DNA of 38,193 nucleotides, taken from the NCBI GenBank assembly GCA_002282715.1, contig NCKC01000031.1:18618-56810 (forward strand). The letters run 5' to 3'. Positions within the stretch are counted from its first letter, which is position 1; every line of letters starts with the position of its first letter. Shown in pieces: positions 1-38,193 of this stretch. The translations under genes and the position numbers were made by a program. The notes beneath the pieces were generated by a model, which was given only the letters and a program-made list of their open reading frames with translations, did no database searches and was not told the DNA's origin. The DNA comes from Halothiobacillus sp. 15-55-196. GTDB lineage: Bacteria > Pseudomonadota > Gammaproteobacteria > Halothiobacillales > Halothiobacillaceae.

Positions 1-96
1 GGCATCGTAGCGTAAACTACGACCTGCGGCCTCTGCCTCGTTTTGCGGCTTTTGGATCAGCAACTCGGCTCACGAGGGATTCAATCAGAGGTTCCC
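1..96 (-). repeat. Family 1 MITE-like repeat, copy A (cut by window edge)
   Basis: This segment is the reverse complement of the left part of the repeats at 3154-3468 and 22384-22621. The terminal inverted repeat GGATTCAATCAGAGGTTCC lies at 77-95 and is followed by C and then TA. Compared with the other copies it lacks about 21 nt just inside the terminal repeat, between CTCGTG and CCGAGTTG in the other orientation. The element runs off the left edge, so its other end is not visible. No transposase is encoded in what can be seen. Confidence 0.85.
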
Positions 97-101
97 TAAT
101 A

Positions 102-125
102 AAGGCCTGCACCAATGCAGACCTT
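102..125. repeat. Short hairpin, related to the one at 11094-11123
   Basis: AAGGCCTGCA, a CCAA loop, then TGCAGACCTT form a 10-bp stem with one mismatch. The same stem core (AAGGTCTGCA with TGCAGACCTT) recurs upstream of folD, so this may be a dispersed palindrome. No T-run follows, so it is not a classic intrinsic terminator. Confidence 0.5.
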
Positions 126-440
126 CTCGTGCAGAGCATGGAAAACACCCTCGTTCATTCTCCATCGTAAACCAAGGACGAGGTACGTCTTAAGGATCCA
201 AAAACACACCAGACCCGCAAAGGTTTGAATCGAGGTTCTTTTAGTAAAGCTGAGGTAGAAGTGCGCTACGCTGCTCGTCCTCCGTCCCCATTCACACAAA
301 GACACAAAAAAATGCACAAGCCATTGGCGGACACGTCAACGAAGAAATGACGAACCGGTATATCCGTAATCGTTCAAACGTCGTGCCGGAAACAACGAGT
401 TTTAGCCAGTCATTAGGAAAATAAGACGAAAGAGCAAAAA
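126..440. other. Intergenic stretch upstream of mutS, no gene seen
   Basis: About 315 nt between the hairpin and mutS. The open frames here have no family resemblance, no convincing ribosome site and unusual composition, so none is called. A partial echo of the family 1 terminal repeat (GAATCGAGGTTC, around 229-240) may be chance or a degraded end. No promoter for mutS stands out. Confidence 0.5.
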
Positions 441-3101
441 GTGACTGAATCAAAAGATCTAAGCCAACACACTCCCATGATGCAGCAATTCTGGACGATG
501 AAACAGGCGCACCCGGATGTGCTGCTGTTTTATCGCATGGGGGATTTTTACGAGCTGTTTTACGCCGATGCCGAGCGGGCGGCGCGCATTCTTGATTTGA
601 CGCTGACAACGCGCGGGCAGTCGGCGGGTGAGCCGATTCCGATGGCGGGTGTGCCGGTTCATGCCTATGAGAGTTACCTGGCGCGGTTGATTCGGGCGGG
701 CGAGTCGGTGGCGATTTGCGAGCAGATCGGTGAAACCAAGACCAAAGGCCCGATGGAGCGCGCTGTGGTGCGGATCGTCACCCCCGGTACGGTCACCGAC
801 GATGCCCTGCTCGATCAGCGCGAGGGCAACCGTTTGGCGGCATTGGTGCCGTTGGCCACCACACCGCCGGAATACGGGTTGGCGCATCTGGATCTGGCCG
901 CGGGCGATTTTGTGCTGGTTCGACTCGATGAAACAGCGCTGACGGCCGAGCTGGCGCGGATCGATCCACGTGAATTGATCATGCCCGAATCGCTGGCCGA
1001 GGCGACCGATACGGCGGCAAAGATGGGCGTGGACCCCAAACGCTGGCGCGCGCGTGCCGATTGGCAGTTCGATGCCAAACGCGGGCAGGCGGCTTTGCTC
1101 AAACACTGGCAGATTCACGATCTTAAAAGTTTCGGCGTAACCGAAGGCCATCAACCGGCGCTGGGTGCCGCCGCCATTTTGCTGACTTATGTGCATGAGA
1201 CTCAGCGCAGCGCCGTGCCGCATATCGAACGTCTGCGGGTGGAGCATCCGGACGATGCCTTGCTGATCGACCGCAACACCCGCCGCCACTTGGAACTGTT
1301 CAGCACAAACCAAGAAGGAAGCCACGATGACGGCCGTTCGGCGGCCACGCTGATCAACCTGCTGGACGAGACGGTGACCACGCATGGCTCGCGGCTACTC
1401 AAGCACTGGCTGGGTCGCCCGCTACGTGATCGGGCCGTGTTGCGACATCGGCAGCAGGCGATCGGCGAGCTGATCGAGCGGGGCATGATCGCAGCATTGC
1501 GTGAATCGCTGCGCGGCATCAACGATATCGAACGCATCACCACCCGCATCGTGATGGGCAGCGCCCGCCCACGCGATTTGTCCGGGCTGCGCGATGCGCT
1601 TGGCGTGCTGCCTGCGTTGAGCGCGCAACTTGCCCGACTCGAACTGCCCTTGTGGCAGGATCTGGCCGCAGGGCTGACCGATCAACCCGCCCCGCGTGAC
1701 TTGCTGACCCGCGCGCTGGTCGCCCAACCGCCCGTGTGGCTGCGCGATGGCGGGGTGATCGCCCCCGGCTTCGACACTGAACTCGACGAATTGCGCCACC
1801 TTTCCGAACACGCCGACGACGCGCTGAATGCGCTCGAAGCCCAAGCGCGTCTGCAAAGCGGCATTCCGTCGCTGAAGATCGCCTACAACCGCGTGCAGGG
1901 TTTCTACTTTGAAGTCAGCCGGTTGCAGGCCGAGAAAATGCCGCCGCAGTTCATTCGCCGCCAGACGCTCAAGTCGGTTGAGCGCTACACGACCGAAGAA
2001 CTGAAAACCTTCGAAGACCGCGTGCTGTCCGCCCGCGACCGCGCTCTGGCGCGCGAACAGTGGCTGTTTACCGAGTTGTTACAAACGCTCGCGATGCACC
2101 AGAGCGCCCTGCGCCGCATGGCCGAAGCCATTGCCCAGGTCGATGTGCTGGACAGCCTGGCGCTGGTGGCCGAGCGCCATCGCTGGGTGGCCCCGGATCT
2201 CGGTAGCGAACCGGGCATCCACATCGAAGCGGGACGGCATCCGGTGATTGAAGCCCTGAGTAAACGGACATCGGGGCAACAAACCTCGGGGAGTCAGCCC
2301 TTCACGCCGAATGACTGCGAACTCACCCCCAAACGGCAACTATTGATGATTACCGGCCCGAACATGGGCGGTAAATCGACCTATATGCGGCAAACAGCAT
2401 TGATCGTGCTGCTGGCGCACATCGGCGCGTACGTGCCAGCCACGCGCGCGCGCATCGGCCCGATCGACCGCATTTTCACCCGCATCGGCGCAGGAGATGA
2501 TCTGGCCTCCGGCCGTTCGACCTTCATGGTCGAGATGACCGAAACCGCGGAAATTCTGCACACGGCGACCGAAAATTCACTGGTCTTGATCGATGAGATC
2601 GGCAGAGGCACCTCGACCTTCGACGGTCTGGCACTGGCCTGGGCCGTCGCCGAACACCTGATTCGCCGCAACCGCGCGCTCACGCTGTTCGCCACGCATT
2701 ACTTCGAACTGACGCAACTGGCCGAGCGCTTCGATACAGTGCGCAACGTGCATCTGGATGCGGTGACACACAAGGACGACCTGATTTTTCTGCACAGCGT
2801 GAAGGAAGGCCCGGCCAGCCAGAGTTACGGCATCAAGGTCGCCGCGCTGGCCGGTTTGCCGCGGGAAACGATTCGCCGCGCACAGGCGTTGCTCAAGCAG
2901 CTTGAGCAGCAACATCCCGTGGGGGCGGCCACGCCGCAGCTCGATTTGTTTGCCGCGCCCGAAGGAATCGATGCAATTGCGGAACCTGAGATTGAGCCGC
3001 ATCCGTTGATTACCGCGCTGGAAAAAATCGACCCGGACACACTCACACCGAAGCAGGCGCTGGATTTGATTTACGCCTGGCGCAATGAACTCAAGACGTA
3101 A
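441..3101 (+). CDS. mutS: DNA mismatch repair protein MutS
   Basis: MutS recognises base mismatches and small loops in newly replicated DNA and recruits MutL. The 886-residue product has the usual length. The mismatch-reading Phe-x-Glu is F36-Y37-E38, at the same numbering as in Escherichia coli. The ABC-type ATPase shows the P-loop GPNMGGKST at 639-647 and the Walker B acidic pair D718-E719, followed by the GRGTSTFDG signature. The C-terminal FATHYFEL and helix-turn-helix region are present. The GTG start at 441 is chosen because residues 10-16 (HTPMMQQ) align with the conserved N-terminus; the ribosome site is weak. The gene stands alone and is bracketed by two oppositely oriented copies of the family 1 repeat. 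Nothing in the protein looks broken. Confidence 0.98.
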
Positions 3102-3153
3102 AAATCGCAGATGACCGGCATCTGGCTGATGGGTTTTGGCTGGATTTGCCGTA

Positions 3154-3468
3154 AGGAACCTCTGATCAAATCCCTCGTGCTACGCGAAGCTGGCGAAGCC
3201 CGCCGAGTTGCTGATCCAAAAGCCGCAAAACGAGGCAGAGGCCGAAGGTCGTAGTTTACGCTACGATGCCAAGGCCGATAACGAAGTGTTGCGGCCCATG
3301 TTAAATAGATAAGGGGCGGCAACCCGCATGGGACAAGCTTTTGAGGGCGATTTTACGCGGAGCTGGCGTAAGCCCGCTGTGTTGCGCCGCTCACGAATGG
3401 AATAACCATTAACGCGGGCTTGCGCCTGCTTCGCATCTCGGCAACGAAGGATTCAATCAGAGGTTCCT
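3154..3468 (+). repeat. Family 1 MITE-like repeat, copy B
   Basis: The left end reads AAGGAACCTCTGAT and the right end reads GGATTCAATCAGAGGTTCCT, an imperfect terminal inverted repeat. TA lies immediately outside both ends (3152-3153 and 3469-3470), as expected for target duplication by IS630/Tc1-mariner-type transposases. The first ~140 nt are almost identical to copy C at 22384. Copy B carries about 60 extra nt in the middle, including CCCATG and CATGGG as an inverted pair. A short frame is open through the left part but closes at a TAA near 3310, and it has no recognisable product. Confidence 0.85.
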
Positions 3469-3559
3469 TAACGCTTTTTGTTGTAGGCGCGATATACCTT
3501 TTTCCATAATTACGTCTATCTTCTTAAAGGAATCTATAACTCTTTTGGGAGACGTATCG

Positions 3560-3766
3560 ATGAAGAGTATTAAGACATTGACTGTGCTGGGTTTGGTTTT
3601 AGTCAGCTTGTCTGGGTGTGCGAACATGACACCCCGCGAGCGCAACACGGCCATCGGGGCAGGGGTTGGCGCCATCGGCGGGTCGATCCTGACGAATGGC
3701 AATGCTCTGGGTACCGTTGGAGGCGCTGCCGTAGGTGGTTTGGTGGGCAATCAAATCAAGCACTGA
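3560..3766 (+). CDS. Small glycine-zipper lipoprotein (OsmB-like)
   Basis: The 68-residue product starts with a lipoprotein signal peptide ending in LSGC, with the lipidated Cys at position 20. It then has a short polar segment and a run of glycine-rich zipper repeats (GAGVGAIGG and GGAAVGGLVG). Such glycine-zipper mini-lipoproteins, including OsmB, sit in the outer membrane and are often induced by stress; the precise role is unknown. The ATG at 3560 is chosen over an upstream TTG because GGGAGA lies 7 nt before it. TTGTAG and CATAAT, about 18 nt apart around 3480-3509, could be a promoter, which would start just outside the family 1 element. Confidence 0.8.
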   Translation: MKSIKTLTVLGLVLVSLSGCANMTPRERNTAIGAGVGAIGGSILTNGNALGTVGGAAVGGLVGNQIKH

Positions 3767-3938
3767 GAACGATCTACACATGTCGGACCGAGGCGGATCA
3801 CTACTCTAGGTCCTCAATTTGAGGTCGTAGCGACACGACTTGATTGAATCGAACAACCTCCGTTTATTGGTAAGTATCCAAAACTGGTTATTTGCCAATG
3901 ATTATTTACGGGTAACTGTCCAATGGAACAATCTGATG

Positions 3939-3959
3939 TCCTGTTGTCAGGATGTTTTT
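3939..3959 (+). terminator. Weak stem-loop with T-run
   Basis: TCCTG-TTGT-CAGGA is followed by TGTTTTT. The stem is only 5 bp and overlaps the end of the minus-strand gene at 3947. It could end transcription from the lipoprotein gene, but it is weak. The preceding 170 nt hold only a small palindrome (CCTCAATTTGAGG, 3812-3824). Confidence 0.3.
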
Positions 3960-5476
3960 GCCCGGGCAATATCGGCGATTTGGCCCGCAAAGGACGTATC
4001 GCACCGCAAGCGGTAAGTATAGGCGTGTTCGGCGGCAGTCAGCGGCTGAAGCTTCTGTAGTTGTGCTTCGAGCACTTCCTCATCCGCTTCCGAAATATCC
4101 CCGCCCTGAGCGGCGCGTTCGCGCAGATAGCGACGCAACGTAGGCGCATCGCATTCGATGAACAAAATATGGAATGGGAATTCGAGGGTTTGGGCCAGTT
4201 GCTCGAACAACGCACGATGCTCAGCACGCAGAAACGTGGCATCGATAATCATTGGCCAACCGGCGTTCAATCCAGTTGTTGCGATATCGATCAAGTGGTT
4301 ATAAACGTACTTGGTTGCCTCCGGTGTATAGCGCATGGCGCGTTCAGGGAAATGACGCAGCCGCTCGGCATCCGAGCGCACTCGTACCGCGCCCAATGAT
4401 TGCACCAGCTCCATCGCCGCCAGTGATTTGCCACTGCCGGAAAAGCCGACTGTAATCCAGAGTGATGCCTCGGTCGGTGCCAAGAATTGTTCGGCCAGAT
4501 CGGCATAACGGCGGAAGATAGCCCACTGTTCGGCCTGCTCATCGGCGCCCATATCGGGGCGAATGCCGAACAAGGCGATTTTCGCACGCACCATCGCTCG
4601 ATAAGCCGCATAGAAGCGAATGAGCGGCAGCGCTTCATAGTCGCCGCTGGATTCGAGATAGATGCTCAGCAAACGACGCGCGGCGCCGTAAAACTGTCGA
4701 TCGGTCAGATCCATCAGCAGGAACGCCAGATCGTTGGCCGTATCGCTCCAGCGGAAGTCTTCGTTGAACTCGATCCCATCGAAAATCATCACCTTGCCAT
4801 TGATTCGGGCAATATTGCCCAAATGCATATCGCCGTGCCCCTCACGCACGTGGCCGGAATTCTTGCGCGCCGCGATGGTGGGCTTGAGCGCCAGAAAGGC
4901 CGCTTCGCTTGCTGTCTCGATGCGATCGATCTGGGTTTGATCAGCATCATTGGTTAAAAAGCCGCGAATCTGCTCGAAATTCTGATTAATGGGGAAATAC
5001 ACCGTTTCAGGTGTGCCGAAGCGGCTGTCCTTCGGCGCGATGGCTGCATTCTGGTGGAATTGATCGATCTGCCGGGCCAGATCGTCGATCAAGGCATCGT
5101 CCAAACCGTGCGTCTGGGCATAGTTATCCAGACGGTCGCTTTGATCGAAACGGCGCATATGCACCACAGGTTCGGTTTGCGTGTTGGTCGTTTCCACCAG
5201 TCGTCCATCCGCATCGAGCCCGACCACGCCCAGATATAGATCGGGCGCAAGCCGCCGGTTCAGGCGGATTTCCTCATTGCAGAAGAATCGCCGCTGGTCG
5301 CGGTCGGTGAAATCAAGAAAGCCGAAATCCATGGGTTTTTTGATCTTGTACGCGTGCGGTCCGGCCAGCAACACATGGGAAATATGGGTTTGCAAATGCA
5401 CGACCTCGCCATATTGATCATGCAGATAGCGTTTGAATTGTTCCAGAGGTAGCGCTTTTTTAACGGGGGTATTCAT
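3947..5476 (-). CDS. Kinase-like (APH-type) and P-loop ATPase fusion protein
   Basis: The 509-residue protein joins two domains. Residues ~1-330 form an aminoglycoside-phosphotransferase-like kinase fold, with a Brenner-type catalytic motif H214-G-D216-x-H-x-x-N221 and the metal-binding D233 in IFDGIEF. Residues ~338-509 form a P-loop kinase/ATPase domain, with GFSGSGKS at 344-351. Proteins with this layout are usually named bifunctional aminoglycoside phosphotransferase/ATP-binding proteins, and their substrate is not established; drug resistance should not be inferred. The ATG at 5476 has AAGGAA 10 nt upstream. It is the only minus-strand gene in this part of the window and has no obvious partner. 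Confidence 0.8.
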   Translation of the reverse strand: MNTPVKKALPLEQFKRYLHDQYGEVVHLQTHISHVLLAGPHAYKIKKPMDFGFLDFTDRDQRRFFCNEEIRLNRRLAPDLYLGVVGLDADGRLVETTNTQTEPVVHMRRFDQSDRLDNYAQTHGLDDALIDDLARQIDQFHQNAAIAPKDSRFGTPETVYFPINQNFEQIRGFLTNDADQTQIDRIETASEAAFLALKPTIAARKNSGHVREGHGDMHLGNIARINGKVMIFDGIEFNEDFRWSDTANDLAFLLMDLTDRQFYGAARRLLSIYLESSGDYEALPLIRFYAAYRAMVRAKIALFGIRPDMGADEQAEQWAIFRRYADLAEQFLAPTEASLWITVGFSGSGKSLAAMELVQSLGAVRVRSDAERLRHFPERAMRYTPEATKYVYNHLIDIATTGLNAGWPMIIDATFLRAEHRALFEQLAQTLEFPFHILFIECDAPTLRRYLRERAAQGGDISEADEEVLEAQLQKLQPLTAAEHAYTYRLRCDTSFAGQIADIARAKTS

Positions 5477-5544
5477 AACAATTTATTCCTTGACGAAATC
5501 TTTACATCCAAAAACATCCGGGTAACAGGCGTTTGAATCAGCGC

Positions 5545-5627
5545 GGGCAAATCGAAAAACCTATGTATGACCGACGCATTTGGGCCTAAGGCATACCAAT
5601 CAACGCGTACGGTTTTTCGAGGCACCC
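5545..5627. repeat. Family 2 inverted-repeat element, short copy
   Basis: GGGCAAATCGAAAAACC (5545-5561) and GGTTTTTCGAGGCACCC (5611-5627) form 17-nt inverted ends, 13 of 17 complementary. The 49-nt interior has no coding potential. The element occupies the presumed leader of the PBP1b gene and ends 3 nt before the likely start codon. Confidence 0.65.
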
Positions 5628-5630
5628 TTC

Positions 5631-8123
5631 ATGCCAGATGCTGTTAAACTGGTCTCTAATTATGGTTCTAGTGTATCAGTGTGGGTGAGCCCGGTGGCGC
5701 AAACAAAAAAATCAGCTCGACCAACCCAAAAATCCCCAGCCCGTAAAGGTTCTAACGGTAAAAAACCAGCCGACAAAAGCACTTCGAATGGCGCGCGTGT
5801 GGGTCGTTTCAGCCTGCGTGGTCTTCTCTGGCGCATCATTATTATCGCTGTACTGATTCTCACCGCGCTGATGAGCATCTGGGCGTATTTTCTGAATCAA
5901 CGCGTCGTCGATCGCTTTTCCGGCACGCTCTGGAAGCTGCCCGCCACGGTTTATGCCGCGCCGCAGGAAATTTATGTCGGCCAGCATCTCTCGCCTGGCG
6001 AACTGGTGGATGAACTCACCAATCTGCATTATCGCGACCGCGACACACTCACCGAAACCGGCACCTATGATCGAGTCGGTAACGAAATCCGCCTGCACCG
6101 CAGGGCATTCGATTTCCCGGACGGCAACGAACCAGACAGACAGATTCGGGTTCAATTCGTCGGCGACCAGGTCAAGGCTGTCAATGACGACAAGGGTACC
6201 AGCCTCGGCATCATTCGTTTGGAACCGATGACGATCGGACATCTTTACCCGGATATCAATGAAGATCGCGTGCTGCTCAATGTCGAACAGGTACAAAAAG
6301 ACGCCCCACTACTGATCAAAACGCTCATCACGGTCGAGGACCGGGATTTCTATCATCATCACGGCGTGGTGCCGAGCGCCGTATTGCGCGCGCTCTTGGT
6401 CAATATTGTCAGCGGTCATAAAGTGCAAGGCGGCAGCACCATCACCCAGCAACTGGCCAAAAATCTTTTCCTCACGCCCAAGCGCACCTACAAGCGCAAG
6501 CTAGAAGAGATGATCATGGCGCTGGAAATGGAATGGCATTATTCCAAGGACAAGATCCTCGAAGGCTATTTGAACGAGGTCTATCTGGGCCAGGACGGTA
6601 GCCGCGCCATTCACGGCTTTGGCTTGGCCGCACGTTATTATTTCGGCCGACCGGTCGACGAACTGCGGCCCGAGGAGATTGCCCTGCTCGTCGGCATGGT
6701 CAAGGGCGCATCGTACTACAACCCCCGACGCAACCCTGAACGCGCCAAGGATCGTCGCGATACGGTGATCGACCTGATGGCGGACAACGGTCTGATCACT
6801 CCGACCGAAGCGGGCGAACTCAAACAAAAACCACTGGGCGTGCTCAAGGAAAAAGGTACGACCTCACCGCATCCCGCGTTTCTGGATCTGGTGCAGCGGC
6901 AACTGTCGCAACAATACAATCCGGAAGACCTCAAAACCAAAGGGTTACGCATTTTCACTACCATGCAGCCGCGTGTACAGGCCGCGCTGGAGCACTCGGT
7001 CACAGCACTGAATGCGATTGAAAAAGCCCGTCATTACAAGCCCGACTCCCTGGAAACCGCGGGCATCATCACCTCGATCGGCACAGGTGAAGTCGAAGCA
7101 TTGATCGGCGGGCGCGATCCCGCTTATGAGGGCTACAACCGGGCACTGGATGCCCAACGACAGATCGGCTCGCTGATCAAACCCACCATCTACCTGACAG
7201 CGCTCTCCGATCCGGCCAGGTACTCGCTGATCACGCCACTCGACGACAGCCCCTTGACTGTCGATCAGCCCGGCTCAAAACCCTGGAAACCGGAAAACTA
7301 TGACCGTAAATTCCTCGGGCCCACACCGCTCTATACCGATCTGGCCGAATCGCGCAACGTGCCGAGCATCCGTCTTGGTTTGAGCGTCGGCTTGGATAAC
7401 GTATCAGCCATGTTGCACCGACTGGGCGGGCCGGAAATCAAGCCGTTTTATCCATCGATGCTGCTCGGCTCGATGACGATGAGCCCGTTCAATGTCGCAC
7501 AAATTTTCCAAACGCTCTCCTCCGATGGCTTCTACAGCCCGTTGCGCGCCATTCGCAGTGTGGTGGATGCTGAGGGCAAGCCCCTGTCACGCTACCCGCT
7601 GACCGTCAAGAAGGTGGCAGATCCCGATGCGCTTTATCTGCTGCAATACGCCATGCAGGGTGTGGTGAATAACGGCACGGCGCACGCCTTGAACCGCACC
7701 ATCCCGCCGTCAGTAGGCGTAGCAGGCAAGACCGGCACCACCAACGACAGCCGGGATGCCTGGTTTGCCGGCTTTACCGGCAATCGCGTGGGTGTTGTCT
7801 GGGTCGGCCGGGATGACGACAAACCCACCAGTCTGACCGGTGCCAGTGGCGCCTTGCCAATGTGGGCCGCGGCATTCAAACCGCTGTATAACAAGCCACG
7901 GGACATGACGCCGCCCAAAGGCATCGATTTCGTCAATGTCGATGTGGCGCAGCAGGCGCGCGTACCCAGTCAGTGTCCCGGAGTCCTGATGCCATTCGTG
8001 AGCGGCTTCGAACCCAAGACTGTTCTTGATTGCACTGGCGATGCGACCGGTTCGGGGAACACCGATCAGGGCGTAGGAAAAAAAGGTAATCCGCTCAACC
8101 CGATTTTGAATTTTTTCCGATAG
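5631..8123 (+). CDS. mrcB: Penicillin-binding protein 1B (class A, bifunctional)
   Basis: This inner-membrane enzyme polymerises lipid II and cross-links peptidoglycan. A cytoplasmic basic tail is followed by one membrane helix (around LLWRIIIIAVLILTALM), then a UB2H-like domain typical of PBP1B. The family 51 glycosyltransferase has its catalytic Glu at 236 in TVEDRDFY, and GGSTITQQLAKN follows. The transpeptidase has the nucleophile S514 in GSLIKP, an SRN motif, and K700 in GKTGT (numbering from 5631). The product is about 830 residues, usual for the family. The start is uncertain: the frame is open from 5580 within the family 2 element, ATG 5631 is just outside it, and GTG codons at 5679, 5685 and 5694 are also possible. 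Confidence 0.95.
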   Translation: MPDAVKLVSNYGSSVSVWVSPVAQTKKSARPTQKSPARKGSNGKKPADKSTSNGARVGRFSLRGLLWRIIIIAVLILTALMSIWAYFLNQRVVDRFSGTLWKLPATVYAAPQEIYVGQHLSPGELVDELTNLHYRDRDTLTETGTYDRVGNEIRLHRRAFDFPDGNEPDRQIRVQFVGDQVKAVNDDKGTSLGIIRLEPMTIGHLYPDINEDRVLLNVEQVQKDAPLLIKTLITVEDRDFYHHHGVVPSAVLRALLVNIVSGHKVQGGSTITQQLAKNLFLTPKRTYKRKLEEMIMALEMEWHYSKDKILEGYLNEVYLGQDGSRAIHGFGLAARYYFGRPVDELRPEEIALLVGMVKGASYYNPRRNPERAKDRRDTVIDLMADNGLITPTEAGELKQKPLGVLKEKGTTSPHPAFLDLVQRQLSQQYNPEDLKTKGLRIFTTMQPRVQAALEHSVTALNAIEKARHYKPDSLETAGIITSIGTGEVEALIGGRDPAYEGYNRALDAQRQIGSLIKPTIYLTALSDPARYSLITPLDDSPLTVDQPGSKPWKPENYDRKFLGPTPLYTDLAESRNVPSIRLGLSVGLDNVSAMLHRLGGPEIKPFYPSMLLGSMTMSPFNVAQIFQTLSSDGFYSPLRAIRSVVDAEGKPLSRYPLTVKKVADPDALYLLQYAMQGVVNNGTAHALNRTIPPSVGVAGKTGTTNDSRDAWFAGFTGNRVGVVWVGRDDDKPTSLTGASGALPMWAAAFKPLYNKPRDMTPPKGIDFVNVDVAQQARVPSQCPGVLMPFVSGFEPKTVLDCTGDATGSGNTDQGVGKKGNPLNPILNFFR

Positions 8124-8138
8124 CGAGGTAAGACAAAC

Positions 8139-8265
8139 GGGCACCTCGAAAAACCGTCACGGGCTATCGCCAGCTTCGCGTTACGCGGCAATCGGACGGC
8201 GGGCTGCCGCCAGCTTAATGCGAAGCAGGCGCAAGCCCGCGTTCAGTTGGTTTTTCGAGGCGTCC
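8139..8265. repeat. Family 2 inverted-repeat element with 4-bp flanks
   Basis: GGGCACCTCGAAAAACC (8139-8155) and GGTTTTTCGAGGCGTCC (8249-8265) match as inverted repeats at 15 of 17 positions. AAAC directly abuts both ends (8135-8138 and 8266-8269), a possible target duplication. The interior contains 26 nt (8218-8243) identical, in inverted orientation, to 3411-3436 of family 1 copy B, and 15 nt (8167-8181) inverted to 3182-3196. No protein is encoded. Confidence 0.75.
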
Positions 8266-8333
8266 AAACTTAGCTATCGGCATGCACTGACTATTGATCG
8301 CAACAACACCCAGGAAACACTCAGGAAACACAC

Positions 8334-8930
8334 ATGCCGACCACAATGCAGACAAGATACCAAGCCCACACACTCAAAATGGGTGCCGTCACCCTTCTAG
8401 CCATCACCGTTGCGATGCTCTCGGGTTGCGCCAGCACGCCGCCACCGCGCCCGAGCATGGTCATCAAGCAACCCCCTGTTCCGCCCTCGGTGCAGGCACA
8501 CCCGCTGAACATCCCCCGATTGCAGGAACAAACGCTGCCGCGGACGAATAGCAATACGACACCCAACACACCATCCCAAGCCGCCCCGACAGCCAGCACT
8601 CCAGCTGTTCTCGCACTGGTATCCCGCGCCGAGACACAAACGCAGTCCGGTGATTTTGGCGGGGCCGAGGCCACGCTGGAACGTGCAGTCCAGATTCAAC
8701 CGCACAACGCCCGACTCTGGCTCGATTTCGCCCAACTGCGCCTGGCCCAGAAAAAACCCGCACAGGCCGAACAATTCGCCCTTCGTGCCGTGCAATACGC
8801 TCAAAGCAATCGGGAAGTCAGTGCAGCCTGGCAGATGGTCGCCAAGACCCGCGAGGCGCAGGGTGATACCAAAGGTGCCGCCGAAGCCCGCCGCAAGGCC
8901 GGTTTCGTGCCCGATCAGACTCAACGCTGA
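8334..8930 (+). CDS. TPR-containing lipoprotein
   Basis: The 198-residue product has a lipoprotein signal ending in LSGC with Cys at 32. A Pro/Thr/Asn-rich linker spans roughly 35-85. A tetratricopeptide-like helical region follows (~88-190), recognisable by repeats such as SGDFGGAEATLERAVQIQP and AQAEQFALRAV. It is probably a periplasmic scaffold anchored to the outer membrane. Its position between PBP1b and yoaA suggests, but does not prove, a role in envelope assembly. AGGAAACAC occurs twice just upstream, the second placed correctly for the ATG at 8334. A second ATG at 8346 is possible. Confidence 0.75.
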   Translation: MPTTMQTRYQAHTLKMGAVTLLAITVAMLSGCASTPPPRPSMVIKQPPVPPSVQAHPLNIPRLQEQTLPRTNSNTTPNTPSQAAPTASTPAVLALVSRAETQTQSGDFGGAEATLERAVQIQPHNARLWLDFAQLRLAQKKPAQAEQFALRAVQYAQSNREVSAAWQMVAKTREAQGDTKGAAEARRKAGFVPDQTQR

Positions 8931-8988
8931 TGAACGAAGAAAAAACGCGCTGGCTCAAGGCCCCGCGTACCCTTCGAGGATAAATCCT

Positions 8989-10956
8989 GTGAACACGGAA
9001 TCGGCAGACACACTGTCCACGACACCCGCGCCTTCAAAGCCCGGCACGCTGCAGGACGTCTTTGGTCAAAGCGGGGTGCTTGCTGCAGCGTTTAGTGGTT
9101 ATCAGCCGCGCGCGGGCCAGTTACAAATGGCCGAGATCATCCGCGACGCCATCGCCGATTCGCGCACGGTCGTGATCGAGGCAGGCACCGGGGTGGGCAA
9201 GACCTTCGGCTATCTCGCCCCGATTCTGCTCGCCGGACGCAAGGCGATCGTGTCCACCGGCACCAAGCATTTGCAGGATCAGATTTTTAGCCGCGACTTG
9301 CCGCAAATCAAGCAACTGATGGGTTCGACCACACGCACGGCACTGCTCAAAGGCCGCTCGAACTACCTGTGTCTGCACCGACTGGAACGCGCGATGAGCG
9401 AAGGTCGGCTCAAAAGCCCGGACTGGGTCACGGCGCTGCACACCATCTATGGCTGGAGCACACGCACACGCGACGGCGATATTGCCCGTTGCGATGCTGT
9501 CAGCGAAGAACATGGCATCTGGCCGCTCGTAACCTCCACCAATGAAAACTGTCTGGGCAAGGAATGCCCCGTCTTCGACGATTGCTTTGTGGTCAAGGCA
9601 CGCGAGGCAGCGCACGAGGCGGATCTGGTGGTCATCAATCATCACCTGTTCTGCGCCGATATTGCCATTCGCCAAAGCGGCTTTGCACAACTGTTACCTG
9701 AAGCGGATGTGGTGGTCTTGGATGAAGCCCATCAACTGCCGGAAATCGCCAGTCTGTTTTTCGGCTCGGCCCTCAGCAGCGGGCAGATGATCGATCTGTT
9801 GCGTGATATCGTGCGCGAGCAACAGGCCGAGGCGGTGGATATGACCGACCTGCTCGGTGTGCTGCATCAATTCGAATTAGCCATCGATCCCTGCGTTTCG
9901 GCGCTGAAAAATGCCCGCACCGACCGCATTGCCTGGCTGGAACTGCGTGAGGATAAAACCATTCAAGCGGCTTTCGATACGCTCGAAACCCGACTGGCCG
10001 ACCTGACCGCCGCGCTGGAAATCGCCGCGCCGCGAGGCAAGGGCCTGGCCAGTTGCCATGAACGCGCCATACAAATGCGCCAGTGGCTGTCGCATTTTCG
10101 CCGCAGCGAGGAAATCACAACCGAAGTCCGCTGGCTGGAACGCCGCGAGAAATCCTTCACGCTCAATATCACGCCGATGGATGCGGGTAAAACTTTCTCC
10201 GATGTGGTTGAAAGCCAGCCGCGTGCGTGGGTGTTTGCATCAGCCACGCTTGCCGCCGGTTCTGATTTTTCCCACTTCACCCGACGCTTGAATTTGAATC
10301 TCGCGCTGTGCCAGCAAACGCCCTCGCCGTTCGATTACCCGAATCAGGCGTTGATGTATCTGCCGCCCAATCCGCCCGACCCCAAAACCGATCCGGACTA
10401 CACGCTCAAGATTCTGCGTGCCGTGTTCCCGGTACTCAAGGCCAGCGGCGGGCGGGCCTTTTTGCTGTTCACCAGCCATCGAGAGCTGAAGAAGGCCGCC
10501 GATATTCTCGAAGGCAAACTACCTTTCCCGCTGTTCGTACAAGGCACGCAGGCCAAGGCGGCCTTGCTCGAACAATTCCGGCAATCGGGCAATGGCGTGT
10601 TGCTCGGCACGCAGAGTTTCTGGGAGGGCGTGGATGTACGCGGTGAGGCCTTGTCGGTCGTGATGATCGATCGCATCCCGTTCGCCTCGCCCGATGACCC
10701 GGTCCGCCGCGCTCGCGAGGCGCAAATCAAGGAATCGGGTCATTCACCATTCGCGGCCATGGCCTTGCCCGAAGCCATTATCACCTTCAAGCAGGGCGTT
10801 GGCCGGTTGATTCGTGATGTGACCGACCGCGGCGTGCTCGTGCTGTGTGATCCGCGCCTGCAACGCACCGGCTTCGGTCGACAAATACTGGATGCCCTCC
10901 CCCCCATGCGGCGTACGCAAAACATTGGCGAGATTCAGTCATTTTTTGAACAGTAG
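8989..10956 (+). CDS. yoaA: Iron-sulfur DNA helicase, DinG/XPD family (YoaA type)
   Basis: YoaA-type enzymes are ATP-dependent 5'-3' helicases of superfamily 2 linked to replication repair. The 655-residue product has Walker A AGTGVGKT with K71 and a DEAH box at 245-248. Four cysteines (C128, C188, C193, C199) lie at the positions that bind the 4Fe-4S cluster in this family. The C-terminal helicase motifs include GTQSFWEGVDVRG and QGVGRLIRD. The open frame extends back into the TPR gene, but GTG at 8989 is chosen because AGGA lies 8 nt upstream and residues after it fit the family length (E. coli YoaA is 636). It follows the TPR lipoprotein by 58 nt and is probably co-transcribed. Confidence 0.93.
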   Translation: MNTESADTLSTTPAPSKPGTLQDVFGQSGVLAAAFSGYQPRAGQLQMAEIIRDAIADSRTVVIEAGTGVGKTFGYLAPILLAGRKAIVSTGTKHLQDQIFSRDLPQIKQLMGSTTRTALLKGRSNYLCLHRLERAMSEGRLKSPDWVTALHTIYGWSTRTRDGDIARCDAVSEEHGIWPLVTSTNENCLGKECPVFDDCFVVKAREAAHEADLVVINHHLFCADIAIRQSGFAQLLPEADVVVLDEAHQLPEIASLFFGSALSSGQMIDLLRDIVREQQAEAVDMTDLLGVLHQFELAIDPCVSALKNARTDRIAWLELREDKTIQAAFDTLETRLADLTAALEIAAPRGKGLASCHERAIQMRQWLSHFRRSEEITTEVRWLERREKSFTLNITPMDAGKTFSDVVESQPRAWVFASATLAAGSDFSHFTRRLNLNLALCQQTPSPFDYPNQALMYLPPNPPDPKTDPDYTLKILRAVFPVLKASGGRAFLLFTSHRELKKAADILEGKLPFPLFVQGTQAKAALLEQFRQSGNGVLLGTQSFWEGVDVRGEALSVVMIDRIPFASPDDPVRRAREAQIKESGHSPFAAMALPEAIITFKQGVGRLIRDVTDRGVLVLCDPRLQRTGFGRQILDALPPMRRTQNIGEIQSFFEQ

Positions 10957-11049
10957 GCGCTCCCCCTTTGGAAAAGAGGAACGTGTATGAATTAGGGTGA
11001 CATTGTATTCACGCAGATACGGGCACACGCCCATCTTGCGCTATCATTT

Positions 11050-11067
11050 CAATGACTTATGTCATTG
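11050..11067. promoter_or_regulatory. 18-bp palindrome upstream of folD
   Basis: CAATGAC-TTAT-GTCATTG is a perfect inverted repeat with 7-bp arms around an A/T-rich centre. It could be a regulator-binding site, but no matching known operator is recognised. Confidence 0.3.
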
Positions 11068-11093
11068 ATCAGCAGGGAATCCGTGCCCTGCAC

Positions 11094-11123
11094 GGGAAGG
11101 TCTGCATTTGTGCAGACCTTCCC
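11094..11123. repeat. Strong hairpin upstream of folD
   Basis: GGGAAGGTCTGCA, a TTTG loop and TGCAGACCTTCCC form a perfect 13-bp stem. No T-run follows on either strand, so intrinsic termination is doubtful, though it could protect the 3' end of the yoaA message. Its core recurs at 102-125. Confidence 0.6.
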
Positions 11124-11231
11124 TGAGTAATATGAGCTCATACACAAAATTGAGTATATCAGTGGCTTCATGCGACAATTCAGACCCCGTTTTCCCCATG
11201 GCATCCAGCCAACCCACAGGGCACAAACCAC

Positions 11232-12092
11232 ATGACGGCACACATACTGGATGGTCGAGCGTTATCGGCCTCGCTGCAAACCGCATTCGCAGAAGAAATC
11301 ACCGCCGCTGCATCCAAGGGTATTCGCCCGCCGGGGCTTGCCGTGATTCAGGTGGGCGTTGACCCCGCATCCAGCGTCTATGTGGCGAACAAGCGCAAAA
11401 CCTGCGAAAAAATCGGCATGTATTCCGTTTCCAAGGATCTTGCCGCAGACATCTCCCAAGCCGAACTGAACGCACTGGTCGATCAGTACAACGCCGATCC
11501 GGCCATTGATGGCATTCTGGTTCAGCTTCCGCTGCCCGCCCATCTCAGTGCTGCAGAAATCATCGAGCGCATTCACCCAAGCAAGGATGTCGATGGCTTT
11601 CACCCGGAGAATATCGGCAAACTCGCGATTCGCCAACCGGCGCTGCGCCCCTGCACGCCCTTTGGTGTGATGAAGCTGCTCGAAACAGCAAAGGTGGATT
11701 TATACGGCATGGAAGCGGTCGTCGTGGGCGCCTCCAACATCGTCGGCCGCCCCATGGCGCTGGAACTGCTGCTGGCAGGCGCGACCGTCACCGTGACCCA
11801 CCGTTTCACCCGTGATCTTGAGGCGCATGTGCGCCGCGCGGATTTGCTCGTCGTCGCGGCAGGCAAGCCCGGTTTGGTGCGTGGCGACTGGATCAAGCCC
11901 GGCGCGATCGTCGTCGATGTCGGCATTCACCGACAAGAAGACGGCAGACTGTGCGGTGATGTCGATTTTGCCGCTGCCGCCGAACGCGCTGCGTGGATCA
12001 CACCGGTGCCCGGTGGTGTCGGCCCCATGACCATCGCCATGCTGATGCACAACACCGTGCAATCCTGGCGCGAGCGGGTGGCCTGCTCTTGA
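11232..12092 (+). CDS. folD: Methylenetetrahydrofolate dehydrogenase / cyclohydrolase
   Basis: FolD interconverts 5,10-methylene-, methenyl- and 10-formyl-tetrahydrofolate using NADP, supplying one-carbon units. The 286-residue product has the family length. Visible signatures are YVANKRK with the catalytic Lys at 54, [22 protein letters not shown], the Rossmann-type [15 protein letters not shown], and the C-terminal [10 protein letters not shown]. The ATG at 11232 gives the expected N-terminus. Its stop codon overlaps the start of the RNase T gene. This places a folate enzyme about 2.4 kb from metE, which uses a folate methyl donor, but the two are not in one operon. Confidence 0.97.
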
Positions 12093-12829
12093 GTAATCAA
12101 AGCTTGAGTGGCCCGAACCCTGTGCAACAGGACACGCCCGACTTCACCGAGATTGCCACGGCGCTCACCACATCCAAAAAAAACGACTGGAACATCGCGC
12201 GACGCTTTCGTGGCTTTATGCCAGTGGTCGTCGATGTTGAAACCGGTGGTTTGAATCCACAAACCGATGCCCTGCTCGAACTGGCCGCCGTGCTGCTGGA
12301 TGTCGATGCCAACGGCAAGATCATTCCTGTCGATCGCATCCAGATTCATGTGCAACCGTTTGCGGGGGCAAACCTCAACCCCACGTCGATGAAAATAAAC
12401 GGCATCGATATCAATCATCCGTTTCGCGGCGCGGTGGACGAAACCGAAGCGCTCAAAGAATTTTTCCAGCCGATTCGTCAGCGCGTCAAAATGAACGGCG
12501 CACGGCGGGCGGTGCTGGTCGGCCACAATGCGGCATTCGACCTCGCAGTCATCAACGCCGCCTGTGAACGCACGGGAAATAAAAAGAATCCATTCCACCC
12601 CTTCTCGACCTTCGACACCGTGACCCTATCGGCACTGGCCGTCGGTGAAACGGTGCTCGCCAAAGCGCTGGAGGCAATCGGCCTGGAATGGGACAGCCAA
12701 CAGGCCCACGGTGCACTCTACGATGCCGAACAAACCGCCGAGCTGTTCTGCCGCATCGTCAACAACTTCTCCACCAGCAGCGGCCGCGCCGCCATGCGCA
12801 CGCCGAACCCGGTCAATCCCACAAAATAA
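12089..12829 (+). CDS. rnt: Ribonuclease T (DEDD exonuclease)
   Basis: RNase T trims the 3' ends of tRNA and other stable RNAs. Exo I is seen as VVVDVETGG with D49 and E51, Exo II as [15 protein letters not shown], and Exo III as [14 protein letters not shown]. The family-specific [13 protein letters not shown] is also present. A TTG at 12089 overlaps the folD stop (TTGA), giving 246 residues. That is about 30 longer than the E. coli enzyme, with a non-conserved head before RFRGF. Later starts (GTG 12122 or even ATG 12219) are possible, though the last would cut into the conserved head. The overlap suggests translational coupling to folD. Confidence 0.9.
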
Positions 12830-12958
12830 CGGCCACACGATTGATGAACTAAGCTCTTATCTGGATTGTTCCTGCATCCAAAGGGCGCTGTTCTTCGTAC
12901 ATACCTGCGTCCATGCCCGTCTCTTAGTGCGTTCGTTTTATTCTTATGGATAGTTTTG

Positions 12959-13876
12959 ATGAAAAAACCCTGGTGGTCTGTACTGATTATTCTATCGCTC
13001 TCATTTGGTCTGCAGGGTTGCTCCGGGGTGACCATACTTAACACCTTATCGCCGCGCGATGGTGTGCAGGTGACCCGCTCGATTCTGTTTGATCGCCAGC
13101 ATCAATTAAAATTGGATGTTTACCAACCGACAAATGCGCATGCGGCACCGGTGATCGTGTTTTTCTGGGGCGGTCGGTGGGAAGATGGTGATAAGTCGAT
13201 GTATCGTTTCGTGGGCGCAGAGCTTGCCAGCAAAGGCTTTGTCGTGGTCATCCCCAATTATCGGCTGTATCCCGAAGTCACTTTCCCGGCCTTTGTGAAC
13301 GACTCGGCCAAAGCCGTGGCGTGGACCCACGAACACATCAGCCAGTACGGTGGCAGTACCAGCAAAATCGTGCTGATGGGGCATTCCGCCGGTGCCTACA
13401 ATGCGGCGATGTTGGCTCTGGACCCGGCTTACCTTCATGCCGTGGGTGGTTCGCGTCAATGGATTCGGGGCATGATCGGCCTGGGCGGCCCGTATGATTT
13501 CCTGCCCTTGGTCGAGCCCGACCTCAAAGCCATTTTCGGCCCACCCAGCCAATACCCCGTCACCCAGCCCATTCACTGGGCAGATGGCAGCAACCCACCC
13601 ATGCTGCTGATCGAGAGCCGTGCCGACACGATCGTCTACCCGAAAAACACCCGTAATCTATATGCCAAAATCAAGGAGAACGGTGGGCCGGTCGAAAAAT
13701 TCATGGTGGATGATTTAAGCCATCCCATGCTGATCGGCGTGGTTTCCAATGTGCTGTCGTCTCAATCGCCTATCTTGCAAAAAATCGTCTCGTTTGCAGA
13801 TCGCGTGACATCGGAAAACCAGGTACACCAAGGCGATGGATCATCCGATCCGCTCGCTGTTACGGTTCATCCTTGA
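12959..13876 (+). CDS. Alpha/beta-hydrolase lipoprotein (esterase-like)
   Basis: The 305-residue product has a lipoprotein signal with Cys at 21 (LQGC). An alpha/beta hydrolase of the carboxylesterase/formamidase type follows. The nucleophile elbow is GHSAGAY with S143, the likely acid is the Asp in ESRADTIVYP, and the likely base is the His in DDLSHPM. The oxyanion segment reads VFFWGGRWEDG instead of the usual HGGG, keeping the two glycines but not the His. It is probably an envelope-anchored esterase; the substrate is unknown. ATG 12959 is chosen because it begins the signal peptide, although the ribosome site is weak. It follows rnt after 129 nt with no recognised feature. Confidence 0.75.
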   Translation: MKKPWWSVLIILSLSFGLQGCSGVTILNTLSPRDGVQVTRSILFDRQHQLKLDVYQPTNAHAAPVIVFFWGGRWEDGDKSMYRFVGAELASKGFVVVIPNYRLYPEVTFPAFVNDSAKAVAWTHEHISQYGGSTSKIVLMGHSAGAYNAAMLALDPAYLHAVGGSRQWIRGMIGLGGPYDFLPLVEPDLKAIFGPPSQYPVTQPIHWADGSNPPMLLIESRADTIVYPKNTRNLYAKIKENGGPVEKFMVDDLSHPMLIGVVSNVLSSQSPILQKIVSFADRVTSENQVHQGDGSSDPLAVTVHP

Positions 13877-13962
13877 TGATGATTTTGCGTGTTTTGAGTG
13901 GGCCGCAGACATCTGAATACAAAAGGCTGTCTACCGAATATAGAACGGCCAAAAAATCGACT

Positions 13963-14313
13963 TTAAAGCAAGTTCACACCAAAACGTCGCATCACCAGCG
14001 CAAACACCCCGAAAATCACCATGGTCAGAACAATGCAGACGATGAGTGTCGGCCAGAAACCGATGCGCTGCAACAAGGCTGGGAAAACCAGAAACATCGG
14101 CAAGGTCGGAATCACATACCAGAAGGTATACCAGGCGTGATTGGCGATTTTTTCTTCGGACTGCTGCCCGACATGCAGCCAGATCAAGGCCATGATGGTC
14201 ACCAGCGGTAACGCGCCGAGCAAGCCGCCGAGCTTGTCACTGCGTTTGGCCATTTCGGATACAAGAATGATCACCCCGGCCGTGACCAGATACTTCGTTA
14301 TCAACCAACCCAT
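13963..14313 (-). CDS. DUF3147-type inner-membrane protein
   Basis: The 116-residue protein has four predicted membrane helices (~2-20, 28-46, 60-80, 86-108). The segment SEMAKRSDKLGGLLGALPLVTIMALIW is typical of the DUF3147 family, whose function is not known. An upstream ATG at 14385 is in frame, but ATG 14313 is preferred because GGAG lies 8 nt before it and it matches the usual family start. The gene converges on the esterase gene and diverges from metE. Confidence 0.75.
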   Translation of the reverse strand: MGWLITKYLVTAGVIILVSEMAKRSDKLGGLLGALPLVTIMALIWLHVGQQSEEKIANHAWYTFWYVIPTLPMFLVFPALLQRIGFWPTLIVCIVLTMVIFGVFALVMRRFGVNLL

Positions 14314-14447
14314 TTCAAACACTCCATAACCTGTTGTGAATGATCCGAAGACAAACAGTCCGATTGACTGGCTCGCAGACTTCATGCTTTGAATTCATCA
14401 TTTAATACAAATATCATCAACCAAAATCATTTTTAGTTCACGTATCG

Positions 14448-14460
14448 TGAATATCGTTAA
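14448..14460 (+). promoter_or_regulatory. Candidate MetR box upstream of metE
   Basis: TGAA-TATCG-TTAA matches the MetR consensus TGAANNNNNTTCA at all but one fixed position, 30 nt before the metE start. It overlaps a separate perfect palindrome, TTCACG-TAT-CGTGAA (14437-14451). No metR gene is in the window; the LysR gene at 20565 does not look like MetR. Confidence 0.4.
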
Positions 14461-14490
14461 TCATACACGCCACTTTACGGAATTAATGAC

Positions 14491-16776
14491 ATGAGTACTT
14501 CATCTAACATCACCACACATACCCTGGGGTTTCCCCGCATTGGCGAACGCCGCGCACTCAAGTGGGCACTGGAATCGCACTGGCGGGGCGAATCGTCTGC
14601 CCAAGCGCTGCAAGCGACCGCAAAAAGCGTGCGCGCGCAAACATTTCACGCCCACAAAGAGGCTGGTATCACCCATCCGCCCGTCGGCGACTTTTCATTT
14701 TACGACCACATGGCCGACACCGCCCTGTTGTTCGGGCAAGTGCCACACCGGTTCGGCAGCACGGCCAACACGCTGGAGAACCTGTTCACCCTCGGGCGCG
14801 GCAAAAATGTCGCTGGGCAGAACATCGCCCCGCTGGCGATGAAAAAATGGTTCAACAGCAACTATCACTACCTGGTTCCGGAGCTGGAGGCGGATCAGCC
14901 CATCGCGCTGGATACCGCACGCTATCTTGATCTCGTGCGCGAGGCGTTGGCGGCGAATCCGGCGGCCAAGCCTGTTCTGGTCGGTCCGCTGACCTTCCTC
15001 TATCTGAGCCGCGGTCTGGATGAAGCCGGCAGGCTCGCCAAGGCCGAAGCGCTGGCCGCCGGGTATCAATTGCTATTGAACGATCTCAAAGCCCTCGGTG
15101 TTGCCTGGGTGCAAATCGACGAGCCCATTTTGACACTTGATCTGCCTGCTGACTGGCTGCAAGCCTTCGAACCGACCTATCACCGCCTGAAAGTACCCGG
15201 CATCAAGCTGCTCTTGACGACTTATTTCGGCGATTTGAACGGCAATGTGACGCTCGCCGCCAATCTGCCGGTGGATGGCCTGCACATTGATGCGACGATG
15301 ACGCGCGATCTGATTGCCGTGGCCGACCGCCTGCCGGATTACAAAGTGCTTTCCGTCGGCATTCTCGATGGGCGCTCGATCTGGCGTGCCGATCTGACGC
15401 CTATGTTGCAGCGATTGGCGCCCGTGTATGCCCGCCTGAAGGAACGCCTGTGGCTCGCCCCGTCCTGCTCCTTGCTGCATCTTCCGCTGGACGCCACCTT
15501 CGAGACAAAACTCCCGGAGTTTCTGCGCAATAACTTAAGCTATGCCCGACAAAAACTCACCGAACTGAATCTGCTGGCCAGAGGACTGAGCGACGGTTGG
15601 GACAGCATCGCCCTGGAACTCAATCAGGCGGCTTCGGCCCGCGCCGAACTCGACCGCCAGCCGGGTCGCAATTCATCCACCGTGCGGGCCAAGACAGAGG
15701 CGATTGCCGCAACCGAGCCTAACCGCAGTGAAGCGTTCGCAGCGCGTGCCGCGGCACAGCAGGCACGTTTCAACCTGCCGCTGCTGCCGACCACGACCAT
15801 CGGTTCTTTCCCGCAGACACATGAAATCCGTGCGGCACGCAAGGCCTTCAAGAACCGGGAACTTTCCGAGGAACAATACGAATCCAGCATGAAGGCTGAA
15901 ATCTGCCATGTGATCGAGACTCAGGAAAAGATTGGTCTGGATGTGCTGGTGCATGGCGAAGCCGAACGCAACGACATGGTCGAATACTTCGGCGAGCAGC
16001 TCGATGGCTTTGCCTTCACCCAGGAAGGCTGGGTGCAGTCCTACGGTTCGCGTTGCGTCAAACCGCCCATTATCTGGGGCGATGTGCAACGCAGCCGCCC
16101 GATGACGGTAGCGTGGGCACGCTATGCACAATCACTGAGCCAGCGCCCGGTCAAGGGCATGTTGACCGGCCCGGTGACGATTCTGTTCTGGTCGTTCGTG
16201 CGCGATGATCTTTCCCGCGAGGCCGTGTGCTACCAGATTGCCGAGGCATTACGACAGGAGATCAACGATCTGGCTGACGCAGGTATCGGCATGATTCAGG
16301 TCGATGAACCCGCGTTCCGCGAGGGTTTGCCGCTGCGCAAAAAAGATTGGAGCGTCTACCTCGCCTGGGCCGTGCGGTCCTTCAAGCACGCCGTGGCGGA
16401 TGCGCCGAAAGACGTCCAGATCCATACCCACATGTGTTACAGCGAATTCAATGACATCATCGAAGCGATTGCCGCGCTGGATGCGGACGTGATCACCATC
16501 GAAACCACGCGTTCGAACATGAAACTGCTGGATGCCTTTTCGGACTTCCACTACCCCAATGCCATCGGGCCCGGTATCTACGATATTCATGCGCCGCAGA
16601 TTCCGACTGTGGAAGAGATCGAACCGCGCGTTCGACTCGCACTGGAAAAAATTCCGGCCGAACGTTTATGGATCAACCCCGATTGCGGCCTGAAAACCCG
16701 CACCTGGGCGGAAGTGATCCCTTCTCTGGAGGCCATGGTTGCGGTGGCCCGCAAATTGAGAAAAGAACTCGGCTGA
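14491..16776 (+). CDS. metE: Cobalamin-independent methionine synthase
   Basis: MetE transfers a methyl group from 5-methyltetrahydropteroyl-polyglutamate to homocysteine, the last step of methionine synthesis. The 761-residue product has the duplicated-barrel layout. The N-terminal half begins TLGFPRIGERRALKWALE, and the C-terminal half begins TTTIGSFPQTHEIR. The zinc ligands H647 and C649 (in HTHMCYSEF), E671 and C732 (in NPDCGLKTRTW) are all present, offset by six from E. coli. The ATG at 14491 gives the standard N-terminus. A strong terminator follows within 25 nt, so the gene is monocistronic. Confidence 0.98.
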   Translation: MSTSSNITTHTLGFPRIGERRALKWALESHWRGESSAQALQATAKSVRAQTFHAHKEAGITHPPVGDFSFYDHMADTALLFGQVPHRFGSTANTLENLFTLGRGKNVAGQNIAPLAMKKWFNSNYHYLVPELEADQPIALDTARYLDLVREALAANPAAKPVLVGPLTFLYLSRGLDEAGRLAKAEALAAGYQLLLNDLKALGVAWVQIDEPILTLDLPADWLQAFEPTYHRLKVPGIKLLLTTYFGDLNGNVTLAANLPVDGLHIDATMTRDLIAVADRLPDYKVLSVGILDGRSIWRADLTPMLQRLAPVYARLKERLWLAPSCSLLHLPLDATFETKLPEFLRNNLSYARQKLTELNLLARGLSDGWDSIALELNQAASARAELDRQPGRNSSTVRAKTEAIAATEPNRSEAFAARAAAQQARFNLPLLPTTTIGSFPQTHEIRAARKAFKNRELSEEQYESSMKAEICHVIETQEKIGLDVLVHGEAERNDMVEYFGEQLDGFAFTQEGWVQSYGSRCVKPPIIWGDVQRSRPMTVAWARYAQSLSQRPVKGMLTGPVTILFWSFVRDDLSREAVCYQIAEALRQEINDLADAGIGMIQVDEPAFREGLPLRKKDWSVYLAWAVRSFKHAVADAPKDVQIHTHMCYSEFNDIIEAIAALDADVITIETTRSNMKLLDAFSDFHYPNAIGPGIYDIHAPQIPTVEEIEPRVRLALEKIPAERLWINPDCGLKTRTWAEVIPSLEAMVAVARKLRKELG

Positions 16777-16800
16777 TCAACCGGAAGGACACCCCCAGCA

Positions 16801-16834
16801 AAAAGCCCCGCCGAATCCTCGACGGGGCTTTTTG
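16801..16834 (+). terminator. Intrinsic terminator after metE
   Basis: AAAAAGCCCCG and CGGGGCTTTTT flank a short loop. The A-run before and T-run after make it usable in both directions. Confidence 0.9.
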
Positions 16835-16866
16835 CTTGTGCAAACTGTGGCTGAAATCTGACTTGC

Positions 16867-17019
16867 GGGTACCTCGAAAAACCCCATCCTTGGGATTTTT
16901 CGAGGACGTTCTTCGCGGGAAACCCGCGACAAACTCACGCTATTTCAATCGCTTACGCGATTGCGCGGCACCACGTCCATGTGGTGCATGGGCACCTCGA
17001 AAGGTTTTTCGAGGTGCCC
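16867..17019. repeat. Family 2 composite element: chain of five hairpins
   Basis: Five consecutive inverted repeats fill this interval. They are CCTCGAAAAA with TTTTTCGAGG (16872-16905), TCGCGGG with CCCGCGA (16913-16929), CAATCGC with GCGATTG (16946-16963), GCACCAC with GTGGTGC (16968-16987), and GGGCACCTCGAAA with TTTTTCGAGGTGCCC (16990-17019). The outer ones carry the family 2 end sequence. The last ends exactly at the base before the phoH stop codon, so it can fold in the tail of the phoH message. Confidence 0.75.
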
Positions 17020-18450
17020 TTACAGCACTTCCGCCGCATGTTCGGCCAAGCGTGAACGCTCGCCGCGCGCCAGCGTGATGTGCGCACCGTGCGGCCAGCC
17101 TTTGAAGCGATCAACCACAAAGGTCAAACCGGACGAGGTTTCGGTCAGATACGGCGTATCGATTTGCGCCACGTTGCCCAGACAGACCATTTTCGTGCCC
17201 GGGCCCGCCCGTGTAATCAAGGTACGCATCTGCTTGGCGGTAAGGTTCTGCGCTTCGTCGATAATGACGAACTTGTTCTGAAAGGTGCGCCCGCGCATGA
17301 AATTGAGAGAGCGGATCTTGATTCGCGATCGCAACAGGTCGTTGGTGGCCGCACGCTCCCAACTGCCGCCCTCGCTCCTCGCGTCGGTTTTCGAAAGCAC
17401 TTCAAGGTTATCCATCAATGCACCCATCCACGGTGTCATTTTTTCCTCTTCGGTGCCCGGGAGGAAACCAATATCTTCGCCCACCGGAATCGTAACCCGC
17501 GTCATGATGATCTCACTGTACCGGTTTTTTTCCAATGTGAGCGCCAGCGCCGCCGCCAGAGTCAACAGCGTCTTGCCGGTACCCGCCTGACCCAGCAAGG
17601 TCACGAAATCCACTTCGGGGTCCATCAGATGATTCAGAGCAAAACTCTGCTCGCGATTGCGTGCCGTGATGCCCCAGACCGATTGCCGTTCGTGCTGAAA
17701 ATTAATCGCACTCTCGACCACAGCCGAACCGTCGGCCGCGAGCTCACGCACGATGCCGGAAAACGGCGTTGCTCCCTCGATGAACACGCACAGATTGACA
17801 TACCATTCGGCCGTTTGCGGGCCATGCACCCGATAGAATGCCCGCCCTTCTTCCTGCCAGGATTCCAGCGCCTTACCGTGATTGTCCCAAAAATCATCGG
17901 TCAACTGCACGACCCCGCTGTGCAGCAGCGAAACGTCATCCAGTACCTGATCGTTATGGTAATCCTCGGCCTTGAGGCCCAAGGCGGTCGCCTTGATCCG
18001 CAGATTGATGTCTTTAGACACCAGAATGACATCGCGATCCTTGATTCGATGACGCAATGCCAGAGTGACGCCCAGAATCTGGTTATCCGGACGACCGCCG
18101 GGCATGTTTGCGGGCAGTTCAATCGACTCGTTCTGGGTTTGCAGGAACAGACGCCCCACTTCCGAAGACCGCTCGTTGTTTTTCGACAGCAACGGGCTCT
18201 GTATCGGTAAGCCCTGATTGATGTTGTCCAGATCCGCATCCTGCAACAAATCGTCGAGAAAACGACTGACCTGACGCACATTGCGCGCCGTTTCACTGGT
18301 GCCTTTCTTACCATTATCCAGCTCTTCGATGACCATCATCGGCAGATAAATGTCGTGTTCCATAAAGCGGAAAATGGACGTCGGATCATGCATCAGTACG
18401 TTCGTATCCAACACAAACAGGCACTTTCTCTGGCGCGTGTTGTTAATCAT
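17020..18450 (-). CDS. PhoH-family PIN-ATPase (YlaK/PhoH2 type)
   Basis: The 476-residue protein fuses an N-terminal PIN nuclease domain (FVLDTNVLMHDP, residues ~11-22, with further acidic residues at EELD) to a C-terminal PhoH ATPase. The ATPase shows Walker A LLGQAGTGKTLLT and Walker B FVIIDEAQNLT. This architecture is known as PhoH2, an RNA-cleaving helicase-like protein; its cellular targets are poorly known. ATG 18450 gives the full PIN motif, with GGGAGG about 10 nt upstream. It lies 46 nt after bcp on the same strand, suggesting a gcvR-bcp-phoH transcript. The stop codon abuts the hairpin chain at 16867-17019. Confidence 0.9.
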   Translation of the reverse strand: MINNTRQRKCLFVLDTNVLMHDPTSIFRFMEHDIYLPMMVIEELDNGKKGTSETARNVRQVSRFLDDLLQDADLDNINQGLPIQSPLLSKNNERSSEVGRLFLQTQNESIELPANMPGGRPDNQILGVTLALRHRIKDRDVILVSKDINLRIKATALGLKAEDYHNDQVLDDVSLLHSGVVQLTDDFWDNHGKALESWQEEGRAFYRVHGPQTAEWYVNLCVFIEGATPFSGIVRELAADGSAVVESAINFQHERQSVWGITARNREQSFALNHLMDPEVDFVTLLGQAGTGKTLLTLAAALALTLEKNRYSEIIMTRVTIPVGEDIGFLPGTEEEKMTPWMGALMDNLEVLSKTDARSEGGSWERAATNDLLRSRIKIRSLNFMRGRTFQNKFVIIDEAQNLTAKQMRTLITRAGPGTKMVCLGNVAQIDTPYLTETSSGLTFVVDRFKGWPHGAHITLARGERSRLAEHAAEVL

Positions 18451-18496
18451 CGACTACTCGGCCTCCCAGGCTGCTGACAAGAAGAAAAATCCACGT

Positions 18497-18973
18497 TTAG
18501 CTTTGGCCGGCTTCCCGAATGGTCGCCAACACCGCCTCGGCATGGCCGGGCACCTTCACTTTGCGCCATACGGCATGAACATGTCCATCCGGGGAGATCA
18601 AAAAAGTACTGCGCTCGATCCCTTCGAAGGTTTTGCCGTACATTTTCTTCTCACGAATCACGTCAAACGCCCGCGAGACTGTTTGCTCCGTATCGGCAAT
18701 CAACGGGAATGTCAGCCCCTGCTTTGCACAGAATCGGGCATGACTCGCCTGATCATCATTCGACACACCAACAATCACGGCATTGACTTCATCGAATGAC
18801 GGCAGCAAACGCTGAAAATCCTGCGCCTCGGTCGTACAACCCGGTGTGTTGTCTCGAGGATAAAAATAAAGCACCAACCACTTGCCCGAATAGGTTGTTT
18901 CATTGATTTGATCACCTTCGGTCGTGGTGCCTGTAAATGAAGGCACCGCCGATCCTTTAATTGACTCTGACAT
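18497..18973 (-). CDS. bcp: Peroxiredoxin, BCP/PrxQ family
   Basis: The thiol peroxidase reduces hydrogen peroxide and organic hydroperoxides. The 158-residue product has the peroxidatic Cys at 46 in the motif NTPGCTTEAQDF. The resolving Cys found five residues later in E. coli BCP is replaced by Gln 51, so this is likely a one-Cys type or uses another partner; a further Cys occurs in RFCAKQG. ATG 18973 is chosen over an earlier in-frame ATG because GGAG lies 8 nt before it and it matches the family start. It follows gcvR by 34 nt, an arrangement also known in E. coli. Confidence 0.93.
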   Translation of the reverse strand: MSESIKGSAVPSFTGTTTEGDQINETTYSGKWLVLYFYPRDNTPGCTTEAQDFQRLLPSFDEVNAVIVGVSNDDQASHARFCAKQGLTFPLIADTEQTVSRAFDVIREKKMYGKTFEGIERSTFLISPDGHVHAVWRKVKVPGHAEAVLATIREAGQS

Positions 18974-19007
18974 TCTTCTACTCCGACTATCAATATAAAA
19001 ACACACC

Positions 19008-19541
19008 CTAGAAACTACGTTCCGGCTCAATTGCGGCATCAAGGTTCAGGTTATCGCAGAGATCAAAAAAATCCGACTTGAATTGCCCCAGATGGCAGCG
19101 CGCCGGGATATCGATCTGTGCCCGCATTTGAATCAACCGTTCGCTACTGCGGGCCGGACGATAGGTCCGCGTGGATAACTCCCGCATACCTACCTTCTGT
19201 TGAGCGAAAAAACGAGTGATGACCGCTGCGATATCGGCAGATGCCAGACCGATGGCGTCGACAACATAGGGAAGAACCGCCTCACGTTCGGCAATTTTTT
19301 GTTCATGGTGAATGTGCATATCAAGACCTGCCCGCTGCGCGAACTCGCGCAGGACCGACTCAGCTCGTGTGACTCGATCCCAGTTACCGGAAATACGCAG
19401 AGCCAACACCATGCGTTGTTCAAACGCCAACATATGGCTATCGAGGGCATGGCACTGCTGCTGTTGAATCAAGGCCAGAAGATCAGCCAGATGGGCAGTA
19501 CCCATCGGGCCGAACAGGTTTACGATCAACTGGGTTTGCAT
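19008..19541 (-). CDS. gcvR: GcvR-like ACT-domain regulator
   Basis: The 177-residue product appears to consist of two ACT-type domains. The first begins MQTQLIVNLFGPMGTAHLADLLALI and the second starts around residue 95 (YVVDAIGLASADIAAVITRFF). This is the layout of GcvR, which represses the glycine-cleavage operon by binding GcvA. Sequence similarity is moderate, and the name rests largely on length, ACT pattern and its conserved position before bcp. ATG 19541 is chosen because GAAGG lies just upstream and the preceding frame has no family match. No gcv operon is in the window. Confidence 0.75.
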   Translation of the reverse strand: MQTQLIVNLFGPMGTAHLADLLALIQQQQCHALDSHMLAFEQRMVLALRISGNWDRVTRAESVLREFAQRAGLDMHIHHEQKIAEREAVLPYVVDAIGLASADIAAVITRFFAQQKVGMRELSTRTYRPARSSERLIQMRAQIDIPARCHLGQFKSDFFDLCDNLNLDAAIEPERSF

Positions 19542-19784
19542 ATGGCCTTCGCGTGAATGTATCGATGGATTCGATTTTAGAGGATTTATCCCCGAACAGG
19601 GGACATAAAAACCGACCCAATTACACATCATGGGTGTAAAATCCCTGCGTAGAACTTTGTTTATTAGAAGTTCGCTATATTAAGCGTGTTTATTCTTGAT
19701 GAACTAAATCAGTTTGTCAGCGTTTACTAATGCAGTAACAATGAATAGGCTACATAGATAGAAACAAACAAATGGGGTGAGTCA

Positions 19785-20354
19785 ATGCGTAATCTCTTGA
19801 AAGCATCTGTACTGGGTGTGGCGATCATTTCTCTTTCGGGCTGCGGCTTTTTGTCGATCAAAGACAAACTCGATCCACAAGCTATGGACGTATACAGCGG
19901 CATGTATGACCGCTTTGTCAGCAGCGGCGGCGACTTGGGCGCTGCTACCGTATGGCGCATGGAAGTCGACAAAGGCCTCGGCCCTGACGACATCAAACAA
20001 AGTATCGAATCTGCTTCTGTCGGCACTGGCCTCAAAAACGTTGGTGAAATGCCATTGTCCAAACAATTGGAACTGGAAACGGGCAAAAAACAACGTTACC
20101 TGATGATTTATCAATACTGCAGCCCTTCCATTGCACGTCAGGCGGTTGATTTCAGTCCTTATTTTTCAGCCTACCTGCCTTGCCGTATCGCTGTCGTCGA
20201 AGACAACGAAGGCCGTTACTGGTTGTATGGTTTGAACATGGATATGTTCGTTCATGGCGGCAAGAATATGCCAGAGCCGTTCAAATCCAACGCGCAGCAC
20301 GTTCGTGATTCAATGTACAAAATGATGGAAGCGGGCGCGCACGGCGGCTTCTGA
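19785..20354 (+). CDS. DUF302-domain lipoprotein
   Basis: The 189-residue product has a lipoprotein signal ending in LSGC with Cys at 20. The C-terminal half resembles DUF302: IYQYCSPSIARQAVDFSP, then LPCRIAVVEDNEGRYWLYGLN. Two cysteines in that region are conserved in relatives I recall from sulfur-oxidising bacteria; the biochemical role is unknown. The ATG at 19785 has GGGGTGAG about 5 nt upstream, a strong ribosome site. It is a single-gene unit with a terminator 35 nt after the stop. The 243-nt leader to gcvR holds a partial palindrome (GAACTT 19652-19657 with AAGTTC 19668-19673) but no clear promoter. Confidence 0.7.
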   Translation: MRNLLKASVLGVAIISLSGCGFLSIKDKLDPQAMDVYSGMYDRFVSSGGDLGAATVWRMEVDKGLGPDDIKQSIESASVGTGLKNVGEMPLSKQLELETGKKQRYLMIYQYCSPSIARQAVDFSPYFSAYLPCRIAVVEDNEGRYWLYGLNMDMFVHGGKNMPEPFKSNAQHVRDSMYKMMEAGAHGGF

Positions 20355-20388
20355 TCCATCTCAGCTGGTGATCTCCACCGGCTAATGC

Positions 20389-20418
20389 AAAAAACCTCGG
20401 ATGCTTCCGGGGTTTTTT
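20389..20418 (+). terminator. Intrinsic terminator after DUF302 gene
   Basis: AAAAAACCTCGG, an ATGCTT loop and CCGGGGTTTTTT form a stem-loop with a T-run, 35 nt after the stop codon. Confidence 0.85.
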
Positions 20419-20468
20419 ATTGCCTGTCCTATTGGTCCGCGGTCGAAGGACCATCTAACCCGGGCAAT

Positions 20469-20504
20469 AAAAAACCACCCTGATGATAAAGGGTGGTTTT
20501 TTTT
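20469..20504. terminator. Bidirectional terminator between convergent genes
   Basis: AAAAAACCACCCT and AGGGTGGTTTTTTTT flank an 8-nt loop. The symmetrical A and T runs suit termination of both the DUF302 gene and the convergent LysR gene. Confidence 0.9.
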
Positions 20505-20564
20505 GTTAATGGTTGCTTAAAAATCATCACATAAGCGGTGTCACCCCGACCAGAATTAATCAGG

Positions 20565-21503
20565 TCAAGTAGCGTTTTTCGCTTGAATACTTTCCAGATC
20601 ATGCATTGGAGAACTGTTGCTACAATAATCGCGAGAGAATTCCAGAAGATCCTCCATCGCGGGCAGACGGAACTTGTGCCGTTGACGGACAAAAGAAAAA
20701 TCACGGAACAAACGGGGGTTTAGTGGCACTGCTTTGAGCAGCCCGAGCTTGAGTTCTTTGGTAATGCCGGAAGCAGACATGATGGACAATCCCATACCCG
20801 CTTGAACTGCGCCCTTGATCGCTTCGGGGCTCCCAAGCTCCATGCACACATCCCAACCATCTGAATAACCGTGCTCGATCAAATAGTTCAGCACCATTTC
20901 ACGCGTGCCGGAGCCTTCCTCGCGGCAGATGAAGTCTTGTGACATTAGCTGATCAAGGGAAACAGAATCCAAATCGGCCAATTCATGATCAGGCGGTAAA
21001 ATGACGACCAACTCATCCCGGCGGCAGGTTTCGACCAACAGATTCTTGTTTCCAACCGTTCCCTCCACAATCGCCAAGTCAACAACATTGTGTTCAACCA
21101 TGGATACGATTGCTTCGGTATTACCTACTTTCAAGCGGACGGCAAGATCCCGATGTTTCAAACGGAACTTACCGAGCAGCGCTGGCAACATGTTTTCGGC
21201 AATGGTCGTACTCGCGCCGATGTTGAGTGAACCGCCAACCTCGCCCGTCATCTCTTTAACACGTCGATCCATCTCATCATAGAGCTCGAACATGCGTTCA
21301 GAAATTTCGTACACCACATGACCCACGTCCGTCAGCGTCACACGGTTATGGGTTCGGTCAAACAGGCGGGTATCAAAATGCTCCTCTAACTGACGAACCT
21401 GAAACGTGACTGCTGGCTGGGTCATGTGCAAGGCCTCGGCCGCCTTGGTAAAACTCAACAAGCGCGCGACGGTGTTAAACACCTTAAGACGTCGATCTGC
21501 CAT
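20565..21503 (-). CDS. LysR-family transcriptional regulator
   Basis: The 312-residue protein has an N-terminal winged helix-turn-helix (residues ~1-60, VARLLSFTKAAEALHMTQPAVTFQVRQLEEHF) and a periplasmic-binding-like effector domain (~90-295) containing EEGSGTREMVLNYL. The GSGTRE segment is seen in CysB/CbbR-like members, but the target cannot be named from sequence. ATG 21503 has AAGGTGAG about 9 nt upstream. It is divergent from the DUF4124 gene, with 250 nt between them, so that interval may carry its site. An in-frame head shorter than CysB argues against that identity. Confidence 0.9.
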   Translation of the reverse strand: MADRRLKVFNTVARLLSFTKAAEALHMTQPAVTFQVRQLEEHFDTRLFDRTHNRVTLTDVGHVVYEISERMFELYDEMDRRVKEMTGEVGGSLNIGASTTIAENMLPALLGKFRLKHRDLAVRLKVGNTEAIVSMVEHNVVDLAIVEGTVGNKNLLVETCRRDELVVILPPDHELADLDSVSLDQLMSQDFICREEGSGTREMVLNYLIEHGYSDGWDVCMELGSPEAIKGAVQAGMGLSIMSASGITKELKLGLLKAVPLNPRLFRDFSFVRQRHKFRLPAMEDLLEFSRDYCSNSSPMHDLESIQAKNAT

Positions 21504-21692
21504 GAAGAAAACTCACCTTCGTGTTGTGAATCCAGATAGTGTATCAAGCCCATTTATCATTTGCGACATTACTGCGCGAAACTAAGCATTTTTCTGCATA
21601 TTGTTCATCGACACACCCAAGGCGGCAGACGAAAAAGCACAAACCCGTCTTTTCGATGATTCATCCGACGGTTCCATCAATACTCGGAGCAG

Positions 21693-21720
21693 TTGAACAA
21701 TTGGTTCAAAACGTTATGCT
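21693..21720 (+). promoter_or_regulatory. Promoter with overlapping palindrome before DUF4124 gene
   Basis: TTGAAC (21693-21698), 16 nt, then TATGCT (21715-21720) resemble a sigma-70 promoter. The -35 box is one arm of the palindrome TTGAAC-AATTG-GTTCAA (21693-21709), so a bound regulator would block it. Confidence 0.45.
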
Positions 21721-21753
21721 ACCCCTCTCACAACATCAAAGGGACGCGATATT

Positions 21754-22221
21754 ATGCGAGGCTCAAGGAAAATAGCATTGATTGCATTAACAGCCGCGGC
21801 GACAGTCATGTTTTCCGCAGCCAGTCTGGCTGATGGCTCTACCCAGATATATAAATGGGTCGACAAAAACGGCGAAACGCATTTCAGCCAACTCCCACCG
21901 AAACAGGGCGAAGCCCAGATCGTCAACCCGGACTACGCCACCTCCGGCAACAATGAGGATACTCAGGCCGCACCTGCTGAAAAATCCGGGGATAAAAACA
22001 AGAAACCCTTGACACCAGACCAGCCCGTTTTGGCAATTAATAAAAAAGAAGCGGCAAAGGCCTGCGAAGCAGCAAACGCTCAAATCAAAATGCTGCAGGA
22101 TACACAAAACCAACTGATGACTCAGGATGCTGACGGCAAATACCGGCCACTAACATCAGAAGAAATCGCAACCCGTCTGAAACAGGCGCAGGATGTGGCC
22201 AACAAGGCCTGTGTCAAATAA
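21754..22221 (+). CDS. Secreted DUF4124-domain protein
   Basis: The 155-residue product has a signal peptide, probably cut after ASLA near residue 26. A DUF4124 segment follows (IYKWVDKNGETHFSQLPP, ~31-48). The rest is a Lys/Ala-rich, probably helical tail that includes two cysteines. DUF4124 proteins are common periplasmic proteins of unknown function in proteobacteria. The ATG at 21754 has AAGGGA about 10 nt before it. It appears monocistronic, with its own promoter and a small terminator. Confidence 0.8.
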   Translation: MRGSRKIALIALTAAATVMFSAASLADGSTQIYKWVDKNGETHFSQLPPKQGEAQIVNPDYATSGNNEDTQAAPAEKSGDKNKKPLTPDQPVLAINKKEAAKACEAANAQIKMLQDTQNQLMTQDADGKYRPLTSEEIATRLKQAQDVANKACVK

Positions 22222-22229
22222 TATCTCTG

Positions 22230-22250
22230 CGGCTCTTCCGGGCCGTTTTC
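22230..22250 (+). terminator. Intrinsic terminator after DUF4124 gene
   Basis: CGGCTC-TTCC-GGGCCG, a 6-bp stem including one G-T pair, is followed by TTTTC, 8 nt after the stop codon. Confidence 0.6.
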
Positions 22251-22383
22251 CTTCCAATCTCAAGGCTGTTCAAAAACAGAGATAATTAGGCAAACGCTCA
22301 TAAGCCCACAGGCGTGGGCTATCCAGACGCAATCCCCCGGCAATATTCGGCAAATCATGTCAAAATACTGTGTTTACAACCTA

Positions 22384-22621
22384 AGGAACCTCTGATTGAA
22401 TCCCTCGTGCTACGCGAAGCTGGCGAAGCGCGCCGAGTTGCTGATCCAAAAGCCGCAAAACGAGGCAGAGGCCGCAGGTCGTAGTTTACGCTACGATGCC
22501 AAGGCCGATAACGAAGTGTTGCGGCTTTTGCGGAGCTGGCGCAAGCCCGTTTCGCGCCGCGCCTTGCGACTCATCCCTCAAAAGCCCGTCTCGGCCACGA
22601 AGGATTCAATCAGAGGTTCCC
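22384..22621 (+). repeat. Family 1 MITE-like repeat, copy C
   Basis: The left end AAGGAACCTCTGATTGAATCC and the right end GGATTCAATCAGAGGTTCC form a near-perfect 19-bp inverted repeat. TA flanks both sides (22382-22383 and 22622-22623). Its first ~140 nt match copy B, and the segment GCGGAGCTGGCGCAAGCCCG and right end also match, but the ~60-nt middle insert of copy B is missing. A frame is open across the whole element, without a recognised product. It ends 74 nt before the proS start. Confidence 0.9.
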
Positions 22622-22695
22622 TAAATAACGCCGTAGTCTCTCACACCCGATAGGCGCAAGCGGCACGCCCCCGAATCTTTTGAGACCAAGCCCAT

Positions 22696-24389
22696 ATGCG
22701 CAGTTCGCAATTCACGCTAAACACCCTGAAAGAAACACCGACCGAAGCAGAGATCGTCAGCCATCAATTGATGCTGCGTGCTGGCATGATCCGGCGATTG
22801 TCTTCGGGTTTATACACCTGGAGCCCGCTTGGGCTGCGTGTCTTGCGCAAAGTGGAAGCGGTCGTTCGCGAGGAAATGGAGCGCATTGGCGCGCTGGAAC
22901 TGCTGATGCCCGCCATTTGTGGCAGGAATCCGGCCGCTGGCAGAAATACGGCCCGGAATTGCTGCGCGTCAAAGATCGCCATGATCGCGAGTTCTGCGTC
23001 GGCCCCACGCACGAAGAAGTCATCACCGATTACGCCCGTCGGGAGCTCAAAAGCTACCGCCAGTTGCCGATCTGCTACTATCAGATCCAAACCAAATTCC
23101 GCGATGAGATTCGTCCGCGTTTTGGCGTGATGCGCGCCCGCGAGTTCATCATGAAAGATGCCTACTCCTTCCATGCCGATGTCGAATCGCTCAAGGCCAC
23201 CTATCAAGCCATGTATGACGCCTATTCGCGCATTTTCACCCGATTGGGGCTGAAATTTCGCGCGGTGGAAGCCGACACCGGCTCGATTGGCGGCAATGGC
23301 TCGCATGAATTTCATGTGCTGGCCGATTCCGGCGAGGACGCGATTGCCTACGCCACCCAAGGCGATTACGCGGCGAATGTCGAAATGGCGCCCACCTTCC
23401 CCGCTAAATCGGGCCGCGCCCCGGCCACGGCCAGCTTGATGCGTGTCGCCACACCCGGCGCCAAAACCATCGACGAAGTGGCCGCCTTCTTGGGCGTACC
23501 CAGCAACCGGATTCTCAAAACCCTGCTCGTGCGTGGGCGGGAAACGCCTGTCGTCGCCGTTGTGCTGCGCGGCGACCACGAATTGAACGACATCAAGGCA
23601 GCCAAACATCCGCTGATCGCCGATCCGTTTGAGTTTATCCCGCCAGCGGAAGCGTTTACCCATACGGGGGCGAATGTCGGCTCCATCGGCCCGATCGATT
23701 TGAACATGCCCGTCATCGCCGACTTTGCGGCGGCTGACTGCGCGGATTTTGTCTGCGGCGCCAACGAAGATGGCTGGCATCTGACCGGCGTGAACTGGGG
23801 ACGCGACTTGCCCGAGCCGCAAACCGCCGACTTGCGCAATGCCGTCGAAGGCGATCCGGCACCCGATGGTCAGAGCGTTCTTGCCATAGCCCGAGGCATC
23901 GAAGTCGGTCATGTATTCCAGTTGGGCACCACCTACAGCGAGAAAATGCACTGCGAATTCCTGGACGAAGCGGGCAAACCCGCCACCGCCATCATGGGCT
24001 GCTATGGCATTGGTGTTTCCCGCATCGTGGCTGCCGCCATCGAGCAAAATCACGATGAAAACGGCATTGTCTGGCCGGTGCCGCTCGCGCCATTCGCCAT
24101 TGCCATCATCCCCATCAACGGCCACCGCGCGCCCGCAGTTCAAGCCGAAGCCGAGCGGCTGGAAGCCGAACTCACCACCCAAGGCTTCAGCGTACTGCTC
24201 GACGATCGCGGCCTGCGCCCCGGTGTTGCGTTTGCCGACATGGAACTCATCGGCATCCCCTTACGCATCGTGGTGAGCGAGCGCGGGCTGGCCGCGGGTG
24301 AATTTGAGATCCGCCTGCGATGGGAAAGTGAGAACAAGAGCATCGCCGCCGACCAGGTGCTCGACTGGGTCAGCCAGAACTTGAAATAA
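22696..24389 (+). pseudogene. proS: Prolyl-tRNA synthetase with broken reading frame
   Basis: ProS charges tRNA-Pro. The frame starting at ATG 22696 gives a standard bacterial ProS N-terminus ([21 protein letters not shown]) and ends its match at MPA (codon ending 22914). The rest continues in another frame from 22917 ([17 protein letters not shown]). It includes motif 2 ([17 protein letters not shown]), a YbaK-like editing insertion around [22 protein letters not shown], and motif 3 ([11 protein letters not shown]). E. coli has five residues (VQPAD) between the two parts; here there are only two bases, so about 13 nt are missing. The remainder is intact and undegraded. It is either a recent lesion, with another proS elsewhere, or an assembly error. 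Confidence 0.9.
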
Positions 24390-24407
24390 AAGGCGTCGTT
24401 CCAACCC

Positions 24408-24430
24408 CCGTTGCTGCAACGAAGCAACGG
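24408..24430. terminator. Hairpin between convergent proS and legF
   Basis: CCGTTGCT, a GCAACGA loop and AGCAACGG form a perfect 8-bp stem in the 81-nt convergent gap. It lacks a T-run, so it is a weak candidate for termination of either gene. Confidence 0.4.
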
Positions 24431-24470
24431 AGCGGGCAGCGAGCGGAGGCGAAAGGAACCGACCTCCCCC

Positions 24471-25157
24471 TCAGTGGTTTTCCAGCAGACACTCAGCCAG
24501 TTGAAAATCGAACAGGGTATCGATGTCGACCGAGCGCGCGGGCGGCATGACATAGGCCACGGTTTCTTCGGTCAGAAAACTGAGCGACATTCTTAGCCAT
24601 TCGGTTTTCGCCACATAAACCGCGCCATTCAGGGCGTACAAATCAGGCAAATCCTGTCGCCTTACCGGCCGTTGTTCGGCAGGAAGAAACGAACGCATAC
24701 GGCACTCTGCGCCGACCTCAAACATCCACCACGGGCTGGCGGGCGCTTCGCAAACACTGACACAGGCTGGCGCATTCGTTTTCAGGCATTGCTCGATCGC
24801 CGCATCGATATCCGCGGCCAGCCGTAAAGGGGATGTGGGTTGAAGCAGGACAACCCACTCAAACCCGGCAAGCTGATCGAGTGCGTGCAGCACGACATCC
24901 ATGCCCGGCGTGGCATCGCCCGCCAATGACGCGGGGCGTCGAAAGGGCGTTTCCGCCCCTTGATCGCGGGCGACGGCCAGAATTTCCTCATCGTCCGAGG
25001 AAACCACAATCCGCGAAACATAACGGCTGGCGCGCGCGGCCTCGATGCTCCAACCGATCAACGGCTTGCCCTTCAACGGACGAATATTCTTGCCGGGCAA
25101 GCCCTTGCTCCCGCCCCGCGCGGGAATGAGCGCCAACACCGATCCGATGTCAGACAC
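24471..25157 (-). CDS. legF: CMP-legionaminic acid synthase (acylneuraminate cytidylyltransferase)
   Basis: This enzyme activates a nonulosonic acid with CTP to give the CMP-sugar. The 228-residue product starts with the family signature ALIPARGGSKGLPGKNI (residues ~9-25). It has the core GDATPGMDVVLHAL and LLQPTSPLR, and ends SVDIDTLFDFQLAE, all typical of NeuA/LegF/PseF proteins. Legionaminic rather than neuraminic or pseudaminic acid is inferred from the cassette (LegB/C/G plus a PtmE-like protein), not from this sequence alone. The GTG at 25157 overlaps the stop of the preceding gene by 8 nt. It is the last gene of the seven-gene run. Confidence 0.88.
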   Translation of the reverse strand: MSDIGSVLALIPARGGSKGLPGKNIRPLKGKPLIGWSIEAARASRYVSRIVVSSDDEEILAVARDQGAETPFRRPASLAGDATPGMDVVLHALDQLAGFEWVVLLQPTSPLRLAADIDAAIEQCLKTNAPACVSVCEAPASPWWMFEVGAECRMRSFLPAEQRPVRRQDLPDLYALNGAVYVAKTEWLRMSLSFLTEETVAYVMPPARSVDIDTLFDFQLAECLLENH

Positions 25158-26211
25158 GCTGCAACACCGATGCCGCGTCGTTCTGTGCCAGTTCGAAGTC
25201 ATTCATCCGACCGATATCCAGCCAGTATTCATGCACCGGGAACATCCGCACGGAACGTCCGGCGGTGATCTCGGATTTCAGCAGATCCGGCATATCGACC
25301 CGCGTATCGGCGGCCATCGAATGCACCACCTGTGGCGCGAGCACATAAATCCCCGCGCTCACAAAGAAGTGCTGCGTGGGTTTTTCGGTGATGTTGGTGA
25401 TGCGCTGATCTTCATGCTCGATGACGCCGTACGGCACCTGAAAATCATATTGACGGGTACAAACCGTCGCGGCGGGCGTGTGGCGATCATGATCCTGCAA
25501 CAGCGCCTCGTAATTTACGCGGGTCATGATGTCGCCATTAACGACGATGATCGGGCGCTGTACGGCATCGCGCGGTAACAACCCAAGGCACCCCGCCGTG
25601 CCCAGCGGCGTGTCTTCGTGGATGTATTGAATCGACACCCCGAAGCGGCTGCCGTCCTTGAAATGCTCGATCACCTGCTCGCGCAGGTAATGCACCGAGA
25701 TGTAAAAACGATAGAAGCCGTAGTCGATCAAATCCTGCAGGATGTGCTCCAGCATCGGTTTGCCGCCCACCTTCAGCATCGGCTTGGGGCAGGAATCCGT
25801 CAAGGGACGCAGCCGAGTGCCAAAACCGCCCGCCATCAGAAACACCGGGTTTTCCAGCCGCGGCCGTTTCATCAAATCGCTCATGGTTTCAAGCCCGACC
25901 AACTTGCCGTCACGATCGACGATCGGCACCTGCAACACCTGAGCGCTACCGAGAAGCTGCAGCGCCTCGGCGCGACTATATCCCACCGCCAAACTCCGCG
26001 GCTTGGCGTTCATGACCTCCGAAACGGGCGCCTCCAACGGCAGATGCCGCAAGATACCGCGGCGGATATCGCCGTCGGTCACCGTGCCGATGAGTCGCCC
26101 GTCATCATCCACCACCAAGGCGATTTGCTTGGCACCTTGGTCGATCACTTCGATCGCCCGACGCAGCGAGTCCGACACACGCAACCGGATTTTTTGCCAT
26201 TGCTCGCTCAC
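25150..26211 (-). CDS. ptmE: Glucosamine-1-phosphate guanylyltransferase-like protein, CBS + nucleotidyltransferase
   Basis: The 353-residue product has two CBS repeats at ~8-115 (including VVDDDGRLIGTVTDGDIRRGI and VPIVDRDGKLVGLETMSDLM). A sugar-phosphate nucleotidyltransferase domain follows from ~122 (FLMAGGFGTRLRPLTDSCPKPML). In Campylobacter jejuni a protein of this architecture, PtmE, makes GDP-glucosamine for the GDP-linked legionaminic pathway; the CBS pair probably senses an adenine nucleotide. The assignment rests on architecture and neighbours; mannose-1-phosphate guanylyltransferase is the main alternative. The GTG at 26211 has AAGGAG upstream and starts one base after the previous stop. 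Confidence 0.82.
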   Translation of the reverse strand: MSEQWQKIRLRVSDSLRRAIEVIDQGAKQIALVVDDDGRLIGTVTDGDIRRGILRHLPLEAPVSEVMNAKPRSLAVGYSRAEALQLLGSAQVLQVPIVDRDGKLVGLETMSDLMKRPRLENPVFLMAGGFGTRLRPLTDSCPKPMLKVGGKPMLEHILQDLIDYGFYRFYISVHYLREQVIEHFKDGSRFGVSIQYIHEDTPLGTAGCLGLLPRDAVQRPIIVVNGDIMTRVNYEALLQDHDRHTPAATVCTRQYDFQVPYGVIEHEDQRITNITEKPTQHFFVSAGIYVLAPQVVHSMAADTRVDMPDLLKSEITAGRSVRMFPVHEYWLDIGRMNDFELAQNDAASVLQRV

Positions 26212-26212
26212 T

Positions 26213-26857
26213 CTACTTCTCCTTGATTCCTTGATGCGGGCGTCCCGGAATGAAACGGGTGTCTGCAGGCAGGGATCGAAGCACCGTCGCCCCGGCGCCT
26301 ACCTCAGTCCGCGAGCCGATTTCCACGCCCTGGATGACCGTGGCACCCGCGCCGACAAACACACTTTCACCTGTCGTCACCCCGCCGCAGAGCACGGCAC
26401 CGGGCGCGACATGACTATGGGCACCAAGATCACAATGATGATCGACAGAAGCCCGTGTGTTGATCAGCGCGTTATCACCGATCACCGCCTCGGCCTGCAC
26501 CACCACACCGGCCAGTATCTGCACGCCCTGCCCCAAGCGCACACTGCGTGCCACCACGGCCGAAGGATGGATCAGGGTAGGTACATCCAGCCCTTTGGTC
26601 ATGAGAGTAGTAAAAAGCTTCGACCGTAAACAGCCCTGATTCGGCATCAAGCCGACGCCCAGCGCGTAAACATAATCCGCAGCAGCCGGTTGATCCAGAA
26701 AATCATCATTACCCAACACGGGCAGACCCTGCCAATGGCTGCCCGCCGAGCATTCAGGCGTCAGTACGCCCGCAACCTCGTGTCCCAGGCACTCGATCAG
26801 ATCGCGGATCACCGTCGCATGCCCGCCCGCACCCAGAATGATGAAGGGTTTAGTCAA
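26213..26857 (-). CDS. NeuD/PglD-family acetyltransferase, probable LegH
   Basis: The 214-residue protein has a nucleotide-sugar-binding N-terminal fold (FIILGAGGHATVIRDLI) and a C-terminal left-handed beta-helix of hexapeptide repeats (~95-200, e.g. VIGDNALINTRASVDHHCDLG). The conserved catalytic His is in SVDHHCDLG. The family acetylates amino-sugars or sialic acids. In this cassette it fits the LegH step, N-acetylation of the 4-amino sugar before epimerisation, but an O-acetyltransferase (NeuD) role cannot be excluded. The TTG start at 26857 overlaps the legI stop; GGGAG lies 8 nt upstream. This is a rare start codon but the only one giving the conserved N-terminus. Confidence 0.75.
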   Translation of the reverse strand: MTKPFIILGAGGHATVIRDLIECLGHEVAGVLTPECSAGSHWQGLPVLGNDDFLDQPAAADYVYALGVGLMPNQGCLRSKLFTTLMTKGLDVPTLIHPSAVVARSVRLGQGVQILAGVVVQAEAVIGDNALINTRASVDHHCDLGAHSHVAPGAVLCGGVTTGESVFVGAGATVIQGVEIGSRTEVGAGATVLRSLPADTRFIPGRPHQGIKEK

Positions 26858-27929
26858 TGATCAAGCTCCCTGCCGGGTAATCCTGCCTGGCCGTTTTGCC
26901 GAGCAATGCCCAATATCCGCTGGGCGATAATCCGGTACCGGGGCGCATCACGGTCAAATTGTCAGTCGTAAACGATTCACCCGCACGAATCGGCACCCGC
27001 GCGATCAGACTCTTGCGTGCCACACGGGCCGTGGAAAGCTCCGCCGGTTGCGGGCGTTTGATGCCGTCGCCCAATGCCGCGGAGACATCCCGAATGCCGC
27101 GAATCATTTGGGTTAATTCATCCGGTTCCAGCGATGCCGCATGATCCGGCCCCTCAAGCGTTCGATCGAGCGTGAAATGCTTTTCAACGATCCGCGCGCC
27201 GCGCGCCACGGCGGCAATGCTCATGGCGGTGCCCAGCGTGTGATCGGAATAACCGACCGGCAACCCGAACGCCGCCGAGAGCGTGTCCATGGCGCGTAGA
27301 TTAATGGCTTGCGGTGCGGCGGGATAATCACTGGTGCAATGCATAAGAGTCACGCCCGACTTCAAGGCCGCCTGACCTTCCGCCGAGGCATAGGCCGCCT
27401 TGAATGCATCCACGGACGGACGGTCATCCGCGCCCGCAATTCGGCCGAACGCGATCACCCCAAGCGCCTGTTCGATCTCCGCCAGATTCGCCATGCCCGT
27501 GGAAACGATCAATTCGGCACCCGTGCGTGCATGTTCGAGCACGAAGGGCGCATTGGTCAGCTCGCCGGAAGGCAGTTTCAGACGCTTCAAGCCCACCTCG
27601 TCAACCAAGAATCGCAGGCTTTGCGAATCGAAGGCGGTCGAAAGAAACTCCAAACCCAACCGCTCGGCCTCACATTTAAGTTCATGGTGGAGATCGGGGG
27701 AAAGTTCCAGCCGCTTAAGCATCGCATACTGCGACTCGCCCGCACCCGTCGCGCGTTGCTGGTATTCGGCTTTGGGTGCATCGGCGGTGACGAGCAATTC
27801 AGCCTTGAAGGTCTGGAACTTGACCACATCAGCACCGGCCTTGGCGGCCGCTTCAACCAAGCCGAACGCCAGATCGGCCTGGCCATTATGGTTCACGCCC
27901 GCTTCGGCAATGATCAACGGTCGACTCAT
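26850..27929 (-). CDS. legI: N,N'-diacetyllegionaminic acid synthase
   Basis: The enzyme condenses a 6-carbon amino-sugar with phosphoenolpyruvate to a nine-carbon nonulosonic acid. The 359-residue product has the NeuB TIM barrel (IIAEAGVNHNGQADLAF at the start, KFQTF, and HCTSDYPA, GYSDHTLG in the middle). It ends with an antifreeze-like SAF domain (~295-350, SLIARVPIRAGESFTTDNL). These are the hallmarks of sialic-, legionaminic- and pseudaminic-acid synthases. The neighbours favour legionaminic acid. ATG 27929 has AGAGGTG about 8 nt upstream. Its stop overlaps the acetyltransferase start. Confidence 0.88.
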   Translation of the reverse strand: MSRPLIIAEAGVNHNGQADLAFGLVEAAAKAGADVVKFQTFKAELLVTADAPKAEYQQRATGAGESQYAMLKRLELSPDLHHELKCEAERLGLEFLSTAFDSQSLRFLVDEVGLKRLKLPSGELTNAPFVLEHARTGAELIVSTGMANLAEIEQALGVIAFGRIAGADDRPSVDAFKAAYASAEGQAALKSGVTLMHCTSDYPAAPQAINLRAMDTLSAAFGLPVGYSDHTLGTAMSIAAVARGARIVEKHFTLDRTLEGPDHAASLEPDELTQMIRGIRDVSAALGDGIKRPQPAELSTARVARKSLIARVPIRAGESFTTDNLTVMRPGTGLSPSGYWALLGKTARQDYPAGSLIID

Positions 27930-27977
27930 GAAAACACCTCTTTTGGCGGGTGATTGGGACGCATGTTCTGTTCTTCC

Positions 27978-29177
27978 CTACTCATGACCGTCCATTGACG
28001 ACATCCGGCTTGCCCGATCGGGCAGATCGAAAAACGGTTTGCGCCCCAGTTCTGAAAGATTAACCGAACGCAATACCGCCAGCATCCGCCCCGATGCATC
28101 GCCCGCGCCATAGGGGTTCTCGATTGTCGGCAACAGCGACTGGAAGTCGGGCGTTATGGCTCGGGCAATCGCCTGCTCAATCGATAACCGTTCGGCAACG
28201 CAATCGATGACGCTTCGGGCGCGCAGCCGACCTTTCTGGCGATCACCGATATTCACGGTGGCCGCCCCGAATGTTGGCGCCTCGATAATGCCACTGGACG
28301 AGTTGCCGATCACGACCTGCACCTGACGCATCAGCGAAAGATAACGCAACTGTCCCAGCGAGGCATAAAGGCGGCAACGCTTGGGATACCTCGCCACATA
28401 ATCCTCAATCTCGGGGATGATGGCTCGCCCGCCGGGGTCGGCATTGGGCAGCGTGAACACGATGTGAGCATCGGGGAAGGCATCCAGAGCCGCCAACAAC
28501 TGCCGACATTGGCTGACAGCGTCCTCGATATCGAGCGTGGCCGGATGAAAGGTAACGAGGAAATTGAGCACGCCCAGGCGAAAGTCGAGCGCCGATTCCA
28601 ACTCTACCCGATCCAGCAACGGTGTTCGGCGGACATGATCCAGGCCGGGCGCGCCGACATTGAACACCCGTCCCGGCTGCTCGCCCATCTGGATCACGCG
28701 CTGCCGATAGGCTTCCGCCGCCGTGAAATGTAGCGCGGACAGCTTGGTGATGGCGTGACGGAATCCTTCATCCAGTGCGCCTTCCGTCACCTCACCGCCG
28801 TGAATATGGGCAATCGGCATGCGCAAGGTGAACGCCGCACTGGCCGCCGCCAGCATTTCAAACCGATCGCCCAGAATCACGACCAGATCGGACGCCAAAC
28901 GCGACAGCGCATCCGTAAACCCGATCAACCCGACGCCCATCGCATGGGCGACCGCCTGCGGACTATCGGACGACAACTGCAAATCGACGCGAGCGGCGAT
29001 GGGAAACCCATCTCGTTCAATCACATCGACGGTGTGGCCGAATTCCGTCATCAGGTGCATACCGGTCACAATCAATTGCAACGCGATGTCTTCTGCCTGA
29101 TGCAGGTCGTGAATCAACCAGTACATCAAACCGTAATCGGCTCGCGTACCGGTAATGACTGCGATTCTTCGCTTCAC
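27978..29177 (-). CDS. legG: Hydrolysing NDP-sugar 2-epimerase
   Basis: The enzyme removes the nucleotide from an NDP-diacetamido-sugar while inverting C2, giving the free sugar used by LegI. The 399-residue product starts KRRIAVITGTRADYGLM and contains the family motifs HIHGGEVTEGALDEGFRHAI and IGNSSSGIIEAPTFGAATVNIG. It resembles NeuC/LegG. Whether it prefers UDP- or GDP-sugars cannot be read from sequence; the nearby PtmE-like gene favours GDP. The GTG at 29177 overlaps the TGA of legC (GTGA), a typical coupling. A 48-nt gap precedes legI, the largest in the run. Confidence 0.88.
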   Translation of the reverse strand: MKRRIAVITGTRADYGLMYWLIHDLHQAEDIALQLIVTGMHLMTEFGHTVDVIERDGFPIAARVDLQLSSDSPQAVAHAMGVGLIGFTDALSRLASDLVVILGDRFEMLAAASAAFTLRMPIAHIHGGEVTEGALDEGFRHAITKLSALHFTAAEAYRQRVIQMGEQPGRVFNVGAPGLDHVRRTPLLDRVELESALDFRLGVLNFLVTFHPATLDIEDAVSQCRQLLAALDAFPDAHIVFTLPNADPGGRAIIPEIEDYVARYPKRCRLYASLGQLRYLSLMRQVQVVIGNSSSGIIEAPTFGAATVNIGDRQKGRLRARSVIDCVAERLSIEQAIARAITPDFQSLLPTIENPYGAGDASGRMLAVLRSVNLSELGRKPFFDLPDRASRMSSMDGHE

Positions 29178-30328
29178 GAACGACCGCCAGTGAGGGCTGA
29201 ACTCGGGATGTTCACCAGGGTATCCACCAGGGCGTCCGTGGCCGGCAACGGCTCACGCACTCCCGAGGCATACATCGGCAAACGGTGCATCGGCGTCCAC
29301 AGGGGCCGGGTCATTACACCGGCGGCATTCGTGGCGGCCAAAAAGGCGTCGCGCGTTTCCCGATCAGACAGTCGCAGCGCATTGAGCCAGTAGTTGCTTC
29401 GCGCGCCCTGAGGTTCGAGGACGAATACCCAACCGTTGGCCGCGCACCACTGCGCATATCGGGAGGCCACCTCGCGCTTACTGGCGAGCAGACCGGACAA
29501 TCGGGACATCTGCGCGACGCCGAAGGCCGCATTCAGGTTCGGCAGGCGGTAGTTGTAGCCCACCTCATCATGCTCGAACGCCCAGGGGTGCGGTTTTTTC
29601 GCGGTGGTCGTCAGGTGCTTCGCGCGAACGGCAAGTGCCTCGTCATCGGTCACGATCATGCCGCCGCCGCCCGTGGTAATGACTTTATTGCCATTGAAGC
29701 TGAACACACCCAATCGGCCGAAGGTGCCGGTGTGCGTGTTGCCGACGGTGCTGCCGAGCGACTCCGCCGCGTCCTCGACCAGCGTCAACGACCATTCGTC
29801 ACAGATGCCTTTTATGGCATTAATATCCGCCGGATGCCCGAGGGTATGCATCGGCACGCACGCGCGAATTCGCCGCCCTGTCGCTCGTTCATAAGTGCCC
29901 TCTGACCGCCGTTGCGCATGGTGTTCGAGCCAGCGTTGAAGTGCCACGGGCGAGAGGCCGAGCGTGTGTTCGTCCACATCGATAAACAGCGGGTCGGCAC
30001 CGCAATAATGAATGGCGTTGCAGGTGGCGATAAAGCTCAACGACTGGGTGATGACCAGATCGCCCGGCCGCACGCCCGCAACCAAGAGTGCGATGTGCAA
30101 GGCCGCCGTGCCATTGACCGTCGCCACGGCGTATTTGGCGCCTGTAAACTCGGCAATCGCCCGCTCAAATTCGGTGACAAACGCACCCACGCTGGAAACG
30201 AAAGTGGAATCGATCGCCGCAGCGACGGCTTCTTTCTCTGGAGCGCCCATGACCGGCGCGTGCAGCGGGATCGGAGCCGATGGCTCGTCGTACAGCGCGC
30301 GGACAAACTGGATGAATTCGTCAAACAT
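29174..30328 (-). CDS. legC: PLP-dependent aminotransferase, LegC family
   Basis: A DegT/DnrJ/EryC1-type aminotransferase that adds an amino group at C4 of the keto-sugar made by LegB. The 384-residue product has the PLP-binding K215 in FNGNKVITTGGGG and D186 in LVEDAAESLGS. VNGTAALHIAL and VPMHTLGHPADI are also conserved. ATG 30328 is chosen because MFDEFIQFVRALY is the typical LegC start, and it overlaps the legB stop by 8 nt; the longer upstream frame is unlikely. Pseudaminic-acid aminotransferases (PseC) are a different branch and usually begin differently. Confidence 0.88.
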   Translation of the reverse strand: MFDEFIQFVRALYDEPSAPIPLHAPVMGAPEKEAVAAAIDSTFVSSVGAFVTEFERAIAEFTGAKYAVATVNGTAALHIALLVAGVRPGDLVITQSLSFIATCNAIHYCGADPLFIDVDEHTLGLSPVALQRWLEHHAQRRSEGTYERATGRRIRACVPMHTLGHPADINAIKGICDEWSLTLVEDAAESLGSTVGNTHTGTFGRLGVFSFNGNKVITTGGGGMIVTDDEALAVRAKHLTTTAKKPHPWAFEHDEVGYNYRLPNLNAAFGVAQMSRLSGLLASKREVASRYAQWCAANGWVFVLEPQGARSNYWLNALRLSDRETRDAFLAATNAAGVMTRPLWTPMHRLPMYASGVREPLPATDALVDTLVNIPSSALTGGRS

Positions 30329-31346
30329 TGTAGATATCGGTCTTGTAGCGGCGCAGGTTGTCCGGATTCGTGAACCAATCGATCGTGCGCGCAAGCCCTT
30401 GCCGGATATCGACCTCGGGTGTGAAGCCGGTCAACGAGTGAATCTTGCGGTTGTCGCACCACAGACGGAACACTTCGGAATTGGTGGGCCGAACGCGCTG
30501 ATCGTCGTGCACCACTTCGATATCGCTGCCCATCAATTCTCGGATCAGATGCAGGGTGTTCCCGATCGAAATCTCGAAGTTCGAGCCGATATTGATCACC
30601 TCGCCGACCGTCGCTTCGCTCTCGGCCAGGGCAATGAACCCGCGGCAGGTATCCTCGACATAATTGAAATCACGCGTCGGCGATAAATCGCCCAACTCGA
30701 TCCGCTGTTTGCCGGAAGCAATCTGGCTGATGATGGTCGGGATCACCGCTCGGGCGGACTGACGTGGGCCGTAGGTATTGAATGGCCGGGCGACCGTAAG
30801 CGGCAGGCTGAAACTGTTCTGGAAACTCTGGGCAATCGCATCGGCACCGATTTTGGATGCGCTATACGGCGATTGCGGCTGGAGCGGATGTTTCTCGTCG
30901 ATCGGCACGTAGCGCGCCGTGCCGTATACCTCGCTGGTCGAGGTGTGAATGACCCGCTTTACGTCTGCATCCAGAGCCGCCTGGCAGACATTCAACGTAC
31001 CGCGCACATTGGTATCCACATAACTATCCGGTGCGATATACGAATACGGAATGGCGATCAGTGCCGCCAGATGAAATACGACATCGACATCCTTCATCAT
31101 GTGTCGGCAGAAATGGGCGTCGCGAATATCGCCGGCAACGACCTCGATGGCGTCCTTGCATGTCACATCTTCCAGCCACCCCCAATGGTTGAAGCTGTTG
31201 TACTGGGCCAGCGCCCGCACGGTATAGCCGCGTGAAACCAACATCTCGACAAGGTGAGAGCCGATAAATCCATCTGCTCCGGTGACCAGTGCACGCACCC
31301 CATCAGGCGACCGGGAGCCCGGATGATCCAGCGTATTTTTTTCCAT
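30321..31346 (-). CDS. legB: NAD-dependent NDP-GlcNAc 4,6-dehydratase
   Basis: A short-chain dehydrogenase-type nucleotide-sugar dehydratase that begins the pathway by forming the 4-keto-6-deoxy sugar. The 341-residue product shows the Rossmann motif G23-ADG-FIG29 and the catalytic pair Y161 and K165 (SPYSASK). The TSTSEVYGTA segment, with Ser/Thr before Glu, is usual for sugar 4,6-dehydratases. C. jejuni LegB works on GDP-linked sugars; that is an inference here. Starts at ATG 31346 and 31352 are both possible; 31346 is preferred since GGGA is 6 nt upstream. It heads the cassette, divergent from maf. Confidence 0.87.
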   Translation of the reverse strand: MEKNTLDHPGSRSPDGVRALVTGADGFIGSHLVEMLVSRGYTVRALAQYNSFNHWGWLEDVTCKDAIEVVAGDIRDAHFCRHMMKDVDVVFHLAALIAIPYSYIAPDSYVDTNVRGTLNVCQAALDADVKRVIHTSTSEVYGTARYVPIDEKHPLQPQSPYSASKIGADAIAQSFQNSFSLPLTVARPFNTYGPRQSARAVIPTIISQIASGKQRIELGDLSPTRDFNYVEDTCRGFIALAESEATVGEVINIGSNFEISIGNTLHLIRELMGSDIEVVHDDQRVRPTNSEVFRLWCDNRKIHSLTGFTPEVDIRQGLARTIDWFTNPDNLRRYKTDIYNV

Positions 31347-31420
31347 TGTCATTCCCGAAAAATCCAAGTGGTGATTTATTGCAGCCTTGTTTCGACTCGC
31401 CCAAAACAACCCGGACGCCA

Positions 31421-31449
31421 TTGCCTAAAAAATATCCGTGCCATGATAC
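31421..31449 (+). promoter_or_regulatory. Candidate sigma-70 promoter for maf
   Basis: TTGCCT (31421-31426), 17 nt, then TGATAC (31444-31449). The -10 box is also TATCAT on the other strand, so legB could use overlapping sequence. The match is moderate. Confidence 0.35.
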
Positions 31450-31505
31450 CCTGTTCCTGATTTTGTCCCCAAGCGCACTCTCCCCATTCATGACCCGGTT
31501 TGTTT

Positions 31506-34106
31506 ATGAGCAACGCCCCCAATCAATCACCCAATGAACTGCTGAACGATGAACTCACTTTCGATTTGGTGCAAACGGCTCATGGTGACTGGATCATCCC
31601 CGCACTGAACGGACTGCACTTCGGTACAAACGCCGTTTCGCCCTCGCCCCCCGGCGAAAGTTTCGCCCAAAGCGTTCTCAAACATCATTTTTCGCATCGC
31701 TTGCACAAAGAGGACTGTCTGTTCGTCATCGTCGGCAGCGATTCGGGGCAACTCATTCACTACGTCCAGTCTCACCAACCCCTTCCCCGAGGGTCACGCT
31801 GGGTGTTCATCGAGCCTGCACCTATTGCGCACATCCTGTCGGCACAACCCGAGATCGCCAGACAACTTGACGATTACGTTCATCTGATCACCCCCGACCA
31901 ATGGCCGGAAACAGCGCGCTTGCTGCTGCTCGATGATTATTTCCGAATCGGGGGCGTTGTGTTTGAACGGTCACTCGCGGCGCTTGATCACACCACACCG
32001 GTCTATCTGGAGTTGGCTGGCGAAGTGGATGCCGAGTTGAGTAGCCGTCGGTACATCACCACGGCAAACCTGGGCAAGCTGCCCTTCATCAAGGCGCAAC
32101 TTGGGAATATTCCGAACTTCTTTGCCCATTTGGTGCCGCTCAAAGGGATTTTTCAGGGCAAAAAGGCACTGGTTCTGGCCGGTGGGCCGTCACTTGATCT
32201 TGAAATCGACTGGATCAAAGCCAATCGAGATCGTCTGTTTCTGATCGCCGTGTCGCGGATCAGTGCCCGGTTGCTCGCAACAGGCATCCACCCCGACCTC
32301 ATTGCCACCGTCGATCCTCACCCCATCAGCCTGACGGTCAGCCGTCAGATGTTCGACTTTCCGCCCAATACCATTTTGGTGTCCGGCAACCACGCCTACC
32401 CGGGCATCACCAATCGCTGGCCCCATAAAATCCTGTACACAGACAACTTGCTGCCCTGGAATGAGAAACAGGATAGGAAAACCAGCGGGGACGACGACAA
32501 GGCTCCACTCAACCCCATTGATAATCTGACTTCCACCGGGCCGACCGTAACGCACACCTGCGTCATGCTTGCAGCCTATCTCGGCTTTACGGAAATTGCC
32601 TTTGCCGGTCTGGATTTATGCCACTCCCCCGAGGGGCAAACACACGCCAAAGGCAGCAGCGAAGCATCCAGTGGCCCCTTGCTCGACTATACCGCGGTCA
32701 AGGTCACCACCAATCAGGGCGACACCGCCTGGACGACACCCGACTATTTCGCCGGGATCGACATGATGAGAATACTTGCCAGCCATCTGGCGCAGAAAGG
32801 GGTCAGGTTGATCAATCCCTCACGTCATGGCGCCGTCATCCCAGGCGTGACTTTCAAGCCACTCGATGAGATCGACTGGTCAACCGAGCCGTTTGACCGC
32901 ACACTCCTCGACGAAATACTCAGCTACTCATCGGAAGATCGACGCAAACACTTGGATCACGTGAACGAAGCGCTGAAACAAATGATCGAAGACCTCGGGA
33001 AAATCGAGGTCTTGGCGCAACTTGCCATTGAGGCCAACCATGCCTTTTTCAGAATGGTGAACCCCGCCAGACAAGCGCTCCATCAACGTCGCATACGGGC
33101 CATCGACCGATTCATGCGCCACCGACTGACGGAGGCGGAAGAACTGGTCAGAGCCGTAGCTCAACACGAACTGATCGCCACGGATATCCCACACGATTTT
33201 TTTGCGCTCGATGCAAAGCAAGCCGAGAACCTCACCCATCGTTTTTATGATGCCATCCGGCGCGGCGCCCAATTCCTCCGTACCCTGTTCCCGAATCTGG
33301 AATACAGGCTGCATACGCGGCAACTGGAACTCGACGACACGACGCCTTCCCCGGAGATACTGGAGCGCTATGAGCAGGGAGACGAGACCGAGCGTGTGCT
33401 CTGGCTGAAAACGTCGCGCAATCTAGCGGAACAAGTCGTTGCACACGCCGAGGCACATTACGAACGCAAGATCACAGACATGATTGCCGCCGACCGCGAG
33501 CGTAACCAGGCAAGACGCGCCCCAAAAGCCAGCCTCCGATTGGCTGAAATGTATTTTTCCCAGCACAACCTCGTCGCGTTACAGGCACTCGAACACGCAC
33601 TGTCCGTTCACCCCGATCAAGCCCAGGCAGCACCGTATGGCGCCTATCTGAAAGGACTTCAGGCCGAGCTGGGTCATGAACTGGTCAATGCCATGTCTGC
33701 TTATGAGGACGTCTTGAATCATGCATCCACAGAACACGACACCACGCTACTCGAGCACTGTTTATTGCGCATTGCCAGCGTCAGTCTCACCCTGGGCAAC
33801 CCGGAACAGGCCAACCAGGCGCTGGATATGGCATCGGCCCTGAACCCCGGCCATTGGCCTCTGTCGGCAAAACTCGCCACACTGCGAAATGATGACACAC
33901 ACGCCGTTGAAGCCTACGCCAACTACCTGACCCTATTCCCAGGGGACCATCAACGCATCCTGATGCTCGCCGAACTGTTCAATCGGCTACGTTCGACAGA
34001 GGGGGTCAGGCAATGCATGGAGCTCGCGAACTATTGCGCGCCTGCAGAAAAAACCAAACTACTCAACGAGCTGGGCACGTTGCTGCACCAACTGAATATG
34101 TCTTGA
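31506..34106 (+). CDS. Maf-type flagellin glycosyltransferase (DUF115)
   Basis: The 866-residue product belongs to the motility-associated-factor family, which transfers nonulosonic acids onto flagellin in Campylobacter, Helicobacter and Aeromonas. The DUF115 core includes KALVLAGGPSLDLEI with the Gly pair at 226-227, then RLLATGIHPDLIATVDPH and FAGLDLCHS. From about residue 680 the sequence changes to TPR-like helices (e.g. ALEHALSVHPDQAQ, NQALDMASALNPGH), which may bind the acceptor. The ATG at 31506 is preferred over TTG 31500, though no clear ribosome site is seen. It diverges from legB and converges on the FliT-like gene. Confidence 0.85.
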   Translation: MSNAPNQSPNELLNDELTFDLVQTAHGDWIIPALNGLHFGTNAVSPSPPGESFAQSVLKHHFSHRLHKEDCLFVIVGSDSGQLIHYVQSHQPLPRGSRWVFIEPAPIAHILSAQPEIARQLDDYVHLITPDQWPETARLLLLDDYFRIGGVVFERSLAALDHTTPVYLELAGEVDAELSSRRYITTANLGKLPFIKAQLGNIPNFFAHLVPLKGIFQGKKALVLAGGPSLDLEIDWIKANRDRLFLIAVSRISARLLATGIHPDLIATVDPHPISLTVSRQMFDFPPNTILVSGNHAYPGITNRWPHKILYTDNLLPWNEKQDRKTSGDDDKAPLNPIDNLTSTGPTVTHTCVMLAAYLGFTEIAFAGLDLCHSPEGQTHAKGSSEASSGPLLDYTAVKVTTNQGDTAWTTPDYFAGIDMMRILASHLAQKGVRLINPSRHGAVIPGVTFKPLDEIDWSTEPFDRTLLDEILSYSSEDRRKHLDHVNEALKQMIEDLGKIEVLAQLAIEANHAFFRMVNPARQALHQRRIRAIDRFMRHRLTEAEELVRAVAQHELIATDIPHDFFALDAKQAENLTHRFYDAIRRGAQFLRTLFPNLEYRLHTRQLELDDTTPSPEILERYEQGDETERVLWLKTSRNLAEQVVAHAEAHYERKITDMIAADRERNQARRAPKASLRLAEMYFSQHNLVALQALEHALSVHPDQAQAAPYGAYLKGLQAELGHELVNAMSAYEDVLNHASTEHDTTLLEHCLLRIASVSLTLGNPEQANQALDMASALNPGHWPLSAKLATLRNDDTHAVEAYANYLTLFPGDHQRILMLAELFNRLRSTEGVRQCMELANYCAPAEKTKLLNELGTLLHQLNMS

Positions 34107-34155
34107 ACGGGAGAATGGAAGCGTCGTGAGATAACACTTACCTGGCGCGATCAAT

Positions 34156-34533
34156 TCAAGCCTGACCCAGGCCCTTCGTGCCAATATAGGCTTTTGCAGC
34201 TTGCGTCTGTCTGCTGCGTATTTGTGCAGACTCGGTCAAGCTTGTGTGTTTCTGCTTGATGGCAGATTCGAGGGTTGCGAAACGATCTTCCCACGCCTTT
34301 CTCATTGCAAGAACGCCGGGCGCTTCGGCGCAACCATGTGCCAAAGCCAAATCGACCGTGAGCTCAATCACCCGCCGCGCCTCGGCAATGGAGTTCAACG
34401 CCTCCTGATCGAAACGCCCTGTCTGATCCGGCAACCACCGCGCGGCAGCCTCATCAACAACAACGCCCAAACGCTGCAGGACATCAAGACGGCTTTGTAA
34501 TATCTCAGGCACCGCAGGCGACATGTTCGGCAC
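34156..34533 (-). CDS. Small helical protein in the FliT position
   Basis: The 125-residue product is almost wholly helical by appearance, with no signal peptide or membrane segment. Its location, 3 nt after fliS at the end of the filament operon, is where FliT (the FliD export chaperone) is usually found. Its size (FliT is ~120 residues) also fits, but I see no diagnostic motif, so the name is an inference. Either GTG 34533 or ATG 34524 may be the start; neither has a clear ribosome site, suggesting coupling to fliS. Only 49 nt separate its end from maf. Confidence 0.55.
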   Translation of the reverse strand: MPNMSPAVPEILQSRLDVLQRLGVVVDEAAARWLPDQTGRFDQEALNSIAEARRVIELTVDLALAHGCAEAPGVLAMRKAWEDRFATLESAIKQKHTSLTESAQIRSRQTQAAKAYIGTKGLGQA

Positions 34534-34536
34534 CGA

Positions 34537-34953
34537 TTAAGCGACGGCAGCTTCGATTCGACGAACTTCCTCACTTATACCAATTGCTTCCCAGGCTTCC
34601 TTGATTTGGCGAATCAAACCGTCCACCTCGTCAAATCCAGCCAGATCCCGCCGAGCACTTGCATCGAGCAGGCGGCGTTCACAATAGTCGTACAACTCGA
34701 ACAACCGATTCGCCAACTCCGGGCTGGCATCGTGGCTCAAGCCACCTTTGAGCCCGACCAGAATGTTCATTGCAAGATTCACGTTATGGGCTTTGACATC
34801 ATATTGACCGAGTTCCATGGCAACCTTGGCCTTTGCCACATGCTTCAAGAACCCTTCGAACAACATCGTCACGAGACGATGAGGGGATGCCTGCTCAACC
34901 TCGGCCGTCAGATCAATCTGCTGATAATTTTGTGCATAAGCCTTGGCGTACAT
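34537..34953 (-). CDS. fliS: Flagellin export chaperone FliS
   Basis: FliS binds the C-terminus of flagellin in the cytosol, preventing polymerisation before export. The 138-residue product begins MYAKAYAQNYQQIDLTAEV, and it contains SPHRLVTMLFEGFLKHVAKA and the typical NVNLAMNILVGLKGGLSHDA. ATG 34953 has AGGAG 11 nt upstream; the longer in-frame head is not family-like. It follows fliD by 89 nt and is followed immediately by the FliT-position gene. Confidence 0.95.
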   Translation of the reverse strand: MYAKAYAQNYQQIDLTAEVEQASPHRLVTMLFEGFLKHVAKAKVAMELGQYDVKAHNVNLAMNILVGLKGGLSHDASPELANRLFELYDYCERRLLDASARRDLAGFDEVDGLIRQIKEAWEAIGISEEVRRIEAAVA

Positions 34954-35042
34954 AACTTTTGATTCTCCTGAGTCTATATTGGTGACAAGACATCGCTTGC
35001 CCGCCTTCACCTTATCGACAGAAGCTGGCAAAACTTAAGTCG

Positions 35043-36455
35043 TTAATTCAACTTCGACAAGAAACTCAATGACTGATTCATTTGCGCCACATAGGAATCC
35101 ATCGCCGTAAACTGATTCAAGAGTGTCTTCTGATACTGCTGCAAGTTCAGGGTTAAATCGGACTGCTGCTGCGCAATACTGCTCAACTGAGAGTTGATGC
35201 TCTGTGTACGGCTATCAAATGTCCCTCCAAATTGCAGGAACGGGTTGAGCTGTTTATCGACTTGGGAAACAAACCCTGTTCCCGAACCCGTTAGGAGACT
35301 CCGCACGGCACTCGGGTCGGCCTGCAAGGCACTGTTGAGTTTTGTCGTATCCAACGACATGACACCGTTCTGATCGATTTGCAGCCCAATATCAGCCAAA
35401 TTCTGAACGGTGGTGCTACCCGTGTTGATATTGTTGCCGAATATGGAACGCAGGGCGCTATTGGTACTTGAGGCGGTCGCATCCCCCAGCAGCGGCCCGG
35501 CTACATTCTTCGAGGGATCGTAGGATGTCAGACTGCTGTAGGTCTTTTGATAGGCATTGTATTGCGTGACCAGGTTCTGCAACGCGGTTGTGAGCGGTGC
35601 GTTATCCGTCGCCACGGTCATCGTCGTCGTCACCCCAGGTTGGGCCTGGGTCAGATTCATGGTAAGACCGGTCACCACAGACGAAACCGTGTTGCTGGAA
35701 CTGGTTACCTGCTGACCATCAACCTTGATGATTGCATCCTGCGCAGCAGCCACCTGAGTCAGGTTGTTCGAAGCCAACGCCGACAACCCAATGGCATCCG
35801 TATTGTTACCGTCGGAATCAGCAGCCGTTACGGTAATGGCATTGGCCGACCCGGTCTGTGTTGCAGTGAACACCAATTTGGATACCGTTCCACCCGATCC
35901 GTTATCCACGTTGATGATCGAAGCCTGAACCCCGGTATTACCCGAAGCCGCGTTGATATTGCTCTGGATGGTCGAGAGCGAATCGGTCGCTGCAACGTTG
36001 ACCGTAAAACTACCGGACCCCGTGGTGAACGTCAGCGCACCGGAACCCACGGTACTGGATGCCGACGCATAACCTGCGGACACCTGCTTTTGTGCCGTGG
36101 CCAACTGATCAACTTCAACCTGGTATACGCCTTGCGCCGTTCCGGGTGAGGCTGTTGCGCTCAGCAATGCCGTGTTGCCAATCGTCACAGTGCGTGTCCG
36201 ATATGTATCAATGTTGCTCAGCGCATCCACAGCCGACTGAACGCCGGACAAACCGCTCTTCAACTGTCCAAGAGCCGAAAGCGTGGTATTCAGCGCATCC
36301 TGTTGATTGTTCAATAACTGCTGTTGCGGCTGCCCCTGGGCATTCACCAGCTGAGTAACAATGCTATTGATATCCAGCCCCGAACCGAGACCCGAGAATG
36401 AAATACCGCTGGGACTCAGTGAGCCGGCCATACTGGTAGAAGATGTCGATGACAT
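35043..36455 (-). CDS. fliD: Flagellar filament cap protein FliD
   Basis: FliD forms the cap at the filament tip and helps incoming flagellin fold. The 470-residue product has an N-terminal FliD domain beginning around ISFSGLGSGLDINSIVTQLV (residues ~18-37). The central region is rich in Ser, Thr and Gly. The C-terminal FliD domain is helical (SQVDKQLNPFLQFGGTFDSRTQSI and a final coiled segment to SFLSKLN). ATG 36455 has AGGAG 7 nt upstream. The gene is downstream of flaG by 35 nt, so it is probably co-transcribed. Confidence 0.95.
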   Translation of the reverse strand: MSSTSSTSMAGSLSPSGISFSGLGSGLDINSIVTQLVNAQGQPQQQLLNNQQDALNTTLSALGQLKSGLSGVQSAVDALSNIDTYRTRTVTIGNTALLSATASPGTAQGVYQVEVDQLATAQKQVSAGYASASSTVGSGALTFTTGSGSFTVNVAATDSLSTIQSNINAASGNTGVQASIINVDNGSGGTVSKLVFTATQTGSANAITVTAADSDGNNTDAIGLSALASNNLTQVAAAQDAIIKVDGQQVTSSSNTVSSVVTGLTMNLTQAQPGVTTTMTVATDNAPLTTALQNLVTQYNAYQKTYSSLTSYDPSKNVAGPLLGDATASSTNSALRSIFGNNINTGSTTVQNLADIGLQIDQNGVMSLDTTKLNSALQADPSAVRSLLTGSGTGFVSQVDKQLNPFLQFGGTFDSRTQSINSQLSSIAQQQSDLTLNLQQYQKTLLNQFTAMDSYVAQMNQSLSFLSKLN

Positions 36456-36490
36456 AACGCCACTCCTGAGGCCTGAGGCCCCGTCAAATA

Positions 36491-36931
36491 TCAGGTTTTC
36501 TCAGACAACAAGGCACCTGCGGGCATCGTTCTGGAATCCATGGCCAGCATGTCTTCACGCATTTTCATGACCGCTTCGGCAGGAATCTGCTTGATCACCT
36601 TGTTCGTTGTCGGATCAACCACTTTGATGACGACCTGATTTAACTTGTCATCAATCGAAAATTGGACAGAGGTAGGATCAGGCTGCTGTCGCTTGATCAT
36701 ATCCTCCAATGCCTGATTCACCTGCTCTTTGGTTGGCGCAGCGGTAGAACCCTGAGTTTGAGGCGTGTCACTGACATGAGAAGACACAGGTGTAGCGGCT
36801 ACTGTTTGTTCCTTTGCTCGTCCGACTCCATTGGATACACCCCCGGAATTAGAAGTTGCCAAAGACGACGAAACATCCCGCCCGGAAACCGAGGGGATGC
36901 CTGTGCCGACCGTCGAATTAATCACATTCAT
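36491..36931 (-). CDS. flaG: Flagellar protein FlaG
   Basis: FlaG proteins affect filament length in some polar flagellates; the mechanism is uncertain. The 146-residue product has a low-complexity N-terminal half rich in Ser, Thr, Val and Gln. Its conserved FlaG domain (~75-146) includes VQFSIDDKLNQVVIKVVDP and VIKQIPAEAVMKMREDM. ATG 36931 is chosen because AGGAA is 7 nt upstream. It lies between fliC and fliD, the usual order in Vibrio- and Pseudomonas-like filament loci. Confidence 0.92.
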   Translation of the reverse strand: MNVINSTVGTGIPSVSGRDVSSSLATSNSGGVSNGVGRAKEQTVAATPVSSHVSDTPQTQGSTAAPTKEQVNQALEDMIKRQQPDPTSVQFSIDDKLNQVVIKVVDPTTNKVIKQIPAEAVMKMREDMLAMDSRTMPAGALLSEKT

Positions 36932-36991
36932 GATGCTGTTCCTCATAAATCCGGGGCCGATCCGTCGACCACCCCGGAGCATCGTGATTAT

Positions 36992-37013
36992 GCGGCTAGC
37001 TCATTATAGCCGC
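36992..37013. terminator. Hairpin between fliC and flaG
   Basis: GCGGCTA, an 8-nt loop and TAGCCGC. No T-run on the minus strand, so it may attenuate rather than stop transcription, or only stabilise the fliC message. Confidence 0.4.
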
Positions 37014-37025
37014 CAATCGCCGAAC

Positions 37026-37913
37026 TTAGCGAAGCAAGCTCAATACCGCCTGTGGCGCCTGGTTGGCTTGGGTCAACATGGCATTGCCTGCCTGCTGCAG
37101 GATTTGCGCCTTGGACAAAGCGGAGGTCTCCTGCGCGAAGTTGGTGTCCAAAATCGCGGAACGAGCAGATGATTGATTAACCACAAAAGTATTCAAGTTA
37201 TCGATGGTGACCTGGAAGCGATTCTGAATCGCACCCAATTTGGCGCGGGAGGTGTCAATAGCTCTGATCGCTACATCGATCTTGCTCATAGCGAGCATAA
37301 TCTTGCTGAAAGTCGCATTACTACCGATAGAGATTCCTTTTGCAGAGGCACCGGTGCCAGTGGCCAAAACGCCACTGATTCCACCCTTACCGGCAGAGTT
37401 TGTAGCCATGTTATTAATAGAAAAAGCAATCTGATTGCCCGCCGATGTATTTGCTCCAACCTGATACTTGGCATTGGCTGAACCACTCAATCCACCGGCC
37501 AGCACATTCTTACCATTAAACTGTGTGTTACTAACAATACGACTCAATTCGCTTTGCAGTTGAGCAAATTCAGTTTGCAGGTTTTGCCGGTCAGAGGTGC
37601 TGTTGGTGGCGTTGGCTGATTGCACGGCCAGGTCACGCATCCGTTGCAGGGTAGAAGTCAATGCGCCCATTGCGCCTTCTGCCGTTTGCGCCATGGAAAT
37701 GCCATCTTGTGCATTGCGAATCGCTACATTCGAACCATTAATCTGGGTTGTCATGCGATCGGTAATCGCCAAGCCAGCCGCATCGTCCTTGGCGCTGTTG
37801 ATCCGCAAACCGGTAGACAAACGTTGCATGGCGGTCTGCATGGAGTCACCATTCATACGCAATGCATTTTGGGATTGCAGGGAAAGAATGTTCGTATTGA
37901 TTACACTTGACAT
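37026..37913 (-). CDS. fliC: Flagellin
   Basis: The filament subunit. The 295-residue product has the conserved N-terminal D0/D1 helices (MSSVINTNILSLQSQNAL, then TGLRINSAKDDAAGLAI) and C-terminal D1/D0 (SARSAILDTNFAQETSALSK to NQAPQAVLSLLR). Only a short variable part, about 60 residues around 150-215, lies between them, so large outer domains are absent. That part is rich in Ser, Thr, Gly and Asn, suitable for O-glycosylation by the adjacent Maf. ATG 37913 is the family start; the upstream in-frame extension (ATG 37955) is not conserved. Two sigma-28-type promoters lie upstream. Confidence 0.97.
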   Translation of the reverse strand: MSSVINTNILSLQSQNALRMNGDSMQTAMQRLSTGLRINSAKDDAAGLAITDRMTTQINGSNVAIRNAQDGISMAQTAEGAMGALTSTLQRMRDLAVQSANATNSTSDRQNLQTEFAQLQSELSRIVSNTQFNGKNVLAGGLSGSANAKYQVGANTSAGNQIAFSINNMATNSAGKGGISGVLATGTGASAKGISIGSNATFSKIMLAMSKIDVAIRAIDTSRAKLGAIQNRFQVTIDNLNTFVVNQSSARSAILDTNFAQETSALSKAQILQQAGNAMLTQANQAPQAVLSLLR

Positions 37914-37976
37914 GATCTCGATCCTCTCGTGGGTTTTTGCTTGGCAACATGCCAATGAACTCGATCTGTAGTTGCT

Positions 37977-38003
37977 GTATCGGCGGCCTCTGAAAAAACT
38001 TTA
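37977..38003 (-). promoter_or_regulatory. Sigma-28 promoter, proximal to fliC
   Basis: On the minus strand: TAAA (38003-38000), 15 nt, GCCGATAC (37984-37977). The consensus is TAAA-N15-GCCGATAA; only the last base differs. The -35 continues as TAAAGTTT. Confidence 0.85.
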
Positions 38004-38074
38004 GGACTTTTTCAAAAATTTTTTCAGCCCTTGATTTGCCCGATTCACAAGCCATCAATTCGTCCGCCATCTGC

Positions 38075-38101
38075 TTATCGGCAATGGGGCGAAAAACTTG
38101 A
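38075..38101 (-). promoter_or_regulatory. Sigma-28-like promoter, distal to fliC
   Basis: On the minus strand: TCAA (38101-38098), 15 nt, GCCGATAA (38082-38075), a perfect -10 with one mismatch in the -35, which continues as TCAAGTTT. It also overlaps the palindrome AACTTGA-G-TCAAGTT (38095-38109). Confidence 0.65.
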
Positions 38102-38193
38102 GTCAAGTTCCGCTATCCAGATCAGAAATCGTAGTGACGAGAAATAGTTCGTATGGACATGACAGCTTCAAATGAAAACGGTATAACCTCATC

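Follow-up and report, generated by a model that had tools for sequence, protein, structure and literature searches.

The proS gene of Halothiobacillus sp. 15-55-196 is spread over two reading frames in the draft genome of this strain (G000), and the locus raises the question of whether the gene is broken in the living cell or in the assembly. proS is normally essential. The draft consists of 2,297,135 bases in 146 contigs and has a completeness rating of 99.46%. The window, which is the whole stretch of DNA analyzed (38,193 nucleotides), corresponds to positions 18618-56810 of contig C20. The named relatives closest to the G000 proS were mostly Halothiobacillus records. At the DNA level the gene was 93% identical to that of G001 and 85% identical to that of G009, a single-contig genome of 2,582,886 bases. 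As far as titles and the openings of abstracts tell, the literature contains no test of whether proS is essential in this genus.

The 13-nt gap in the reading frame

The N-terminal part of proS (MRSSQF...LLMPAI) occupies positions 22696-22917 of the forward strand, comprises 74 codons, and shows 98.6% identity to the first 74 residues of the nearest relative. The original prediction had ended this part at MPA (22914), and was correct up to that residue; the frame runs one residue further, to MPAI, with ATT at 22915-22917 as its last codon. The C-terminal part (LWQES...QNLK) lies on the same strand in a second frame, at 22917-24389, with its stop codon at 24387-24389. Its 490 residues contain the remainder of the class II core, the editing domain, and the anticodon-binding domain. 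The class II core is thus not covered by one continuous frame, which confirmed the break across two frames that had been proposed. A mechanical open reading frame (ORF) of 569 aa, at 22680-24389 on the forward strand, fuses a wrong-frame N-terminus to the true C-terminal part and might be reported by a gene caller.

The start of the gene was aligned with those of nine other genomes of the genus. The alignment showed a single clean gap of 13 nt at the junction (22917-22918, forward strand), which was found in G000 only; all nine relatives keep the 13 nt, so the proposed loss of this size was borne out. Most relatives read MPA-IQPAE-LWQES at this place, and G002 reads MPA-VQPAE; the residues VQPAD given earlier were slightly off. 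The codons for Q, P, A, and E plus one base were lost from the G000 gene.

The comparison was extended to 110 proS loci, made up of sets of 30 and 80 with some genomes counted in both. In every one of these loci a single-frame match crossed the place of the gap ungapped, and the Q and P of MPxxQPxxLW, which are missing in G000, were present without exception. At the protein level, QP..LW was found in 119 of the 120 relatives listed (the best 120 of the 8000 candidates scored), the exception being an N-terminally truncated fragment of 392 aa. A protein search with the C-terminal part gave a best relative that was 91% identical among the matches listed, and none of the clusters among the matches listed was led by the source strain.

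The break falls in the motif 1 region of class II synthetases. The T run at the junction is only three bases long (22916-22918), so the gap is not a homopolymer slip. No direct repeat at the gap ends was seen by eye in the alignment relative to G001; a repeat of 1 to 3 nt would exist had the lost codons differed in spelling from those of G001. A clean gap without a direct repeat, relative to G001, is not the usual result of repeat collapse, and this counts against an artefact. The size of the loss had been held to be untypical of sequencing slips. This argument is sound for slips of 1 nt, but it does not exclude an assembly error. Errors of 1 nt are probably the commoner ones among assembly-error pseudogenes, and the G000 proS differs from these in lacking 13 nt.

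The remaining gene and the search for a second synthetase

The C-terminal part scored 626.2 bits against the TIGR00409 profile (cut-off 306.7), and PF00587, PF04073, and PF03129 (core, editing, and anticodon-binding) all exceeded their cut-offs within it. The 74-residue N-terminal part alone matched no Pfam family. No further stop codon or frame change was found in the C-terminal part, in agreement with the earlier description of the rest of the gene as undegraded. The order and content of the core, editing, and anticodon-binding domains are the same as in the bacterial-type ProS (TIGR00409; class II with an editing domain), relatives of which have solved structures (among them 5ucm and 8w8j, found with the G001 protein). 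In contrast, the 13 missing nt, the lost QPAE, and the broken frame set G000 apart from this type, and they recur in none of the 110 loci of the comparison. A scan of positions 22200-22720 for promoters upstream of the gene found none.

We also analyzed selection on the C-terminal part by the Nei-Gojobori method. The dN/dS ratio was 0.087 for G000/G001, 0.083 for G001/G009, and 0.076 for G000/G009. Arithmetic on these pairs gave the G000 branch a dN of about 0.016 and a dS of about 0.216, a ratio of about 0.07. The G000 part had 12 private residues and that of G001 had six, and the synonymous branch of G000 was also longer. The dN/dS values gave no sign of relaxed selection on the G000 part. 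An old pseudogene was rejected, because no other inactivating change was present and the ratio of 0.087 stood beside 0.083 for G001/G009. Since the rest of the gene showed neither decay nor relaxation, the loss is either very recent or not real; the original choice between a recent event and an artefact stands.

The first of these would be a real 13-nt deletion, carried by the strain or by some cells of a mixed population, that abolished prolyl-tRNA synthetase (ProRS) where it occurred, an intact copy having gone unseen. The absence of relaxed selection is what a very recent deletion would leave. Survivors would then rely on an intact copy in an unreadable short contig or in another cell lineage. 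In profile searches of the readable contigs, TIGR00409 matched both parts of proS and, weakly, contig C94, and TIGR00408, the archaeal/eukaryotic type, matched only the same proS. When the DNA of proS itself was searched against G000, a single match was obtained. The second proS that had been called for, of either type, was thus not found in the readable contigs of G000 by profile or DNA searches. The weak match on C94 was rejected as a second proS, as the relatives give a match of the same kind with a similar frame length; it is most likely serS. None of the nine genus relatives had a second match above the ProS cut-off, which, like the single DNA match, tells against a real deletion. However, 15 of 36 sampled contigs of G000, all those below 3 kb, consist wholly of N, and the searches are blind there, so a second proS of 1.7 kb could hide in such contigs.

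Two further genes were searched for in the same readable contigs. Despite the completeness rating of 99.46%, thrS gave cross-matches only and infC gave no match, while the profiles of both were positive in 10 of 10 bacterial controls. The readable draft is therefore without other normally essential genes as well.

Recoding and split-enzyme alternatives

In principle, ribosomes could join the two frames into one working ProRS that lacks QPAE by -1 frameshifting, either at the junction or ahead of it. This would take a shift of exactly -1, into a frame that is open. In Halothiobacillus neapolitanus, csoS2 is reported to use -1 frameshifting with 50% efficiency (PMC5009743), and the direction is the one that proS would need. 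A heptamer in phase for a -1 slip, GGGTTTA, lies at 22806-22812 on the forward strand, 105 nt before the junction. However, if the ribosome slipped at 22806, about 35 residues would be mistranslated, and we judged this heptamer to be coincidental. At the junction itself no slippery heptamer was found, and the downstream RNA fold was ordinary (z = -0.12; 83 of 200 shuffles were at least as stable). These two features, and the physical absence of codons, distinguish the proS junction from csoS2 (PMC5009743). With the wrong-frame N-terminus as the query, no relative was obtained at E <= 0.001. The codons for QPAE are absent from the DNA, and their Q and P are the residues that did not vary in the wider comparison. 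Recoding across the junction, which had been raised earlier as a way of joining the frames, is thus very improbable.

It is still less credible that the two parts are translated independently and come together as a split ProRS. Each part is undegraded in its own frame, and the C-terminal part opens with TTG (22917-22919), a possible start codon. On the other hand, inspection by eye of the preceding bases, ATGCCCGCCAT, showed no purine-rich ribosome-binding stretch at the usual distance, QPAE would still be missing, and the gene is split at this place in none of the 110 loci. The DNA no longer contains the codons for QPAE, and these would be brought back neither by recoding nor by splitting. 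We also consider it very unlikely that the loss is real and fixed in the strain, with either a QPAE-less ProRS made by -1 recoding at the junction (QP being dispensable) or an enzyme unrecognised by the profiles charging tRNA-Pro.

The assembly around proS

A MITE-like repeat of 243 bp is present upstream of proS at positions 22382-22624, with no strand assigned. Its inverted ends of about 20 nt are GGAACCTCTGATTGAATCC and the reverse complement of this sequence, and CTAA flanks it on both sides (22381-22384 and 22621-22624). CTAA fits YTAR, the target of IS5-group elements. The repeat lies 71 bp upstream of the proS start. One copy of it separates the start of the gene from upstream sequence shared with relatives, and in the nearest relative no repeat is found at this place. 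Repeat matches were found on at least 17 contigs of G000, C20 included (40 of 51 candidates scored); the draft holds at least 70 matches, many of which cover no more than the inverted ends. Further copies are located at about 3152-3471 of the window and at 18517-18715 of C20, and the repeat also occurs in G009. The sole N run of C20 (18614-18617) is inside the latter C20 copy, just before window position 1, and adjoins a short fold-back (CGAATGG..CCATTCG). It looks like a scaffold gap within the repeat, although the Ns could also be withheld bases. As the repeat near proS ends 293 bp before the junction, a causal link between the repeat and the 13-nt gap is only suggestive.

The quality of the assembly was then examined with ORFs from related genomes. 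On contig C20, 34 of 39 ORFs of G009 and 24 of 25 ORFs of G001 had full-length matches; proS was the sole ORF split between frames, and four others were partial in one frame. In a wider sample of 1,103 reference ORFs, 252 had any match; 97 were dropped for identity below 60%, and 155 were kept. Among those kept, 133 were matched at full length, six were at a contig edge, 12 were partial in one frame, and four were flagged. The flagged ORFs were proS, a 185-aa ORF on contig C90, and two ORFs for which contig C55 gave several repeated matches; we judged these two to be repetitive proteins and not frame splits. In a smaller ORF sample proS was the only frame-split gene. An assembly prone to frameshifts as a whole was thus not seen in the sampled part. 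Because the sampled part of the assembly is mostly sound and the proS gap stands alone in it, these data argue somewhat against a careless consensus, and so against an artefact. A clean, isolated gap in an otherwise well-framed sample also agrees with a real deletion.

Two side observations were also made. The 185-aa ORF of G009 matched positions of about 3964-4498 of C90 (L152) in two overlapping frames, plausibly a second frame split. Along C20, identity to G009 was 97% at positions 3502-16521, 88-93% in the pieces that follow, and no more than 66-78% at the end of the window; this mosaic divergence is perhaps the result of recombination.

We also searched for frame-broken proS genes in other assemblies, using as the query the 144-aa frame beginning at 22696, which carries the out-of-frame tail. 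Of the 120 proteins listed, 37 matched the N-terminal part of proS together with the out-of-frame tail, a proportion that gives no rate, because the query selects broken frames. Examples among the 37 are P0145, which belongs to a Salmonella record, and P0155, which lies on a contig of 3.5 Mb. Outside the 37, P0179, from a contig of 4.9 Mb, ends out of frame, and P0131, whose N-terminal part is 96% identical, seems from its protein alone to go out of frame close to its end, near residue 225. P0129 is 97% identical over the N-terminal part and has QPAE intact. The proS fragment P0137, from another assembly, also seems, judged by its protein alone, to be without bases at MP..QPAELW; as the query selects such breaks, this is no basis for the claim of a hotspot. 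These records show that broken reading frames of proS occur in public assemblies, which does not imply that those breaks arose by error. The same frame chimera was not found elsewhere with residues 1-90 of the 569-aa ORF: of 25 candidates none reached E <= 0.001, in a search of clusters at 90% identity, which may hide members. Many putative bacterial pseudogenes are reported to be assembly errors (Cooley and Wright 2024, PMC11017572). The G000 proS resembles such spurious pseudogenes in being a frame-broken gene that would be expected to work, in a draft assembly.

Of the explanations, an assembly or consensus error is the most likely and a real recent deletion the next. We consider it probable that the 13-nt gap is an assembly or consensus error and that the living cell has one ordinary, intact proS of bacterial type. 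The 13 nt would have been dropped in assembly and not in the cell, for example when contigs were closed or joined near the repeat. An error is favoured because the only proS copy found in the readable contigs is that of a normally essential gene, because the nine genus relatives keep the 13 nt and the 110 loci are ungapped at this stretch, and because the gene shows no decay elsewhere. It is further favoured by the fragmentary state of the draft, with its 146 contigs, the failure to find thrS and infC in the readable contigs, and the N run in a repeat copy. The recurrence of frame-broken proS in other assemblies, together with the report on pseudogenes in PMC11017572, points in the same direction. 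The real recent deletion is a distinctly less probable explanation, though one to be taken seriously.

If the gap is an assembly error, the living cell would carry an intact proS, and the draft would hold an essential gene that is broken in frame and that annotation could turn into a pseudogene or a chimeric protein of 569 aa. The case would then show how little can be learned about a cell from the absence of a gene in its draft genome. If the gap is real, either the strain survives although its only known proS is lost, or its ProRS does without residues that do not vary in any of the 110 compared loci.
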